In this document: positions 1 through 64,000 of the stretch, one piece after another
Position numbering within the stretch: position 1 is the first letter of the stretch
How the letters are laid out: every line of letters begins with the position of its first letter
DNA from: Bacillota bacterium
GTDB taxonomy: Bacteria; Bacillota; UBA994; UBA5500
DNA length: 64,000 bases
Reading direction: 5' to 3'
Assembly: GCA_029781045.1 (NCBI GenBank)
Contig: JAKOXL010000032.1
Coordinates: 1 to 64,000 of the forward strand
The notes under the pieces: model-generated
Seen by the model: only the letters and a program-made list of their open reading frames with translations
Told to the model about the DNA's origin: nothing
Database searches by the model: none
Position numbers and translations under genes: made by a program

Positions 1-391
1 TGTTCTCTTGGGCTGCTCCTACCCATTTTTCACCCAAGGTGGCCGCATTGGCATCGTTGGCCAGGGCCACGGGTACGCCAAAGCGCCGCTCCAACTGAGC
101 TACAATTGGCACCTGTCGCCAGTTAGGCAAATTGGGCGGGCAAGTAATGATACCCCGATGGGCGTCAATGGGCCCGGGGGCCCCTATGCCAATGCCGCTT
201 AACTCCAGGCCGGTGATACCGGCCTGGAGTAAAAGGCAATCAACTACTGTTGTTATCTTCGCAATCATGGCTTGCGGTGTAAGCTCAGGGTCCATGGCGA
301 TGGTCTGCTGGGCCTGCACGCGGCCAGCCTCATCCACCAGGCCCACGGCCACGTTGGTTCCGCCGATGTCTATACCTATTGCTTGTCGCAA
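1..391 (-). CDS. ROK family sugar kinase/transcriptional regulator, N-terminal part (cut by window edge)
   Basis: Only the first 130 residues are in the window; the gene runs off the left edge. The N-terminus carries the ROK/glucokinase phosphate-binding loop (IDIGGTNVAVGLVD), then GIGAPGPID and the NDANAATLGE segment, whose Asp is the catalytic base in ROK kinases. No helix-turn-helix precedes the ATPase fold, so it looks like a kinase rather than a NagC-type repressor. I chose the TTG at 391-389, because the preceding mannosidase end (AAGGGATAA) supplies the ribosome binding site and the gap between the two genes is 2 bases. This implies translational coupling in a sugar-catabolic operon. 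The likely role is phosphorylation of a hexose released by the upstream mannosidase; the exact substrate is inference. Confidence 0.85.
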   Translation of the reverse strand, partial: MRQAIGIDIGGTNVAVGLVDEAGRVQAQQTIAMDPELTPQAMIAKITTVVDCLLLQAGITGLELSGIGIGAPGPIDAHRGIITCPPNLPNWRQVPIVAQLERRFGVPVALANDANAATLGEKWVGAAQEN

Positions 392-393
392 CT

Positions 394-3300
394 TTATCCC
401 TTCCTTCTGCTATCCGCAGGCTCTATATCTATTAGAAATGTCTTGATCTCATAAGGCTTAAGCTCAAAGCGTAGCACAGCCTGCTCCTGTAGCTCGCTAC
501 AGGGTTCCTCTAGCAGGTTGCACTCCTGCCAAGCTATAATGGGCAGCTGGCTCCGAATTTCCACCGAACCCCGCCGACCAGTGAACTCATGGACCCTTAG
601 TACCAAGCGCTCTTCGTCTTCCGCCTTCTTGACCGCATCGATCATTACGTTCTCCCGGTTAATCTGGAACATAGACCAGGATGGCTGGGCAGCTTGCCCC
701 GCGGTGACACTCAGGGGATTATTTAGCGCCCAAGCCGACTGCACCGTCTGCCCCTCAATCCAATCACCCGCATGGGGTAGGAGGGAATAGGTGAAATAGT
801 GGAGGCCTTGGTCCGCATTGGGGTCGGGGTAGATGCCCGACTTAATCAGCGACAGACGCATGACATTATCTTTGATGTCGTAGCCATACTTGCAGTCGTT
901 GAGCAAGCTGACGCCATAGCCGGTTTCAGAAAGATCGGCCCATTGATGGCCCACCACCTCAAAGCGGGCGTGATCCCAACTGGTATTCCAGTGGGTGGGG
1001 CGGCGCACATTACCGAACTGAATGTCATAGGTGGCCTCGGTGGCCCGTACTTCCACGGGGAAAGCCACTTTCAATAGCTGTTGCTGTTCGTGCCAATCTA
1101 CTTCGGTGACAAAGTCGATACGGCGGTGGTGGGCGTAGACGATCAGGTCTTGTTTGATGGTGGAGTTTTGGTAGCGCCAGGTGAAGCGCACCACGGCACG
1201 CAGATCCCCCACCTCCACCACTTCCACCGACAGTAGCTCATTAATTTCCCGGTACTTTTGCTTGTAGAAGATATCTATATCCCAGGCGTCAAAACGCAGG
1301 GGTTTGTCTTCATGCACTTGTAAGAGATTGCCGCGGGCGTTTTCTGCCAGCACCGAACGCTGTTGCTCCAGGTCATAGAGCTTAGTCAGCTGGCCTTGCT
1401 CGTTCCACTCAATGCTATAGTAGGGCGTGGTAATGCCATTCTTTTCGCAGCTGAAGGGGAGAGGGTTCTCGCTTTCTGCCGGTATCTGCGGCTCCCAGTG
1501 GATGACGGCGTAGCCCATGGCGGGCACCTTTACCCGCACCAGCCAACCGTCTTGCGAGTGCTGGGCCGTAAGTTTCTCCCCTTCTGGACCAACCCAAGTA
1601 CCCGCCGCCGGGTAGTCGGCACAAGGTAGCTGCACTAAATCGGTGCGCTCCCAAGGGCTAGAGTTGAAAACCGTTACCGAGCGACCCTTCCCCGCTGGTG
1701 CAAGGGTTTGGGCCGCCGCTTGCCAAGCCGACTGGGCTAGCTGATTCGCTTCCTCGTACTCCAGATGGCTATCTTCATAGACCTCGGTGATGGAAGAACC
1801 GGGTATGATGTCGTGGAACTGCTGGCGTAGGAGAATGCGCCAGCCTTCCTGTAACTGGGACTGCGGGTAGTCGGCCCAGGAAGAGCCAACACTCCGGAGC
1901 ACATTTAGCCACTCGGTCTCGCGGTAGAGTAGCTCCAACTTGCGGTTCATGCGCTTAGTATAGGCTTGGCTGGTATAGGTGCCCCGGTGGTATTCCAGAT
2001 AGAGTTCACCATCCCAGGTATGCAAATACTGGTCACTATTAGCCAGCCGACTATGCAGGCCGCGCAAGAAGTCATCGACGCGGCTGGTGTGCACCTGAGG
2101 CAAGCCAGGCATGTCTGCCAAGCGACGCCGCATCTCCAGCATGGTACGATTCACGCCACCGCCTCCGTCACCATATCCATAGGAGAGCAGCAGCTCTTGA
2201 TTGAGCACCTTATCTTGATAGTTTTCCCAGCTACCGACAATGCCCACCGGTGAAATATCCCCTTCATAGATATAGCGATGGGCACCGCGTACGCGGGGTG
2301 TGGTGATGAAGTAGGTTAGCACTTCACTACCATCGATACCGCGCCAGCGGAAGGTGTCATGGGGCAGGCGGTTATACTGGTTCCAGCTGATTTTGGTGGT
2401 GATAAAACTATTAATACCGGCTTTCTGAAGTATCTGGGGCAGAGCCCAGCTATAGCCAAAGACATCGGGCAGCCAGAGATAGGAGCAGCGCAGCCCGAAC
2501 TCATCGCGGAAGAAACGGGTGCCGTGTAGTAGTTGGCGCACCAAAGACTCGCCAGAAGGCAGGTTGCAGTCGGCTTCTAGCCACATGCCGCCGTCCACTT
2601 CCCAACGGCCTTCCCGCACCCGTTCTCGTATCTGCTCATATAACTCGGGGTAGTCTTGCTTGATATAGGCATAGAGCTGGGGTTGGGCCAGCAAGAATAT
2701 ATATTCGGGATAAAGTTCCATGAGGCGCAAAACTGTGGCCAATGAACGGGCCGTCTTTTCCCGGGTATGCCGCAAGCGCCAGAGCCATGCCACATCGATA
2801 TGGGTATGACCTATACAGTGGATCACCACCGGATGGTTCTTAGGCAAGCGGCTTAAGTGTTCTTTCAGCGTAGCCCTGGCCAATTCCGTGCTGGCATAGA
2901 AACTGGCCGAGCCCGGCTTTGACCAATCCAACTGCTGCAGGGCCCGGTCCAGCGTCTGTAAGAGCTTGTGATACTCGGGCTGATTTTGGTCTAATACATC
3001 TAGAGTCTCTACGATAGCCTGAGCCCAAAAATAGAGGTCGTCGACTATCGGGTCTAGCCAGGCAATCTCAGCTTGCTGTATGCGATGTTCCTGCACCCGG
3101 GGTGGTCCGCCACCTTCTAGGCCCGACCATAAGCGGAAGGTTAGTGAAATAGTGCGCCCTACGTTTTCCGGGCCAAAGAATACTTCCTGATGGTTGGAAT
3201 CGACTCCCTGATAGGGTATGCCATCAACGAACAACAACGATTCAAAGCCGGAATTGTGGCCACCACCGGTGCGGCCGAAATCAAAGAGCCCAAGTACTTG

Positions 3301-3540
3301 CTTGCCAGCCCACTCGGTTGGCAAGGTAACGTCCGCCTGTAACCAGGCGTAGAGGTCACGCCCTTCCCAGCGGCCGCCCAGACGTCTAGTTTGCCATTCA
3401 TCATCCTTTGGAGGACGAGCTCCAACTTGCCCCTCCGGGTCCAACCGCCAACGGAACTCACGAATTTCCCGCCGATCCCGGTAACGGTAGGAGCTAAGCT
3501 CCTGTACCCGCGCCTTTAACTTCTCCTTGGTCCACCACAT
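394..3540 (-). CDS. Alpha-mannosidase, glycoside hydrolase family 38
   Basis: 1048 residues, usual for bacterial GH38 enzymes that remove alpha-linked mannose from oligosaccharides. The N-terminal 240 residues form the accessory beta domain. The catalytic domain begins at GHTHIDVAWLWRL (metal-binding His and Asp), continues through EVDGGMWLEADCNLPSGES and reaches WLPDVFGYS, where Asp359 is the expected retaining nucleophile. The middle helical domain and C-terminal beta domains follow. There is no signal peptide, so it is probably cytoplasmic and acts on imported oligosaccharides. The ATG at 3540 has a strong AAGGAGG eight bases upstream. It is followed after 2 bases by a ROK gene, which fits a mannoside or glycan utilisation operon whose transporter lies outside the window. 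Confidence 0.95.
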   Translation of the reverse strand: MWWTKEKLKARVQELSSYRYRDRREIREFRWRLDPEGQVGARPPKDDEWQTRRLGGRWEGRDLYAWLQADVTLPTEWAGKQVLGLFDFGRTGGGHNSGFESLLFVDGIPYQGVDSNHQEVFFGPENVGRTISLTFRLWSGLEGGGPPRVQEHRIQQAEIAWLDPIVDDLYFWAQAIVETLDVLDQNQPEYHKLLQTLDRALQQLDWSKPGSASFYASTELARATLKEHLSRLPKNHPVVIHCIGHTHIDVAWLWRLRHTREKTARSLATVLRLMELYPEYIFLLAQPQLYAYIKQDYPELYEQIRERVREGRWEVDGGMWLEADCNLPSGESLVRQLLHGTRFFRDEFGLRCSYLWLPDVFGYSWALPQILQKAGINSFITTKISWNQYNRLPHDTFRWRGIDGSEVLTYFITTPRVRGAHRYIYEGDISPVGIVGSWENYQDKVLNQELLLSYGYGDGGGGVNRTMLEMRRRLADMPGLPQVHTSRVDDFLRGLHSRLANSDQYLHTWDGELYLEYHRGTYTSQAYTKRMNRKLELLYRETEWLNVLRSVGSSWADYPQSQLQEGWRILLRQQFHDIIPGSSITEVYEDSHLEYEEANQLAQSAWQAAAQTLAPAGKGRSVTVFNSSPWERTDLVQLPCADYPAAGTWVGPEGEKLTAQHSQDGWLVRVKVPAMGYAVIHWEPQIPAESENPLPFSCEKNGITTPYYSIEWNEQGQLTKLYDLEQQRSVLAENARGNLLQVHEDKPLRFDAWDIDIFYKQKYREINELLSVEVVEVGDLRAVVRFTWRYQNSTIKQDLIVYAHHRRIDFVTEVDWHEQQQLLKVAFPVEVRATEATYDIQFGNVRRPTHWNTSWDHARFEVVGHQWADLSETGYGVSLLNDCKYGYDIKDNVMRLSLIKSGIYPDPNADQGLHYFTYSLLPHAGDWIEGQTVQSAWALNNPLSVTAGQAAQPSWSMFQINRENVMIDAVKKAEDEERLVLRVHEFTGRRGSVEIRSQLPIIAWQECNLLEEPCSELQEQAVLRFELKPYEIKTFLIDIEPADSRRKG

Positions 3541-3687
3541 ATGTTGGCCTCCTTATACTTCTATCCAGATTAATGCTTGTGAAAGTATTTCTATGCACCG
3601 CTGCTTAAGTCCTGCGCCCGGACGGGCCCTAGCCAGGAATGGCGAAATTGGCTAAAATGTGACTATATGGATAAGGAGGGTGTTTGC

Positions 3688-4596
3688 ATGCAAGCTACTT
3701 TAGAAGCCATTATCGCCCAGAACCGTGCCTTAACGGCCCAAGGCCGGGTGGCAACTTACATACCGGAGCTGGCCATGAGCGATGCCGATGCTATTGGCAT
3801 CTGCCTGATAGATGGGGAGGGTAAGACTTATTTGGCCGGCGATACGGATATTCGCTTCACTTTGCAGAGTGTATCGAAGGTGTTTGCCCTCATGTTGGCT
3901 TTGGAAGATCAAGGCTTTGACGGTGTCTTTGATCGCATCGGCATGGAACCGACGGGCGATGCTTTTAATTCGATTGTTAAATTAGAAACCTTTTCATCCC
4001 TCCGTCCTTTAAACCCCATGATTAATGCCGGAGCTATTGCTACTACTGCCTTAATCAAAGGCAACAGTGTGGCTGAACGCTTCGAGCGTTTGTACTCGTA
4101 TATTAAAGCTATAGCCGGTAATGAGCGCATTCGCTTCAATGAGCGGGTTTACAAGTCGGAAAAGGCCACCGGTGACCGCAACCGGGCTATCGGTTATTTC
4201 TTGCGCGATGTGGGTGCTATCGATGGGGATGTGGAAGAGGTGCTGGATTTGTATTTCCGCCAGTGCTCCATTGAGACCGATGTGGTAGGCCTAGCCACTT
4301 TAGCGCGACGTTTGGCCCTGGGTCCGGATGCGGAACCACAGCTCAGCCCGGAAGTGTTGCGCATTGCCCGCACCTTCATGTATACCTGTGGTATGTACAA
4401 TGCGACGGGGGAGTTTGCTGTTAAGGTGGGTATTCCTGCTAAGAGTGGCGTTTCTGGAGCCATAATGGCTACGGCTCCTCGGCAACAAATGGGTATTGGT
4501 GTAATTGCTCCCGCCCTAGATGAGAAAGGCAATAGTATTGCCGGAGTACAGGTGCTGGCCGACCTCTCGCGCCGGCTGCATTTGAGTATATTCTAA
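3688..4596 (+). CDS. glsA: Glutaminase (serine-dependent, GlsA family)
   Basis: 302 residues. It hydrolyses L-glutamine to glutamate and ammonia in the cytoplasm. The S-x-x-K catalytic pair of the beta-lactamase-like fold is Ser61-Lys64 in QSVSKVF. Other family signatures are NPMINAGAIA, YKSEKATGDRNRAI, CSIETDVVGLA and the C-terminal GMYNATGEFAVKVG/PAKSGVSGAI. An in-frame ATG at 3667 exists, but the AAGGAGG site lies inside that extension, seven bases before the ATG at 3688, so 3688 is chosen. The gene is monocistronic and its last codons overlap by 4 bases the end of the convergent MATE-like gene. Confidence 0.95.
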   Translation: MQATLEAIIAQNRALTAQGRVATYIPELAMSDADAIGICLIDGEGKTYLAGDTDIRFTLQSVSKVFALMLALEDQGFDGVFDRIGMEPTGDAFNSIVKLETFSSLRPLNPMINAGAIATTALIKGNSVAERFERLYSYIKAIAGNERIRFNERVYKSEKATGDRNRAIGYFLRDVGAIDGDVEEVLDLYFRQCSIETDVVGLATLARRLALGPDAEPQLSPEVLRIARTFMYTCGMYNATGEFAVKVGIPAKSGVSGAIMATAPRQQMGIGVIAPALDEKGNSIAGVQVLADLSRRLHLSIF

Positions 4597-5903
4597 GATG
4601 CCATTGGTATAGAATGCCTGCGTGTGCCTGCATTATTGTGACGCAGGCCTATTTGTAACACCCAACCCTCGCCCAAGAGACCAACCGCTTGGGCCAGAGG
4701 GGCCGCCAGAGCACCGGGTAAGTTGGGGGCGAGCACTAGAACGAAGGCAATAGTGCTCACAAGGTTAAGTGTCTTGGCCAGACCAACTAGTTTGCTGGCC
4801 TGGTTGAGTAGCAAAACCCCCGTGTTGTATTCCAGCCAACCTATTAACAGGGGAAATAGGGCCATGACGCGCAGGGCCAACTGTGTAGGTGCTAGTAACT
4901 CCTGGGGGATGTCCACTGGTCCAGTCAGGATCCACGCACCAAGGGGAGTGAGGGCAATAAGCAGTAATAACCCCGTTGTTGCCAAAGAAAAGCCGATGGC
5001 GAATCGACGCACCAGAGGCAGGTTATTCTTTGAACGACCGAACACCATGGTTAGCTGATGAAGGTTGTAGGAAGGGCTGATCAGCATACCGGCCAGTGAG
5101 GAGGCCACATTGAAAGCTGCCAAAGAGATGGTTGCCTGTGGCATGCGGGATAACCCGGCGTTGATGAAAGGCCTCCCCATGGATACAAAGAGTGATGAGG
5201 CGATAAGTGGGAGGTAGAAACGCCAAACGGCGAGAGTGGCTACGGGGGAGCCCGGTTCCGTCTGTAAGCGGGAACTGAAGAAGTAGGCGGGCACCGCTTC
5301 AGCTATAACTGCACCTACTATAGCTATGGCTCCTACCAACACGCCAGGAACTATTCGGGTGCGGACAAGCCCAAGAACCACCAGTGTAACAAAGCTTACT
5401 CGCACGAGCACCCCTAGAGAGATATAGAGGGTACGTCGGTTGACCAAAATGACGCTCTGATAGAGGCTGCGCAAGCCACTGACGAGCGGAAACAGCAGAG
5501 TGATCCGAAACCCCAGGAGGGTTGCAGCATAAAGATCATCACATACACCTAAAACTTCTTGAAACATAAAGCGGGTGAAAGGCGGTATGTAGGCGATGGT
5601 CAAGACGATAATCATAAAAATGGCGATTGTGATAAATGTTACCTTCCGAACGGTCTGGAAGCTCAGCCGACCAGTAATAAAGGCGACACCGGTTTGTCTT
5701 ATCATCACGAGTGGGGCTTCAAAAATCTCGCCGAAATTTAAGGCGATAGCGTAGGCAGCAGTGGCAATTGCGGGGTCATAGGTGCGTGCCAGCCCAGCGC
5801 TTATTACCGTGTGGGTAAACATCATCAGCATCCATGTGACGGCCAGTGGCGCGAAAAAGCGCAGCAGTTCAGGTAGGCTAGCCGTACGTTCCCGCTCTAT
5901 CAC
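4593..5903 (-). CDS. MATE-superfamily (ANKH-like) polytopic membrane protein
   Basis: 436 residues with about 12 predicted membrane segments and no soluble domain. The pattern (LLRFFAPLAVTWMLMMF, later a repeated APTQLALRVMALFPLLIG-like helix) recalls the MATE/MurJ superfamily, closest in feel to bacterial proteins annotated as ANKH or multi antimicrobial extrusion homologs. The typical Na+-MATE acidic residues are not obvious. Substrate unknown. It ends tail-to-tail inside the glutaminase stop region. A hairpin on its upstream side at 6001-6040 has a T-run in this gene's direction and could act as an attenuator. Confidence 0.6.
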   Translation of the reverse strand: MIERERTASLPELLRFFAPLAVTWMLMMFTHTVISAGLARTYDPAIATAAYAIALNFGEIFEAPLVMIRQTGVAFITGRLSFQTVRKVTFITIAIFMIIVLTIAYIPPFTRFMFQEVLGVCDDLYAATLLGFRITLLFPLVSGLRSLYQSVILVNRRTLYISLGVLVRVSFVTLVVLGLVRTRIVPGVLVGAIAIVGAVIAEAVPAYFFSSRLQTEPGSPVATLAVWRFYLPLIASSLFVSMGRPFINAGLSRMPQATISLAAFNVASSLAGMLISPSYNLHQLTMVFGRSKNNLPLVRRFAIGFSLATTGLLLLIALTPLGAWILTGPVDIPQELLAPTQLALRVMALFPLLIGWLEYNTGVLLLNQASKLVGLAKTLNLVSTIAFVLVLAPNLPGALAAPLAQAVGLLGEGWVLQIGLRHNNAGTRRHSIPMAS

Positions 5904-6000
5904 ATCTATCAGCCCTTTCTGAGCTAGCTCTCATACCAATTATGGGCTCAGCTGCCATGATTAGCAATCGGCAATATCATCTTCTGGTGACTATTAATGA

Positions 6001-6040
6001 AAAAGTCTGACCCGCAAAACGCGAGTCAGACTCTTTGTTT
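6001..6040 (-). terminator. Hairpin with T-run upstream of the MATE-like gene
   Basis: An 11-base arm GTCTGACCCGC pairs with GCGAGTCAGAC (one mismatch) around a 5-base loop. Read on the minus strand the stem is followed by ACTTTTTC, so it would terminate leftward transcription about 95 bases before the MATE-like start at 5903. No leftward gene lies between it and the divergent SASP gene, so it is either an attenuator in the MATE-like leader or a relic. On the plus strand it is followed by TCTTTGTTT. Confidence 0.5.
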
Positions 6041-6135
6041 ATATGTGTCGCAAAAACTAGCACTGCTGCCTTTATTTTTGTAACATGGGCCGCTACCTTT
6101 GCGGGCAGTCTAACTAATGAAAGGGGGCGATAGCA

Positions 6136-6369
6136 ATGGCACGAGGTAGCGACACCAGCGGACGTCAACTAGTGCCTGCCGCGCATAAAGCACTAGATGA
6201 CATGAAGTACGAAATTGCAGCCGAGCTAGGTATCCCAGTCTATCAGGGATCGGAAGATTACTGGGGCGAAATCTCCTCCCGCGACTGTGGTGCTGTCGGC
6301 GGTCGAATGGTGCGGCGCTTAGTGCAAATGGCGCAAGAGGCCATGATTCGCGGCCAACAGTTAAGCTAA
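6136..6369 (+). CDS. Alpha/beta-type small acid-soluble spore protein (SASP)
   Basis: 77 residues, the usual size. These proteins coat and protect DNA in the dormant spore core and are degraded by the GPR protease at germination. Visible family features are KALDDMKYEIAAELGIP, which contains the GPR cleavage context (E-I-A-x-E), and the second conserved block EISSRDCGAVGGRMVRRLV. The start ATG follows AAAGGGGG. A strong terminator lies 6 bases after the stop, so it is monocistronic; a forespore (sigma-G) promoter is expected but I did not identify one confidently. It marks the organism as an endospore former. Confidence 0.95.
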   Translation: MARGSDTSGRQLVPAAHKALDDMKYEIAAELGIPVYQGSEDYWGEISSRDCGAVGGRMVRRLVQMAQEAMIRGQQLS

Positions 6370-6375
6370 TCTTAC

Positions 6376-6402
6376 AAAGAGGGCATTTGCCCTCTTTTTC
6401 AT
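6376..6402 (+). terminator. Rho-independent terminator of the SASP gene
   Basis: AAAGAGGGC and GCCCTCTTT form a perfect 9-base stem with a 4-base loop, followed by TTC and further T-rich sequence. Confidence 0.9.
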
Positions 6403-6434
6403 TTTGTCCAAGTGACGAAAAAACATGAGCCAAA

Positions 6435-7337
6435 TTATGCACGTTGTAAGTATTCAATGCGAGGTCGATAGTTCATTTGGTCCAGCATCTCGTTGTATTC
6501 TTCGTGCGTTAACGGCCGGTTCTCGCCGGCCACTGCTACCAGAGCAGCTTCCAGAACGTTGGTAGCAAAGGATCTTCCGTTGATTTCCGGTGAGCCTGTG
6601 ATCAAGATCTTCACGCCTCGTCGCCGCAAGTCTTCCACATCGGATTCTGTTACCGTATTGGTGACTATGACCTTATCTTTTAGATTGGTCGGCATATAAC
6701 GCTTTATGTAATGATAATCGCCAGTGATGAGGTCGGCCCATTCATAGTATTTCTCCCAACGCGGGGTATTTTCGTCCTGTTGCTTGCCAGTCGGATATAG
6801 CCATTCGAAGGGTATAAAGCGCAGGAAAGGACCTACTATGGAGCCGTAAAGCCAGACCGTCGACAGTTTGCGAATGGGAAGAGGCAGGCCCAGGCCAAAC
6901 ATGAAGTCACCGTAAATCACATCAGCCTTCATTTCCCACAGGGCTTCTGCCATGCCAAAACGGTCAATGGCCGACATTAGCAGAGTCTTAGTGCCACGCA
7001 CAGGAATGCCTTCTTGTTCCATGATATAGAAGGTGCGACGCTCAATGGTGTCTTTCAGACCACTACCATCGACCAGCGGTGTCTTCTTAACGGCAGCTGC
7101 CACCTGCTTGGACCCGCGCAAAGGGAAGGGTTTGCCGGCCGCATGCACATGCAGTTTAATCCCACCAGTTCCGATGGCATCCACTTGACCATCCAATTCA
7201 CGCAAAAGGGAAAGCAGCTTCTGCATATCTCCATCGGTTCCAATTCGTTCCATTCGTACTTTTTGGCCTAAGAATTCAGCTTCGCCTACGCTGTTACGGG
7301 AAGAAGAGCCTAGGCTGACACTAACTACTCGTTTCAC
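6435..7337 (-). CDS. Conserved clostridial protein of unknown function (sometimes annotated quinate 5-dehydrogenase-like)
   Basis: 300 residues from a GTG at 7337 that has AGGAGGTG nine bases upstream; a longer reading from 7409 has no ribosome site. The N-terminus VVSVSLGSSSRN begins an alpha/beta fold with a glycine-rich turn (IGTGGIKLHVH). Later blocks are VIYGDFMFGLGLPLP, WADLITGDYHYIKRYMP and VKILITGSPEINGRSFATNVLEA. I recall such proteins in spore-forming Clostridia under a quinate dehydrogenase label, but I see no Rossmann motif that supports this enzyme activity. It is alone between convergent and divergent neighbours. Confidence 0.6.
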   Translation of the reverse strand: MKRVVSVSLGSSSRNSVGEAEFLGQKVRMERIGTDGDMQKLLSLLRELDGQVDAIGTGGIKLHVHAAGKPFPLRGSKQVAAAVKKTPLVDGSGLKDTIERRTFYIMEQEGIPVRGTKTLLMSAIDRFGMAEALWEMKADVIYGDFMFGLGLPLPIRKLSTVWLYGSIVGPFLRFIPFEWLYPTGKQQDENTPRWEKYYEWADLITGDYHYIKRYMPTNLKDKVIVTNTVTESDVEDLRRRGVKILITGSPEINGRSFATNVLEAALVAVAGENRPLTHEEYNEMLDQMNYRPRIEYLQRA

Positions 7338-7511
7338 TGGCGACACCTCCTGTGCACAGATTTGTGCTATTCCTATTAGCATTTTAACCCTCACCATTTT
7401 TACTGTCAAACGCTGTGCTTAGGGCTTTTTTCGTGCTTCTAAACGCTTGTCGAGAGGTATTAGACCAGCTGAGCCGAAAATAAGAAGGTAGTATTTTTGC
7501 GAGGTGATAGC

Positions 7512-9611
7512 ATGACCATGAGCAAGAGGGGTTTGCGGCCCAACGATCTTTATAACATTAAGTGTGTGGGAGACGCCGATGTGTCTCCCGATGGTAGGCT
7601 TCTGGCCTATGTGGTTCAGCGTATTGACAAAGAACAGGACAAGAGTTTTACCGATATCTATCTATGCGACCTTAATACGCTAGATACTCGCCGTTTGACC
7701 TGCAGCGGTAAAGATAGTTCACCCCGCTTTTCTCCTGACGGGAAACGGTTAGCCTTCATCTCCAGCCGCAACGACAAAAGCCAGATCTACATACTAGATC
7801 TGGCTGGCGGTGAAGCCTGGCAGCTGCCCACGGTGGAGACGGTGGGAGGCGCACCCATATGGTTCCCCGATGGGAAGCGCATAGCCTACACGGCCAACGT
7901 GTTCAGCCACCCCGAAGATTGGCAGCCCTATCCGGGTGCTCCCGCCTATGATCGCGAGCGCTTGGAGGCCATTGCCAAGCGAGACAGCAGCAAGGAGAAG
8001 CAAGAAGACAAGGCTAAGCAAAACAACGTGAAGGTCATTACCCGTTTGAGTTATCGGCGTGATGGCGTGGGCTATTTTGGTGATAAGGTGCGGCAGGTGT
8101 TTGTCACGCCAGTACCAGAGAAAACCCCCAGCGAGAACTTAGAGCCGGCTGGTCAACAAGTGACCAGCGGCGACTTCAATCACAGTGCCCCTGCCATCTC
8201 ACCCTGTGGTCGCTATTTGGTGACCAGTGTGCGGCGCTCGGAAACGGCCGACTACGACCAGAAGAGCGATCTCTGGTTGTGGGATTTGGAGACCAAAGAG
8301 TTCTATTGGCTCTATGATGGTCCCGGTCCCGTGTGGGAGCCCTTGTGGTCGCCCGATGGGAGTGCTTTAGCCTTTGGCGGCCATGATCGTTCCCACAACG
8401 TGTCAACCACAACCGATCTTTGGTTATTGCCCGTGGCGGACTGGATAGGGCGGCTGGCCGCAGGCGAAAAACCCGAACCGCTGCAGAGGGACCAGGCTAT
8501 AAATGTAACGCGACCCTTCGATCGTCCCTTTGGTTCCCATGCAGGTGCCGAGTTGCGCTATGGTGGCGGGTGCCAGATGTTCTGGCAAGGAACTAGCCTT
8601 TACTTCCTCATGAGCAACCGGGGAGCCGCTGGCATTTACCGTACGGATGCGGTGGGGCAGGTAACTCCGGTCTTAGTGGATGAGCATATGGCCATCACCA
8701 GCATAGCCGGTAGAGGTGATGCCTTAGTTTACACCGCCTCTCAACCCAACAAGCTGGAAGAGCTTTATCTGTATGACGAGAAGCAGGGAGCACAGGTCAT
8801 TAGCAAGGTCAATGAACAATTCCTGCAAGACATTGAACTCGGAGACTGGGAAAGGATTAGCTATGAGAGTGAGCCGGGGGTAAATATCGACGGCTGGGTC
8901 GTCTATCCTCTCGGATATGAAACAGGCAAAAGCTATCCCTTGCTGCTCCTGATTCACGGAGGTCCCCATAGTGCCTATGGTCCCGCCTTCCTGTTCTCTG
9001 CCCAGCTCTTTGCCGCCCAAGGTTATGTGGTCTTATATACTAACCCCCGGGGTAGCACTACGTATGGGCAGGAGCTCACCTGTGCCATTGACCAGAACTG
9101 GGGTAAAGTGGATTATCTGGATCTCATGCGCGGCGTGGATGAGGTTATTGCCCGTGGCTTAGCTGATCCGGAGCGTATGTTTGTGCACGGCTGGTCCTTT
9201 GGTGGTTACATGACTTGCTGGATCGTGACCCAGAGCAATCGTTTCCGCGCTGCCTGCGGTGGGGCTAACGTCACCAACATGCTCAGCGGTTACGGTACTT
9301 CAGATATCATCTGGGCCGATGAATACGAGTACGGTGGACAGCCCTGGAAAGACTATGTGCATTTGATTGAGCATTCGCCCATAGGACATGTGCATAAGGT
9401 GGAGACGCCAATTATGCTCATGCACGGGGAAGATGACCTGCGTTGCCACGTGGCCCAGAGTGAGGAGTTCTATGCCAGCCTAAAACGCTTGGGCAAGGAA
9501 GTGGTCATGATTCGTTATCCCGGTGAGTACCATGGACTCAAGCGACCCCTGCATCGAGTGGATCGCTATGAAAGGTTGCTGGCTTGGTTCAACTATTATC
9601 GAGAAGCGTAG
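7512..9611 (+). CDS. S9 family prolyl oligopeptidase-like serine peptidase
   Basis: 699 residues. The N-terminal 400 residues are a beta-propeller of TolB/WD40-like blades (ADVSPDGRLLAYV, SPRFSPDGKRLAFISS, WSPDGSALAFGG). The C-terminal alpha/beta hydrolase has the nucleophile elbow GWSFGGY (Ser562), Asp in HGEDDLRCH and His in PGEYHGLKR. The family comprises acylaminoacyl-peptidases and dipeptidyl aminopeptidases that cleave short peptides in the cytoplasm; no signal peptide is seen. A TTG start at 7497 is possible, but the ATG at 7512 has GAGGTGAT six bases upstream. Monocistronic, with a terminator 15 bases after the stop. Confidence 0.93.
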   Translation: MTMSKRGLRPNDLYNIKCVGDADVSPDGRLLAYVVQRIDKEQDKSFTDIYLCDLNTLDTRRLTCSGKDSSPRFSPDGKRLAFISSRNDKSQIYILDLAGGEAWQLPTVETVGGAPIWFPDGKRIAYTANVFSHPEDWQPYPGAPAYDRERLEAIAKRDSSKEKQEDKAKQNNVKVITRLSYRRDGVGYFGDKVRQVFVTPVPEKTPSENLEPAGQQVTSGDFNHSAPAISPCGRYLVTSVRRSETADYDQKSDLWLWDLETKEFYWLYDGPGPVWEPLWSPDGSALAFGGHDRSHNVSTTTDLWLLPVADWIGRLAAGEKPEPLQRDQAINVTRPFDRPFGSHAGAELRYGGGCQMFWQGTSLYFLMSNRGAAGIYRTDAVGQVTPVLVDEHMAITSIAGRGDALVYTASQPNKLEELYLYDEKQGAQVISKVNEQFLQDIELGDWERISYESEPGVNIDGWVVYPLGYETGKSYPLLLLIHGGPHSAYGPAFLFSAQLFAAQGYVVLYTNPRGSTTYGQELTCAIDQNWGKVDYLDLMRGVDEVIARGLADPERMFVHGWSFGGYMTCWIVTQSNRFRAACGGANVTNMLSGYGTSDIIWADEYEYGGQPWKDYVHLIEHSPIGHVHKVETPIMLMHGEDDLRCHVAQSEEFYASLKRLGKEVVMIRYPGEYHGLKRPLHRVDRYERLLAWFNYYREA

Positions 9612-9626
9612 CTATTAACAACAGTT

Positions 9627-9656
9627 AAGCCGCCCTAGTGGGCGGCTTCGTTGTCT
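9627..9656 (+). terminator. Terminator between convergent S9 peptidase and ABC permease genes
   Basis: AAGCCGCCC, loop TAGT, GGGCGGCTT, then CGTTGTC. It overlaps the last codons of the leftward permease gene (stop at 9635). Confidence 0.8.
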
Positions 9657-11014
9657 GCTTTTGGTTTGATGGCCAAGATGCCACTCTCTTCTCGCCAAAT
9701 GGCTACCTCACCATCAATGGTGGCCACGTATTCGGTGTAAGATAGGCCCCACCAGCCGGGGGAAAAGGCCAGAACCTCACCCACCTTTACCTGATCGCCT
9801 TCCTTCTTGAAGACAAAGCCTTCCAACACCCCTTCAATTACGGGCAGCTGCACCACTTGCCAGCCTTGGGCCAACTCATCCTCAAACAACTGGCGGTGAC
9901 GCCGTAGAATGGTCACCTTGTTAGAGAACAGAGGAATGGGCTGGTCGTAGAGCAACTGGTTTACGGTAGCTCGTCGCGCCAAGCCGGCGGGCGCAGCTAT
10001 GGCCAAGACATAGGCAAGCAGAACTCGCCAGCCAAGAGACAGAATGTGATGGGGTAGAAGGGAGATCGCTACACCGCGGGTCTCCATCACTCTACTAGCC
10101 CCATAGGTGAGCCCCACCCCTAGCAGGAAACCACCAACGGCTGTGGCTAGGCCACTAAACAAGAAAAGGCACCACAGCTCTCGCGGCATAAGGCCGATGC
10201 TTTTGAGCACTGAAAGCTCTCGCTTGCTGTCTATAAAGGATAACATTAGTGCTGTAAGTACACCTAGGGTAAGAAAAACAAACACCAGTAGTACCAGGTT
10301 GCCAAAGCCTTGATAGGTGTCGCGCACCGCCTGTTGGGCCACCAGCTGGGCCTGTTGGCTGGTTAAGATCAAGGAATCGGGGTAAAAACGGTTTAAGGCA
10401 TCTAAGGCTGACTGCGGCTTTAGCTGGTCCGCCCCATCATAAAGAAACACATTGTAGCCAGAGTTGGTCAATAAGGGTTCTAAGTCCTGATACAGAAGAA
10501 GCACATGGCCGGAGGTCGAACCAGCACTGAAACTGCCCGCAATCTGCAGCGTGATTTCAGCGCTTGTCTCGGGATTAGCTAAGGTTAAGTTGCCGCTGGT
10601 TGGTAGCCCCAGCCCAGAAGCCAGCTTTTCATTGACCAACACCTGCCCTGCTAGAGGTAGGGGGCCATTATAACTGGTTCCTGGCTGCAGAGCCAGTACA
10701 CTCAGCTGGCCGTAGGGCGAGGCAAGTTGCAGGCTGCGCCCTGTGGCTTTGAGTTCTGGAATAGGTCGATTTTTCCAGGCTCCCGTGGGTTGCACGGCTT
10801 CTGGCAGTAGGTCACTTGCCGCCAGTTCCACCTGAAAGTCGGCCAAGAGATCTAACTCAGCGGTCTTGCGTCCAAAACTCAAGCCTACTTGACCCATGTA
10901 GCTCTGGTAGATTAGATAGGCAGAGCAGGTTAGGCTGGTGAGCAAGAGAGCGGCTAAATAGATTCTCCAGTCGGTGCGTATACGTTGCCTAGCCAAGCGC
11001 AGCATCTTGCTCAT
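9635..11014 (-). CDS. ABC exporter permease (FtsX/MacB type) with a C-terminal barrel-sandwich-like extension
   Basis: 459 residues. One N-terminal membrane helix (about 17-37), a long extracytoplasmic domain (about 38-225), then three helices ending near 365 give the four-helix FtsX/LolC layout. After the last helix comes an unusual tail of about 90 residues whose segments KKEGDQVKVGEVLAFSPGWW and ATIDGEVAIWREESGILAIKP look like the two halves of a lipoyl/biotinyl-type barrel-sandwich hybrid. There is no lipoyl-lysine context. Such folds normally sit in separate adaptor proteins (MacA/HlyD), and none is encoded here. It overlaps the ATPase gene upstream by 4 bases and is the last gene of a three-gene operon. 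Export of a peptide, lipid or drug is inferred. Confidence 0.85.
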   Translation of the reverse strand: MSKMLRLARQRIRTDWRIYLAALLLTSLTCSAYLIYQSYMGQVGLSFGRKTAELDLLADFQVELAASDLLPEAVQPTGAWKNRPIPELKATGRSLQLASPYGQLSVLALQPGTSYNGPLPLAGQVLVNEKLASGLGLPTSGNLTLANPETSAEITLQIAGSFSAGSTSGHVLLLYQDLEPLLTNSGYNVFLYDGADQLKPQSALDALNRFYPDSLILTSQQAQLVAQQAVRDTYQGFGNLVLLVFVFLTLGVLTALMLSFIDSKRELSVLKSIGLMPRELWCLFLFSGLATAVGGFLLGVGLTYGASRVMETRGVAISLLPHHILSLGWRVLLAYVLAIAAPAGLARRATVNQLLYDQPIPLFSNKVTILRRHRQLFEDELAQGWQVVQLPVIEGVLEGFVFKKEGDQVKVGEVLAFSPGWWGLSYTEYVATIDGEVAIWREESGILAIKPKADNEAAH

Positions 11015-11688
11015 TGGTAAACAACCACACCGTCCCTCATGGTGATTACCTGATCAGCAAACTTGCTCAAGCTGGGATCGTGGGTCACCATGACAAAGGT
11101 TTGTCCCTCCTGTTGGTTCAACTCTTGGAAAAGAGCCACTATGCCATCACGGGTCTTGGTGTCCAGGTTACCGGTGGGTTCGTCGGCCAAGATAATTGCT
11201 GGCCGATTGGCCAATGCCCGCGCAATAGCCACCCGTTGTTGCTCGCCCCCGGAAAGCTGTAGGGGTAGGTGATGACTACGCTTCTCCAACCCAACCCGCT
11301 CCAGCAGCTCTAAGCCCCGTTGCTTGGCTATTTTGTTGGGTGTATTGGTAAACTGCATTGGCAGCATCACATTCTCCAGCGCCGTCAGGTGGGGGATGAG
11401 GTTAAAGAACTGGAACACATAGCCCAACTTATGGCGCCGCAGCAGGGCCAGTTGATCCTCATTCAGTTCTCGGTACGACTGCCCTTGCAAGAGAATGTCA
11501 CCGCTCATGGGGCGATCTAGGCCTCCCAGTAGACTGAGCAGAGTGCTTTTGCCACTACCCGATGGGCCCACAATAACATTCATGCTGCCTGCCATGATCT
11601 GTATGTTGACATTGTTGACCGCATAAATAGTTTCTCCTAGGGAAAAGGCCTTGTTGAGATTGATAGTCTCCATAATTACTTGGCTCAT
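11011..11688 (-). CDS. ABC transporter ATPase (LolD/MacB family)
   Basis: 225 residues, the standard single-domain length. Walker A is GPSGSGKST (41-49), the Q-loop lies in GYVFQFFNLIPHLTALENV, the ABC signature is LSGGEQQRVAIARAL, Walker B is AIILADEPTGNLD and the switch His is in VMVTHD. These features are typical of the exporter branch that works with FtsX-like permeases. It overlaps both flanking permease genes by 4 bases (ATGA junctions), so the three genes are translationally coupled and probably form one complex at the cytoplasmic membrane. Confidence 0.95.
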   Translation of the reverse strand: MSQVIMETINLNKAFSLGETIYAVNNVNIQIMAGSMNVIVGPSGSGKSTLLSLLGGLDRPMSGDILLQGQSYRELNEDQLALLRRHKLGYVFQFFNLIPHLTALENVMLPMQFTNTPNKIAKQRGLELLERVGLEKRSHHLPLQLSGGEQQRVAIARALANRPAIILADEPTGNLDTKTRDGIVALFQELNQQEGQTFVMVTHDPSLSKFADQVITMRDGVVVYQ

Positions 11689-13118
11689 GCGCGTAGCACC
11701 TCATTTACTGTCATTTTAGATAAACGCCAGGCTGGCAGCAGACCAAAGAGTACGCCCACAACCAGGGTTTCCGCGAGGATAAGGGAGTAGTTCTTGAGCA
11801 TCAACTGACCGATCTGGGACCAGGGCAGGTTGTTGGTTAACTGCTGGAAGATGGCGGTCGGGTAAGAAATGATGAAACCTATGGTAGAACCGATTACGCA
11901 CAGCACAACCGCCTCTGTTAGAGCCATCAGCAGGATATCACGGCGGCGTGCCCCCAAAGCCTTGAGAATGCCGATCTCCTTCTTGCGGGCAGCAGCTCCG
12001 GTGAGCATGCGGGCCGCCATGAGCAGTCCAGCTATCAAGTATATGAAGGTGGATAATGTGCGACTTATGTCTAGGGGAAAGGCATGTTGCGCCCGGGGTT
12101 GGCGACCGGTCCAGTATTCGGCAGGTGCAATCCGGAAAGAATCCAGCAGCGAACCAGCCTCGATCTGCTTTACCAAGTTGGGTACGCTTACGATGGTCCA
12201 TTGGGGATGGATCATCTGCAGCTCACTCACCACCGATTCGAGAATGCTCATATCTTGCACCTGTAGTCCCAGGCTGCCGGCTGCCGGAGGACAATCGGGG
12301 GCAGCTAGTTGCCAGAGATAATCCCAATCCTGGGGCCGGAGCCAAACCTCATCCTGATCGAAGTATCCTTGCTCAGACAAAAAGGTATCACCGGCGGGGC
12401 TGGGCCAGCTGATTATTCGCGTCGGTAGTGCATAATGGCCAGCCACTATGGCCCGTTGTGTGACGGTCTGGCCCGTATCGTACTGCAAAGATCCGTCGGG
12501 GGCCAACCAGATGCGCGGCAGTATCAGGTGGATTTCACTGCCCACAGGGGGCAGGGGGCGCTGTGGGTCCTGATGGCTATTGAGCCAAACGGGGAGCCCA
12601 TCCTCTAGGGCCTGTGTCGACAGCTCTTCTTCTACGTATTGCCATAGCCCTGAGTCTAGAGGGACAGACCGGAGCGAGAGAGCCAGCCTTTCGGTGCCCA
12701 GTATCTGGCGCCAGCCCGACATGCGGTAAAGGAAACTAACCTTTTTGATTTGCTCATGCTGTAAAAGCAACTGTTGATCCGTATTGCTGAAAGGGCGCAG
12801 AACTGAGTTGGTCGGGGCAAGAAAGCCCTCTCGTACCAGGTGCGGGTAAAGGGTGGTAAGGGTAGAGAAAGGATCTGGTTGCAACCGCTGTAGTTCTAAA
12901 CGTTCGGAAGTCGCCGGGTTGCCCATGATATTGATGGGGTAGACGATAATGTCGCCACCCAAGTAGTCGCGGTAATTAGCAAAGGCCTGGGCAGGGTATC
13001 CCAGGCTTATGGACAGGCTATTAGTTAGACTAATAGCTGCTAGCACCAAACTAATGAGGGCCAGTGAGCTGCGTCCTAATTGGCGGGTGATGTTGATGAA
13101 GCCGAGACGAAAGAACAA
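11685..13118 (-). CDS. ABC exporter permease (MacB/FtsX type)
   Basis: 477 residues. An N-terminal membrane helix (SSLALISLVLAAISL) is followed by a periplasmic-type domain of about 300 residues, then three C-terminal helices including TLSTFIYLIAGLLMAARML and the cytoplasmic KKEIGILKALGARRRDIL coupling segment typical of FtsX family permeases. First gene of the exporter operon; the second permease has the barrel-sandwich tail, so the complex is probably a heterodimer of two different permeases. The start ATG follows AGGAGG. Confidence 0.9.
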   Translation of the reverse strand: MFFRLGFINITRQLGRSSLALISLVLAAISLTNSLSISLGYPAQAFANYRDYLGGDIIVYPINIMGNPATSERLELQRLQPDPFSTLTTLYPHLVREGFLAPTNSVLRPFSNTDQQLLLQHEQIKKVSFLYRMSGWRQILGTERLALSLRSVPLDSGLWQYVEEELSTQALEDGLPVWLNSHQDPQRPLPPVGSEIHLILPRIWLAPDGSLQYDTGQTVTQRAIVAGHYALPTRIISWPSPAGDTFLSEQGYFDQDEVWLRPQDWDYLWQLAAPDCPPAAGSLGLQVQDMSILESVVSELQMIHPQWTIVSVPNLVKQIEAGSLLDSFRIAPAEYWTGRQPRAQHAFPLDISRTLSTFIYLIAGLLMAARMLTGAAARKKEIGILKALGARRRDILLMALTEAVVLCVIGSTIGFIISYPTAIFQQLTNNLPWSQIGQLMLKNYSLILAETLVVGVLFGLLPAWRLSKMTVNEVLRA

Positions 13119-13352
13119 AGCAGGTCCTCCTTAGCAGGAAGTCTTGATGTAGAGGCGTAGCTGCAAGACATTCCGAGGAAATCAAATACATGAAGTATTA
13201 TAACACAAAGCCGGAACCAGCTGAGACCTTATTCTACGAAATGATAAATTTACTGTTATGGAAATATACCGAGATAAAAGTTTGTCCCCAGTGGGTAATG
13301 AATGACTATTGTCATGAATAAGCTAGACAAAAAAGCTGGAGGAGGGGCTGTG

Positions 13353-13589
13353 GTGAAATTTCAAGCCTTTGTTGAACAAGTAACCGAAGAAGAAGTCCAT
13401 CTTTATGTGCACGGCTCTTGCGTGGTGTTACCCCGTTGCTGTCTGCCACCGGAAGTGCAAGAGGCGGATATCTTGGATGTGGTTGTCTTTGTGAACGAAA
13501 AGGAGACCCAGCGGCAGCTCAATCAACTGCGTCGGCTGCTGCGGGCCTGCGGTGCCCATAGAGCCCGTAGTTTGCAAGGATATAAGTAG
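13353..13589 (+). CDS. Small protein resembling DUF3006
   Basis: 78 residues from the GTG at 13353, which has GGAGGAG about six bases upstream; an ATG at 13302 would add 17 residues without a comparable site. The pattern (a beta-hairpin FVEQVTEEEVHLYV, a proline-containing turn LPPEVQEADILDVVVFV and a C-terminal charged helix) resembles DUF3006 proteins, a guess from pattern only. Two adjacent cysteines (PRCCLPP) are unusual. Standing alone between divergent and convergent genes, with a strong terminator behind it. Confidence 0.55.
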   Translation: MKFQAFVEQVTEEEVHLYVHGSCVVLPRCCLPPEVQEADILDVVVFVNEKETQRQLNQLRRLLRACGAHRARSLQGYK

Positions 13590-13605
13590 ATTGGCTGCTA
13601 AAGCT

Positions 13606-13650
13606 GGTCCTGCCTGGGGCGTGGTGCCCCAGGCAGGACTCTTGCTTCAT
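13606..13650. terminator. Strong terminator, convergent genes
   Basis: GTCCTGCCTGGGGC (13607-13620) pairs with GCCCCAGGCAGGAC (13626-13639), a 14-base perfect stem. The plus strand continues TCTTGCTTC. Likely serves both the small DUF3006-like gene and the leftward gamma-glutamyltransferase gene. Confidence 0.8.
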
Positions 13651-13664
13651 CTACTATTAGGCAA

Positions 13665-15326
13665 CTAGAAACCTAGGCAAGCGCCGTCGGCTCGGGGGTC
13701 GCTGGCGCCGTAGCGTACTTTAGTCTTGGGGTCGATCATGATCAGTTGCACTGCGCCACCACCGGCCCAGGCGTCCACTACTTCCAAGTTATGTCCTAGT
13801 TCTCGCAGCCGATCTTGTATGGTGTCGGAGAAGCGGTTTTCTAACCGCAGTTTTGCCGGAGTCTTGAGGCTGGCCGGGTCGGTTCCTGGGATACTGGTCC
13901 AACGGGGGGCCATGACTGCCTCATGGACCGACATACCAAAGTCAAGACAGTTGACGACTATCTGCATGTTCCACTGGGGTTGGCCGTCGCCGCCCGGTGT
14001 ATTACCTACCAGATAAGGTTCGCCGTTATAGGTGATCATGTAGGTGTTGAGGGTGTGCATTGTCTTCTTGCCAGGAGCCAAGCAGTTGGGATGCTTGGGA
14101 TCAAGCACGAAACCTCTTCCCGCCCGATTATTTAGCAGAATGCCGGTACCAGGAATGGTAACTCCCGAGCCAAAGGCGAGAGAGAGGCTATGGATAAAGG
14201 ATACCGCATTGCCAGCGGCATCAACTACCACGAAGGAGGTGGTGTCGCCATCCGGATCACCACAGTCAACGACAGTGGCAGCCTTGGTCGGGTCGATATC
14301 TTGGCGACGGCGAGCCGCATAGCTGGCACTGATGAGCCTCTCCACCGGTGTGTTTACAAAACGGGAATCACCGGCATAGGCTAGACGATCGGCATAGGCT
14401 AGTTTTTTTGCCTCCACCATGAGATGGATGGCCGTTGGATTGTTGGGTCCCAAGGCCGCCATGTCATAGCCTTCTAATAGGGCCAGTTCTTCCAGCATTA
14501 TAAGGCCCTGAGAAGGTGGGGCCGTCTGATAAACCTTATAGCCCCGGTAGTCGATGCTGAGGGGTTCGTAAATCTCAGATTCGTGTGCTGCCAACTCGCG
14601 CTGGCCAATTAGACCGCCAGTGGCTTCCATGTGGGCAATGAACTTCTCAGCCAACTGGCCGCGGTAAAACTCTTCTGCGCCACCTTGGGCGAAGAGTTCC
14701 AGACTATCGGCGTATTCGGGCAGGCACATAATTTCTCCCGCCTGATAGGTGCTACCATCGGGTTTGAGGAAGGTCTTGGCGGTTTCCGGGAAATGGGCCA
14801 GCTTCTCGCGGTATGTGCGGAAATGCTCGGCTAGGATGGCAGAAACGGGAAAACCGTCTCTCGCGTATCTAATGGCCGGCTCCATTGCTTGTGGCAGTGA
14901 CCAGGTGCCCCAGCGTTTAAGAGCCGTAGCAAAGGCATGGGGTGAACCGGGTACGGCTACAGACAAGGGCCCTTCCAGGGGCATGTACTCGGTGTAGCCT
15001 TGCTGCGCATAATACTCGAGAGTGGCACCATAGGGAGCGATTCCACTGCCGTTAAGGGCTTCTACCTTACCGCTACTGGCATCGTAGTAGATGAGAAAGG
15101 TGTCACCGCCCAAGCCACACATGGAGGGCAAAACCACACTTGTTACCCCCGCGATGGCGATGGCCGCATCCATGGCATTACCGCCGCGACGCAATACGTC
15201 GATGCCAACGGCGGTCGCTAGGGGGTGGGCAGTGGCTACCATGCCACCCGTACTCATAACCACGCCCCGCATTTTTCCCGGCCTAGAAGCCCAAAGGTTT
15301 GAGTCGCCTGCCGATGTTCTTATCAA
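13665..15326 (-). CDS. Gamma-glutamyltransferase family protein (Ntn hydrolase)
   Basis: About 553 residues. Conserved blocks are GGMVATAHPLATAVG, RRGGNAMDAAIAI, CGLGGDTFLIYYD, TAPPSQGLIMLEELALL and the autocleavage region GDTTSFVVVD, whose first Thr (about residue 362) would become the nucleophile of the small subunit. The classical TTHYSVVD is changed to TTSFVVVD, so the His is replaced by Ser. The family cleaves gamma-glutamyl amides such as glutathione; relatives act as cephalosporin acylases. No signal peptide is seen, which points to a cytoplasmic member. The TTG at 15326 is preferred because AAAGGAGG lies eight bases upstream; a GTG 21 bases earlier has no site. Confidence 0.88.
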   Translation of the reverse strand: MIRTSAGDSNLWASRPGKMRGVVMSTGGMVATAHPLATAVGIDVLRRGGNAMDAAIAIAGVTSVVLPSMCGLGGDTFLIYYDASSGKVEALNGSGIAPYGATLEYYAQQGYTEYMPLEGPLSVAVPGSPHAFATALKRWGTWSLPQAMEPAIRYARDGFPVSAILAEHFRTYREKLAHFPETAKTFLKPDGSTYQAGEIMCLPEYADSLELFAQGGAEEFYRGQLAEKFIAHMEATGGLIGQRELAAHESEIYEPLSIDYRGYKVYQTAPPSQGLIMLEELALLEGYDMAALGPNNPTAIHLMVEAKKLAYADRLAYAGDSRFVNTPVERLISASYAARRRQDIDPTKAATVVDCGDPDGDTTSFVVVDAAGNAVSFIHSLSLAFGSGVTIPGTGILLNNRAGRGFVLDPKHPNCLAPGKKTMHTLNTYMITYNGEPYLVGNTPGGDGQPQWNMQIVVNCLDFGMSVHEAVMAPRWTSIPGTDPASLKTPAKLRLENRFSDTIQDRLRELGHNLEVVDAWAGGGAVQLIMIDPKTKVRYGASDPRADGACLGF

Positions 15327-15468
15327 GGTAAGTTCCTCCTTTAGCACTGTATTGTTTAGTTAAGCGAATTACTTGCATCTAGCATAGCATATGGCTGTTT
15401 TCTATTTGCTTAAAGCCAACAAAATAACTGAATTTGAGAAAAAATTAACCGTTGCGGAGTTAACTTTA

Positions 15469-15497
15469 TTCACTTATCTAAATAACTATGATATAGT
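15469..15497 (+). promoter_or_regulatory. Probable arsR promoter and operator
   Basis: TTCACT (15469-15474), 17 bases, TATAGT (15492-15497). The spacer contains TTATCTAAATA (15474-15484), a motif repeated exactly at 15828-15838 just after the same gene. An imperfect palindrome, AACTATGATATAGTT, overlaps the -10. Placement in the spacer suits repressor binding by the encoded ArsR protein; this is inference. Confidence 0.45.
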
Positions 15498-15517
15498 TGT
15501 TTTGGGGTGGTGAAAAA

Positions 15518-15820
15518 ATGAACATACAAGACAAAAAGTTCGAGTTAGAACTTGAGCGAACGACCAGGTGTGCGGAAATGTTGAAAGTCCTTGCCCATCC
15601 TATGCGTCTATGCATTATGCGGGGGCTGATTTTCGTAGGTGGTTGCAATGTGACCCACATGCAAGAGCACTTACAGATCCCGCAATCAACCATCTCACAG
15701 CACTTGGCCAAACTACGTACTGCCGGACTGATTGAGGGGGTCCGGGACGGAGTTGAGGTTCATTACCATGTGGTAAGTGAGGAAGCAGAGCGTATAGTGC
15801 GCTGTCTTTTTTCCTCCTGA
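15518..15820 (+). CDS. ArsR/SmtB family winged-helix transcriptional regulator
   Basis: 100 residues, the normal length. The helix-turn-helix is NVTHMQEHLQIPQSTISQHL followed by the wing GVRDGVEVHYHV. A Cys in GGCNVTH sits just before the recognition region, and another pair of cysteines occurs near the ends (TTRCAEML, RCLFSS). These could sense metal or thiol stress, but a standard ELCVCDL metal site is absent. The ATG at 15518 follows GGGGTGGTG; a TTG upstream at 15497 is unsupported. Monocistronic; it probably regulates itself through the TTATCTAAATA sites on both sides. Confidence 0.85.
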   Translation: MNIQDKKFELELERTTRCAEMLKVLAHPMRLCIMRGLIFVGGCNVTHMQEHLQIPQSTISQHLAKLRTAGLIEGVRDGVEVHYHVVSEEAERIVRCLFSS

Positions 15821-15862
15821 TATTTGTTTATCTAAATATATCGTATTCGCTTGTTAGGGGCG

Positions 15863-15900
15863 AAGCTAGTTCTCGTTGCTGAGAACCAGCTTATTTGTTG
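15863..15900 (+). terminator. Terminator after arsR-type gene
   Basis: AGCTAGTTCTC pairs with GAGAACCAGCT (one mismatch) around a 6-base loop, followed by TATTTGTTG. Confidence 0.75.
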
Positions 15901-15906
15901 ATGCCA

Positions 15907-16410
15907 TCATTGGGTCTCTGGCCAGCCAGGTAACGCGGCCAAGCGTTGCGCTACTTGTTGTAAACCGGCCGCATCCTGCTCGTCAAAACGGTTCAGCACA
16001 GGGCTATCCACATCCAGCACGCCTAAGAGCTTTCCTTCCCTGTTAATGATCGGTACCACGATCTCCGAGCGAGAAGCGGTATCACAGGCGATGTGGCCGG
16101 GGAATGCCTCCACGTCAGGCACCAGTACTGTTTCCCTCCTCTGAGCTGCCGTACCACACACTCCCGAACCCATAGAAATATGGGTGCAAGCGGGCTTACC
16201 CTGGAAGGGACCCAAAACCAACTCATTCTGTTTGTATAAATAGAAACCGACCCAGTTAATCTCCGTCAGCTGGTGGCCTAGAAGAGCAGCGGCATTACAA
16301 AGGTTAGCCAGCCAATCGGGTTCGTCGGCCACCAGGTTTTCTAACAGGTGCAGAACTGCCTTATAAAACAAGGCTTTGTCGTCGGTCTGAATCTGCTTAG
16401 CGCGGTACAT
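15907..16410 (-). CDS. msrC: GAF-domain free methionine-(R)-sulfoxide reductase
   Basis: 167 residues forming one GAF domain. It reduces free L-methionine-(R)-sulfoxide using cysteines. The family signature blocks are present: INWVGFYLY, GKPACTHISMGSGVCGTAA and VPDVEAFPGHIACDTASRSE, with the three catalytic or resolving Cys in PACTH, GVCG and HIACD. The LGVLDVDSP end block also fits. The start ATG at 16410 follows AAAGGAGGAAT. Monocistronic. An oxidative-damage repair role fits the msrA gene at 55.7 kb. Confidence 0.92.
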   Translation of the reverse strand: MYRAKQIQTDDKALFYKAVLHLLENLVADEPDWLANLCNAAALLGHQLTEINWVGFYLYKQNELVLGPFQGKPACTHISMGSGVCGTAAQRRETVLVPDVEAFPGHIACDTASRSEIVVPIINREGKLLGVLDVDSPVLNRFDEQDAAGLQQVAQRLAALPGWPETQ

Positions 16411-16544
16411 GTGATTCCTCCTTTACAGTCTCTCTTCTAATTAAGTTATTGACCATTGGCTGTATTTCCTGTCGCTAGCGGAGGGAAACTTTTGGACAGT
16501 GTCAGCGTATGAGTAAGTGAGACTGCTCGCAGGGGGGATGCCAG

Positions 16545-17045
16545 GTGGCGATCAGGGGGCGTATAGGCGGGGCGATTGGCGGCCGGGATATTTATTGCAG
16601 CAAGCAAGGCAACCGCATTTGGGGTCGCTTGGGCGGCGACATCTTCGGCTGGGATATCTATTTGGATATTGACGGTCCCATGGTGACTGGGCGTATGGGT
16701 GGCTTCCTCATGGGGCGCGATGTGGTAGCTAAGCTGGAAGAAAATCAGTTGACAGGCCGTATTGGCGGGGAGCTTTCTGGCATAGACGTGAATCTCTCCT
16801 TGCTCGGAAAGAATATTGTCGGGCGCTGTGGCGGCGACATCTTTGGCTTTGATTGTGATCTGAGTTTTGTGCAGCCGGGCCAGCTCACTGGGCGCCTTGG
16901 TGGCGATGTGCTAGGCAAGGACGTTTGTCTCTGGCTGCAGCCGGAAGTCCATCCTCTATTGGGCGCTCTGTTGGCATGTGCCGTTTACTACTATATACAA
17001 CTGCAGAGTAGTTCTAATAGTGGCGGCGGTGGTTCCAGCCGCTAG
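16545..17045 (+). CDS. Glycine-rich protein of six 22-residue repeats with a C-terminal membrane anchor
   Basis: 166 residues; I do not recognise a named family. Residues 1-135 are six tandem units of 22-23 residues with consensus GR-h-GG-x-h-x-G-x-D-h: GRIGGAIGGRDI, GRLGGDIFGWDI, GRMGGFLMGRDV, GRIGGELSGIDV, GRCGGDIFGFDC and GRLGGDVLGKDV. Each unit ends in a hydrophobic strand-like stretch (for example LTGR or IVGR). The regular spacing suggests a small beta-solenoid or stacked beta-hairpins. A hydrophobic segment (LLGALLACAVYYYI) and a Ser/Gly-rich tail close the protein. The GTG start follows AGGGGGGATG. Function unknown. Confidence 0.75.
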   Translation: MAIRGRIGGAIGGRDIYCSKQGNRIWGRLGGDIFGWDIYLDIDGPMVTGRMGGFLMGRDVVAKLEENQLTGRIGGELSGIDVNLSLLGKNIVGRCGGDIFGFDCDLSFVQPGQLTGRLGGDVLGKDVCLWLQPEVHPLLGALLACAVYYYIQLQSSSNSGGGGSSR

Positions 17046-17069
17046 GAGAAGGAACTCTTGAGATGCACC

Positions 17070-17125
17070 AAAAAAGGCGTGTCGCGCCACGTTCCCCAGA
17101 AACGTTTTGCGACACGCCTTTTCGT
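17070..17125. terminator. Bidirectional terminator between the repeat-protein gene and NlpC/P60 gene
   Basis: AAAAGGCGTGTCGC (17072-17085) and GCGACACGCCTTTT (17109-17122) form a 14-base perfect stem, with a smaller ACGTT/AACGT hairpin inside. A- and T-rich flanks suit both directions. Confidence 0.9.
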
Positions 17126-17137
17126 GTAAATTTCGCG

Positions 17138-17617
17138 TTAGCGGAGTACGCGCTTGGATAGAGCGTACTTGGCTCTCAGATAAGAGTTGGATAGGGAATC
17201 CACAGTGACGCCTCTACGCGGGAAGGCATGGATAATGCGGTTGTTACCCACGTAGATACCCACGTGCGAAATACCCCTCTTATAGGTATTCTTGAAAAAT
17301 ACCAGGTCGCCAGCCACCAGACTGCTCTTGCTGATGGTGGTGCCTACTCGTGACTGGGCTGCTGCTGTGCGTGGCAGGTAAATGCCGTGCTGACGGAAAA
17401 CATAACGCACAAAACCAGAGCAGTCGAAATAGCGTGGACCAGTGGCGCCGAACACATAGGGGCGACCACGATAGCGGTAAGCGGTGTTAACAATCGCCTG
17501 CCGCTTGCTGGTAGTAGTGGCTGCTAGAGCCGAGTTGCTGGGCAGCATAGTAAAGACGACGGCTAATAATAATACTATAGAACATACCTTTACAGATAGC
17601 TTGAGAAAACGGTTCAT
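17138..17617 (-). CDS. Secreted NlpC/P60 family peptidoglycan endopeptidase
   Basis: 159 residues. An N-terminal signal peptide (VCSIVLLLAVVFTMLPSNSALA, cleavage near ALA-A) is followed directly by an NlpC/P60 domain. The catalytic Cys is in RYFDCSGFVRYVF, the His in GISHVGIYVG and the third polar residue in NRIIHAFPRR. Such enzymes cleave D-gamma-glutamyl-diamino acid bonds in cell-wall stem peptides. There is no SH3 or LysM wall-binding domain, so it is a minimal form. Monocistronic. Confidence 0.93.
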   Translation of the reverse strand: MNRFLKLSVKVCSIVLLLAVVFTMLPSNSALAATTTSKRQAIVNTAYRYRGRPYVFGATGPRYFDCSGFVRYVFRQHGIYLPRTAAAQSRVGTTISKSSLVAGDLVFFKNTYKRGISHVGIYVGNNRIIHAFPRRGVTVDSLSNSYLRAKYALSKRVLR

Positions 17618-17888
17618 ACTTCATTCCCCTTTCTGTTGCTACAGAAAGTGGCGTCCTTTATCTTCCTCAATTACCAAGTGTTTGCCCAGCACGAAATTTC
17701 TCTCTGTAAAAGCATTATAACGCGGGCCCTATTTTACTGACTAGCGGCAATGTCTGGTATGCGCGGGTGTATATCTGTGACTCGAGCAGGAGCCATAGCC
17801 GTATGTGTCGAATACCCACGTGTGTCTAAGTAAGGCCGATGGCAAAATCAGGTCAAGCAAGCCCACAATGCTAAGGAGGTTGAATCTC

Positions 17889-19064
17889 TTGCCAAACAAA
17901 GAACTGTTACTGATTCCTGGTCCCACACCTGTGACCGATGAGATTAAAGCTGCATTAGCTGCCGAAACCTGGTCCCATACCGATCCGCGCTTTGTGCGCA
18001 TAGTTGAGCATAGTCTGGAGATGACCCGCGACCTATTGGGTTGCCATGATGGCGAGGTCTTTGTAGTGGCTGGTAGTGGTACTTTGGCTATGGAGATGGC
18101 CATCGTCAATACGGTAGCTCCGGGAGAAAGGATCTTGGTGCTCAGTCAGGGTTACTTTGGCGATCGTTTTGAGGCGTTGGCCAATAGCTTCGGTGTTGAG
18201 GTAGATGTGTTGCGGAGTGAGTGGGGCAAGCGGGTTTGTCCCAAGTTGGTGGAAGAACAGCTGGCAAAGCATGAGTATAAGGCGGTTACCGTCACCCATG
18301 TGGACACCTCCACTGGTGTAGAGGCCGATCTGGATACTCTGGTACCCTTGGTGAAGCGGCACGGGGCCCTCTTTGTTCTTGATGGAGTATGTGCCACAGC
18401 AGCGGTGGAAGAGAATATGAGCAAAGCCTATCAAGGCAATCCGGATTACAAGATCGACGTGGTTCTTACCGGTAGCCAGAAGGCTATTGGCGTACCTCCA
18501 GGCCTGTTAGTTCTCGGCTTCGGCCCCAAAGCTTTAGCCGCCCGGGAAGCTATGGAACGTATTCCGGCCTACTACGGCGATATTAAGAACTGGATTCCCA
18601 TTATGCATAACCCCGGCAAGTACTTTGCCACTCCTGCCGTCAATATGGTCTATGCCTATGAAGTGGGCCTAGAAACTATCATGAAAGAGGGGTTGGAGAA
18701 GCGCTATCAACGGCATCGGGCCCTTGGTCGCGCCATGCGGGCCGCACTAGCCACTTTTGGGATGAAGGCTCTAGCCGATGAATCGGTGGCAGCACCCACC
18801 CTTTCTTGCGTCCTCTATCCGGAGGGTGTGGAAGATGCTGCTTTCCGCAGTGCCTTGGCGCAGCGTGGTGTGGTAGTGGCCGGTGCCCTAGCCAGTTTGG
18901 CTGGTAAGGCCTTCCGCATCGGTCATATGGGTAACACCACCCTCGACGATTTCAAACGGGCTCTGCGAGTAATGGCCGAGGTGCTCAAGAACATGGGCAA
19001 AGACGTGGATGGAGAGCAGGCTATTGCCGAGTTGGAGAGGGTTTTTCACGAGAATCTAAAATAA
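17889..19064 (+). CDS. Class V aminotransferase, alanine/serine-glyoxylate type
   Basis: 391 residues of a PLP-dependent fold type I enzyme. The N-terminal LLIPGPTPVTDEIKAAL and WSHTDPRF blocks, VVAGSGTLAMEMA, and VVLTGSQKAIGVPPGL (Schiff-base Lys) match alanine-, serine- or aspartate-glyoxylate aminotransferases. The TTG at 17889 follows AAGGAGG by ten bases; upstream ATGs lack a site. It lies 21 bases before a DapA-family lyase. If that lyase is a 4-hydroxy-2-oxoglutarate aldolase, it would release glyoxylate for this enzyme to convert to glycine. The pairing is seen; the pathway is inference. Confidence 0.88.
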   Translation: MPNKELLLIPGPTPVTDEIKAALAAETWSHTDPRFVRIVEHSLEMTRDLLGCHDGEVFVVAGSGTLAMEMAIVNTVAPGERILVLSQGYFGDRFEALANSFGVEVDVLRSEWGKRVCPKLVEEQLAKHEYKAVTVTHVDTSTGVEADLDTLVPLVKRHGALFVLDGVCATAAVEENMSKAYQGNPDYKIDVVLTGSQKAIGVPPGLLVLGFGPKALAAREAMERIPAYYGDIKNWIPIMHNPGKYFATPAVNMVYAYEVGLETIMKEGLEKRYQRHRALGRAMRAALATFGMKALADESVAAPTLSCVLYPEGVEDAAFRSALAQRGVVVAGALASLAGKAFRIGHMGNTTLDDFKRALRVMAEVLKNMGKDVDGEQAIAELERVFHENLK

Positions 19065-19085
19065 GGGGAGAAGGGGGAAGGAAGA

Positions 19086-19970
19086 GTGTTTAAGGGTATA
19101 TATGCCCCTATCGCTACACCCTTTGCTGATGATCAGATAGATAAACAAGCGCTAAGGGCCAATTTGGACCGCTATTCGGCCAGCCGCTTAGCCGGTTTGG
19201 TGGTGCTCGGGTCCAATGGGGAGTTTGCCTATCTGGATATCGATGAGAAGATGTTCCTTATAGAGTTTGTACGGCAGAATACGGCGGCGGAGAAGAGCAT
19301 CATTGCTGGTACCGGTTGCGAGTCGACCCGAGATACCATTCGCTTGACTAAGTTTGCCGCTAGCGTTGGTGCCGATGCTGCTCTCGTGATTACGCCCAGC
19401 TTCTACAAAGGAAGCATGAACGAGAAGGCCCTGGAGCGCTTCTTTCTGGATGTGGCCGAAGCATCTCCTATACCCATTATGCTTTACAACATGCCGCGTA
19501 ACACGGGGCTCAATATGTCGGCGGGGCTGGTGTGCCGTTTAGCCCAACACGAGAACATAGTGGGTGTTAAAGACAGCAGTGGTAACATAGTGCAGATCGC
19601 TGATATTATCCACAATTCACCAGCCGATTTTGCCGTCTTTGCTGGTTCCGGCAGCTTCTTGTATCCCACTTTGGCCCTGGGTGGTGTGGGCGGAACCCTG
19701 GCTGTGGCCAACATTCTGCCCGAGCTCTGTGTCAGCTTGTACGATGCGGTGATGGAAGGCAACCACCAGCTGGCTAAAGAGCTGCAACACAAACTTCTGG
19801 CTCCCAACGCGGCTGTAACCTCTCGTTGGGGTATTGCCGGATTAAAGGCGGCTCTAGACCTTTTGGGTTATCGGGGTGGGCTGCCGCGGCGACCCATGCT
19901 GCCGCTAGATGAGGCCCATCTGCCAGAGCTGAAACAGATTTTGATCGACGCCGGCGCTGAGTTGCCTTAA
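19086..19970 (+). CDS. DapA/N-acetylneuraminate lyase family aldolase
   Basis: 294 residues, standard for the family, a class I TIM-barrel aldolase acting through a lysine Schiff base. Visible are the N-terminal GIYAPIATPF, the GSNGEFAYLD substrate loop, the Tyr in IMLYNMPRNTG and the Lys in NIVGVKDSSG. The usual GTTGE of dihydrodipicolinate synthase is GSNGE, which favours a catabolic member such as 4-hydroxy-2-oxoglutarate aldolase or a 2-keto-3-deoxy-acid aldolase. Cotranscribed with the upstream aminotransferase. The start is GTG at 19086 after GGGGGAAGGAAG. Confidence 0.88.
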   Translation: MFKGIYAPIATPFADDQIDKQALRANLDRYSASRLAGLVVLGSNGEFAYLDIDEKMFLIEFVRQNTAAEKSIIAGTGCESTRDTIRLTKFAASVGADAALVITPSFYKGSMNEKALERFFLDVAEASPIPIMLYNMPRNTGLNMSAGLVCRLAQHENIVGVKDSSGNIVQIADIIHNSPADFAVFAGSGSFLYPTLALGGVGGTLAVANILPELCVSLYDAVMEGNHQLAKELQHKLLAPNAAVTSRWGIAGLKAALDLLGYRGGLPRRPMLPLDEAHLPELKQILIDAGAELP

Positions 19971-20028
19971 GAGTAAACCGGGCTGGCACACGAAGACTTA
20001 GGCGTGCCAAGCAACTGTAGCTAAAGGG

Positions 20029-20058
20029 CGGTGCGTCATACTTGGAGCGTTGGGCTCA
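20029..20058 (-). repeat. Degenerate copy of the dispersed repeat core, inverted
   Basis: Read on the minus strand it gives CCCAACGCTCCAAGTATGACGC, close to the CTCTAGTATGACCAC core found elsewhere. It lies 110 bases from the forward copy at 20171, with no adjacent hairpin of its own. Confidence 0.4.
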
Positions 20059-20170
20059 GTAGTTAAGAGAGCCGGCAGTCACAACAAGCAGGCTGTTTTG
20101 AGATCGCATTAAAGATAAGGGCCCAATATCCATTGATATGCAAGCTCAATCAGAGAGACGGTTGCTGCCT

Positions 20171-20250
20171 TTGGTTGGACACTCTAGTATGACCACGGTC
20201 AGTTGATACTTCAAAGAAAGAGGGACTGTTCTTGCCACAGTCCCTCTTTT
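20171..20250 (+). repeat. Dispersed repeat core plus GGGACTGT hairpin terminator
   Basis: Core CACTCTAGTATGACCACGGTC (split around 20180-20200), A-rich spacer, then AAAGAGGGACTGT and ACAGTCCCTCTTTT as a terminator stem (20217-20250). The hairpin ends two bases before the leftward NusG-II stop and serves both it and the rightward aldolase operon. Confidence 0.75.
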
Positions 20251-20251
20251 G

Positions 20252-20626
20252 CTATCGTACTATACCGTCCACATCGGACTTCTCTTGACCCACTATCTTA
20301 ACCACCAACCGATGAGGTAGACAGACCAGCGACTGATGGGGCTCGCTTATCCATCCCTGCAGCACATCCACCTGTTCTGGGCAATTGGCTTCTATCACGC
20401 GCACTCGTCCGCGCTCTACGGCTATAATGTTGTATCCACCCTGACCATCTTCTACCCGCACCTGAAAAGGTTTTTCTACGGTGGATAGATCGATCTCCTG
20501 GATTACTACTCCGTCTTGCAAGACTTGGGCCACGACCTGATCGCTCTTTAAGCTGTTAATATAAAGCCAGCTGCCGGCAGCCAGCACGGCAATAAGCACT
20601 ATTAGAATGAAATCACCTTTCTTCAT
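20252..20626 (-). CDS. NusG domain II-containing membrane-anchored protein
   Basis: 124 residues. One N-terminal transmembrane segment (FILIVLIAVLAAGSWLYI) is followed by a small beta domain typical of NusG_II: QVRVEDGQGGYNIIAVERGRV, IEANCPEQVD, and the end block SLVCLPHRLVVKIVG. The two Cys (ANCPEQ and LVCLPH) are conserved in many such proteins. Function unknown; in Clostridia these genes are often linked to respiratory or FMN-linked genes (from memory). The start ATG at 20626 follows GGAAGG. It is downstream of iorAB but separated by a terminator. Confidence 0.82.
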   Translation of the reverse strand: MKKGDFILIVLIAVLAAGSWLYINSLKSDQVVAQVLQDGVVIQEIDLSTVEKPFQVRVEDGQGGYNIIAVERGRVRVIEANCPEQVDVLQGWISEPHQSLVCLPHRLVVKIVGQEKSDVDGIVR

Positions 20627-20730
20627 TGCTCGACCTTCCTTGAGACTTGGTTATCTCAGTATAGCATGCCCGGAGGTAGGTGGGAAACCAATGGCGTAAA
20701 GGTGAATCGGGCTCGTGCCGATAAACGTGA

Positions 20731-20805
20731 GGACCAGCAGTCTAATATGATCACGGCCCATTATTCCTGAAAAGAAAGAAGGGGCTGTTTAGCTGACAGC
20801 CCCAT
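20731..20805 (+). repeat. Dispersed repeat core plus GGGGCTGT hairpin (terminator of iorAB on the minus strand)
   Basis: Core AGTCTAATATGATCACGGCCC, spacer, then GGGGCTGT, TTAGCTG, ACAGCCCC (20781-20804). In the iorB direction the stem is followed by TTCTTTCTTTTC, so it terminates iorAB. Confidence 0.7.
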
Positions 20806-20820
20806 GTCTCCTAATCGGCC

Positions 20821-21393
20821 TTAAGCTTCATATCCGGCTTGGAAGGCCTGCCGATTGAGTTCTAAGAAGCGAGGTGGAACGGTGGCTTCCAGAGAGGCCA
20901 ACCAGTCTTCCTTAGGAATATCCATTTGCTTGGCCATGGCGCCCAACAGTACCACGTTGACAACCCGCATGTTGCCCAGTTGCTTGGCAATCTCGAGGGC
21001 ATTTAGCTCCACTACCCGTGGTGCGTTGGCTTTAATCTGCTCCAAGGCATCGGCCGGATACTCGGCAGCACCAGTGATTACCGTCATGGGGTTAATGCGT
21101 TGTGTGTTCACAATCATGGTGCCTTCGTCACTCAAGAAATGCAGCCAACGTAGAGCTTCCAGTTGCTCAAAGGCCACGATGTAATCAGCTTGCCCTGGTT
21201 CTATGAGAGGGGAATGCACCTTTTCTCCCATACGTACCTGAGTGACCACGCTACCGCCCCGTTGTGCCATGCCATGGATTTCCGTCATCTTAACATCATA
21301 TCCCTGACGTAGCGCCACATCGGACAGGATCTTACTGGCTAGAATGGTACCTTGGCCACCAACGCCGACCAAGAGAATACTAACTGTCTTCAT
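20821..21393 (-). CDS. iorB: Indolepyruvate:ferredoxin oxidoreductase, beta subunit
   Basis: 190 residues of the gamma-type pyruvate:ferredoxin oxidoreductase domain. Motifs are LLVGVGGQGTILASKIL, EIHGMAQRGGSVVTQVR and LGAMAKQMDIP. Together with IorA it oxidatively decarboxylates aryl pyruvates from aromatic amino acids to aryl-acyl-CoA, reducing ferredoxin. The ATG at 21393 overlaps the iorA stop (TAATG). An upstream reading to 21462 lies inside iorA and is rejected. The operon ends at the GGGGCTGT hairpin. Marks an anaerobic amino-acid-fermenting or syntrophic lifestyle. Confidence 0.95.
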   Translation of the reverse strand: MKTVSILLVGVGGQGTILASKILSDVALRQGYDVKMTEIHGMAQRGGSVVTQVRMGEKVHSPLIEPGQADYIVAFEQLEALRWLHFLSDEGTMIVNTQRINPMTVITGAAEYPADALEQIKANAPRVVELNALEIAKQLGNMRVVNVVLLGAMAKQMDIPKEDWLASLEATVPPRFLELNRQAFQAGYEA

Positions 21394-23132
21394 TATTGTC
21401 CCTCCTCTGGTACGATAGCGCCAAATTTGCAGACCTGTTGGCAGAGTTTGCAGCCGACGCACAGGGCCGGATCAATGCTGCTCTTCTTATCGGCAAAGCT
21501 GATAGCCGGGCAACCGATACGCATGCACATGCGGCAGCCCACGCACTTGTCGTGGTTCACCCGTAGACGGGGCTCCGTCTGCTTAACAATGAGCGCACAA
21601 GGCCGACGGGCGATAATCACAGAAGGTTCACGCACCGCCGTCTCTTCCTTGATAGCTTGGTCAAGGGCTGCCAGGTCGCCTGGATCAACTACCCGTACCC
21701 GCTTAACTCCTATTGCGTGGCAAAGGGCCACCAGGTCCACCTCGGAAGCTGGCTCCCCTTGTAGCGTTTGACCGGTACCCGCATGGTGTTGATGTCCGGT
21801 CATGGCGGTAATGCGATTGTCAAGGATCATGACTGTGGAGGTACCCTTATTGTAGACCATGTCGATCAGACCCGTTATGCCGGAATGGAGGAATGTGGAG
21901 TCACCAATGACTGCCACAATGTTCTGGGCTTGGTCGGGACGGGCTTTCTCCATACCGAGGGCAGCAGGGATACTTGCACCCATGCAAATGGTGGTATCCA
22001 AGCTATCCAGCGGCGGCATAGCACCCAAGGTATAACAACCGATATCGCCGGTGACTACTTTAAGGTTATTCCGCAAGGCGTAGAAGACACCGCGATGGGG
22101 GCAGCCAGGGCAAAGGACTGGCGGACGAATAGGTGCGGATGCCGGTTGCTTGGTTGTTGTTGTTGCACCTAAGACTGCTTGACGGATAAGGCTAGGACTG
22201 TACTCGCCAATGCGGGTGAGTTGGTCCTTTCCACCGTGTACCGTTATGCCGGCGGCTCGAATCTGTTCTTCCATGACAGGGTCCAACTCTTCTACTACCC
22301 ACAGTTGTTCCACCTGCTCGGCAAAAGCGGCTATCCTCTTTAACGGCAAAGGATTGGTAAAGCCCAGTTTAAGAATTGAAGCATGCGGCAGGGCTTCCTT
22401 CACATATTGATAGGCAATACCGCTGGTTACCACACCAATCTTCTTATCGCCCCACTCAACACGGTTAAGTTCGGTGGTTTCGCTAAACTCCTTGAGTTCT
22501 TCCAGGAGTTGATGCTTAATGTGGGTGCGCACTTTGGCATTGGCTGGCACTGCCACGTATTTGCGGGCATCCTTCTTATACTCTCTTAAGGTTCGTTCTT
22601 GGGGGTCCTTGAGTTCCACCAGCGATTTGGAATGGGAGATGCGGGTGGTGGTGCGGAGCATGACGGGTGTGTCGAAACGTTCACTGATCTCCAATGCATG
22701 GCCCACCATTTCCTTGGCTTCCTGACTGTCGCTGGGTTCCAGTAGACCTATTTTGGCAAAGCGGGCATAGTTGCGGTTGTCTTGCTCGTTCTGGGAACTA
22801 TGCATGCCGGGATCATCGGCCGAGACCAGCACTAGGCCCCCATTGACACCAGTGTAGGTGTAAGTGAACAGGGGATCGGCGGCCACATTCACTCCCACGT
22901 GCTTCATGGCGCAGAGGGTACGGGCGCCAGCAATGGAAGCGCCAACTGCCACCTCGAGTGCGACCTTCTCGTTTGGCGACCATTGGGCGCGGATCTCTCT
23001 ATACTTGGCGATGTTCTCTAGGATCTCGGTGCTGGGAGTTCCCGGATAGGCGGACGCCACCGATACGCCGTACTCGTAGGCACCGCGGGCAATGGCTTCA
23101 TTACCCGTCAATAGAGCTTTGGTCATACTCAT
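21393..23132 (-). CDS. iorA: Indolepyruvate:ferredoxin oxidoreductase, alpha subunit
   Basis: 579 residues. Order: an N-terminal pyrimidine/pyruvate-binding domain (GNEAIARGAYEYGVSVASAYPGTP split over residues 10-35), a middle transketolase-like domain, a TPP-binding domain with GDIGCYTLG and VIGDSTFLHSGITGL, and a C-terminal two-cluster ferredoxin domain (CVGCRMCMRIGC and CVGCKLCQQVC). The cysteine spacings are intact, so two [4Fe-4S] clusters are expected. It forms a heterotetramer with IorB in the cytoplasm. The start ATG follows GGAGGATGAGT. Confidence 0.96.
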   Translation of the reverse strand: MSMTKALLTGNEAIARGAYEYGVSVASAYPGTPSTEILENIAKYREIRAQWSPNEKVALEVAVGASIAGARTLCAMKHVGVNVAADPLFTYTYTGVNGGLVLVSADDPGMHSSQNEQDNRNYARFAKIGLLEPSDSQEAKEMVGHALEISERFDTPVMLRTTTRISHSKSLVELKDPQERTLREYKKDARKYVAVPANAKVRTHIKHQLLEELKEFSETTELNRVEWGDKKIGVVTSGIAYQYVKEALPHASILKLGFTNPLPLKRIAAFAEQVEQLWVVEELDPVMEEQIRAAGITVHGGKDQLTRIGEYSPSLIRQAVLGATTTTKQPASAPIRPPVLCPGCPHRGVFYALRNNLKVVTGDIGCYTLGAMPPLDSLDTTICMGASIPAALGMEKARPDQAQNIVAVIGDSTFLHSGITGLIDMVYNKGTSTVMILDNRITAMTGHQHHAGTGQTLQGEPASEVDLVALCHAIGVKRVRVVDPGDLAALDQAIKEETAVREPSVIIARRPCALIVKQTEPRLRVNHDKCVGCRMCMRIGCPAISFADKKSSIDPALCVGCKLCQQVCKFGAIVPEEGQ

Positions 23133-23332
23133 CCTCCATTCTGATTTCTCTACAGTAATTGTATTACTTTACTTCAGAGAAGAGATTGCCAATCCTAAAA
23201 GTTATACTTTTGTGGTATCAATTCCTGCCAGTGGCAAAAGATTGTTGTCTAGCAAGAAATGGCATCCTGTGATACAATGCATTTACCGGTAATAGCTCCC
23301 CAGGCTGGGATAATAGATGATGGGGTGGAAAC

Positions 23333-24508
23333 ATGACCGACTGGTTGCTGCGTTTGTTTGTGAAAAACTATGAGTGCACTGATGACCCGGCCGTCCGTAC
23401 CGCTTACGGCAGTCTGTCCGGCTGGGTAGGTATTGTCAGCAACGGTCTCTTGGTGGCGGCCAAGTTGCTGGTTGGCCTGCTTTCCGGCAGCGTGGCCATA
23501 ATTGCCGATGGTTTGAATAACCTTTCCGACGCAGCCAGCTCGCTCATTTCTTTGCTGGGCTTTAAGATTGCAGCCAGAGAAGCCGATAGACAACACCCCT
23601 TCGGCCATGGCCGTTATGAGTATATAGCCGGTCTGGTGGTGGCGGCTCTAGTACTGGTGATTGGCATTGAGCTGGGCAAGAGTAGTATCCACAAGATTAT
23701 ACGACCAACGTCCATAGCCTTTGGGCTCTGGAGTTTTATAGTACTAGCAGGTGCCGTTCTACTGAAGACCTGGATGGCAGCCTTTAACCGGGAGCTGGGT
23801 AAGCGAATCAACTCCACGGCATTACTGGCTACTAGCGCTGATAGTCGTAATGATGCTTTGGCCACTGCAGCCGTGTTGGTTGCTATGGTCATATCCCACT
23901 ATTTCACTCTCAACTTGGACGGCTGGATGGGCTTGGTCGTTGCTGGCTTCATTCTCTATAGTGGTGTAAAGCTGGTGAAAGAAACGCTAAACCCACTGGT
24001 GGGGGAGGCGCCGCCGGTGGAGCTGGCTGACTATATTCTCAGGAAAATTGCCTCGTATGATGGAGTATTAGGCACCCACGACCTCATTGTGCACGACTAC
24101 GGCCCCAGTCGTCGATTTGCCAGTGCCCACGTGGAAATGTCCAGCGACCTAAATGCCATCGTAGCCCATGATATCATCGATACAATTCAAAGGGATTTCT
24201 TAGAAAATGACAATATCCACCTGATTCTCCATCATGACCCTATTGTGGCCGACGAGGAGACCTACCAAATCCGGGCTTGGGTGGAAGAGCAGGTCAAAGG
24301 TATAGATGACCGTCTAGACATCCACGATTTGCGCCTGATAAATGGCCGCAACCATGTAAACTACATATTTGATGTGGTTGTGCCCCCGGAAGTAGACATA
24401 CCGGAAAAGGAGTTTCGACGACGCATTGTACAGGCGGTACAGCAAGGAAGGAAATCTATTCATGTTATCGTTAACATCGACTCCACCTATGTGACCACAT
24501 CCACGTAG
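23333..24508 (+). CDS. Cation diffusion facilitator family transporter
   Basis: 391 residues. Five to six membrane segments carry the CDF metal-site blocks: SVAIIADGLNNLSDAASSL in helix 2 and ATSADSRNDALATAAVL in helix 5, plus the HPFGHGRYEY loop. A long cytoplasmic part (about 215-391) has two consecutive metal-binding ferredoxin-like regions (HDLIVHDYG, ILHHDP). It exports divalent metal such as Mn, Fe or Zn in exchange for protons; the metal is not determined here. Divergent from iorA. An AAAAGT-TAT-ACTTTT palindrome lies in the shared spacer at 23197-23211. Confidence 0.93.
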   Translation: MTDWLLRLFVKNYECTDDPAVRTAYGSLSGWVGIVSNGLLVAAKLLVGLLSGSVAIIADGLNNLSDAASSLISLLGFKIAAREADRQHPFGHGRYEYIAGLVVAALVLVIGIELGKSSIHKIIRPTSIAFGLWSFIVLAGAVLLKTWMAAFNRELGKRINSTALLATSADSRNDALATAAVLVAMVISHYFTLNLDGWMGLVVAGFILYSGVKLVKETLNPLVGEAPPVELADYILRKIASYDGVLGTHDLIVHDYGPSRRFASAHVEMSSDLNAIVAHDIIDTIQRDFLENDNIHLILHHDPIVADEETYQIRAWVEEQVKGIDDRLDIHDLRLINGRNHVNYIFDVVVPPEVDIPEKEFRRRIVQAVQQGRKSIHVIVNIDSTYVTTST

Positions 24509-24511
24509 AGC

Positions 24512-24539
24512 TTGCAGAATCTAATGAGAGGAGTATAAT
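24512..24539 (+). promoter_or_regulatory. Sigma-A-type promoter of tRNA-Ala
   Basis: TTGCAG (24512-24517), 16-base spacer, perfect TATAAT (24534-24539). The expected start is near 24546, eight bases before the tRNA. Confidence 0.8.
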
Positions 24540-24553
24540 AGGCTTGTAAGTTT

Positions 24554-24628
24554 GGGGGCGTAACTCAGTGGGAGAGTGTCACGTTCGCAACGTGAAAGTC
24601 GAGGGTTCGAATCCCTTCGCCTCCACCA
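24554..24628 (+). tRNA. tRNA-Ala, anticodon CGC
   Basis: Cloverleaf: acceptor GGGGGCG/CGCCTCC with the G3-U70 pair that alanyl-tRNA synthetase recognises; D-arm ACTC...GAGT; anticodon stem TCACG/CGTGA with loop TTCGCAA (anticodon CGC, reads GCG); T-arm GAGGG-TTCGAAT-CCCTT; discriminator A and encoded CCA. Preceded by a clear promoter and followed by a hairpin with a T-run. Confidence 0.95.
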
Positions 24629-24667
24629 GATTTGTCAATATCTTGTCCGCTTTGGACTTGTTGTCAG

Positions 24668-24710
24668 TGCCAACCGATGATGTATACTCATCATCACTGG
24701 CATTTTTGCT
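24668..24710 (+). terminator. Terminator after tRNA-Ala
   Basis: TGCCA...TGGCA outer stem and GATGATG/CATCATC inner stem with loop TATACT, followed by TTTTTG. Confidence 0.7.
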
Positions 24711-24921
24711 TCCACCTGGCTAAGCAGATTGCTTAGGTCAGCTTCAATTCGGCTGTCAATGAGTCTTGTCACCGTGGAAAGAGAGCACCTTTGCAGCCGA
24801 GCAGGGGAATTGTTGAGAAGAAGGATTTGTAGGTCTTGCGCAGAATAGGTCCCCAGATGGGGGTATGATGCCAAGGTCTCTTCTGAGGTTAGAGATTGAG
24901 CTTCTAGAAGGGGATGAACTG

Positions 24922-25158
24922 ATGACTGAAAAAACTAAGGTAGCACCAGTGCTTATGCAGAGAAACAAGTTTGATGTAGCAATGGAGTTGACGCACCTCT
25001 ACTATAGGGATCAACTAGTTGATAGTATTGAGGAGGTTCAAGAGGCTTTCACCAAGTTTTACGCAACTGCTGACATGGCAGAACGAATGTGTGGTGATGA
25101 TCTTGTGAAACTCGTGCCTGAGAAAATCGCCAGACTTTGGCAGGCAAGAAGAATCTGA
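24922..25158 (+). CDS. Conserved small protein of unknown function
   Basis: 78 residues starting at the ATG at 24922, preceded by AGAAGGGGATG. Entirely alpha-helical in appearance and acidic, with blocks FDVAMELTHLYYRDQLVDS and AFTKFYATADMAERM. No cysteine pair or DNA-binding motif. Similar short proteins occur in Clostridia in my recollection, but no function is known. Monocistronic with its own terminator. Confidence 0.6.
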   Translation: MTEKTKVAPVLMQRNKFDVAMELTHLYYRDQLVDSIEEVQEAFTKFYATADMAERMCGDDLVKLVPEKIARLWQARRI

Positions 25159-25185
25159 GAGCGGGGTACTTAGGGGCTCTAGTCG

Positions 25186-25218
25186 AAATGCCGTTCTTGA
25201 GAGCGGCATTTCTTGTTG
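25186..25218 (+). terminator. Terminator of the 78-residue protein gene
   Basis: AAATGCCG and CGGCATTT stem with an 10-base loop, followed by CTTGTTGTT. Confidence 0.8.
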
Positions 25219-25288
25219 TTAAGTGGTTGCCAGGTTAACTATTTTGTTGATACAATTTAATTCAAGTGTAAGTTATGGGGGATGGGGT

Positions 25289-25999
25289 ATGCCGCAAGAG
25301 TTCCTAACTGGTTATGGAGTGCTGCTCGGTTACTATCTTGTGTGTGCGGTGAGTGCAATGGTGGCCAGGTGTTTTGTCACCATGCCCGATGAGGTTTTTC
25401 GCAAGATCCTCCATTGTATTGTTCTGGTTTCCATACTGGTCTTCATTTACGTGTTTGAGACATGGTGGCTGGCAGCTGTGGCGGCCCTTGTGCTGATGGT
25501 CATGATCTTCCCAGCGGTGGCCTTGGCGGAACGCATCTCCGGTTTTTCTCAGTTGCTGGTTGAACGCAAGCCGGGAGAGATCAAACGCAGCCTGGTTGTG
25601 GCTTTCTGTATGTTTGCCGCGTTGATAGCTGTTTGCTGGGGCTGGCTGGGTGAGAAGTACCTGGTGGTCGCTTCCGTTTTTGCTTGGGGGTTTGGTGACG
25701 CGGCGGCCGCCCTAGTCGGTAAGCGCTTTGGCCGCCACTACATTGAGGGAAAGATGGTGGAAGGGCGCAAGAGCTTGGAGGGAACCATAGCCATGTTTGC
25801 CGTGTCTTTCATTACGGTGCTTCTAGTGTTATTGGTCTCTGGCTCGCTGGCATGGTATGCCTATGTTCCCACGGCGCTGGTGACGGCTGTGGTCTGCGCT
25901 CTGGTTGAGCTTTATACTCGGGGTGGCATGGATACCCTAACCTGTCCTTTGGCTGCCGCTGCGGTCTTGATACCTTTGACTCGTTTCTGGGGGGTGTAG
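25289..25999 (+). CDS. Dolichol kinase/phosphatidate cytidylyltransferase-like membrane protein
   Basis: 236 residues with seven or so membrane helices. The motif VFAWGFGDAAAALVGKRFG followed by GRKSLEGTIAMF matches the CTP-dependent lipid kinase or cytidylyltransferase family (dolichol, phytol and diacylglycerol kinases; CdsA-like). It is shorter than CdsA and lacks the CdsA C-terminal signature I would expect, so a polyprenol or diacylglycerol kinase is likelier. An ATG at 25289 follows GGGGGATGGGG; an upstream GTG at 25223 is unsupported. It is three bases from the next gene, suggesting an operon. Confidence 0.75.
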   Translation: MPQEFLTGYGVLLGYYLVCAVSAMVARCFVTMPDEVFRKILHCIVLVSILVFIYVFETWWLAAVAALVLMVMIFPAVALAERISGFSQLLVERKPGEIKRSLVVAFCMFAALIAVCWGWLGEKYLVVASVFAWGFGDAAAALVGKRFGRHYIEGKMVEGRKSLEGTIAMFAVSFITVLLVLLVSGSLAWYAYVPTALVTAVVCALVELYTRGGMDTLTCPLAAAAVLIPLTRFWGV

Positions 26000-26002
26000 C
26001 CT

Positions 26003-26671
26003 TTGTTGGTCGAGAGGGGGGAGCGTACGCTCCTAGCTTCCGTGTTATTAAGTTCCCCCGGACCGATAGTCGTCGGTTTGGCACTGTTATCTGGCCGATC
26101 AGCCACCCAATTGGCCGATTTTATCCGGCGAACTGCCGAGTTGGCGGCCATTATTGTATCCTGGTTGGTCTTTCGACTATTGCATAAACCGGGTAACCCC
26201 TACGGGGCCAAGAAGGCAGGCTTGCAGCGGTTGGCTAACCAGTGGGTAGGGGCGGCCATGGTCTTGTCGGGCCTGGGTATGCTGGCCATTGCCCTGCTTT
26301 CGCCCGGGAACCAGCAGGGAAATGTGATCCCAGGGCTAATTATTGCGGTGCTGGGAGTGACAACCAATTCCTGGTTCTGGCTGCGCTACAGCAAACTAAA
26401 TCGTGTACAACCCGACCCGGTCTTAGCTGTGCAGAGCAAGCTATATCGGGCCAAGTCCCTAGTGGATGCCTGTGTCACAACGGCCCTTACCGTTGTTGCT
26501 GTTGCTCCCAATACACTGGCTGCCCGCTATGTTGATCTGGTTGGTTCCATAATTGTGGCTACCTACCTGGTGCTGAATGGATCAGGAGTCCTGCGCGGAA
26601 GTGGGAGTACTACTAGGCACGGCGAGGGTACCGGCCAGGCAGAGTGCCCTAAGCCACTGGCTGAGGAGTGA
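26003..26671 (+). CDS. CDF-like membrane protein lacking the metal-binding residues
   Basis: 222 residues with about six membrane helices. The helix arrangement (LLSGRSATQLADFIRRTAEL, then NPYGAKKAGLQRLANQWVG, then YRAKSLVDACVTTALTVVA) follows the transmembrane part of cation diffusion facilitators. The usual D-x-x-x-D and H-x-x-x-D metal sites are mostly altered and there is no C-terminal cytoplasmic domain. It may be a diverged paralogue of the 23.3 kb transporter. The start is TTG at 26003, immediately after the lipid-kinase-like gene, so cotranscription is likely. Substrate unknown. Confidence 0.6.
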   Translation: MLVERGERTLLASVLLSSPGPIVVGLALLSGRSATQLADFIRRTAELAAIIVSWLVFRLLHKPGNPYGAKKAGLQRLANQWVGAAMVLSGLGMLAIALLSPGNQQGNVIPGLIIAVLGVTTNSWFWLRYSKLNRVQPDPVLAVQSKLYRAKSLVDACVTTALTVVAVAPNTLAARYVDLVGSIIVATYLVLNGSGVLRGSGSTTRHGEGTGQAECPKPLAEE

Positions 26672-26733
26672 TGGCTAACCATTATGGTACAATTACCGTT
26701 GAATAGGATCATGCTCGACGAGGGAGGGGCGTT

Positions 26734-27546
26734 ATGGGTAAGTGGGTGCAGCAAATTGTTGGCCTACAGCGCGCCGATGGCAGTTGGGGATATTTTCATG
26801 GGTTAAGTAGGTCCATGAAGCGGGAAGAGATAACCACTGAGCAGGCCCTCCGGCGCCTGAGGGCGTTGGGGCTCACCAAGGACGATGACCCGATTCGTCG
26901 GGTTTTAGATTACATTGAGAGGTGCCTGCTTAGGGAGACCATCATTCCTGATCGCAGGGAAAAGGCTATAGATTGGGATGTTTTCACGTCCCTAATGTTC
27001 GCCGCATGGTTAAGGCTATTTGGTAGAGAGAGTGCTGCCGCCTTGTCTGTTGCCAGGCAGTGGGCGGAGGTGGTCGAGCACACCTTTGCAGGCGGTGAGT
27101 ATAACCATGATGACTATATCCAGACCTATAATGCTCAATTCAGCTCAAGGTTGAGAGGATCGCGGCCGGTTGCTTTTGGCACCTTCTACCACCTGGCGTT
27201 GCTACCTGGAACTCTAGCACCATCGACTGAGAAGGTAGTGCTTGACTATGTGCTCAACTGTGCTGGAGGTATTTACTATGTGTACGATGAACCATTGCGA
27301 ATTCTGCCTAAGGTGTTTGCTTCGCGAAAATGCAGCCACTACCTGGCTGCGGTGGAGCTATTGGCCCAGTATGGCTCCGCTCCAGAGCAGCTCGGTTTTG
27401 TAGTGGAATGGTTGCTACATAACCGCGGAGTCGACGGTTTATGGGATATGGGGGCGGACGCGAAGGATGGCGTCTACTTCCCCTTATCCGACTCCTGGCG
27501 TAAAGCAGATGCGAGAAAGCAGGATTGCACAAATCGGAGTTGCTGA
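26734..27546 (+). CDS. Protein with terpene-cyclase/prenyltransferase-like repeats, function unknown
   Basis: 270 residues. The start has LQRADGSWGYFHG and the end GVDGLWDMG, both like the QW-type repeats of alpha/alpha-barrel proteins such as squalene-hopene cyclases and prenyltransferase beta subunits. The catalytic DxDD motif of hopene cyclases is absent, and the protein is far shorter than a cyclase, so enzyme activity is doubtful. The ATG at 26734 follows GAGGGAGGGG. The family resembles uncharacterised Clostridia proteins; no neighbour explains it. Confidence 0.55.
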   Translation: MGKWVQQIVGLQRADGSWGYFHGLSRSMKREEITTEQALRRLRALGLTKDDDPIRRVLDYIERCLLRETIIPDRREKAIDWDVFTSLMFAAWLRLFGRESAAALSVARQWAEVVEHTFAGGEYNHDDYIQTYNAQFSSRLRGSRPVAFGTFYHLALLPGTLAPSTEKVVLDYVLNCAGGIYYVYDEPLRILPKVFASRKCSHYLAAVELLAQYGSAPEQLGFVVEWLLHNRGVDGLWDMGADAKDGVYFPLSDSWRKADARKQDCTNRSC

Positions 27547-27684
27547 ATCGGCTGTCTGATGGCTGTCCGGAAAAGAGCTGTGAGGCCAATGATAAGAAGG
27601 CAGATGCTGATTTGTGGGCGCCTGCAAAGAAAGAAGGATAACAGGTATTGGGGGTACCAGAGGGGACAGAACGGAGTAAAGAGG

Positions 27685-27720
27685 AAGGGGCTTTCAAGAG
27701 GCGGGAGCCTTTTTTCTTTA
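27685..27720 (+). terminator. Weak terminator
   Basis: AAGGGGCT...AGCCTTTT stem containing two G-T pairs, then TTCTTTATTC. Placed between the cyclase-fold gene and the ABC operon promoter. Confidence 0.4.
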
Positions 27721-27733
27721 TTCTTATGCCTTT

Positions 27734-27762
27734 TTGCTCACGGACAATGTTTACACTATAAT
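27734..27762 (+). promoter_or_regulatory. Promoter of the peptide-type ABC operon
   Basis: TTGCTC (27734-27739), 17 bases, TATAAT (27757-27762), about 58 bases before the substrate-binding protein start. Confidence 0.7.
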
Positions 27763-27819
27763 ATCGGAGGGAGTTTTTGTTGGCTCCAATCCATACGTGT
27801 TTAGGTGGGGGAAAGATAG

Positions 27820-29334
27820 ATGTTTTCAGCAAGAAAGTGGCTGGTTCTAACTCTGGTATTACTGGTGCTTGTAACCAGTTTGGCTGGATGTAACAGTAGG
27901 AGTTCTGAGCGTGACCGCACATTAATTATTGCCTTGCCAGGAGAACCGCAGACCCTTGATCCCTATGCCCACTCCAATCAGAACGGTTTCATTTGCACTA
28001 CTTTAGTATTTGAAACGCTCATCAAGAAGGATGATAATGGGGAGTTCAATCCCTGGCTTGCTAGCGAGTGGGAGTTTCTCGATGACACTACCCTGCGTTT
28101 TAAACTACGGGATGATGTAACTTTCCACGATGGCAGCAAGTTTACGGCCGAGGATGTCTTATATTCTTTGGCTGTAGCTGCGGAGAGTTCTTTTACTAAG
28201 AACCTCTTTGGCTGCCTTGATATAGAGAACAGTGTGATTCACGATTTAAAGACCATTGATATCAAGCTCAAGTATGCCTATGCTCCTCTGTTGGAGGCCT
28301 TGGCTTCTCATCGAGGGGCCATGATCAGCAAAGCCGTATATGAGTCCAGTAGCAAGGAAGAGTTGGGTCGTCGGCCTATTGGCACCGGCCCCATGAAGGT
28401 TTCCAACTGGATTCTCGGTGATCGCATTGAATTGGAGGCCTACGAGGGCTACTGGGGCGAGCCGTTAGCCTTTGACAAATTCAGGGCCCGTATTATTGTG
28501 GAAGCCGCATCGCGTAGCATTGAGCTGGAAACAGGAGGGGTTGATATTGCCTTCGACCTCTCACCAGCTGATTGGGAGCGGATCGCCAAGGGAGCGAAAA
28601 CGCAGCTGATTGGTGGGCAAACACAGGGTATTTCCTTCCTCTGTTTCAACAATTCGCTGCCGCTCTTTGCCGATATTCGTGTGCGCCAGGCCCTGGCCTA
28701 TGGTTTGGATTTGGAAGCCTTGGTGAAGACTGCCTGGCAGGGACAGGCCGATGTAGCTGACAGCTACTACTCCCGCAATATTTTGGGCTATAAGCCGGTG
28801 GGTCCTTGGGAGTATAACCCAGCGAAGGCCAAAGCGCTCTTGGCTGAGGCCGGCTATGCTGACGGGCTGGACATCACTTATATTACCTATGAGAGCCAGC
28901 TCAACTTGGCTTTCGCGGAAGTGGTGGAGAACATGTGGAAGCAAATCGGTGTGAACACAACGGTGCAAGTGGTTGACTTGGCCACTTTCACTACCATGAA
29001 CAATAATGGTGAAATTCCCGTCTCACTTATGAACAACACGGCAGTTATCCCAGACCCGGATGCAGCTCTGTTGGCTTGGCCCACCCATCGCACCATTTCC
29101 TTGCGCCACAACGACCGCCACATAGATGAGCTCCTGGAAAAGGGAAAAAGAATCTACAGCCAAGAGGAGCGTAGCGCTGTTTATCAGGAGTTGCAAGACT
29201 ATCTTTGGAGCAAGCTTTATACTCTGCCGGTGGCATTTCCCAAGAATGCCTATGGGGCCAGCAGTCGGATCGCTAATCTGCCGTTCTATCCGAATCTGTG
29301 TCCTGATTTAACTCGCGTGCGTTTTGCCGATTAG
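27820..29334 (+). CDS. ABC transporter substrate-binding lipoprotein, family 5 (peptide/opine type)
   Basis: 504 residues. A signal peptide with lipobox LAGC gives a lipoprotein (Cys at residue 24). The SBP_bac_5 fold follows: LIIALPGEPQTLDPYAH, TLRFKLRDDVTFHDGSKF, PIGTGPMKV and VRQALAYGLDLEALVKTAW. It captures peptides, opines, nickel or glycosides outside the membrane. Ligand unknown. First gene of an operon with two permeases and an MmgE/PrpD gene. It has its own promoter at 27734-27762. Confidence 0.93.
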   Translation: MFSARKWLVLTLVLLVLVTSLAGCNSRSSERDRTLIIALPGEPQTLDPYAHSNQNGFICTTLVFETLIKKDDNGEFNPWLASEWEFLDDTTLRFKLRDDVTFHDGSKFTAEDVLYSLAVAAESSFTKNLFGCLDIENSVIHDLKTIDIKLKYAYAPLLEALASHRGAMISKAVYESSSKEELGRRPIGTGPMKVSNWILGDRIELEAYEGYWGEPLAFDKFRARIIVEAASRSIELETGGVDIAFDLSPADWERIAKGAKTQLIGGQTQGISFLCFNNSLPLFADIRVRQALAYGLDLEALVKTAWQGQADVADSYYSRNILGYKPVGPWEYNPAKAKALLAEAGYADGLDITYITYESQLNLAFAEVVENMWKQIGVNTTVQVVDLATFTTMNNNGEIPVSLMNNTAVIPDPDAALLAWPTHRTISLRHNDRHIDELLEKGKRIYSQEERSAVYQELQDYLWSKLYTLPVAFPKNAYGASSRIANLPFYPNLCPDLTRVRFAD

Positions 29335-29356
29335 GAAAGAGGGGGGAGGGTAATCG

Positions 29357-30301
29357 ATGCTACAACTAATAATGCGGCGTCTGCTAATTACCCTGCCCAT
29401 GTTACTTGGGTTAACTCTGCTTGTCTTCACTATGCTTTACTTCTCACCCGGCGACCCGGCTCGTATTATTCTGGGCGATACTGCCAGTGAAGAAGAGGTT
29501 TTAGCCCTGCGGGAGGAACTGGGGCTCAATAGGCCTTTTTGGCAGCAGTACATCTCCTACTTGCACGGGTTGTTGCGCGGTGAGCTGGGTATTTCCTACC
29601 AAACAGGGCTGCCCGTCATAGCAGAGATTCGTGCTCGATTGCCAGTCACCGCCAAACTGGCCTTACTGAGCATTGGTTTTGCCATGCTGGTAGGTATTCC
29701 GTTGGGTGTTATTTCAGCTGTCAGGCAGAATTCCTTCATTGATAATCTGGCCAGACTAGTATCCCTCTTGGGTCTTACTATGCCGAACTTCTGGTTAGCT
29801 CTACTTCTAGTTTTGTTCTTCTCCGTGCAACTGGGTTGGCTGCCCCCGTCGGGGTTGTATGGACCCCAGTATTACATTTTGCCGGTACTCAGCGTCAGCT
29901 CCGTATCGATTGCCACTTTCGCTCGTATGACTCGTTCCAGCTTGCTGGAAACGGTTCGACACGATTATATCCGCACCGCCCGTGCTAAGGGTTTGGCGGA
30001 GCGAGTTGTCATCTTGCGCCATGCATTACGCAATGCCCTAATCCCTATTGTGACGGTGGTGGGAATGCAGCTGGCTAGCGTTCTGGGTGGGGCGGTAGTG
30101 AATGAGCAGATATTCGCCATACCCGGTGTGGGCAAGATGATGATCGACGCCATAAAGGCACGCAATTACCCGCTGGTGCAGGGTGGGGTGCTGGTACTGG
30201 CCTTGTTGTATGTTTTGCTCAACCTAGGGCTGGATTTGCTCTATGGCTGGCTGGATCCGCGCATTTGTATGCAGATGGACGGCCAAGTGGGAGGCCACTA
30301 G
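29357..30301 (+). CDS. ABC transporter permease, DppB family
   Basis: 314 residues. The N-terminus (RRLLITLPMLLGLTLLVF) and six membrane helices are typical of DppB/OppB. The cytoplasmic EAA loop appears as DYIRTARAKGLAERVVILRHALRNALIP. It follows the binding-protein gene by 22 bases with GGGGGGAGGG before ATG. Partner of the next gene. Confidence 0.94.
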   Translation: MLQLIMRRLLITLPMLLGLTLLVFTMLYFSPGDPARIILGDTASEEEVLALREELGLNRPFWQQYISYLHGLLRGELGISYQTGLPVIAEIRARLPVTAKLALLSIGFAMLVGIPLGVISAVRQNSFIDNLARLVSLLGLTMPNFWLALLLVLFFSVQLGWLPPSGLYGPQYYILPVLSVSSVSIATFARMTRSSLLETVRHDYIRTARAKGLAERVVILRHALRNALIPIVTVVGMQLASVLGGAVVNEQIFAIPGVGKMMIDAIKARNYPLVQGGVLVLALLYVLLNLGLDLLYGWLDPRICMQMDGQVGGH

Positions 30302-30303
30302 AA

Positions 30304-31137
30304 ATGGGGACCCGAGATGTCTTGCTGCGGATGGGCAAGAGCCCTTTAGTGGTAGTCAGCTTGTGCGTTTTTCTCCTTATCTGTGGACTGACCTTGCTCG
30401 CCGATATCATTGCTCCTTATCCCTATGACTACCAGGACCATACCAATGTGTTGCAGCCGCCTTCCTGGCAACACCCGATGGGGACGGATCATCTAGGGCG
30501 CGATATCTTTAGTCGTATTTTGCATGGTGGGCGAGTTTCGCTGAAAGTAGGCTTTGTTTCTCTGGCGGGTGGGGCTATTGCTGGCACTCTGCTAGGAGTT
30601 GTGGCTGGCTACTTTGGGGGTTGGCTGGACTTGGTGATTATGCGCTGCGTGGAAGTCCTAATGGCAATTCCTCGGACCGTATTGGCTATAGCCATGGCAG
30701 CCACTCTGGGCCCTGGCCTAACCAACACCATGCTGGCTGTGGCCATCAGTTCGCTGCCGGCCTTCGCCCGCTTGGCTCGGGCTTCTACCCTCAGTGTTAA
30801 GAACGAGGGTTATGTGGAGGCAGCCCGCGCCCTAGGGGCTACCAATATGGGTATCATTAATCGCCATATCCTGCCCAACATTATGGCACCCCTCATAGTA
30901 CAAGCAACTCTAGGTGTAGGAACAGCAATTACGTTGGCGGCGGCTCTTGGGTTCCTAGGGCTGGGGATAGAGCCGCCCACACCCGAGTGGGGATCTATGT
31001 TGGCTGCTGCCCGTGGATTTATGCGGGATCATGCCTATATGGTGTTGTTTCCAGGCTTAGCCATCATGTTAACGGTGATAACGCTCAATCTCTTGGGCGA
31101 TGGTTTACGGGATGCCTTGGATCCCAAACTAAGATGA
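30304..31137 (+). CDS. ABC transporter permease, DppC family
   Basis: 277 residues. The N-terminal SPLVVVSLCVFLLICGLTLLA helix, HPMGTDHLGRDIFSRILHG, and EAA loop YVEAARALGATNMGIINRHIL are DppC/OppC hallmarks. The ATG at 30304 follows the DppB stop by 3 bases; an ATG at 30265 lies within DppB and is rejected. No DppD/DppF ATPase genes follow; ATP hydrolysis must be supplied from elsewhere in the genome. Confidence 0.94.
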   Translation: MGTRDVLLRMGKSPLVVVSLCVFLLICGLTLLADIIAPYPYDYQDHTNVLQPPSWQHPMGTDHLGRDIFSRILHGGRVSLKVGFVSLAGGAIAGTLLGVVAGYFGGWLDLVIMRCVEVLMAIPRTVLAIAMAATLGPGLTNTMLAVAISSLPAFARLARASTLSVKNEGYVEAARALGATNMGIINRHILPNIMAPLIVQATLGVGTAITLAAALGFLGLGIEPPTPEWGSMLAAARGFMRDHAYMVLFPGLAIMLTVITLNLLGDGLRDALDPKLR

Positions 31138-31154
31138 ACGAGGAAGTGTAGTTT

Positions 31155-32516
31155 ATGGGGAATAACTATCTGCAAGACCTGGTGGGTTATTTTCATAGCT
31201 ACAAGGCTCAAGACATCGATGCCGAAACCCTACGCCAGGTGAAAAGAACACTCATCGATTACCTGGGCTGTAGTATCTATGCGGCTAAGCATGATTGCTG
31301 TCCCCAACTGCTGAATCTTATCAAATCCATGGGGAGAGGAGAGGGGACGACTAGTATCTGGGGCGAGAGGGAAAAGGTATTGCCTGCTCTTGCGGCCTTT
31401 GCTAATGGGGCCCGCACGTCTAACATTGAACTAGATGATTGCTCTGGTATTGGGGCTTCGGTGCATCCCGGGGTCTACGTTTGGTCGGCCGCCTTGGCCG
31501 CTGGCGAGCACATGGAGGCTGCAGTAGCCGATGTGCTGCCGGCTGTAGTGTTCGGTTATGACATCTGCATGCGTTTGGGGCTAATGGCTACGGCCAAGGT
31601 GCGGGATTTAGGTCTCCATGGTCCGGGGCTGGTAGGTGGTCTGGCGGCAGCGGCGACCGCCGGTATGATCTATGGCCTTAGCCCCGAGCAGTTGCAGCAC
31701 GCGCTGGCTTTGGCCGGGTCGCTACTTCCCTTGTGCCCTTTCGTCAGCTTTATAGAAGGAGCCGACGCCAAAGACTTCTATGGTGGCTGGGGCGCCTATT
31801 TGGGGTTGGTGGCAGTAGAAGGGGCGAAGCAGGGACTGACAGGGGCAAGAGGGATACTCGATGGCCCCAAGTCACTGAAGGCCATATTTGCCGATGACCG
31901 GGCTGCCGATGCGCCTCCCGGGTCCCATTTGTATATCAACGACATTTCTTTTAAAGAGTTTCCCGCCTGTTACTCGGTTCATCCGGCTATGACCGTGGTC
32001 TTGGACTTAGTTGAGCACCATCCCATCGATCCGGATCAAATCCAGGAGGTTTTGGTGGATACCTATCCCTATTCCTACGATTTAGACAAGGGTGTGGGGG
32101 ACGATTTGAACCCTTCCTCAGCCCGGCTTTCCCTCAGCTATACAGTCGCCTATGCTTTGATTGAAGGCTGTCTTTCTCCCGAGGCCTTTACCCCGGAGAA
32201 ACTGCGGGATGAGCGCTACCTGACGCTGAGAAAGAAGATAAAGGTGACAAAAAACGAAGCCTATGGTGCCGGGCCCTTCGGCCGCAGGGGCTGTATTATC
32301 AGTATTCGGTTTCAGAATGGCGCGCTTATCCAAGGGGAGACGGATGCGCCTCGCTGGAAGGTACCCCCTGCCGATGACCAGTTGGTTGATAAGTTCCGTA
32401 CCCTAACCCAAGGTGCGCTCACCCCGGAAAAGCAGCAACTCTTGCTGGACTTTGTTTGGCAACTGGAGAAGCAGACCGGGCTGGAGCCGTTACTAAAATG
32501 CTTAAGGGAACTATAA
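31155..32516 (+). CDS. MmgE/PrpD family protein (2-methylcitrate dehydratase-like)
   Basis: 453 residues, normal for the family, which includes 2-methylcitrate dehydratase, cis-aconitate decarboxylase and iminodisuccinate epimerase or lyase enzymes. Visible are TLIDYLGCSIYAAKHDC, ELDDCSGIGASVHPGVYVW, VVFGYDICMRLG and FKEFPACYSVHPAMTV. It lies 17 bases behind the DppC-type permease with GAGGAAGTG before ATG. The context implies that the imported ligand is converted by this enzyme, for example an aspartate-derived opine or dicarboxylate; this is inference. Confidence 0.88.
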   Translation: MGNNYLQDLVGYFHSYKAQDIDAETLRQVKRTLIDYLGCSIYAAKHDCCPQLLNLIKSMGRGEGTTSIWGEREKVLPALAAFANGARTSNIELDDCSGIGASVHPGVYVWSAALAAGEHMEAAVADVLPAVVFGYDICMRLGLMATAKVRDLGLHGPGLVGGLAAAATAGMIYGLSPEQLQHALALAGSLLPLCPFVSFIEGADAKDFYGGWGAYLGLVAVEGAKQGLTGARGILDGPKSLKAIFADDRAADAPPGSHLYINDISFKEFPACYSVHPAMTVVLDLVEHHPIDPDQIQEVLVDTYPYSYDLDKGVGDDLNPSSARLSLSYTVAYALIEGCLSPEAFTPEKLRDERYLTLRKKIKVTKNEAYGAGPFGRRGCIISIRFQNGALIQGETDAPRWKVPPADDQLVDKFRTLTQGALTPEKQQLLLDFVWQLEKQTGLEPLLKCLREL

Positions 32517-32552
32517 GAAGAGCCTGGTGAACGAAGCTTATTTAGACAGAGG

Positions 32553-32624
32553 TTAGGCACTGGCGCTCTAGTATGTCGGTAGATCAAACAGGAGAGGGGC
32601 TGTTCTGAGACAGCCCCTCTTTTG
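32553..32624 (+). repeat. Dispersed repeat core plus GGGGCTGT hairpin terminator (bidirectional)
   Basis: Core TTAGGCACTGGCGCTCTAGT then ATGTCGGT (32553-32580). The terminator stem AGAGGGGCTGT / ACAGCCCCTCT (32593-32620) is followed by TTTTGC. It separates the convergent MmgE/PrpD and asnS genes. Confidence 0.8.
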
Positions 32625-34022
32625 CTAGAATTCGCAGTTACCTGGAGTACGGGGACAAGGTATGACATCGCGGATGTTGCTGACCCCGGTCATGTACATC
32701 AGTAGGCGTTCAAAGCCCAAGCCGAAACCGGAATGCTTGACCCCGCCGTATTTACGCAACTCCAAGTACCACCAGTAGTCGTCCATATCAAAGCCCATTT
32801 CCTCAATGCGTTTCTTCAAGAAATCATAGCGTTCCTCACGCTGACTACCGCCCACCAGTTCACCCACTCCCGGAACCAGCAAGTCCATAGCGGCCACTGT
32901 GCGCCCATCATCGTTCAGTCGCATATAGAAGGCCTTAATGTCTTTGGGATAATCAGTTACAAAAACGGGTTTCTGGAAGACCTTTTCCGCGAGATAACGT
33001 TCATGCTCTGTTTGCAGGTCTATGCCCCACTCTACCGGATAGACGAAGGACTGGTCTGCTTGCTTCAACAACTCAATGGCTTCCGTATACGTGACATGGC
33101 CGAAGTCGGAGTTAATCACATTGTCTAGGCGCTCCAACAGGCCCGGGTCTACGAACTGGCTGAAGAAGGCAAACTCCTCCGGCAGTTCCTTCATGGTGTA
33201 GGTAAGAACATACTTGAGCATGTCCTCTACTACCCGCATGTTGTCCTGCAAATCGGCGAAGGCCATTTCCGGCTCCAGCATCCAGAACTCGGCGGCATGG
33301 CGGGCCGTGTTGGAGTTTTCTGCTCGGAAGGTGGGGGCAAAGGTATAAACATTTCGGAAAGCTAAGGCGAAGATCTCCGCCTCCAGTTGACCACTGACCG
33401 ATAGACCCACCTTCTTACCAAAGAAATCCTGGCTGAAGTCCACCTGATTGTCGGGGGTGCGAGGGATGTTCAAGAGATCCAAGGTAGTGACTCGGAACAT
33501 TTCTCCCGCGCCCTCGGCGTCACTGCCAGTAATGATGGGCGCGTGCACATACAGGAAGCCTCGCTCTTGGAAAAAGCGATGCAGTGCGTAGGCGGCCACC
33601 GAGCGCACGCGGAAAACGGCGGAAAAGAGATTGGAACGAGGGCGCAAATGGGCAATTTCCCGCAGATACTCGGGCGAGTGGCGCTTCTTCTGCAAGGGAT
33701 AGTCGGAATGGGACGGAGCCTCCACAACTATTGCCCTAGCCTGGACTTCCACCGGCTGTTTGGCCTCGGGGGTGGCCACCAGGAGGCCACGGACAGTGAT
33801 GGCGGTGGCAATCGGCAGTTTGCTGATTTCCTCGAAGTTGCTCATGTCCTGACCGAATACGATTTGCAGGTTTCTGAAAAAGGTGCCATCGTTGAGTTCG
33901 ATAAATCCGGTAGTCTTGGAAGCTCGTAAAGTACGAATCCATCCCTGCACGGTCACTTCCTGACCCACTAACTCTTCTGCTTGGCGATAAATCTCTTTTA
34001 CCTTAACTAGACTCACATTCAT
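32625..34022 (-). CDS. asnS: Asparaginyl-tRNA synthetase
   Basis: 465 residues. An N-terminal OB-fold anticodon domain ([20 protein letters not shown]) precedes the class II catalytic core: motif 2 in [21 protein letters not shown], then motif 3 [15 protein letters not shown]. The GxxHxSEF type of aspartyl enzymes is replaced by [13 protein letters not shown] as in AsnRS. It charges tRNA-Asn with asparagine. Expression is controlled by the T-box leader at 34040-34300. The ATG at 34022 follows GGGAGGGA. Ends at a shared bidirectional terminator. Confidence 0.97.
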
Positions 34023-34039
34023 TCCCTCCCGAAGATTAT

Positions 34040-34300
34040 TAAAAAAGGCCCTTCATCCACTCTGGGACGAAGGGCCATTTCGCGGTGCCACCCAAATTAC
34101 CTGAACTACGACAGCCAGGTCAACTCTGCAAGCTATAACGGGCATACCCGTCCGGTACTACTAACGCTGGCAGCGCTTTCGAGCGGAAGCTCCTGGGTGT
34201 TCTTCGCTATAAGCCGTTGCACCGGGCTCCCACCTCTTCCCGGCTCTCTGGGGCCGTGCCCATAGCTACTCTCCCTCTCATTGCCTTCTTCTTGTTGCTA
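34040..34300 (-). promoter_or_regulatory. T-box riboswitch leader of asnS (specifier AAC, Asn)
   Basis: On the minus strand the T-box sequence GGGTGGCACCGCGA lies at about 34078-34091. It is followed by a terminator stem GGCCCTTCGTCCC...ATGAAGGGCC with a T-run (34042-34075). The Stem I region carries an AGTA motif and a specifier loop GAAGAACACC with codon AAC (34201-34199), matching asparagine. Uncharged tRNA-Asn should stabilise the antiterminator and switch asnS on. Confidence 0.93.
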
Positions 34301-34303
34301 AAG

Positions 34304-34332
34304 ACTATAAACGATTGGTGCTAGGCTGTCAA
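34304..34332 (-). promoter_or_regulatory. Promoter of the asnS T-box transcript
   Basis: On the minus strand TTGACA (34332-34327), 17 bases, TATAGT (34309-34304), just upstream of the T-box leader. Confidence 0.85.
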
Positions 34333-34449
34333 CTGCCATGCCGTTCAAGAGGCTAAATATTCCATGGCCCAAATTTAGCAATTATTGCTGCAGGAAATGT
34401 GCCCCCTATAGCCAAATAGGTATATGGGGTGCTATTGGGAGGTGAAGCA

Positions 34450-36363
34450 ATGGTAGGAGTTGTACTAGCAGTATCCTTGCAAGGGAAGGATACTGCCATT
34501 ACTGATGCCTTGGTGGGAGTACATACGATAGCAACTGATGATTCAACCGAGTTACTGGAACAGCTGAAGCAGCTCCGTCCCGACGTGCTCCTCTTGGATG
34601 CCTATCATGCGAGAAGCAAAAAACTGTTGACCACATTCCGCGAAATAGCGCCTTGGGGCTATCTAGTACTAATCTGTCAGCAGCAATCCGACTTGCAATG
34701 GGCCAATGGGGTCGATGAGGCTTGGCCCATTACAATGGTAAGTATCGGTCAGATACGTCTCTTACTTCGCCTTGCCAGGCTAAACCGCTATCGACGGGAG
34801 CATCTTGCCAAATGTGCTCTGGCTAACGGTGAGGGCAGCTGTGATAGGGATTGCCATGCAGCAGTTAAGGACTTCCTGGTGGGCAAGGCCCGTTTCATTT
34901 CCCCTGGTGCTTGGGTCCAGCGCTTTTTCCGCGAATGGGATTTCCTTCTGCAGTGTGTTGCTCAAGCCTCTGCCTTTACTGCGGTTTCTCCTTGGCCTGG
35001 GGTGCTGCCGCCCCATGGAATGGGGATCGCTGCCAACTATGCGTCAACCTTTTCGAGTATAGGTTTCCGTTTGGATTCGCTATTTGATACCGGAACTCTC
35101 CTACTATCAGTGAGTTTTGAAGGGGCCTATTTCCCTGTGGCAGTGGTGTGGGGTCAGGAAGCCCAGTTGGTGGCAGAGGCAGCCACCGGTGGAGAGATTG
35201 TCTCCTACGAGATTTCCCGGCAACCCCTGGTGCAGCAACTGCTCAATGATGTGGTGTACCATGTTATCAGTGTGCTCAACCAGCAATACTCGCTGGCCCT
35301 TTATTCCTTTGGTCAGTGCGTGTTCTGCCGCGGCATTATCACCGATAAGGCGTTTTACGATGGTGTTTCTCTGGCCCTTGATATGGGGCTGATACTATTG
35401 GACGTGTCCCGCAATGTGGTCTACGCCAATGAGCAAGCAGTGGGGCTGCTGACGGGCGAGGCAGTGGTTAATGAAAGTGCCGAGGTAAGTTTGCCCCTTT
35501 TGGAACAGATCCTGAAGCGCATCCCCAGCGGAAAGGAGCAAAGTCGCTTCAGTTTCACCACCAATTCACCCGAGGGGCGACGCCTTGCTGTGCGTGTTGC
35601 TCCCGCTGTTACTGCTCAAGCAGAGGTACTAGGCTATGTAGTTACTGTGCAAGAGGAAGCTAAGGGGCAGGACCTACATGTAGTAGAGGCACGCCTACGC
35701 GAGCGGTTGGCCTCAGTGGGCGAGCTGGCGGCTGGCATGGCCCATGAGATTCGTAATCCATTAACCTCTATACGCGGCTTCATCCAACTGTTGAAACAGC
35801 GGTTGGTGGATGCGGAAATGGAGGTCGAGACCCGTTATGCGGACTACGTATTAGAAGAGATTGATCGGGCCAATCATGTGGTGACCAACTTCCTCAACCT
35901 GGCTAAACCAAAGGAAGAAGCTTGGCGACAGGTGGATATAAATGAGCTGCTGACGAAAATGTTGCAATTGGTGGAGAATCAGGCAATGCTCAAGGGCGTG
36001 TATCTTACCTGGCAGTTTGCGCCCAATCTGGCTCTAGTCCGCGGCAAGGCAGAAGCCTTGGTACAGGTTTTCTTAAGCATAGTTACTAACGCACTGCAGG
36101 CCACATCGAAAGGCGGTGCCATACATATATATACTCGCCAGACAAGCGATTCGGTTCTAGTCAGTGTGCAGGATACAGGGACGGGGATGAGCCCTGCAGT
36201 GTTGAAGCGCATCTTTAACCCCTTCTATAGCACTAAAGAAGGTGGCACCGGACTGGGGCTTGCTCTCTGTAAACAGATAGTAGAAGAACACCGGGGTGAG
36301 ATTCAGGTTACAAGTGAGGTTGGCGTCGGCAGCTGTTTTACTGTGCGCCTACCTATAGGATAG
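34450..36363 (+). CDS. Orphan sensor histidine kinase with PAS and pseudo-receiver-like N-terminus
   Basis: 637 residues, no membrane helix, so cytosolic. Residues 1-110 resemble a degenerate receiver (PDVLLLDAYHA) without the full acidic set. The middle part is unassigned and has several Cys (CDRDC, GQCVFCRG). A PAS-like domain follows (GLILLDVSRNVVYANEQA), then HisKA with His432 in AGMAHEIRNPLTSIRGF and HATPase with NALQATSKGG, DTGTGMSP and GGTGLGLALCKQ. No response regulator is adjacent, which in spore formers suggests a kinase feeding Spo0A or Spo0F; this is inference. The ATG at 34450 follows GGGAGGTGA; a GTG at 34429 is unsupported. Confidence 0.88.
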   Translation: MVGVVLAVSLQGKDTAITDALVGVHTIATDDSTELLEQLKQLRPDVLLLDAYHARSKKLLTTFREIAPWGYLVLICQQQSDLQWANGVDEAWPITMVSIGQIRLLLRLARLNRYRREHLAKCALANGEGSCDRDCHAAVKDFLVGKARFISPGAWVQRFFREWDFLLQCVAQASAFTAVSPWPGVLPPHGMGIAANYASTFSSIGFRLDSLFDTGTLLLSVSFEGAYFPVAVVWGQEAQLVAEAATGGEIVSYEISRQPLVQQLLNDVVYHVISVLNQQYSLALYSFGQCVFCRGIITDKAFYDGVSLALDMGLILLDVSRNVVYANEQAVGLLTGEAVVNESAEVSLPLLEQILKRIPSGKEQSRFSFTTNSPEGRRLAVRVAPAVTAQAEVLGYVVTVQEEAKGQDLHVVEARLRERLASVGELAAGMAHEIRNPLTSIRGFIQLLKQRLVDAEMEVETRYADYVLEEIDRANHVVTNFLNLAKPKEEAWRQVDINELLTKMLQLVENQAMLKGVYLTWQFAPNLALVRGKAEALVQVFLSIVTNALQATSKGGAIHIYTRQTSDSVLVSVQDTGTGMSPAVLKRIFNPFYSTKEGGTGLGLALCKQIVEEHRGEIQVTSEVGVGSCFTVRLPIG

Positions 36364-36491
36364 GCCCTGGAAAATGCGGGTATTTTCATGTCTCAATGGG
36401 CAAAATTTACATACACATGACGTAGCCTTGGAGCAGGAAACTGACAAGCCGAGAAGTAATACTTATTAGTAAGGAAGCGGTTCAGTGAATA

Positions 36492-36782
36492 ATGAAGGAG
36501 GCGGTGGTCATCAGCGTTCAGGTTACCCCCCGGCATTCATTTGCCCCGTGGCAATCGTTTCGGTTTGTAGCAGACGCGGAGCAGCTGAAGCAGTTTGTTG
36601 GTAAAACGGTTAGCGATGTGCAAATAACGGAGGTTACGTCCCACGGCATGGATCCGGTTGTTTTGCGGCTTAAGATCAGTTTTTCCGACGGTTCTTTCCT
36701 GGAAGTAGATAGAAAGTGTACCCGTTTGGCTGACAGCGACCGTAAGATAGTTCATCTGGACCTGGCCTACCAAGCGAAATAG
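36492..36782 (+). CDS. Small protein of unknown function
   Basis: 96 residues with alternating beta-strand pattern (VVISVQVTP, FRFVADAEQLKQFVGK, LRLKISFSDGSFLEVDRK). No family recognised. The start is uncertain: AAGGAGG lies inside the first codons of the ATG at 36492, and only AAGGAAG sits upstream, 14 bases away. A strong terminator closes the gene. Confidence 0.55.
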   Translation: MKEAVVISVQVTPRHSFAPWQSFRFVADAEQLKQFVGKTVSDVQITEVTSHGMDPVVLRLKISFSDGSFLEVDRKCTRLADSDRKIVHLDLAYQAK

Positions 36783-36788
36783 ACGGAG

Positions 36789-36820
36789 AAAGCAGGCAAA
36801 CAACTGCCTGCTTTCCCTTT
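36789..36820 (+). terminator. Terminator after the 96-residue protein gene
   Basis: AAAGCAGGCA and TGCCTGCTTT stem with a short AACAAC loop, followed by CCCTTTGTC. Confidence 0.85.
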
Positions 36821-36846
36821 GTCTTGCTATGAGTTGCCTCAACTAT

Positions 36847-36874
36847 TTGAGGTTAGCAGTGGGCATGTTAAGAT
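36847..36874 (+). promoter_or_regulatory. Possible promoter of the PrsW-type gene
   Basis: TTGAGG (36847-36852), 16 bases, TAAGAT (36869-36874), about 29 bases before the start codon. Confidence 0.45.
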
Positions 36875-36902
36875 ACGTATATAAACTGAAAGGAGGCAAC
36901 CG

Positions 36903-37586
36903 ATGCTAGCTGCATTTGTGATGGCCATGGCGCCAGTCTGGGCATTGCTCACCTTTTTTTATGTTCGAGATCGTTACGATAAGGAGCCACGGATGCTATT
37001 AGCCCAGCTCTTCGTGCGCGGCCTCTTGGTCACCATCGTGGCTGCAGCAGTAAGCCTGTTTGGTATCCGCATCTTTGCCTCCATTCTGCCTGCCAATAGT
37101 TGGCTCTACTTGTTGATCGAGAACTTTCTCTTGGTGGCATTGGTAGAAGAATCTCTCAAGTATTTTGTTGTCTGGCGCACTAGCTATTTTCATCCTGCCT
37201 TCAATGAGCCCTATGATGGCATTCTCTATGCCATCACAACTTCCCTTGGTTTTGCCGCCCTAGAGAATATCATGTACGTGGCGCAGGGGGGATTACAAGT
37301 TGCTATCACACGCGGTCTTCTTTCCGTGCCAGCCCATGCCCTCTTTGCGTCGGCCATGGGATACTGCCTCGGCAGGGCCCGTTTCTCTAAGAATGAGGGC
37401 AAAGCCCGGTACTATATGAGGCGTGCCCTCATCATACCCGTTTTGTTGCACGGAATCTATGATTTGCTACTTTCGACTCAACACACGGTCTTAGCCATGG
37501 GAGTCGTTCCTCTTTCCATAGGTATGTGGATTATGTCTCTCAAACAGGTAAAACTGGCTGAGTTACGATCACCTTTTCGCCCCTAA
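36903..37586 (+). CDS. PrsW family intramembrane metalloprotease
   Basis: 227 residues with about seven membrane helices. The family motifs are present in order: EE in LLVALVEESLKYFVVW, GFAALENIMYV, HALFASAMGYCLG, and H in LLHGIYDLLL. PrsW in Bacillus cuts the anti-sigma factor RsiW; related clostridial proteins take part in sporulation or envelope stress. The target here is unknown. The ATG at 36903 follows AAAGGAGG. The helicase gene starts 27 bases after its stop. Confidence 0.92.
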   Translation: MLAAFVMAMAPVWALLTFFYVRDRYDKEPRMLLAQLFVRGLLVTIVAAAVSLFGIRIFASILPANSWLYLLIENFLLVALVEESLKYFVVWRTSYFHPAFNEPYDGILYAITTSLGFAALENIMYVAQGGLQVAITRGLLSVPAHALFASAMGYCLGRARFSKNEGKARYYMRRALIIPVLLHGIYDLLLSTQHTVLAMGVVPLSIGMWIMSLKQVKLAELRSPFRP

Positions 37587-37613
37587 GGGGGCCGTTAGCA
37601 GAGGAGTGTTGGC

Positions 37614-39827
37614 ATGCTACAAGATGATCAGGGCTTGGCGGTTTACAAAGGGTTTGTTCTGGACAAGTTTCAGCGGCAGGCCCTTGCTCATATTGAAGCT
37701 GGGAGATCAGTCATAGTTAGTGCCCCCACCGGGGTGGGGAAGACCCTCATCGCCGACTATCTCATTGAGAAGGCGGTGGCAGAAGGCAAACGTATCATTT
37801 ATACGGCTCCCATTAAGGCTCTAAGTAATCAGAAATACAGGCAATTTAAGGCTAGTCTGGGTGAGGAGCGGGTTGGCATCCTGACGGGGGATGTGGTGAT
37901 TAATAGTGAAGCCCCGGTACTGATGATGACAACCGAGATTTACCGCAATATGGTTCTCACCGACCCAGAACGAGCCGCATCTATTCACTATCTGATCTTT
38001 GATGAGATCCACTTCATTGATACCGACCGAGGTGTGGCCTGGGAAGAGAGCATTATTTTCGCTCCCAAGCATGTGAAGTTGTTGGGGCTCAGCGCCACCA
38101 TCGGCAATCTGGACCAGTTTATTGGCTGGCTGTCGGAAGTACGCCAGGAACCGGTGGCTTTGGTGGTAGAGAAACGGCGCATCGTGCCCTTGTTGTGCCG
38201 TTACTACAACGCGGCCACAGGCATTACTACGCTGGTTGAAGTGAAGAAGGCCATTCGCCAGGGGAAACTGCGTCCCACCGAGCATTTGCAGCTGGTGAAT
38301 GCTTTGCGTCATCATTACTTGCCGGCTCTCTGCTTTGTCTTCAGTAGACGCCAGTGTGTCGAAAAGGCTAAGGAACTGCTACGAGAACCCACCTTCTTGA
38401 ACCGGGAAGAGGCGGAGCGGGTTAAAGATACGTTGGACAAGTATATGGATAAATACGGTCTACAGGATCATGCCACTTTTACCCTCCTGGCGCGGATGTT
38501 GACAAAGGGTATTGCCTTCCACCATGCCGGTCTACTTCCAGTATGCAAAGATCTGGTGGAGGAGCTGTTTGAGCAGGGTCTGGTGAAAGTGCTCTATTGC
38601 ACAGAAACCTTTGCTGTAGGTGTCAACTATCCGGTAAAGAGTGTTTGCTTTTTGGAACAACAGAAGTTTGACGGGCATAGCATCCGTCCCCTCTCGGTGC
38701 AAGAACATATGCAGATGTCCGGCCGTGCTGGGCGCCGAGGTATCGATCGGCGTGGTTACATTTTTACTTTGGTATCCGACCCTTTGGTACCGGATTTGGT
38801 AGACTATACCCAGCGAACTGTTGAGCCTATCGGTAGCCAGTACCGGCTGAGCTGCAATTCCATACTGAACTTGATGCGGCGGGGGCTGGAGGACCAAGTG
38901 GAAGTGGCCTATCGCTCCAGTTTTGCCGAGTATCTAAACCGCCAGGAGCGGGAAGAGCTGCAAGAGAAAATGGCCAGTCTGGAGAAAAGGCGGGAGGAGC
39001 TGCAGAGTCAGATCTGTGAGGCAAGTGGTCAAGACCATTGCCCTATACGTTATGGGCGTCTCAGCTCCAAACTGCGGGGACTGGAACGAGAGTGGCGACG
39101 TTATCGGCGGCGCCATCTGAAGCGTCACATGGAATCCGTTCGTTCTCAGCTGGCGGCAATTGCGCCCAAGGAGTGTCCGCCAGAGCAAATTAGCAAGTGC
39201 CGTTGGGCCCATAGGCAGTTGCGCCGGCTGCAAGAGGAAGAGCAGTCCCTAAGAGGCCGCCTAGCTGCCTTGCCTACGCCCGATGATTGGCTCCAGCACT
39301 ATAACCGCATTAAGAAGCGATTAACCCATCTTGGTTACATCGATGGTGACCAGCTCCTGGCTCGGGGAGAGCTGGCCAGCGAGATAAACTTCCAAGAGAT
39401 CTTGATTACCGAGTTTGTCTTTGCCGGCTTGTTGGATGAGCTTTCTGTTCCGGAGATCTGTGCCGTTTTGATTGGCGTGGATTATAGCGCCCGCTATAGC
39501 GATTTTGTCAGTCGCATACCCATCCCGGCTCTGCGCAAATACGTGACCATAGCTGATGAACTGAAAAGTGACCCCATTTTGGGCAACAGCATCGTCTATT
39601 CCCCGCAGGTAGCCCCCCTTGGTTATGTTTGGGCGAAGGGCGAGGATTTCTCTAAAGTGATGGAGCTAACCACTATTGAGGAAGGTGACGTGGTTAGCCA
39701 GTTGCGGCGCACGGTGGATGTGTTGCGCCAGTTGCGTAAAGCTTTGGGCAAACAGCCATTTTGGGGAGAAAGATTAGCAGCTTGTCTCGAGGTTATGGAG
39801 CGGGATGTGGTAAAGGTGGAACTATAG
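37614..39827 (+). CDS. Ski2-like DExH-box RNA/DNA helicase
   Basis: 737 residues. RecA domain 1 has motif I APTGVGKT, motif II DEIH and motif III SAT (LLGLSATIG). Domain 2 has AFHHAGLLP and motif VI QMSGRAGRRG. The C-terminal third is helical with a long charged coiled coil (about 430-560: EREELQEKMASLEKRREEL) and ends with a DSHCT-like region, placing it near Mtr4/Ski2 helicases rather than RecQ. A 3'-to-5' RNA unwinding role in RNA turnover is plausible. The ATG at 37614 follows AGAGGAG. It may be transcribed with the PrsW gene. Confidence 0.92.
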   Translation: MLQDDQGLAVYKGFVLDKFQRQALAHIEAGRSVIVSAPTGVGKTLIADYLIEKAVAEGKRIIYTAPIKALSNQKYRQFKASLGEERVGILTGDVVINSEAPVLMMTTEIYRNMVLTDPERAASIHYLIFDEIHFIDTDRGVAWEESIIFAPKHVKLLGLSATIGNLDQFIGWLSEVRQEPVALVVEKRRIVPLLCRYYNAATGITTLVEVKKAIRQGKLRPTEHLQLVNALRHHYLPALCFVFSRRQCVEKAKELLREPTFLNREEAERVKDTLDKYMDKYGLQDHATFTLLARMLTKGIAFHHAGLLPVCKDLVEELFEQGLVKVLYCTETFAVGVNYPVKSVCFLEQQKFDGHSIRPLSVQEHMQMSGRAGRRGIDRRGYIFTLVSDPLVPDLVDYTQRTVEPIGSQYRLSCNSILNLMRRGLEDQVEVAYRSSFAEYLNRQEREELQEKMASLEKRREELQSQICEASGQDHCPIRYGRLSSKLRGLEREWRRYRRRHLKRHMESVRSQLAAIAPKECPPEQISKCRWAHRQLRRLQEEEQSLRGRLAALPTPDDWLQHYNRIKKRLTHLGYIDGDQLLARGELASEINFQEILITEFVFAGLLDELSVPEICAVLIGVDYSARYSDFVSRIPIPALRKYVTIADELKSDPILGNSIVYSPQVAPLGYVWAKGEDFSKVMELTTIEEGDVVSQLRRTVDVLRQLRKALGKQPFWGERLAACLEVMERDVVKVEL

Positions 39828-39887
39828 GACCGAAGATAATGGCCAACAATTGGTAATAGCTATGTTAGGGGTTAGGGGATAAGAGTG

Positions 39888-41147
39888 ATGAAGACTCAAC
39901 AGAAATGCATTATGGTGGTGGATGATAACCGCCTGGCGGCAGCCATGTTGAGTGACATCTTGGAGCAGGCCGGTTACCTTGTGCTAAAGGCCGAATCGGG
40001 TATAGAAGCTTTGCGTCTAGTCCAACAGGGACCTATTGATTTGGTTCTATTAGACATCATGATGCCAGATATGGACGGCTATGAAGTGGTACGGCAATTG
40101 CGTAATGATACCCGCACCTATAACACTCCCATTATTCTGCTTAGCTCCTTTCAGGGAACGGCGGAAAAGGTGAAGGGCTTTGAGTTAGGTGCCGACGACT
40201 ATATCACCAAACCCTTCGTGCCAGCTGAGCTGTTGGCTCGAGTCATGGCCCACTTGCGTCGGTCCCGCCTCACCATGGCCAGTAACCCGCTCACGGGCCT
40301 ACCAGGAAATGCTACTATCGAGGAGCGGTTGATGGAAAGAGTCAATAGTTCTCGCCCCTTTGCCGTGCTCTACATAGATCTAGATAACTTTAAGGCCTAC
40401 AACGATGCTTATGGCTTCTTGCAGGGGGATGAAATGATACGCTTGTTAGCCGACGTTCTGCAGCAAGTGGTGGAGCAGTATGGCAATAAGGGCGACTTAT
40501 TGGGGCATATTGGTGGCGATGATTTTGTGCTTATTACCACACCCGACAAGATCGATATTGTATGTGAGCAGGTCATTGCCCAGTTCGAGTCCAGAAGCAA
40601 GCAGCTATATGAGGTGGGCAGTGAAGAGCTATTGCCGGCAACCCTTTCCATAGCGGCTGTTACCAATGAGTTTCAGCAGTTTTCTGACCACCTAGAGGTG
40701 GCCAAGATGGCTGCTACCCTCAAACAGCAGGCTAAGTCTGTAGCGAGAAGTACCTATGTGAAATCCAGCCGCTTGGCACCTAGCAAGGATGCCCCTAGCA
40801 TACTCATCATCGATGATGATCGGCTAGTTAGTGCCGTGCTGCAGGCCAACTTCGAGCAAAAGGGATATAGTATAATGTTGGTAAATAGTGTTTTGGCGGC
40901 CACTCTAGCCATGCGCAATTATCGGCCCGACCTGGTAATCTTGGATGTGTTCCTGCCAGGTACTTCCGGGTTTGCCTTTTGTCAGCGTTTGAAGTCCAAT
41001 AGGGAAACAGCTGGTATCCCAGTTTTGATGGTCTCCAGCACTGCTGTCAAAGAGCAGGCTCTCGAGGCCGGGGCCGATGCCTTCTTACAGAAGCCGTTTA
41101 ATATTACCGTGTTAATGCAGACCGTTGATCAATTGTTGCGAAAGTAA
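39888..41147 (+). CDS. Receiver-GGDEF-receiver response regulator (variant GGDDF)
   Basis: 419 residues. REC1 (about 1-120) has phospho-acceptor Asp in VLLDIMMPDMDG. The central GGDEF-type domain (about 130-290) has TGLPGNATIEERL and FAVLYIDLDNFKAYND, but its signature loop is GGDDF instead of GGEEF/GGDEF, so the catalytic Glu is Asp. REC2 (about 300-419) has Asp in LVILDVFLPGTSG and KPF. It could be a weak diguanylate cyclase or a c-di-GMP/GTP sensor. The ATG at 39888 lies in GTGATG; the ribosome site is weak. Confidence 0.88.
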   Translation: MKTQQKCIMVVDDNRLAAAMLSDILEQAGYLVLKAESGIEALRLVQQGPIDLVLLDIMMPDMDGYEVVRQLRNDTRTYNTPIILLSSFQGTAEKVKGFELGADDYITKPFVPAELLARVMAHLRRSRLTMASNPLTGLPGNATIEERLMERVNSSRPFAVLYIDLDNFKAYNDAYGFLQGDEMIRLLADVLQQVVEQYGNKGDLLGHIGGDDFVLITTPDKIDIVCEQVIAQFESRSKQLYEVGSEELLPATLSIAAVTNEFQQFSDHLEVAKMAATLKQQAKSVARSTYVKSSRLAPSKDAPSILIIDDDRLVSAVLQANFEQKGYSIMLVNSVLAATLAMRNYRPDLVILDVFLPGTSGFAFCQRLKSNRETAGIPVLMVSSTAVKEQALEAGADAFLQKPFNITVLMQTVDQLLRK

Positions 41148-41206
41148 AGTAGCGCTGACAGCGGCTAGACCCAAGAGTGTTTTTTCGGTAGGAGGTGGGT
41201 TGGTAG

Positions 41207-41656
41207 ATGCAAAAGATGTTTACTGATGTACGTGCCCTTTTAAAGGAAAAGAATTTGCGCCTGACCCCGCAGAGGGAGGCGGTGTTGAAGATTCTGCTCG
41301 ATTGCGAAGAGCACCTTACTGCTGAGGACATCTATGACCGCACCCGAGCCGAGTATCCTGAGATTGGGCTAGCCACGATCTATAGAGCTCTAGAGCTGTT
41401 TGAAGAGTTGGGATTAGTATCTAAGCTAGATTTTGGCGATGGTGGACGGCGCTATGAGCCGGCTCTAGGCAAGGATCACCATCACCTGATATGCATGGAT
41501 TGTGGGCAGATCGCCGAGTTCAATGAAGATCTACTGGGCCAGTTGCATGAGACCATCGCCCGCGAAAGCGGTTTCCTTATTCTAAACCATAGCCTGCGTT
41601 TCTTCGGCTATTGTAGTAAGTGTAAAGACAAGCATAAGCACGAGGTGGAGTCATGA
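41207..41656 (+). CDS. Fur family transcriptional regulator (Fur/PerR/Zur type)
   Basis: 149 residues. The winged helix contains RLTPQREAVLKILLDCEEHLTAEDIYDR and GLATIYRALELFEELGLV. The metal-binding part has HHHLICMDCGQI (regulatory site and first CxxC) and CSKCKDKHKHE (second CxxC), so a structural zinc site is intact. I cannot separate Fur from Zur or PerR by sequence alone. A GGTAGGAGGTGGG site precedes the ATG. Its stop overlaps the next gene's start by 4 bases, so it starts an operon. Confidence 0.93.
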   Translation: MQKMFTDVRALLKEKNLRLTPQREAVLKILLDCEEHLTAEDIYDRTRAEYPEIGLATIYRALELFEELGLVSKLDFGDGGRRYEPALGKDHHHLICMDCGQIAEFNEDLLGQLHETIARESGFLILNHSLRFFGYCSKCKDKHKHEVES

Positions 41657-41928
41657 GCATCGGGTACGCCGCCGATAAGCAGAGCCTGTTGCGCCGGCTT
41701 AAGCGGGTGGAAGGACAGATTCGTGGTATTCAACGCATGCTAGAAGAAGATCGGTATTGCGTGGATATATTGATACAGATCGCCGCCGTCAGGGCGGCTT
41801 TAGACAAAGTAGGTTTGGCTCTAATAGAAGATCATACGCGGGGCTGTGTACGCAACGCTTTGGCCAGTAATCAGGGCGAAGAGGCCATTGATGAATTGCT
41901 GGACGTCATAGCCCAGTTTCTAAAATAG
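41653..41928 (+). CDS. CsoR/FrmR (DUF156) metal- or formaldehyde-sensing repressor
   Basis: 91 residues, all helical, the normal length. The three-residue CHC pattern of CsoR-type sensors is visible: Cys in DRYCVDIL, His in IEDHTRG and Cys in RGCVRN. The N-terminus LLRRLKRVEGQIRGIQRML is the typical DNA-contact helix. Copper, nickel or sulfide sensing is possible. Overlaps the fur-type gene by 4 bases and precedes trxB by 16 bases, so it is in the same operon. Confidence 0.92.
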   Translation: MSIGYAADKQSLLRRLKRVEGQIRGIQRMLEEDRYCVDILIQIAAVRAALDKVGLALIEDHTRGCVRNALASNQGEEAIDELLDVIAQFLK

Positions 41929-41944
41929 GAGGTTATTAAGGGAG

Positions 41945-42877
41945 ATGGCAGATATTCCGACCCATGACGTGGCCGTTATTGGCGCCGGCCCGGCCGGCTT
42001 GACCGCGGCTCTCTATGCGGCCCGGGCAGAACTGAAGACGATTCTACTGGAAAGATTGGCGGCCGGTGGGCAACTGGCAACCACCGATATGATAGAGAAC
42101 TATCCCGGTTTCCCCATGGGGATAAACGGATTAGATGCAAGTTTCGCTATGCTAGAACAAGCCCAGCGCTTTGGTGCCGAGTTTAAACTGGCGGAAGTGC
42201 AAAAGCTGGACCTAAGTGGCGAGATAAAACGGGTGGAAACCAGCGAGGGGATAATTACCGCTCCTTGTGTAATCTTGGCCACTGGTGCGCGTCCACGCTT
42301 GCTGGGAGTGCCTGGAGAAGAGCGACTGAAAGGCCGGGGGGTCTCCTACTGTGCTGTGTGTGATGGCGCCTTCTACCGGGGTAAAGAGGTGGCCGTTGTG
42401 GGTGGCGGCGATTCGGCAGTGGAAGAAGCTGTCTATTTGACTCGCTTTGCCACTAAAGTCTACTTACTGGTGAGGCGTGATCAGCTACGGGCCACGCCTG
42501 TGGTACAAGCTAAAATACTGAACCATCCGCAAGTCGAGATACGCTGGAACACGGTGGTAGAAGAGATCTTGGGTGAGTCAAAAGTAGAGGGGCTAAGCCT
42601 ATTGAACCGTGTAACCGGGGAAAAGAGCTATCTACCAGTGAGTGGAGTATTTGTCTACGTGGGGTTACTGCCCAACAATGAGGTTTTTGCTGAGCAAGTT
42701 GAACTGGACCAGAATGGCTATGTGGTAGCCGACGAAGAAATGCGCACCAGTGTTCCAGGCGTTTTGGTTGCTGGCGATATCCGAGCCAAGAGTTTGCGGC
42801 AAGTGGCGACGGCCGTTGGCGATGGTGCTATTGCAGGTGTGACGGCCCAACACTATTTGGACAGTTTAAAGCGATAG
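41945..42877 (+). CDS. trxB: Thioredoxin reductase
   Basis: 310 residues. FAD domain GAGPAGLTAALYAARAEL, redox motif CAVCDG with catalytic Cys pair, NADPH-binding GGGDSAVEEAVYLT and C-terminal FAD block VLVAGDIRAKSLRQVATAVG. It reduces thioredoxin with NADPH and can reduce selenite or selenoglutathione. It lies between the metal regulators and selA with 2 bases to selA, which is unusual and points to a role in supplying reduced selenium; the role is inference. Confidence 0.97.
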   Translation: MADIPTHDVAVIGAGPAGLTAALYAARAELKTILLERLAAGGQLATTDMIENYPGFPMGINGLDASFAMLEQAQRFGAEFKLAEVQKLDLSGEIKRVETSEGIITAPCVILATGARPRLLGVPGEERLKGRGVSYCAVCDGAFYRGKEVAVVGGGDSAVEEAVYLTRFATKVYLLVRRDQLRATPVVQAKILNHPQVEIRWNTVVEEILGESKVEGLSLLNRVTGEKSYLPVSGVFVYVGLLPNNEVFAEQVELDQNGYVVADEEMRTSVPGVLVAGDIRAKSLRQVATAVGDGAIAGVTAQHYLDSLKR

Positions 42878-42879
42878 GG

Positions 42880-44307
42880 GTGAAGGGGTTGGCAACTAAT
42901 AGCAAACAGGAGCTGTTAAAGAGACTGCCAGCAGTTGATAGTGTTTTACGGGCAGCGGCTGTGCAACCTTTGCTCCAGCAATATGGACAGGTAACAGTAA
43001 CGAGGGCGGTGCGCGCCCTCTTAGATTCCTGGCGAAGACTTATCTTGCAGGACCAATGGTCTGGGACTGATCTGGAACAGGCGTTGGCCGATATGCCAGA
43101 GGCTCTAGCCCAAGAGGTGGAAGCGGCTGTCCGGCCCAGTCTGCATCCGGTGATCAATGCCACGGGGGTTCTTATTCATACCAATCTAGGGCGGTCCCTC
43201 CTGGCCGCTGCCGCGGCCCAGCAGATTGCACAGGTGGCTAGTAGTTACTCTACTCTGGAAGTGAACGTGCAGACCGGCGAACGGGGGTCCCGTTACAGCC
43301 ACGTGGTGCAGCTGCTTTGTGAGTTGACTGGGGCGGAAGATGCCCTAGTGGTTAACAATAATGCGGCGGCCGTTCTACTAACACTGGCTGCCTTGACGGC
43401 CGGTAAGGAGGTGGTGGTTTCTCGCGGCCAGCTGGTGGAGATCGGTGGTTCATTCCGCATTCCCGAAGTTATGGCTCAGAGCGGGAGCCGCTTAGTGGAA
43501 GTTGGCACGACCAACAAGACCCATCTCTTTGACTACGAACAGGCTATAGGCCCAGATACGGCTGCCCTACTGAAGGTTCATACCAGCAACTATCGTCTTG
43601 TCGGTTTCACGCAAGAAGTGGCGGGCCGTGATTTGGCCGCTTTAGCCCATGAACATGGCCTCTTAGCCATTGAAGATCTGGGCAGCGGGGTACTTATCGA
43701 TCTGCAACGCTATGGTTTGATCTATGAGCCGACGGTTCAGGAGTCGGTGGCTGCTGGTATGGATGTGGTCACCTTTAGTGGCGACAAGCTTCTAGGTGGA
43801 CCTCAGGCAGGTATTATTGTGGGGCGCAAAGATTGTATAGCCAAGTTAAAAAAGCATCCGCTAACGCGAGCTTTTCGCATCGATAAGCTGACCTTAGCTG
43901 GATTGGAGGCTACGTTGCGTCTCTATTTGGACGAGGAGACGGCTGTACGAGAGATTCCAACTTTGCGTATGCTGACCATACCGATAGAGGAATTGGAGGT
44001 CAGGGCTCAGCAATTGGTGGCTGCTACCGTAGGAGAAGTGGGTTCTGTTGCCCAGCTAAACGTGGTACCCAGTTGGGGCCAGGTCGGCGGTGGCTCATTA
44101 CCTGGGTACGATATTAACAGCGTGGCTGTTGCTGTATTACCACAGACCATTAGTCCCGATGAACTGGAACGCCGTTTGCGTCTTGGACAGCCGGCCGTGT
44201 TTACCCGTATCTACCGCGATCAGGTACTTATCGATATGCGTACGGTACAGCCTCAGGAGTTACCTGCCATCCGCTCTGCCCTCTGTCGGGCGTTGCTTGG
44301 GAGGTAG
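42880..44307 (+). CDS. selA: L-seryl-tRNA(Sec) selenium transferase
   Basis: 475 residues of a PLP enzyme that converts seryl-tRNA(Sec) to selenocysteinyl-tRNA(Sec) using selenophosphate. Conserved parts are GVLIHTNLGRSLLAAAA, the NNNAAAVLLTLAAL cofactor region, VEVGTTNKT and the Schiff-base Lys in TFSGDKLLGGPQAG. The start is GTG at 42880, 2 bases after trxB. Directly coupled to selB, 5 bases downstream, as usual. Confidence 0.97.
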   Translation: MKGLATNSKQELLKRLPAVDSVLRAAAVQPLLQQYGQVTVTRAVRALLDSWRRLILQDQWSGTDLEQALADMPEALAQEVEAAVRPSLHPVINATGVLIHTNLGRSLLAAAAAQQIAQVASSYSTLEVNVQTGERGSRYSHVVQLLCELTGAEDALVVNNNAAAVLLTLAALTAGKEVVVSRGQLVEIGGSFRIPEVMAQSGSRLVEVGTTNKTHLFDYEQAIGPDTAALLKVHTSNYRLVGFTQEVAGRDLAALAHEHGLLAIEDLGSGVLIDLQRYGLIYEPTVQESVAAGMDVVTFSGDKLLGGPQAGIIVGRKDCIAKLKKHPLTRAFRIDKLTLAGLEATLRLYLDEETAVREIPTLRMLTIPIEELEVRAQQLVAATVGEVGSVAQLNVVPSWGQVGGGSLPGYDINSVAVAVLPQTISPDELERRLRLGQPAVFTRIYRDQVLIDMRTVQPQELPAIRSALCRALLGR

Positions 44308-44312
44308 GTGAC

Positions 44313-46238
44313 TTGAAACACGTTATCATTGGTACGGCTGGACATATCGACCATGGGAAGAGTAGCCTTATAAAAGCCCTTACCAATATAGAAACGGACC
44401 GGCTAAAGGAGGAAAAGGCAAGAGGTATTACCATTGAACTGGGTTTTGCCTATTTTGATCTGCCCAGCGGTCGGCGTGCCGGTATTGTGGATGTGCCGGG
44501 ACATGAGCGGTTTATTAAGAACATGCTGGCAGGCGCTACTGGTATAGATGTGGTCATTCTGGTGGTGGCTGCCGATGAAGGCATTATGCCCCAAACCATT
44601 GAACATCTTAATATCCTATCTCTACTGCAGACTAAGAAAGGGATAGTTGCTGTCACCAAAACTGACATGGTGGACCGCGAGTGGCTGGAGTTGGTGTTGG
44701 AGGATATAGCTAGCCGCTTGCAAGGCACGTTCCTAGAAGATGCCCCTATAGTGCCCGTATCTTCAGTTACCGGCGAGGGGCTGCCACAGTTAGTGAAGAT
44801 AATTGATGAGCTTACCGCTGAAGTAGAGAGTCGCGACGTTCATCTTCCTTTTCGGTATCCTATAGATCGAGTTTTCAGCAAGACGGGCTTTGGTACTGTT
44901 GTTACTGGCACCCTTATTTCTGGCCAAGTGCGAGTAGGGGATACGGTGGAGGTTTATCCACAGAATCTGGAGGCGCGAGTACGTTCTCTACAGGTTCACG
45001 GACAAAAGGTAGAGACAGCCTACGCAGGACAACGCGTCGCCATGAACTTGGCTGGTGTGCAAGTCTCCGATTTGGAGCGGGGGAATGTGCTGGCGGCTCC
45101 AGGGCTGTTGCGGCCTTCCCTCATGCTCGATTGTCGATTGGAGCTCTTAGCCGATGCGGAGAAGCCGCTGGCTAATAGGGAGCGACTGCGTCTCTATACG
45201 GGAACCAGCGAGGTATTATGCCGGGTCGTTTTGCTTGATGCTGAATTCCTTTTCCCGGGGGAAACCGCATTAGCCCAGTTGCGATTGGAAGAACCAGTGG
45301 CCGTACTGACTGGTGACCGCTTTGTGGTACGCACCTATTCCCCTATGTATACGGTAGGAGGAGGCACCATTCTGGATGCCCATCCCAAGAAGCGACGCCG
45401 TTTCCGGGCAGAAGGAATTCAGGAGTTAAAGCTGCGCGAGAGCGGCGGCGACTTGCAGATTCTAAATCAGACGCTGCTCAATTATAGTGACCAGTTCCCA
45501 ACGGAGAGCGAGTTGTTCCGCTTGGCAGGGCGCCCTGCGGAGCAGCTGAGTGACGCCTTGGAGACGCTGCAGGAGGAAGACCTGGCGCTGTCGGTTGTTG
45601 TTGAGGGTGCAACCCATTACTTACATGCCGAGTATCTCCAAAGGTTGGCACAGCGAGCCAGAGAAGCAGTGGAGACCTATCAGAAGCGCTTTCCTCTCCG
45701 GCCTGGAATGCCAAAGGAAGAGTTGCGTAGTCGTATTGGCCGACAAGCCAGTCCTAAGCTGTTTAATAGCCTGATAACCCTTATTGCCAGCGAGGCCAGT
45801 TTGGAGAGTCGCGGCGGGGTCGTGGCTACCCAGGATTGGCAGGTAGTCTTTGCTGGCCCCTATGCACGTATGCGGGAGCGAGTGTTGGAGTTATTGCAAG
45901 CCTCCCCCCAAGCTCCTCCCGATGTGAACGATTTGGCCACCCAGCTTAATGAGCCCAGCGAGAGAGTGGTGGAACTATTGGCCGCTATGGAGAGACAGGG
46001 AGAGATCGTGCGGGTGTCGCCCGAGCTGACTTTCCTTAAAGAGACGGTTGATGAGGTGCGTCAGTTGGTGGTTAGTTGGATCCGCGAAAATGGTAGTATC
46101 ACTTTGGCCGACCTGCGCACAGCTTTGGATACTAGTCGCAAGTTTGCTCTGCCCTTGCTGGAGTATCTTGATGCGGAGAAAGTCACAAAACGTGAAGGTG
46201 AGGGGCGGGTATTGCATCCGCAGTATGTGGGTAACTAG
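44313..46238 (+). CDS. selB: Selenocysteine-specific elongation factor SelB
   Basis: 641 residues. GTPase motifs G1 [10 protein letters not shown]2 [10 protein letters not shown]3 DVPGHERF and G4 TKTD are intact. EF-Tu-like domains 2 and 3 follow. Four winged-helix repeats occupy the C-terminal third (about 390-641), which bind the SECIS hairpin next to a UGA codon. TTG start at 44313 with GGGAGGT nine bases upstream. With selA and the tRNA-Sec at 47.8 kb it forms the decoding set; selD is not in this window. Confidence 0.97.
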
Positions 46239-46321
46239 ACAACTAGCCCAGGGTAGTTCTATTTGCAGTCTCCCTGAGGCTATTCAGAGCTAGGCCGGCC
46301 GCCCTTGGAGAACCGAGCCGG

Positions 46322-46416
46322 TTCCGACAGAGATTGGCACCAACACTCTAGTATGAACAAGGTCCTTAGGAGTACAAAGAATGAAACAAGGGGCTGTCTT
46401 GTGACAGCCCCTCTTT
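46322..46416 (+). repeat. Dispersed repeat core plus GGGGCTGTC hairpin terminator (bidirectional)
   Basis: Core TTCCGACAGAGATTGGCACC, then AACACTCTAGTATGAACAAGG (46322-46361). The terminator is AAGGGGCTGTC, TTGT, GACAGCCCC, TCTTTC (46388-46416). It separates the convergent selB and MFS genes and is one of the best-preserved copies. Confidence 0.85.
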
Positions 46417-46437
46417 CTCTGAGTGCTTGCCTTTTTC

Positions 46438-47700
46438 TTAGACCAACTTGATGGCCTGCTGATTTAGTTCCTTCTCAACAGGGCCAAAACTCTTGCGGTA
46501 GTAAAGGGTAGCCGAGAAGTAGAGGATTGCCGTTACGATGTAGGGAGAGGACAGGCCAAAGTTGTCCATCATGAAGCCACCGACTGCGCCACCAATGGCG
46601 CGCAGAACCTGGTTAGTCATATTGAAGAGGCTGTTGGCCGTGGCCCGCTGTCCCGGTTCTAGCATCTCCATGGAAAAGGTATTGGAGATCGGTGAAGACA
46701 TGTTCATGAGAGCCATGCGTAGCCAATAGGCTACCGCCACTATGCTCAGATTGGGAACATAACCGGCCGACAGCAGGAAGGGGATAGACAGCATCTGCGT
46801 AATGGAAACGGCGCGAACTTTACCCCAGCGCTCGGCTAAAACGGGACTAAGCAGCACGCCCACCGTCAAGACAATACTGGAAATAGCCATGATGGAACCG
46901 ACCTGGGCTGATGAAGCACCCAACTGATCCCGCAAGAACACATTAAAGAAGGGTACTACCATACCTGCACCCAAACCGATCATTCCCTGGAAAAAGGCAA
47001 ACTGTCGTACCCGTTTTGTCTGGATCGCTCCTGCCAGCTCAGCCAATGCGGGGCGTGGTTTATATGTCCGCTCAGTCTCCTTGATGAAGAAGACGGGAAT
47101 GGCGGCCAAAAGGTAGAAACCGATAGAAATAGCCAAGGTCCAACGGAGGGCATTGACTTCAATCCCTTTGATAAAGGGTTGGGGAAGTAGCAGAGCGGGT
47201 AGAGCTCCACCGAGGGTATTGCCCAGGACAGAGGCCATGGTAGAAAGGGCTTGGTTAGCTGAAAAGAGATGCACCCTTTCTTCTGGCCTGCTGTTTTCCA
47301 TCAAGAACGGTGACTGGGAGATGTTCTTGAGGGTTGTGGCCGCACCGCGGAAGAAGTTGAAGCATAATAATAGGGGAATAGTCTGTGTGAAAGTGATCTG
47401 CCCGAAGGCAGCTAACCCACTAAATATAATGGCATAATAGAGACTGCGTCGGCGCCCGAAGCGATCGCTGAACATCCCTGCTGGCAGAGAGGATAGCCCG
47501 CTGGCTAAAGTCTCCACGAACACCAAGAGTCCAATGGTGGCAACCGAGTAGTTCAAGGATCGTAGGTATAGGTTATAGGTTACTTGATAAGCCCCTAAGC
47601 TAATCTGCCCTAGGGCAATGAATATAAGATATAGACGAGCGTTACGACTAAATCCCTTAATGCGATTGAGATAGCCTTTACCAATAGGCTGCTTAGTCAT
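46438..47700 (-). CDS. Major facilitator superfamily transporter
   Basis: 420 residues with 12 predicted membrane helices. The loop 2-3 signature is GMFSDRFGRRRSL and a second copy of the pattern occurs after helix 8 (LAERWGKVRAVS). No close specificity match by eye; similar to drug or sugar MFS exporters. The ATG at 47700 is preceded by GGAGGCTTGATGCAAA. It lies convergent to selB, with the shared repeat-terminator between them, and divergent from tRNA-Sec. Confidence 0.9.
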   Translation of the reverse strand: MTKQPIGKGYLNRIKGFSRNARLYLIFIALGQISLGAYQVTYNLYLRSLNYSVATIGLLVFVETLASGLSSLPAGMFSDRFGRRRSLYYAIIFSGLAAFGQITFTQTIPLLLCFNFFRGAATTLKNISQSPFLMENSRPEERVHLFSANQALSTMASVLGNTLGGALPALLLPQPFIKGIEVNALRWTLAISIGFYLLAAIPVFFIKETERTYKPRPALAELAGAIQTKRVRQFAFFQGMIGLGAGMVVPFFNVFLRDQLGASSAQVGSIMAISSIVLTVGVLLSPVLAERWGKVRAVSITQMLSIPFLLSAGYVPNLSIVAVAYWLRMALMNMSSPISNTFSMEMLEPGQRATANSLFNMTNQVLRAIGGAVGGFMMDNFGLSSPYIVTAILYFSATLYYRKSFGPVEKELNQQAIKLV

Positions 47701-47756
47701 TTTGCATCAAGCCTCCAAATCCGTCTAAAATCGACTGCAACCTTCAACTACTAGCT

Positions 47757-47786
47757 TTGACAGGTAAACTAAAGGCGTGCTATACT
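47757..47786 (+). promoter_or_regulatory. Promoter of tRNA-Sec
   Basis: TTGACA (47757-47762), 18 bases, TATACT (47781-47786). Predicted transcription start near 47793, about 13 bases upstream of the tRNA. Confidence 0.85.
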
Positions 47787-47805
47787 GAATGCCGTAGACT
47801 CACGC

Positions 47806-47902
47806 GGGAGTAGATAGGTTCTGGTGTGCCTTCCGGACTTCAAATCCGGCAACGCGCTCTAATAAAGCGCGTGGTGGGTTCGATTCCCACATACTCCCGC
47901 CA
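47806..47902 (+). tRNA. selC: tRNA-Sec, anticodon TCA
   Basis: 97 bases, long as for selenocysteine tRNAs. Extended acceptor stem GGGAGTAG/ATACTCCC (terminal G-A mismatch), anticodon stem CCGGA/TCCGG with loop CTTCAAA (anticodon TCA), a long variable arm CGCGCT...AGCGCG, T-arm GTGGG-TTCGATT-CCCAC, discriminator G and encoded CCA. Its own promoter and terminator flank it. Confidence 0.96.
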
Positions 47903-47914
47903 CTTTGACCTTTG

Positions 47915-47940
47915 AGCCCCGCTGGTGCGGGGCTTTTTCT
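47915..47940 (+). terminator. Terminator of tRNA-Sec
   Basis: AGCCCCGC and GCGGGGCT stem with loop TGGT, then TTTTTC. Confidence 0.9.
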
Positions 47941-49154
47941 TATATTAGGTGTCCTATGGCTAGTATGGCAAAGAGGGTAAGCCACATGGCTGAAACCGGT
48001 AGTACATATTCACGATAGAGATCGTTCATCTTGACTTGGAAAAACTCCAAGGTCAAGACTTGGCACAGGTGGAGAGGGGACGAAAAATAGCCCAAGAAAG
48101 CACCAACATAGACTCCCATAATGTAGAGCAGCAAGTGCCCCGACTGCTGAATAGCCGGCAGCAGTAAGGGTAATGTTATGCCAATGCCCGAGGTGGAAGA
48201 GGCGGAAACGAATGAGATCATGGCTGGCAGCATTACAACAACGAGCCATAGTGGTAAGCCCAAGGTGAGCAATCCGTTGGTTAGAGTGCTAAGTGTATCT
48301 CCATGAGCTAAGACATCTTTGAAGATCATAATGCCTACACCGGAAAGCACAATGGGTACTTGTATGCCCTTGAGTACCATTCTGGGAAGCTCTGTCAAAG
48401 CAGGGCGCCCGAAGTAGACCGCCAGACCCAAACCCACAATGAGGGCCAACTGGAAGGGCAGGCCAAAACCTAGCCCCAGTAGCAATGCACTCCATAGGGG
48501 GGAAGTGTAGCGCAGCAGATTGAAGTAGTCATCTTTCGTGGGTTTGGGGGCAGCCCCGTTGTTTTCCTGCACGTCTTTAAGCCAGGATTGATATCCGGCC
48601 CAAACTGCCACGATCGTAAGAGGAAGTTGAATGAGAATCAGCCGATTGATATCTATATTTGCTATTTCTTTAACCAAGATAAAGGCGGGTGCAAAAGGAA
48701 AAATAAAATACCAAACATGGCGGTAGAGCAGGTTGATGGCCGCCCGGCGCTCATTGCTTAAGTTAATCCGCTCTCCAATAGAGTTTACCATAGGTGCGGC
48801 CATAATGGCGCCACCGGTGACCAATAAAGTTCCCATTATAGAAGGAATGACTGTAATAGTGAGCTTAGCGCTGCGTAAGACTTTTTCCAGTGCGTCCATC
48901 ATGCGGTCCAGAATTCCCAGGCTCTTCATCCAGCTGCCCAAGATGCTAATTAACACTAAAGTTGATACTAGGTTGAGGGTAGCTGATTCAACCAAAGTCT
49001 TGGCCGACAACACTATAAAGCCCAAAGGACTTAAGCCAGATGCGATAGCTGCCACGAAGGAGCCGGCCAGAAGGGCATAACCTAAGGCCACCTTGCGCGT
49101 AACCAACACAATGATGACCAGAAAGGACGCAGCCACACCGATATTACCCCACAT
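47940..49154 (-). CDS. DUF401 family membrane transporter
   Basis: 404 residues with about 11 membrane helices. Blocks SILGSWMKSLGILDRMMDAL, PSIMGTLLVTGGAIMAAPMV and FVSASSTSGIGITLPLLLP resemble the ArsB/GntP-like DUF401 transporters, whose substrate is not known. The start ATG at 49154 follows AAAGGGGACAG. Its end meets the tRNA-Sec terminator. Confidence 0.85.
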   Translation of the reverse strand: MWGNIGVAASFLVIIVLVTRKVALGYALLAGSFVAAIASGLSPLGFIVLSAKTLVESATLNLVSTLVLISILGSWMKSLGILDRMMDALEKVLRSAKLTITVIPSIMGTLLVTGGAIMAAPMVNSIGERINLSNERRAAINLLYRHVWYFIFPFAPAFILVKEIANIDINRLILIQLPLTIVAVWAGYQSWLKDVQENNGAAPKPTKDDYFNLLRYTSPLWSALLLGLGFGLPFQLALIVGLGLAVYFGRPALTELPRMVLKGIQVPIVLSGVGIMIFKDVLAHGDTLSTLTNGLLTLGLPLWLVVVMLPAMISFVSASSTSGIGITLPLLLPAIQQSGHLLLYIMGVYVGAFLGYFSSPLHLCQVLTLEFFQVKMNDLYREYVLPVSAMWLTLFAILAIGHLI

Positions 49155-49339
49155 AATCTGTCCCCTTTCCTACTAAGCCAAAGAGAATTTTAGTATCTCT
49201 AAACATATTCTAACGTGAAAGGCGTTTACCTGTCGCGGAATATTTCGAGAGTAAGAATCTGCTTTCGAGACTAATGTCGATGGAGGAAAGGAGTTTAGTA
49301 AGGGAAGGGCGAAAGAAAGGGCAGAAGGGGGTAGGAAGA

Positions 49340-50118
49340 ATGAATGAAGTGATCAATGCGATTTTAACGCATGCTTCAATTCGCAATTCACAGAGCAAGA
49401 TGTGCCTGATGAGCTGATTGAACAGATAGCGCGGGCTGGCCAGCAGGCGCCCTTCACAGGACAAATGTATGCCTGCATCTACACCAAGGATCAGGACAAG
49501 CGGGAGCGGCTTTCTCAACTGTTTGGACCGTTGGTCAAACGGGGACCTGTGTTCATGCTCTTTTGCCTTGATTTTCGCAAGCTGGAGAAGTTCATTGCGG
49601 CTAAAGGCAGGGTGAACACTGCCAACGATCTGATGATGCTGTTCTTAGGTATTCAGGATGTGGCCTATTTTGCTCAAAACATGGTTTTGGCCGCGGAAAG
49701 CCTAGGTCTGGGAACCGTGTTTTTGGGTGCGGCTCCCAACTTGGACACGGAGTTAAGGGAAATCTTCAAGTTGCCTGAGCGAGTGTTCCCGGTGGTGGGA
49801 ATGGTATTGGGTTATCCGGCCGAGAAACCGGCCCCGCGCCCCCGTATTCCTACCAAGTTTGCTTTGCATAAAGACGAGTATTTTGACCTGAAACCAGAGG
49901 ATGTGGAGGAAGCCCTATCGGTCATGGATGCGGGGCTATTGAGGGAAGGCTACTACGCACGGTTGAACGCCAAGATTCCCAAGCCCGAGCCGGGTGAAGA
50001 TCAGGTGGACTATGACAAGTACGGCTGGGGCGAGCACATCTCCCGCAAGTATGCCAGACAAGGCCAGTTTACTAGCACATTGCCCGCTGCTTTAAGAAGG
50101 GCGGGAATTGAAATCTAG
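49340..50118 (+). pseudogene. NADPH-dependent nitroreductase family gene with one frameshift
   Basis: The ATG at 49340 opens MNEVINAILTHASIR, the usual start of this family (SIRKF is expected next). After codon 15 the frame is lost: the sequence reads CGCAATTCAC where CGCAAATTCAC would give RKFTEQDVPDELIEQ. Downstream of about 49386 a long clean frame (to 50118) carries FMN-binding nitroreductase blocks (AGQQAPFTGQMYA, DVAYFAQNMVLAAESLGLGT, VFPVVGMVLGYPAEKP). So one base is missing in an A-run, either a real frameshift or an assembly error. If intact, 259 residues of an FMN reductase of nitro or quinone compounds. Frameshift rescue as selenoprotein reading is rejected. Confidence 0.85.
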
Positions 50119-50154
50119 AGATAGGCCAATTAGTTGAGGAAAGAAGGTGCAGAT

Positions 50155-50436
50155 ATGGAAGAACTGCAAGAGAGGGTGCTGCAGACATTTATGCCCCAGG
50201 GGCGAGTGAAGGCTTGGCCCGCCAAGTTGTCCAAGCAGCTAGTCTTACTGGAGGCCTTAATACACGATTTCGAGCAGGGAGTGGCTTATTCGGAAGTGGA
50301 AGTTAACGCCCGCATAGCAGAGCGTTACGAGGATTATTGTCTGGTGCGTCGCATGTTTGTGGTTTTCGGCTTTATGCGGCGTAAGGACGGGACTTATTGG
50401 GTGCAACCCGAGTCTAACTGGCCGGGCCGAAGGTAG
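50155..50436 (+). CDS. DUF2087 domain protein
   Basis: 93 residues matching the DUF2087 pattern: GRVKAWPAKLSKQLVLLEAL, FEQGVAYSEVEVNARIAE and DYCLVRRMFVVFGFMRRKDG. These proteins look like small winged-helix units, often fused to or near transcription regulators; function not known. The ATG at 50155 follows AAGAAGGTG; a TTG at 50134 is unsupported. The cyclase gene begins 8 bases after its stop, so they are probably cotranscribed. Confidence 0.85.
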   Translation: MEELQERVLQTFMPQGRVKAWPAKLSKQLVLLEALIHDFEQGVAYSEVEVNARIAERYEDYCLVRRMFVVFGFMRRKDGTYWVQPESNWPGRR

Positions 50437-50443
50437 CGGTTGT

Positions 50444-51064
50444 ATGTCTGCGATCATTGATCTATCCCATGAGATCAAGCCGGGAATGCCTGTCTACCCA
50501 GGAGATGAGCCTATGGAGCTGGCGCAGACTCGCTGGCTAGATAGGGACTACCATAATAACCATCGATTGCAGATAGGTATGCATGTGGGTACCCACCTGG
50601 ATGCACCGCTTCACATGTTGCCATCGGGGCAATATGTGGCCCAACTGCCGCCCACTTCTTTCATTGGGCCGGGTAGTGTCTTGGAGGTTTGTAACCAACC
50701 AGTTATCCATTGGCAACCGCGATATGAGGGCCTGGTTAGTCCTGGCAGCATTGTATTGCTCTACACCGGGCACGACCGCTTTTATGGCAGTGAGCGCTAT
50801 TTCATGGATCATCCTCAAGTAGCTCCCGATTTCTGCGAGTTTCTCTTGGCAAAGCAAGTTAGGTTACTGGGCATGGATTTACCATCGCCCGATGCACCAC
50901 CCTTCTCTGTGCACAAACACCTGCTGTCTCAGGGGATCTACCTTTTGGAGAACCTTACCAACTTGGAAAGGCTGCTGGACTGGCCGGCCTTTGAGGTCAT
51001 AGCTTTGCCTCTGAAGATCTGGGCCGATGGTTCGCCAGCGCGGGTAGTGGCCAGAAAGCTGTAA
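50444..51064 (+). CDS. Cyclase family protein (kynurenine formamidase-like)
   Basis: 206 residues with the metal-binding HxGTHxDxP motif (HVGTHLDAPLH) of the cyclase/KynB family and second-shell residues MDLPSPDAP. Family members hydrolyse N-formylkynurenine or isatin and cyclise other substrates. No other tryptophan catabolism gene is adjacent, so the substrate is open. The ATG at 50444 lacks a clear ribosome site and probably relies on coupling to the upstream DUF2087 gene. Confidence 0.87.
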   Translation: MSAIIDLSHEIKPGMPVYPGDEPMELAQTRWLDRDYHNNHRLQIGMHVGTHLDAPLHMLPSGQYVAQLPPTSFIGPGSVLEVCNQPVIHWQPRYEGLVSPGSIVLLYTGHDRFYGSERYFMDHPQVAPDFCEFLLAKQVRLLGMDLPSPDAPPFSVHKHLLSQGIYLLENLTNLERLLDWPAFEVIALPLKIWADGSPARVVARKL

Positions 51065-51087
51065 GAAAACAAGGTTGAACAAACAAC

Positions 51088-51115
51088 AAAGGGCTGTCTT
51101 GCGACAGCCCCTTTG
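51088..51115. terminator. GGGCTGTC hairpin terminator (without repeat core)
   Basis: AAAGGGCTGTC, TTGC, GACAGCCCCTTTG. Same hairpin as in the dispersed repeats, but no core upstream. Shared by the convergent cyclase and copper-amine-oxidase-N genes. Confidence 0.85.
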
Positions 51116-51127
51116 ATTACTGCTATG

Positions 51128-52396
51128 CTACTTGAGAATAACTATGCTATTGGTTCCGCCCTGAGCCGGATAGGACTCCAGTACTGGTCCAGTTAAGGTG
51201 GCCTTTATTGTCTGCCCCACGGCGAGATCGCTGCTACTCGCCACCTCGTCTGAGTTCGCCCAGATTATGCGAGTGCCCTCGGTGAGGGTGAGCCACATGA
51301 GCACGGGTTCACCGTTGCTCATGGCTTCGCCTTCCAAAAGAATGCGCGTCCTGCCCTCGCTCTCAATCTGGCGGATGGTACCACTGACACTACCCCAGTC
51401 TATGCCATCTTGCGGCCCGGGGCCCGGCTCTTCCAGTCGATGGCGGGTAACCAAGACCAACTCGTCTTCTCCCGCGTCCATGGCCAGAAGGCCAAACACG
51501 GTAGAGAGGGCATCAGCCGAAACGTGTAAACGATCCCCAATGATCTCAGGAGCTCTAGCCATAGATACCTTTTGCTCATCGGCACCTTCTACCTCCACCT
51601 GGCCTAGAGTAATACTCACTACCCGGTCTGGTAGCTCTACCTTAGCGGTCCGCGTGTTGGAGAACCAGGTTACCTTGGCTCCTGCGGCCTCAGCGATAGC
51701 CCGCAACGGCAGCATGAGGATGCCACTGTTGGTAACAGGTACTGAACCTAAGTCAACGATAACTCCGTCGACTGAGATGCGCTCCGGCCGGGATCGGATA
51801 GCTTCTACTTCTTTAAAGATCGACTGCTCAGGTGCGGGAATAGTAATAATCTCCTGCACCTCGATGGCCTTTGTCATAAAGATGGATATTTCATCGCTCG
51901 GCGTACCTACAATTATAACTTGCTGGTTGAGCAAAGCGGCAAACTCATTTTCGTCCCCAATCAACCGATACCCGTCGACGCAGTAGAAACCACCCTCCAG
52001 GTCTTGATAGATCAGCTTGCCGGTGATACGCACCAACTCGGATGTCGGCAGCAGGCTTTCCACTTGGATGGCTTTGGTCATGAAAATAGAGATGTCGTCA
52101 GCGATTTTCCCTGTAACTACTACTGTTTGCCCTAGGTAGGGGGCCAGTTCTTGCTCGTTGGCGATTAGACGATAGCCTGCTACTGAGTAATAGCCTCCCT
52201 CTATATCCATATAGGTTAATTCTCCCCTTATTATCACCGATGAGGGGTTGAGGTTTTCCACTATTGGGGTGGGGAAAGCTAGTATATCCCTAACTGTAGA
52301 AAGGGGTAGAGAAGGCTCAAGAGCATTGGCTGTCAAGGGTGTTACCAAGGCCAAACAGAGGCCTGTGGTACCAATCAATCTTTTCCAATTCCGCAT
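51128..52396 (-). CDS. Secreted protein with duplicated N-terminal modules and copper amine oxidase-like domain
   Basis: 422 residues from the ATG at 52396 (AGAGGAG seven bases upstream); a longer reading is rejected. A signal peptide (LIGTTGLCLALVTPLTANA) is followed by two tandem modules of about 70 residues that share the endings ISIFMTKAIQVE and ISIFMTKAIEVQ and the phrase GGYYSVAGYRLI or GGFYCVDGYRLI. A copper amine oxidase N-terminal-like domain follows (LPLRAIAEAAGAKVTWFSN), then a beta-rich tail. It is a cell-surface or exported protein; enzymatic activity is not expected. The repeat modules may be beta-barrel (OB-like), inferred. Confidence 0.85.
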   Translation of the reverse strand: MRNWKRLIGTTGLCLALVTPLTANALEPSLPLSTVRDILAFPTPIVENLNPSSVIIRGELTYMDIEGGYYSVAGYRLIANEQELAPYLGQTVVVTGKIADDISIFMTKAIQVESLLPTSELVRITGKLIYQDLEGGFYCVDGYRLIGDENEFAALLNQQVIIVGTPSDEISIFMTKAIEVQEIITIPAPEQSIFKEVEAIRSRPERISVDGVIVDLGSVPVTNSGILMLPLRAIAEAAGAKVTWFSNTRTAKVELPDRVVSITLGQVEVEGADEQKVSMARAPEIIGDRLHVSADALSTVFGLLAMDAGEDELVLVTRHRLEEPGPGPQDGIDWGSVSGTIRQIESEGRTRILLEGEAMSNGEPVLMWLTLTEGTRIIWANSDEVASSSDLAVGQTIKATLTGPVLESYPAQGGTNSIVILK

Positions 52397-52566
52397 CCTA
52401 TCACTCCTCTTGACTACTATTCTGGACAGATGGCGCCATACTACCCAGGTGCCCAGGCAGTGATATAGACGCCCAAGATGGAATAATGTTCCCAACAGCA
52501 AACACCAAGTAGTCAAGGCGGCATTGCTATAAGGCTTTTGGGCTGGCCAAAGAGTGTTTGGCACTC

Positions 52567-52640
52567 CAACGGAGATTAGGCCACTAGAGAGTCCTGGTAT
52601 GGCCGTGGATTGCGAGGAAAGGAAAAAGGGGGCTGTTGCG
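52567..52640 (+). repeat. Dispersed repeat core and left half of its terminator hairpin, interrupted by an IS remnant
   Basis: Core CCAACGGAGATTAGGCCACT...CCTGGTATGGCCGTGG (52567-52607, more diverged), A-rich spacer, then the half-stem AAGGGGGCTGTTGCG (52626-52640). The other half, TGACAGCCCCTTTT, resumes at about 53061, so the IS element splits the hairpin loop. Confidence 0.65.
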
Positions 52641-52641
52641 C

Positions 52642-53058
52642 TGAAGTGCACCCCAGATGTTAGACACCAATCTAGCATTTGGAGGTGCATTTCTTTTGAC
52701 CAAGTTCAGTAAGGAGTTTCGCCTAAGGTTAGTGTTGGAAGTAGAAGGTGGACAGTCGCTAACATCTGTTGCACGCAGGTATGGGGTTGGGAGAACCACC
52801 CTGCAGAACTGGTTTCTTCGCTATCAGGCTGGCGGTATGGAGCAACTAATAGCGACAAACCACTACACGCAAGAATTCAAGTTGCAGGCTATCTTCGAAT
52901 CCGTTGAAGACTTCCGAGAGCAGCTGGAAGGATACATAGATTGCTACAACCATCGACGCATTAAGCTGAAGCTAAAAGGAATGAGCCCAGTTGAATACCG
53001 GACTCATTCCTTCGAAGCTGCTACTTAATAATCTGCCCAACATTTGGGGTGCAGATCA
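52642..53058 (+). mobile_element. Internally deleted IS3-type insertion sequence (about 417 bp)
   Basis: Terminal inverted repeats of about 24 bases: left end TGAAGTGCACCCCAGATG (52642 on) and right end read backwards TGATCTGCACCCCAAATG (to 53058), with TG...CA tips and few mismatches. The only gene inside fuses the start of OrfA to the tail of OrfB. No clean target duplication is visible. It may be moved in trans by a complete relative elsewhere. Confidence 0.85.
52696..53028 (+). pseudogene. IS3-family transposase remnant (OrfA start fused to OrfB end)
   Basis: 110 residues in one frame from TTG at 52696, which has GGAGGTG upstream. Residues 1-60 give the OrfA helix-turn-helix (SVARRYGVGRTTLQNWFLRY) and the beginning of a second one (HYTQEFKLQAI). 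The rest is the OrfB C-terminus (GYIDCYNHRRIKLKLKGMSP, VEYRTHSF). The DDE catalytic core between them is deleted, so no transposase activity is possible. Confidence 0.85.
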
Positions 53059-53076
53059 TGTGACAGCCCCTTTTGC

Positions 53077-53343
53077 TTAACTTAGCTCGGTCAGATCTGG
53101 TTTGCCGAAAATTATCTTCTCACCCTCATTGATGACGATACACGGCAGGCCCACACGCCCTGCTGCTTTAATTTCAGCAAAAGCGGGGTGGTTATCCCGG
53201 TAATGCAGGAAGGCCTTGAGGGTACGCATGCTTTCAGTGATTTCAACGTAGGTGAACTCCACGTTATTCTGGGAAAGAAACTCTTTCACCGGGGGACAAC
53301 CGGGTCACAGGTGGCTACCAAACATGGTGATCTGCTTTGCCAT
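53077..53343 (-). CDS. Glutaredoxin-like selenoprotein with in-frame UGA (U-x-x-C)
   Basis: Read from the ATG at 53343 (AAAGGGG upstream), codon 13 is TGA (53307-53305), giving MFGSHLUPGCPPVKEFLS, that is, a U-P-G-C redox motif where glutaredoxins have CxxC. The downstream frame of about 70 residues continues without stop: VEFTYVEITESMRTLKAFLH, and GRVGLPCIVI with the cis-Pro typical of the thioredoxin fold. Twenty-six to thirty bases after the UGA lies a hairpin GAAAG-AGUUU-CUUUC with GU in the loop, at close to the spacing of the E. coli fdhF SECIS. selA, selB and tRNA-Sec are in the same window. It is 88 residues in total. The stop-terminated reading starting at the internal GTG (53289) would lose the redox motif and is rejected. 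Confidence 0.9.
53273..53287 (-). promoter_or_regulatory. Putative bacterial SECIS hairpin
   Basis: Perfect 5-base stem GAAAG/CUUUC with loop AGUUU, beginning 20 bases after the first base of the UGA. The loop has the GU dinucleotide needed for SelB binding in E. coli SECIS elements. A lower stem is not clear. Confidence 0.6.
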
Positions 53344-53438
53344 AACATAAACCCCTTTCATAGCTAACATGGATATCGATTAGAATGTCTTATATCTATT
53401 TTATAGGTCAGCAACTTCCATGTCTAGGGGATTGATGC

Positions 53439-53837
53439 CTACGCCTTAGGTTTTCTTGCTTGCCAACGCCTATAGACCCAAGTTGCCAGTTCCACCAACA
53501 GGCCTAAGGCCAGGCCGCCCAGTAGAAGGAAAGCAAAGCTCAGTAGGCCAACGAGGTCGCCCCAGCCATCCATTTGGGCAAAGCTGTTCAGCATTACGAT
53601 CAAACCGGAGACTAGGCCCAGTGCGGCAATGGGGGGAAACCACCGGGCTCCCAACCAACCGGCACCACCAATGATGAGGCCGGTTACTAGGCAGAACAGG
53701 GCGATTTGTGGGTACTTAGGACTAGAGTGGGGTGATAGAAGTGCTGCACCGACAGTGATGGCGGCAAATTGCCCGAGGGCGATTGCAAGAGCAATTAACC
53801 ACCAATTTGGGTGTTTCGGTTGAGGTAGCCATCGCAT
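53439..53837 (-). CDS. Four-helix membrane protein (TIGR04086-like)
   Basis: 132 residues with four predicted membrane helices (LIALAIALGQFAAITVGAAL, IALFCLVTGLIIGGAGWLG, AALGLVSGLIVMLNSF, LLSFAFLLLGGLALGLLVEL). The pattern fits the TIGR04086 (YrzE-like) family, function unknown. The ATG at 53837 has AAAGGTGGTG upstream; a GTG at 53849 is less likely. Confidence 0.6.
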   Translation of the reverse strand: MRWLPQPKHPNWWLIALAIALGQFAAITVGAALLSPHSSPKYPQIALFCLVTGLIIGGAGWLGARWFPPIAALGLVSGLIVMLNSFAQMDGWGDLVGLLSFAFLLLGGLALGLLVELATWVYRRWQARKPKA

Positions 53838-53913
53838 TTGGCTCACCACCTTTTAGGTTTTGCTACAATTATACTTCGTCTAGCGGTAACACGCTTGTGG
53901 AATAATCTGAGAA

Positions 53914-54615
53914 TCAAGGTTCCCGTATTCTTCGTAGAGCATCTGCATCAGTAATGTAGATGGTCTTATGTCCCAGGGTCTTAATCCAGCCGCTGCGTGC
54001 AAACTCGGCCAGGCAACGGCTTAGAGTCTCTTGACGTAAACCCACCAGATTAGCTAGTTCGGTACGGCTAAGTTCCAACTGCAGCTTGAGACCTTCGGGA
54101 GTCGATCTGCCTTGACGCTCTCCTAACTGCAAGAGCAAAGCAGCCACCCGTTGTCGGCTATCCAACAGGCCCAACTCTTCCGTGAGTCGCTCCGACTGCC
54201 GCAAGCGGACGGCCATGGCCTCCAAAATACTGAGGGCGGCTGCTGGGTGAGCTAGTAGGTACTGGCGCAGCTCCTGTCCGTCTATGCTGCACAATTTGAG
54301 ACGGGTTAGGGCTTGCAGGGACGAGGGGGCCTTCATGGGGGCAATAAGGGCTAGTTCTCCGTAGAAGTCGCCTACCTGTAGCAGTCGGAGTGTATATTCC
54401 TTGCCTTGGGTATTTTGCGTGAATGCTTTGGCTTGCCCAGCCTCCACTATGTGGAGGCCAAAAAGCTCATCGCCCTCACGGACTACCATTTCACCCTTTT
54501 CATAGGAGCGATGGCGTACCAACTGTTTGATATCTTGGATATCCGTTGCCTTTAATCCCCGAAAGAGGGGTAAAACTCCTAGACAACCCCGTTTGCACAG
54601 GTCACAACGCAGCAT
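53914..54615 (-). CDS. Crp/Fnr family regulator with FNR-like cysteines
   Basis: 233 residues. Cyclic-nucleotide-binding-like beta-barrel (VVREGDELFGLHIVEAGQAK, GDFYGELALIAPMKAPSSL) and C-terminal helix-turn-helix (SRTELANLVGLRQETLSRCL). The N-terminus has Cys4, Cys7 and Cys11 (CDLCKRGC), and a fourth Cys109 sits in TRLKLCSIDG. This is the arrangement of FNR-type [4Fe-4S] oxygen sensors, so it may sense oxygen or NO. The ATG at 54615 follows GGGGAGGTGAATAT. A TGATCTATATCA site lies at the hemerythrin promoter 1 kb away. Confidence 0.87.
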   Translation of the reverse strand: MLRCDLCKRGCLGVLPLFRGLKATDIQDIKQLVRHRSYEKGEMVVREGDELFGLHIVEAGQAKAFTQNTQGKEYTLRLLQVGDFYGELALIAPMKAPSSLQALTRLKLCSIDGQELRQYLLAHPAAALSILEAMAVRLRQSERLTEELGLLDSRQRVAALLLQLGERQGRSTPEGLKLQLELSRTELANLVGLRQETLSRCLAEFARSGWIKTLGHKTIYITDADALRRIREP

Positions 54616-54757
54616 ATATTCACCTCCCCGCCCCATTATAGCATTACGTTGTAGAACGGCGGTTTGGGGCCTTGATCACCTTGAGAGCGTTGGTTTGCAG
54701 CCCGCAGGCCCAGTTGGCCTGGAGCGCCGAGGCTTGCCAGATCTGTTGTGCTTCTGA

Positions 54758-54785
54758 CAAAGGCCCTGCCCTAGAAGCAGGGACT
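54758..54785 (-). terminator. Terminator of the hemerythrin gene
   Basis: On the minus strand CCCTGC, TTCTAGG, GCAGGG then CCTTTGTC. Confidence 0.6.
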
Positions 54786-54820
54786 ATGATTCTAACGTAT
54801 CAGCTTCAGGCAGGCTGTGA

Positions 54821-55573
54821 CTAGTTGTGTACTGGGTGAAAGGAGCAATAGCCTATCTGGTCACACTTGGCTTGGATGGCTTCCCAGACCGTGTCTTCGG
54901 CTATGGTTTCAATGGCGGAAGGATAGAGGATGTTGTTCTCTTTATAAATGTGGTCGCGGAGGTTGAAGACCAGGTAGCTTGCCAATTGGGCCAGTTCAGT
55001 TTTGAACTGTTCGTAATCCATGGTCTGCACCATCTTGGCCAACTGGAGTAGTGCGTGCTTCCTTACCCGTAGGGTGTTGTGTTCTAGGCACATGATGTGG
55101 GGTGGTCCCGTAATCCCCCGCTCCTCCAATGCGGGGAAGAGGGCTTGCTCTTCTCGCTGGTGATGGTTCTCGGCTGCCAACAAGTTTTCAGCTAAAGTGA
55201 TTAGAAGGACGAAGTCGGGGTTGCTGGCTACAAAACTATCCAGCTTCTGCAGCCGAGCATTCAGTTGCTCCAGTTGGTGCAGAAAACCCAGGATTTGATC
55301 GTGTTCGGCCATCATTATGGCTACAGGATGGTTATCCGGCAGGGAGCTGCGGAATGCGGCCAACTGATCTTCCAGTACTTCTAAGTGAATAGCGCAGAGA
55401 TGCTGCAGGCGTTCTGGTTCTAAGCCGTCTTCAATGAGCTTTTGTTCGGCCAATGAAAGCTCCACGGGTGTGATATCTGCCACCAGTTCTTTGGCGGCAG
55501 CCCGGGCCGTGGTGTCTTCCGGGTTGCGGTTCAGTCTCTCCAATACTTGTGTCAGCTTGTCGACCTTATCCAT
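54821..55573 (-). CDS. DUF438/hemerythrin-like iron protein
   Basis: 250 residues. An N-terminal DUF438-like helical domain (about 1-85) precedes a hemerythrin HHE domain. Iron ligands are the His/Glu of DNHPVAIMMAEHDQI, NHHQREEQALFPAL, HIMCLEHNTLR and LRDHIYKENNILYP. Related RIC/ScdA-like proteins sense or detoxify NO and oxygen, or repair iron centres. The gene has a promoter with an FNR-type box, so anaerobic or nitrosative control is likely. The ATG at 55573 follows GGGAGGTATG. Confidence 0.88.
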   Translation of the reverse strand: MDKVDKLTQVLERLNRNPEDTTARAAAKELVADITPVELSLAEQKLIEDGLEPERLQHLCAIHLEVLEDQLAAFRSSLPDNHPVAIMMAEHDQILGFLHQLEQLNARLQKLDSFVASNPDFVLLITLAENLLAAENHHQREEQALFPALEERGITGPPHIMCLEHNTLRVRKHALLQLAKMVQTMDYEQFKTELAQLASYLVFNLRDHIYKENNILYPSAIETIAEDTVWEAIQAKCDQIGYCSFHPVHN

Positions 55574-55609
55574 CGTTCATACCTCCCTAGAGTGTTTCTA
55601 GCTACTTCC

Positions 55610-55650
55610 AGTGTAGAGGCTGGGTGGAGGGTATTTAATGATCTATATCA
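55610..55650 (-). promoter_or_regulatory. FNR/Crp-type box with class II spacing at the hemerythrin promoter
   Basis: TGATCTATATCA (55639-55650) is a TGAT-N4-ATCA palindrome. On the minus strand its centre lies 29 bases before TACACT (55615-55610), the expected -10, which places the box at about -41.5, the class II activator position. The encoded Crp/Fnr protein is the adjacent gene. Confidence 0.6.
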
Positions 55651-55736
55651 CCAAAAACCCTTTAATTTGAGGGTCCGATTGGCAGGATTAGGAGGTCGGC
55701 ATAGGGAAGAATAGGGTACGGAAGGAGGTTGAAGTG

Positions 55737-56210
55737 ATGAAGACAATCTGCTTTGCAGGTGGATGTTTTTGGGGGGTAGAAGAGTTCTTCTCCCGTGTTA
55801 GAGGGGTTGTATCAACAAAGGTGGGATATGCCAATGGTCACAAAGATAACCCCACTTACGAGGAGGTTTGCCGTAACAATACGGGGCATGCCGAGGCCTG
55901 TCTGGTTGAATATGATCCGGAACTGATTACCTTGCCCGAGCTTCTGCGCAAGTTCTGGAGTATAATAGATCCCACTCTGGTGGATCAGCAGGGTCCTGAT
56001 ATTGGCAATCAGTATCGTACCGGCATTTATTATCTCGACGAAGCCGATTTGCCTACGATCATTGCGTCGAGGGATGAGGAACAGAAGCGCTACGAGAAGC
56101 CCATTGTAACGGAGATCGAACCCTTACGCTGTTTCTGGGATGCTGAAGAGTATCATCAGAAGTACTTGAAAAAGAATCCTGGAGGGTATTGTCATATTAA
56201 GCTCAACTAA
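55737..56210 (+). CDS. msrA: Peptide methionine sulfoxide reductase A
   Basis: 157 residues. The catalytic Cys10 is in the signature GGCFWGVEE and the C-terminal resolving Cys in GGYCHIKL. It reduces protein methionine-(S)-sulfoxide. The ATG at 55737 has GGAGGTTGAAG upstream. Divergent from the hemerythrin gene, so the FNR-type box may also affect it. It carries Cys rather than the Sec that some clostridial MsrA have. Confidence 0.96.
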
Positions 56211-56219
56211 AGACCGATG

Positions 56220-56252
56220 AAAAGAGGCAGCAGGCGCTGCCTCTTTTCCTTC
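56220..56252. terminator. Bidirectional terminator between msrA and P-II-like gene
   Basis: AAAAGAGGCAGC (56220-56231), AGGC, GCTGCCTCTTTT (56236-56247). T-runs suit both strands. Confidence 0.9.
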
Positions 56253-56588
56253 TTAACTTTGATTCTGCTCCAAGAGGTGGGCAATGCCAACCACCTTAGA
56301 CAGTTCCATAACAAAGGCTATACCCGTATTGGGTTTATCCAGATGACCTTCCTTCACTATGGCATCCAGAACCCGATCAGTAATGTCACGGTTGACTACG
56401 ATTAGGATGATATCCTTTTCCGGCTCAATCGGGATACCCAATAGCCTCTTTGTATCATGGAGACCTGTGCCACGACCGTAGATGATTGTGGCGCCCTGGG
56501 CCCCAGCCTTTTTGGCCGCTTCGACCAGCTCGGGATTAGACCCCTTCTTCACTATTGCCACTATCAGGTCGCTCTGAGTTTGAGGCAT
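56253..56588 (-). CDS. P-II-like nitrogen regulatory protein family
   Basis: 111 residues; ferredoxin-like fold of the P-II family (DLIVAIVKKGSNPELVEAAK, GATIIYGRGTGL and DIILIVVNRDITDRVL). The T-loop is present but short. The ATG at 56588 lies 45 bases inside the end of the upstream DUF1538 gene, so the three genes are strongly coupled. In other Clostridia P-II-like genes accompany DUF1538 pairs (from memory). It likely controls the DUF1538 membrane protein in response to a nucleotide or metabolite; inferred. Confidence 0.78.
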   Translation of the reverse strand: MPQTQSDLIVAIVKKGSNPELVEAAKKAGAQGATIIYGRGTGLHDTKRLLGIPIEPEKDIILIVVNRDITDRVLDAIVKEGHLDKPNTGIAFVMELSKVVGIAHLLEQNQS

Positions 56589-57309
56589 CAACATCATCCT
56601 TTCTTCTGTAGACTTGCCCCAGAACCATAATGGAGAGTATAGGTGCTAGGGCCACCAGTGCAACTAACCCGAAACCATCTAATACGGCATCTCGACCTTC
56701 AGTAACCTGAGCTATGCCAATGCCCACAGAGAGAACTAGAGTAGCAACCATGGGACCGGTGGCGACACCTCCCGAATCAAAGGCAATGGCGCTAAAAACC
56801 GGATCAGCAAACTGCAATAGGACTAATGCTATGGCGTAGCCGGTGTAGATTATCCAAGTGAAAGGGATTCCATAAACCAGGCGGGCCATACCTAGCCCTA
56901 CCAGTAGAGAGGAGCTCCCGGCCAATGTTAATAGCAGGGGGCGACGAGTTACGGAGCCACTAGAGGCTTCATCTACCTGACTGCAAAGTACTTGTACAGC
57001 TGGCTCGGCCATTACCGCAACGAAGCCAATAAAGGCACCGATGGGAATTGCCAACCATTTGTGTTGTAGACTGCCTATAGCTGCACCGATACTGCGGCCA
57101 GGTGAGATAAAACCAATATGCACACCGTGCAACAATAGCGTTACTCCTACGAAAGTTAGTCCTAATCCTTTAACGATATTCAACAGTGTTGACTTGGGAG
57201 GATGAAAAGCGAAGTGCAAAACCGGTACCAGTAGTACCATGGGCAAGAGAGCAAAAAACACTTCCTGAGCAGTTTGCAATAAACCCTCAAAGATGATTAA
57301 CCCGCTCAT
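56536..57309 (-). CDS. DUF1538 family membrane protein
   Basis: 257 residues with about seven membrane helices, including the conserved AFDSGGVATGPMVATLVLSVG and IGFVAVMAEPAVQVLC motifs. Function unknown; the family comes as tandem pairs and is likely a channel or transporter. The start overlaps the upstream partner by 4 bases (ATGA). The last 50 bases of the C-terminus (DDVDASNSERPDSGNSEEGV) overlap the P-II-like gene. Confidence 0.83.
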   Translation of the reverse strand: MSGLIIFEGLLQTAQEVFFALLPMVLLVPVLHFAFHPPKSTLLNIVKGLGLTFVGVTLLLHGVHIGFISPGRSIGAAIGSLQHKWLAIPIGAFIGFVAVMAEPAVQVLCSQVDEASSGSVTRRPLLLTLAGSSSLLVGLGMARLVYGIPFTWIIYTGYAIALVLLQFADPVFSAIAFDSGGVATGPMVATLVLSVGIGIAQVTEGRDAVLDGFGLVALVALAPILSIMVLGQVYRRKDDVDASNSERPDSGNSEEGV

Positions 57310-57995
57310 GGCAGAAACACTCCTAGCAGCATAACGGCAATGATGGGTCCTAGGGATGCAATCCCAACCAAACCAAAACCGTCAGCAAGTACTGATCTTC
57401 CTTGCAGAACGGCGGAGGTACCAGCTCCTAAACTAAGGATAAAGGGAACAGTCATCGGGCCAGTCGTCACACCGCCGGAGTCAAAGGCGAGAGGGAGAAA
57501 CTGGGGCGGTGTAAAAAAGGATACGACAAGCATTAGCAGATAGCCGATGGTAAGTACCCGCCGTATGGAAGTGCCACGCACGATGCGATACATGGCCAGA
57601 GCCACAAAGAAGCCAACCCCAATGGCCACAAAAGCGATTAGAACACTCTTGCTGACAGCTCCCTGAGAAAGCTCGGCGAACTGGCTGGCCAGCACGCGCA
57701 CATCCGGCTCGGCAACGGTAACTAGGGTGCCTAGAGCGAAGGCGGAGCCCAGGTAAATCGGCAAACTGGTACTAGGGATTTCGCTGCCCAGTAGTCGCCC
57801 TAAATGCAATAGACCGGTCTCCGAGCCCAAGAGAAAAAGGAACATACCGGTAAGCACAAAGGCCACACCGATAAGAAACTGCAGGAACTCAAGGGCGGGC
57901 AATCGCACCACGAGTATCTGCAGCAGGACTATCACCGAGGTCATGGGTAGGATTGCTGCGACCGCTTCTTTCCAAACATCAGCAATTGGTTTCAA
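57306..57995 (-). CDS. DUF1538 family membrane protein, paired partner
   Basis: 229 residues, about seven membrane helices, with the same GGVTTGPMTVPFILSLG and GTLVTVAEPDVRVLA blocks as its neighbour. First gene of the operon, starting at TTG 57995 after GGAGGTGAG. The paralogue pair plus the P-II protein may form one complex. Confidence 0.83.
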   Translation of the reverse strand: MKPIADVWKEAVAAILPMTSVIVLLQILVVRLPALEFLQFLIGVAFVLTGMFLFLLGSETGLLHLGRLLGSEIPSTSLPIYLGSAFALGTLVTVAEPDVRVLASQFAELSQGAVSKSVLIAFVAIGVGFFVALAMYRIVRGTSIRRVLTIGYLLMLVVSFFTPPQFLPLAFDSGGVTTGPMTVPFILSLGAGTSAVLQGRSVLADGFGLVGIASLGPIIAVMLLGVFLP

Positions 57996-58226
57996 ATTGC
58001 ATTCTCACCTCCACAGAATTGGGACTACATTCTCTCCCTTCTCCCTCCCATATTGGTAATGGTTATCCTATGGCAAATCCTATCATCAAAAGGTAGCACT
58101 GTAAATACTTCTAATTAAATTAGTATTTCCATCAACCCCATGGAGAAGGGGTTGGCTGGCTGGCAGGTATTTTATTACTGGTAGCGAAATAAATGATACT
58201 AGACAATCGGAGAAGGAGCGATATTA

Positions 58227-59612
58227 TTGTCTGCAGTTAGCATGGAGAAAAGGGAGAGCAGATCGGAGCTGGCGCGCCGCTCGCAGGAGAATTTGTTGAA
58301 GACCGTCCTATTACTGGCCGGCCCGGTAATTGTGGAGATGGCCTTGCAGTCGACCGTTGGTATTGCCGACGTGGCCATGGTGGGTCGGCTTAGCCCAGCC
58401 GCTATAGCAGCAGTGGGGTTGTGTAATCAAGTCTATAACTTGGCTCTCACGGTTTTTGCGGCAGTTCGTACTGGCATCACTGTGTTGGTGGCCCGCTTGG
58501 TCGGCGCCAATGATATTCCGGGAGCAAACTTAGCCGCTCGCCAGTCCCTGATTCTTGCTTTGATTATTGCCCTGGTCTTGGCCGGTGTGGGTGTTCTATT
58601 CCCCGCAGCTGGCATGCAGCTATTGGGAGCAGAGCCGGACGTTATTGAGGTCGGAATTGGTTATATGCGCTGGAAGGCCATCTCAGTGGTTTTTGCTATT
58701 TTACTGTTGACCGCCACCGGCATTTTGCGGGGATGTGGCGACACCTTAACTTCTATGTATGCCAATACAACGGTGAACGTGCTGAACATAGTGTTTAACT
58801 GGGTGTTTATCTACGGAAACCTGGGGATGCCCGCTATGGGAGCCGCAGGGGCCGGATTCGCCACCATGCTTGCCCGGGCTACAGGTGTGGCTATTATGCT
58901 GGCAGTCTTGATCAAAGGGAGCTCCAGCGTACGCCTGACGTGGCGGGGTGACAATAGTATTAACTGGCCCATTCTGCAGCGAGTTCTTAATATCGGTTTG
59001 CCGGCGGCAGGTGAACAGGTCATGTTGCGGGGAGCCCAGATCTTTTTTACCATGATAATCACCAGTCTAGGAACTAACATATATGCGGCCCATCAGATAG
59101 CGTTACGGGCTGAGTCTGTTTCTTTCATGCCGGGATTTGGTTTCGCAGTGGCCGCTACTACTCTTGTCGGGCAGAATTTGGGAGCCCGACAGCCCCAGTT
59201 GGCTCGCCAGGCCGGCTGGCTAACGATGAAATTGGCCATTGCTTTCATGGGCATCATGGGCGTTTTTCTGTTCCTATTTGCCCAGCCTTTCGTCGCCTTC
59301 TTCACTGATGAGCCTCAGGTCATAGCGGAAGGGACTCGCGTCTTACGCATCATGGCCTTTGCCCAGCCGTTGATGGCCGTGGCCCGTGTAGGCGCTGGTG
59401 CCTTGAGGGGGGCAGGAGATACCCGCTTTGTTATGCTAGGCACCGGGTTCATCATTTGGGTGGCCCGTCTTGGGCTGGCCTATTTGCTGGTGCGAGTGGT
59501 GCCCATGGGTTTGGTGGGAGCCTGGATTGCTCAGTTTGCCGACCAGGCAGTGCGGGCGGTGGTTTTCGGCTGGCGCTACTATCAGGGTAAGTGGCAGCAA
59601 ATAGAAGTCTAA
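58227..59612 (+). CDS. MATE family efflux transporter
   Basis: 461 residues with 12 predicted membrane helices in two halves. N-terminal AGPVIVEMALQSTVGIADVA, ALGLCNQVYNLALTVFAAV-like and the inverted-half sequence AAHQIALRAESVSFMPGFGF are MATE hallmarks. It exports cationic compounds with Na+ or H+. The TTG at 58227 follows GAAGGAG. It is followed by an M20 peptidase after 14 bases, suggesting an operon. Confidence 0.93.
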   Translation: MSAVSMEKRESRSELARRSQENLLKTVLLLAGPVIVEMALQSTVGIADVAMVGRLSPAAIAAVGLCNQVYNLALTVFAAVRTGITVLVARLVGANDIPGANLAARQSLILALIIALVLAGVGVLFPAAGMQLLGAEPDVIEVGIGYMRWKAISVVFAILLLTATGILRGCGDTLTSMYANTTVNVLNIVFNWVFIYGNLGMPAMGAAGAGFATMLARATGVAIMLAVLIKGSSSVRLTWRGDNSINWPILQRVLNIGLPAAGEQVMLRGAQIFFTMIITSLGTNIYAAHQIALRAESVSFMPGFGFAVAATTLVGQNLGARQPQLARQAGWLTMKLAIAFMGIMGVFLFLFAQPFVAFFTDEPQVIAEGTRVLRIMAFAQPLMAVARVGAGALRGAGDTRFVMLGTGFIIWVARLGLAYLLVRVVPMGLVGAWIAQFADQAVRAVVFGWRYYQGKWQQIEV

Positions 59613-59626
59613 GGAAGGGGATAGGT

Positions 59627-60865
59627 ATGGAGAGCCTACTGGTCAATGATACCGTAAAGGCTGTTTTTGCAAGAATCATGGAGTTAGAACAGGTGCAACG
59701 GGGCTTGTCCTTTATAGAGGCTGATCAAGATAGGGCGATAGCGGAGCAGAACGAAATGGTGGTGATCGAGGCTCCTACCTTTGCCGAACAGGCGAGAGCC
59801 GAGGATTACTGCCAGCGATTGCAGGACCTGGGATTGCAAGATGTGCATATTGATCGCCATGGCAATGTGTTGGGTAAGCTACCGGGCAAGGGACAGGGAC
59901 CGACGGTGCTATTGGAAGCCCACTTAGATACGGTGTTCCCCTTTGGCACAAACGTTACTCCGGTAGAGAAAGATGGCAAGATCTACGCCCCGGGTATCTG
60001 TGATGATACCCGGGGTCTGGCGGCTAACCTTTCGGTTATTCGTGCCTTCTTAGAAACGGGAATCGAGACGGAAGGCGATATCATTTTTGCGGGCACCGTA
60101 GCCGAGGAGGGGATGGGTGGAATGGCAGGCATGAAGGCTCTTTTGGCTGATCATCCGGAGATCAAAGCCACCATCTCCATCGATGGGGCGGGCTGTGATA
60201 CCATCGTCTATGAAGGCACCGGTATCCGCAACTATGAAGTCACTTATACGGGGCCTGGCGGCCACGCTTACGGGGCCTTTGGGACCCCGAGCCCGTTACA
60301 CGCTGCCGCCCGGGCCATAGCCAAGCTCAGCGATATGCGTCCGCCTACCTCACCTAAAACCACTTTTACGGTGAGCCTAATTGAAGGTGGTCATCAGATT
60401 CATGCCATTGCCCAGCAGGCTACCTTCAAGATCAACATGCGCTCCGATGACCCGAAGGAGCTGGACAAGTTGGAAGCTCAGGCTATCGCTCTCTTTGAGG
60501 CGGGAGCACGGGAGGAGAATGCACGCTGGGGCAAAGACGCCATCTGCGTGCAGTATGAGCGGATCTTGGATGTGCCAGCCGGCACCCAGCCAGTAGATTC
60601 GGTAATTGTACAAGCCGCATGGCAAGCCACGGAAGCGGTGGGTGTAACGCCACGCTTGGTGCCCGGCGGTTGCACCAATACCAACATGCCCATCTCTATG
60701 GGTATTCCAGCGGTGACTCTGGGGCGCGGCGGAAAAGAGGGAGGCGTTCATAGTCTGGGCGAATGGTTCGACCCAGAGGGCACCTATCGTTGTCCGCAGA
60801 AGTCCTTCCTGCTGTTATTGGCTCTATCTGGTGTGTATGGGGTCACTAGACCGTTGATTGAGTAA
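59627..60865 (+). CDS. M20 family metallopeptidase
   Basis: 412 residues. Metal ligands and catalytic residues: His and Asp of LEAHLDTVFPF, Asp of PGICDDTRGLA, Glu pair in GTVAEEGMGGMAG, and Asp in SIDGAGCD. The late block GGCTNTNMPISMGIPA is typical of the peptidase T-like and YgeY-like group. The lid domain is at about 200-320. It hydrolyses small peptides or amidated amino acids in the cytoplasm. The ATG at 59627 follows AAGGGGATAGG; the longer 59591 reading lies in the MATE gene. Ends before a repeat-terminator. Confidence 0.92.
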   Translation: MESLLVNDTVKAVFARIMELEQVQRGLSFIEADQDRAIAEQNEMVVIEAPTFAEQARAEDYCQRLQDLGLQDVHIDRHGNVLGKLPGKGQGPTVLLEAHLDTVFPFGTNVTPVEKDGKIYAPGICDDTRGLAANLSVIRAFLETGIETEGDIIFAGTVAEEGMGGMAGMKALLADHPEIKATISIDGAGCDTIVYEGTGIRNYEVTYTGPGGHAYGAFGTPSPLHAAARAIAKLSDMRPPTSPKTTFTVSLIEGGHQIHAIAQQATFKINMRSDDPKELDKLEAQAIALFEAGAREENARWGKDAICVQYERILDVPAGTQPVDSVIVQAAWQATEAVGVTPRLVPGGCTNTNMPISMGIPAVTLGRGGKEGGVHSLGEWFDPEGTYRCPQKSFLLLLALSGVYGVTRPLIE

Positions 60866-60886
60866 TCAAGCCAAAGCATGATAGAG

Positions 60887-60975
60887 AAGAGGGCTGTCGC
60901 AAGACAGCCCTTTGTTGTTAGTGCTACCGATGGGGCGTGGTCATACTGGAGCGCCAGTGCCCAATTTCTGTCGGA
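60887..60975 (-). repeat. Dispersed repeat core plus GGGCTGTC hairpin terminator, reversed
   Basis: Read on the minus strand: TTCCGACAGAAATTGGGCAC, then TGGCGCTCCAGTATGACCAC, then spacer, then GGGCTGTC, TTGC, GACAGCCC (60889-60909) with A/T flanks. The most complete copy. It separates the M20 peptidase and the P-type ATPase genes, which converge. Confidence 0.85.
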
Positions 60976-61043
60976 ATGAGTCCAGTTCGCTAAGGGCAGC
61001 CACAGCCTACGTCTTTGCGCCAGCGCGCTGTGTATCTTGGTCC

Positions 61044-62894
61044 CTATTGCTGGGTACGCAACAAACGCATGCCGTTGAGAGTTACCAGCAACACGCTGGC
61101 CTCGTGTATGGCCATGCCGCTACCCAAGTGCACGACCTCCATTATCACTCCGGCCAACAAGACTAGCACTGTGACCACCGCAAACACTACATTTTGCCGA
61201 ACCACACTTAGAATGCGCCGGCTAATGCCGATGGCCGTCGGTACCTGGCCTATGCGATCGCCCATGAGGGCGATATCTGAGGCTTCCATAGCTACCCGCG
61301 TACCCGACGTGCCCATGGCAATGCTGACATCAGCGGTGGCCAACGCGGGTGCATCGTTAATGCCATCGCCCACCATCGCCACCACATGGCCGCTCTTCTG
61401 CAAGTCCTGGATAGCCTCCACCTTTTGCTCAGGCAGCAGGCCGGCTCTTACCTCATCAATGCCTAGTTCTCTAGCCACCAGTTGAGCTGCCCGGGGATTG
61501 TCGCCAGTCAGCATGACCGTCTTCTTGATACCAGTGCGTTTTAGGGCTTGCACCAGCCCGTAGGCATCTGGCTTTATAGGGTCGGTGATGCCAACGAGGC
61601 CAATAGCCTTACTATTCAGCGCCACGATGGCCACTGTTTCACCTGCTGCCTCCCGTTCCAACAGCTGGTTTTCCTGCTCTGGAGTTAGGTCAATGCCGCG
61701 GGAGTGCAGCAGACGACGGTTGCCTACCAGTATTTCACCATCGGGCCCTCTTGCCACCACCCCTAGGCCCGCTTCTATCATCCAGTCATCGGCAGGAGCC
61801 GGTTCAACCTGCTGTTCTTCGGCGGCCGCCAGAATGGCAGCAGCCAGATGATGTTCAGACCTTAGTTCGGCGGCAGCCGCCAGAGAAAGAACTCGCTCTT
61901 CATCCATCGCAAAGCCTATTACGTTGGCTACCTTCGGTTGGCCCTGGGTAAGAGTGCCGGTTTTATCGAAGGCCACCACGTCTGCCTTAGCGATACGTTC
62001 CAAGCGCTCTCCCCCCTTAATGAGGATGCCGCGACGGGCCGAGTTGCCTAGTCCGGCAACTATGGCCACGGGAGCAGCCACAACCAAAGCTCCGGGGCAG
62101 CCAATCACGAGAAAGGTGAGAGCCAAGTGCACATTCTGGCTCCAAAGGTAAATCAGGAAAGCGGTTATTATCACTGCCGGTGTGTACCACTGGGCAAAGG
62201 CGTCGAGGGTGCGCTGTACCTTTGGTTTCTGTTCCTGCGCCTCTGCCACCAGATAGACCAGTTGGCTAAAAGTGGTGTCTACGCCCACGCGCTCCGCTTC
62301 GATTTCCAGGTACCCTCCTTGACAGATGGTGCCACTCAGCACCTGATCGTCAACGGCCACCTCCGCCGGAATTGGTTCCCCTGTCAAAGAGGAGGTGTCG
62401 ACGGAGGCCCTGCCTGCTACTACCTTGCCATCTACCGGAATGGACTCTCCGGGTAAGACAACCACGATATCGCCGGGTTGCACTTCATAGGCGGAAACGG
62501 TGACTAATTCTTCGCCCCGCTTAATCTTGGCCACTCGAGGCATGAGATCCACCAAGCCGCGCAGTGCCGAACGGGTATGCGCCAGGGTCAGCCCTTCCAG
62601 GAATCCGCCAAGAACGTAAAGCCAAGTAACGGCGGCTGCTTCCCAGACCTCGCCGATTACGGCGGCTCCTACGGCGGCTATAGTCACCAAGAGAGAAATA
62701 CTGAACTGGCCAGCTAGGAGGCGTTGAAGAGCCTCCTTTGCTACGCCATAGCCGGCGATTACAGCGGCCAGCGTCATTCCCCACAAATAGTAGGCTACAC
62801 CTAGGGGGCGTAATAACCATGCCCCCACAATGAGCCCGCCAGAAATAGCAATCACAACTCTGTCCCGGTTACGCTGCCACCATTGGAAAAGCAC
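61044..62894 (-). CDS. Heavy-metal P1B-type ATPase with variant CPG motif
   Basis: 616 residues from GTG at 62894 (AAAGGGGG upstream). P-type motifs are SLTGEPIP, DKTGTLTQG (phosphorylated Asp) and GDGINDAPALA. About seven membrane helices. The intramembrane metal motif, usually CPC, is GCPGALVVAAPVAI; C-P-G is seen in some clostridial Zn/Cd-type ATPases from memory. The C-terminal IHEASVLLVTLNGMRLL is the HE-x-N-RLL block of Zn/Cd pumps. No metal-binding HMA domain at the N-terminus; the adjacent small HMA protein provides it. Export of Zn, Cd or another soft metal is likely. Confidence 0.92.
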   Translation of the reverse strand: MLFQWWQRNRDRVVIAISGGLIVGAWLLRPLGVAYYLWGMTLAAVIAGYGVAKEALQRLLAGQFSISLLVTIAAVGAAVIGEVWEAAAVTWLYVLGGFLEGLTLAHTRSALRGLVDLMPRVAKIKRGEELVTVSAYEVQPGDIVVVLPGESIPVDGKVVAGRASVDTSSLTGEPIPAEVAVDDQVLSGTICQGGYLEIEAERVGVDTTFSQLVYLVAEAQEQKPKVQRTLDAFAQWYTPAVIITAFLIYLWSQNVHLALTFLVIGCPGALVVAAPVAIVAGLGNSARRGILIKGGERLERIAKADVVAFDKTGTLTQGQPKVANVIGFAMDEERVLSLAAAAELRSEHHLAAAILAAAEEQQVEPAPADDWMIEAGLGVVARGPDGEILVGNRRLLHSRGIDLTPEQENQLLEREAAGETVAIVALNSKAIGLVGITDPIKPDAYGLVQALKRTGIKKTVMLTGDNPRAAQLVARELGIDEVRAGLLPEQKVEAIQDLQKSGHVVAMVGDGINDAPALATADVSIAMGTSGTRVAMEASDIALMGDRIGQVPTAIGISRRILSVVRQNVVFAVVTVLVLLAGVIMEVVHLGSGMAIHEASVLLVTLNGMRLLRTQQ

Positions 62895-62925
62895 GGTAAC
62901 GCCCCCTTTCTCAGCGGAAGTCGGT

Positions 62926-63165
62926 CTAGGAGTTGCGTCCGGGGACCACGGCCACCACGTCAACGCCCATTTGCCTGCAAAGGTTTCGGATTTTCTCTTG
63001 GCTGAGAATGTGGGGATCGTACTCCACATTCAGGCTGCCGGCACCAAACACAACGCGGGCCGACTTCATGCCGGGAAGGGCCTGAGCTGCCTTTTCCAGC
63101 TTGGCAGCACAAGTGGGGCAGTTAAGGTTGCCTAGCATTAGCATCTCATTGATCAAGACATCCAA
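62926..63165 (-). CDS. Small HMA-domain metal-binding protein
   Basis: 79 residues, one ferredoxin-like HMA domain with metal ligands CPTC in GNLNCPTCAAKLEKAA. Likely delivers metal to the P-type ATPase encoded 31 bases downstream. A typical CopZ is similar in length. The ATG at 63165 has AAAGGAG eight bases upstream. First gene of the metal operon, under the TTGACCTAGGTCAA site. Confidence 0.9.
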   Translation of the reverse strand: MDVLINEMLMLGNLNCPTCAAKLEKAAQALPGMKSARVVFGAGSLNVEYDPHILSQEKIRNLCRQMGVDVVAVVPGRNS

Positions 63166-63208
63166 CTCCTTTCCTGGACAGCGAGTAGTGCCCAGTCCTT
63201 TTTCTAGC

Positions 63209-63254
63209 TATATAATGCCATGCTCTGCCCTACCAAATCCTTGACCTAGGTCAA
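63209..63254 (-). promoter_or_regulatory. Crp/Fnr-type operator and promoter of the HMA-ATPase operon
   Basis: TTGACCTAGGTCAA (63241-63254) is a perfect 14-base palindrome of the TTGAY-N4-RTCAA type. On the minus strand its centre is about 30 bases before CATTAT (63217-63212), a possible -10 of the operon, and about 33 bases before TATATA (63214-63209). The upstream gene is a Crp/Fnr regulator ending at 63276, so direct control is plausible. Confidence 0.6.
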
Positions 63255-63275
63255 GGGTCTGCTGATTCTTGGAAT

Positions 63276-63971
63276 CTACATCCCCGCCATCGCTTCCAGC
63301 TTTTCTAGATCCAAGATAACGAGAGTACGGGAACCCTCAGTCCTTTGGATTACACCAGCGTCAGTCAAGCTTTTTAAACGCCGGCTTAAGCTTTCCGGGG
63401 TAGCCCCCAGCTTGTTGGCCAAATCGGCCCAGCTGCCACTGATTTCGATCTGGATGCGATTGCCTTCCAAGCGGCGACCAAAGGGTGCCATGCGACAGAG
63501 CTCGGCAGCCAGCCGTTGCCCCACATCCCGCAAACTAAGATCGCCGATCATCTGCTCGGCGAGGGCCAGCCGCTTAGCCAGGGATTCTATCAGACGCAGT
63601 GCAGCATCGGGATAATTACGCATAACACTTTGGACTGCCTCGCGGGGCAGAATGCAGACCTCAGTAGGTATGGCCGCCACCAGTTCACCCTCATAATGGG
63701 CGGGGGCCAAGAGGCCCAACTCGCCAATCAACTCCCCTGGTCCTACGATGCGTACTATCTGCTCGCGGCCGGAAGGATGGGTGTGCACGATGCGTAGCTG
63801 CCCAGAGGCCACCACCAGCAGCTCACTCACCCGATCCCCGGCCCGGTGAATGATCTCTCCGCGGGGAAAGCGCTTGTGCATCATGGCTTGTCCCAACTCG
63901 GCTAGAGCAGGGGTGGGAAGATCACGGAATATGGGCACGATAGATACACAGCCAGGTATGTTGTTTCCCAT
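63276..63971 (-). CDS. Crp/Fnr family transcriptional regulator
   Basis: 231 residues: cNMP-binding-like barrel (EIIHRAGDRVSELLVVASGQ, GPGELIGELGLLAP), long dimer helix and C-terminal HTH (SWADLANKLGATPESLSRRL). It has only one N-terminal Cys (IPGCVSIVP), so it is not a classic FNR with four cysteines. It could sense heme, CO, or redox by another route. The ATG at 63971 follows TAGGTAGGTGAG. It lies directly upstream of the metal-ATPase operon and is probably its regulator. Confidence 0.87.
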   Translation of the reverse strand: MGNNIPGCVSIVPIFRDLPTPALAELGQAMMHKRFPRGEIIHRAGDRVSELLVVASGQLRIVHTHPSGREQIVRIVGPGELIGELGLLAPAHYEGELVAAIPTEVCILPREAVQSVMRNYPDAALRLIESLAKRLALAEQMIGDLSLRDVGQRLAAELCRMAPFGRRLEGNRIQIEISGSWADLANKLGATPESLSRRLKSLTDAGVIQRTEGSRTLVILDLEKLEAMAGM

Positions 63972-64000
63972 AGTGCTCACCTACCTATGAACGCTTAATA

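Follow-up and report, generated by a model that had tools for sequence, protein, structure and literature searches.

Judged from sequence comparison, the minus-strand gene at positions 53077..53343 of the window (i.e., the whole stretch of 64,000 nt of bacterial DNA analysed here) almost certainly encodes a glutaredoxin-fold selenoprotein, in which the in-frame UGA at codon 13 (53305..53307, minus strand) is read as selenocysteine (Sec). The frame starts at ATG 53343, preceded at a distance of 8 nt by the Shine-Dalgarno sequence AAAGGGG (53352..53358, minus strand; shared by L002 and L003, two copies from the same genus), and ends at TAA 53079-53077. It holds a single TGA and is open from codon 13 to the TAA, which gives, with TGA taken as U, the 88-aa product MAKQITMFGSHLUPGCPPVKEFLSQNNVEFTYVEITESMRTLKAFLHYRDNHPAFAEIKAAGRVGLPCIVINEGEKIIFGKPDLTELS. 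The TGA takes the first position of the glutaredoxin motif (U13-P-G-C16), and the product scores 35.5 bits with Pfam PF00462 (Glutaredoxin), i.e., above the curated cut-off of 22.9. It is the only PF00462 protein found by a profile search of the source genome, while none of the NCBIfam models scored above its cut-off for this protein. The preliminary description of this DNA had reported the frame, its ribosome site and the placement of the TGA in the redox motif, and had predicted that a conventional annotation would start at an internal GTG. All of this holds, i.e., the mechanical ORF without recoding starts at GTG 53289, comprises 70 aa and misses the active site.

Homologs were searched in the window's class, its phylum and the class of Acetoanaerobium. 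After removal of duplicates, the aligned residue is encoded by TGA in 31 distinct sequences (31/31 Sec forms, i.e., the window gene and 30 others) and by a Cys codon (TGC/TGT) in 23, where the Cys set covers the matches listed with loci and includes a distant match (L012). Neither TAA nor TAG was seen at the recoded codon among these 31 Sec and 23 Cys homologs. The one-genome-per-species scan gave 11 loci, eight of them with TGA at this residue (L002-L009). That is, both the alignment across the UGA, set beforehand as a check on the reading, and Cys counterparts at its position were found, the latter including Acetoanaerobium noterae. Since the Sec forms span many genera and several families and come from isolates and cultured species as well as from metagenome assemblies, an assembly error is excluded. 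Positions invariant in the homolog alignment include Sec/Cys13, C16, K20, R49, D50 and P67, i.e., the active-site Cys16 is conserved, as is the strand upstream of the UGA. In the protein tree, Sec and Cys were exchanged at least 2 times on well-supported (starred) branches and 4 times by parsimony. Within Acetoanaerobium, A. noterae has Cys along with diverged downstream codons, and its congener A. pronyense has Sec along with the hairpin discussed below. A copy from the window's own genus (L002/L015 from G006, 90% identity) shows an in-frame TAG (L002 6241-6243) seven codons before the protein end, which is either a sequencing error or a shortened C-terminus.

Downstream of the UGA lies a bacterial SECIS hairpin (53271..53289, minus strand) with the stem 53289-53283 / 53277-53271, the loop AGUUU at 53282-53278 and one U-C mismatch. 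Its core GAAAGAGUUUCUUUC covers +19..+37 from the UGA, a stretch that reads GUGAAAGAGUUUCUUUCAC in many homologs. Within it, the inner hairpin GAAAG-AGUUU-CUUUC (53287-53273) puts the 5-nt loop 22 nt from the UGA, with G as second loop base. This geometry fits the published bSECIS model, which comprises a loop of 3-9 nt, a G among the first two bases of the loop and a distance of 16-37 nt from the UGA (PMC13188914), such that the near-canonical spacing claimed earlier is borne out. The window copy folded alone is not unusually stable (z -0.83), and a U-C mismatch, common to its genus, separates the inner stem of 5 bp from the G-C pair that follows. Single-hairpin stability was thus dropped as proof (z-scores between -0.1 and -2.0). 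It is the comparative evidence on which the case stands.

Of the Sec forms, 29/31 have an inner stem of 5 bp or more, vs. 0/23 of the Cys forms (Fisher p ~3e-13, a statistic that ignores shared ancestry). The covariation score of 0.218 exceeds the shuffle mean of 0.121, with 0/500 shuffles as high, and all slid registers stay below the true one (at most 0.112). Compensatory changes are observed for the outer pairs 19-37 (G-C/U-A/C-G), 20-36 (U-A/C-G) and 21-35 (G-C/A-U), i.e., the structure is conserved in related genomes, a point on which the preliminary description had staked its reading. The selenoprotein reading has herewith withstood each of the three refuting conditions named there. At the codon level, pairs of Sec forms with the same residue use identical codons at +6..+10 in fractions of 0.75-0.94, which marks a sharp peak of synonymous constraint compared to 0.16-0.73 for the other well-sampled downstream codons. 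Two Sec forms have no hairpin in the common register: L009 instead forms another strong hairpin, out of that register, and in L036 no hairpin could be placed. A search for the core pattern GAAAGAGNNTCTTTC gave a single hit in the 2.0 Mb genome and none in the control. With this one occurrence, and with the frame across the TGA kept in 30 other sequences, the combination of hairpin and frame is not a chance event.

The window also encodes selenocysteine machinery, as had been stated for selA, selB and tRNA-Sec. All of the following genes are on the plus strand: selA (selenocysteine synthase, 42880..44307; TIGR00474, 621 bits vs. a cut-off of 267.9), selB (Sec-specific elongation factor, 44313..46238; TIGR00475, 388 bits vs. 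242) and selC (tRNA-Sec with anticodon UCA, 47806..47902; ARAGORN, and RF01852 with 77.2 bits). The thioredoxin reductase gene trxB (41945..42877, likewise plus strand; TIGR01292, 385 bits vs. 343) lies 2 nt ahead of selA, and selB follows 5 nt after selA; trxB-selA-selB likely form one transcription unit. By eye, Fur-like and CsoR-like ORFs precede these three genes. The selD gene was found at contig position 65592-66518, 1.6 kb past the window, such that SelA, SelB, tRNA-Sec and SelD are all found in the source genome. An in-frame TGA also occurs close to the start of selD itself (MSSTSGUASK; L074), which brings the Sec genes of the genome to two at minimum; a fold of the selD leader 3' of its UGA was uninformative. 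Given these components, ribosomes arriving at UGA codon 13 would meet the downstream hairpin bound by SelB with Sec-tRNA(Sec) and GTP, and SelB would deliver selenocysteine into the N-terminal position of the active site (U13-P-G-C16).

Among the genomes compared, tRNA-Sec with at least 60 bits is found in 29/32 Sec-form genomes, 8/32 Cys-form genomes and 0/12 others from the class of A. pronyense, a count that excludes scores of about 45-50 bits, which occur in every genome and probably stem from other tRNAs with long variable arms. The three Sec-form genomes without a clear tRNA-Sec (G624, G681, G536) possibly reflect incomplete assembly. A tRNA-Sec without the glutaredoxin-like gene is seen in four relatives from the window's class.

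These data bear on two other readings of the UGA. If it were an ordinary stop, the locus would be a pseudogene or encode the 70-aa protein from GTG 53289, and the match upstream would be a trace of decay. Decay does occur nearby, as seen from the extra TAG near the 3' end of L002/L015 and from a broken transposase just downstream of the glutaredoxin gene. Nevertheless, the codon is TGA and never TAA or TAG in all 31 sequences, which come from several families and include cultured species, conservation extends to Cys16 and to the strand before the UGA, and the short form would be left without the catalytic motif. Given the TGA/Cys homologs and the restriction of the hairpin to TGA forms, an ordinary stop appears already largely refuted and is very improbable. 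Hardly any weight goes, likewise, to readthrough by a near-cognate tRNA that inserts another amino acid (e.g., Trp or Cys). It draws on the fact that the Sec reading is founded on comparison rather than chemistry, but it is at odds with the full Sec pathway in the genome, with a hairpin confined to TGA forms, with the co-occurrence of tRNA-Sec and the TGA form, and with the use of TGA as normal stop in the window's other genes.

A Sec glutaredoxin with a UxxC motif is an already known kind of protein, such that its novelty was overrated in the preliminary description: selenoprotein glutaredoxins with this motif have been verified by experiment as a class (PMC13188914 Table 1) and were also covered by a 2006 survey (PMC1794560). 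An example is cGrx1 of Clostridium (Alkaliphilus) oremlandii with Sec13/Cys16 (PMC4479559). For Alkaliphilus metalliredigens, a second selenoprotein glutaredoxin is on record (PMC1794560), which may or may not belong to the subfamily of the window gene. What the window gene adds, and what is new, is a little-described longer subfamily (LKxFLxYRDN...GxVGxPC) without an NCBIfam model above cut-off, which earlier 'glutaredoxin' counts may include. The window protein shares with cGrx1 (PDB 7c10, 7c12) the Grx fold, the numbering of Sec13 and Cys16, the MAKx start and the VKEFLSxNNVEFT stretch, but sequence similarity covers residues 1-38 only and the full-length likeness is at fold level only. In contrast to cGrx1-like proteins, the window family has a greater length and an additional helical segment (LKxFLxYRDNxxxF), and it does not show their canonical VGFD-type ending. 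The genome of Candidatus Petromonas encodes both, i.e., the longer type (L005) and a cGrx1-like Sec glutaredoxin of 75 aa with NTUPHC (L082, G399:C61). The two genes share their SECIS core (GAAGGAGUAUCUUUC in L082) as well as its distance from the UGA.

The UXX-star families (NF041212, NF041114) likewise comprise small Sec proteins that resemble Grx and carry the Sec close to the N-terminus. An assignment to them was rejected, since the scores of 20.2 bits vs. 66 (NF041212) and 18.3 vs. 72 (NF041114) are below cut-off; furthermore, family 1 is catalogued with UxxT (PMC13188914), whereas the window protein has UxxC. The best NCBIfam match is the YruB family (TIGR02196), which is matched by all 10 members of A1, but the window protein reaches 34.8 bits vs. 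a cut-off of 88.55. The Cys glutaredoxin-related proteins of Firmicutes and Fusobacterium, which we take to be COG4545, resemble the window protein in length and in the YRDN/RDT...GxP signature. They carry Cys at the Sec position, have no SECIS hairpin and do not keep the KEFLS stretch.

An AlphaFold model (pLDDT 84.4, with an input of 10 alignment rows only) shows a glutaredoxin (thioredoxin-like) fold with E5-9, H16-25 and an extra helix, and has the UxxC at the N-terminus of helix 1. Foldseek matches are mainly glutaredoxins, including cGrx1 (7c10) and methanoredoxin, with TMq up to 0.67 and modest E-values (best 1.8e-3). Invariant P67 (in GxVGxP) presumably serves as the cis-Pro of this fold. 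From fold, motif and the comparison with cGrx1, the protein very likely acts as a small dithiol-type oxidoreductase, i.e., the Sec13 selenolate would attack the client at a disulfide or an oxidised thiol, which would yield a mixed selenosulfide for Cys16 to resolve.

With regard to the electron donor, we lean slightly towards the NADPH-thioredoxin reductase system instead of glutathione, because the source genome has two thioredoxin reductases, one of them encoded 2 nt upstream of selA, and the glutamate-cysteine ligase family PF04262, a single family present in 2/14 control genomes, was not found in it. Alternatively, the selenoprotein could draw on a low-molecular-weight thiol (glutathione or another), as classical glutaredoxins do. 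Such a donor would agree with membership in the glutaredoxin family and with the published scheme in which cGrx1 works with GSH (PMC4479559). It is disfavored by the lack of PF04262 (that family alone, which only 2/14 control genomes have) and by a C-terminal part that canonical Grx models leave unmatched (several match only residues 5-47), and we consider it rather unlikely.

In the surroundings of the gene, an MsrA of the Cys form (GCFWG) is encoded at 55734-56210 (plus strand), 2.4 kb from the Sec glutaredoxin; it lies divergently 1.6-2.4 kb upstream in 3/3 genus copies (window, L002, L003). As it is nearby in the genus copies, and as in C. oremlandii Grx serves as reductant for the selenoprotein MsrA (PMC4479559), MsrA might be a client of the Sec glutaredoxin, which we suggest with reserve. 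A conserved operon that would reveal the client was not found beyond the genus. The genes that do lie close by, namely those for MsrA, a DUF438/hemerythrin protein and a Crp/Fnr regulator, do so only in copies from the genus, and not every copy has the full set. The transposase remnant (52657-53028, plus strand) fuses an HTH_Tnp_1 head to an rve_2 tail in a single 123-aa frame, with most of the integrase core absent, and ends 48 nt from the glutaredoxin stop. Both a phage origin (no phage match) and a plasmid origin (few plasmid-collection matches, some of them to chromosome-sized records) were rejected. The window also holds a T-box leader at 34060-34290 (minus strand; RF00230, 110 bits).

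In Sec forms the hairpin is made up of the codons for the conserved helix-1 peptide KEFLS(Q)NN, and hairpin and peptide are both gone from Cys forms, which suggests that the peptide could be imposed by the RNA and not by the protein. We give even chances to this view together with its extension, i.e., that the core is a SECIS cassette and that the longer Sec-Grx lineage helps to keep selenium use. If true, the core that also occurs in cGrx1-like genes would amount to a SECIS cassette within a protein helix, either shared or put to use repeatedly, and the longer proteins would form a separate subfamily that helps to retain selenium use where it provides the sole glutaredoxin. A. pronyense (Sec) and A. 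noterae (Cys) offer a clean pair for weighing the benefit of selenium vs. the cost of the RNA signal to the protein. A gene that plain ORF calling had truncated past its active site is now corrected, and selenoprotein glutaredoxins are extended to a longer subfamily across many Bacillota genomes that goes without NCBIfam recognition above cut-off.
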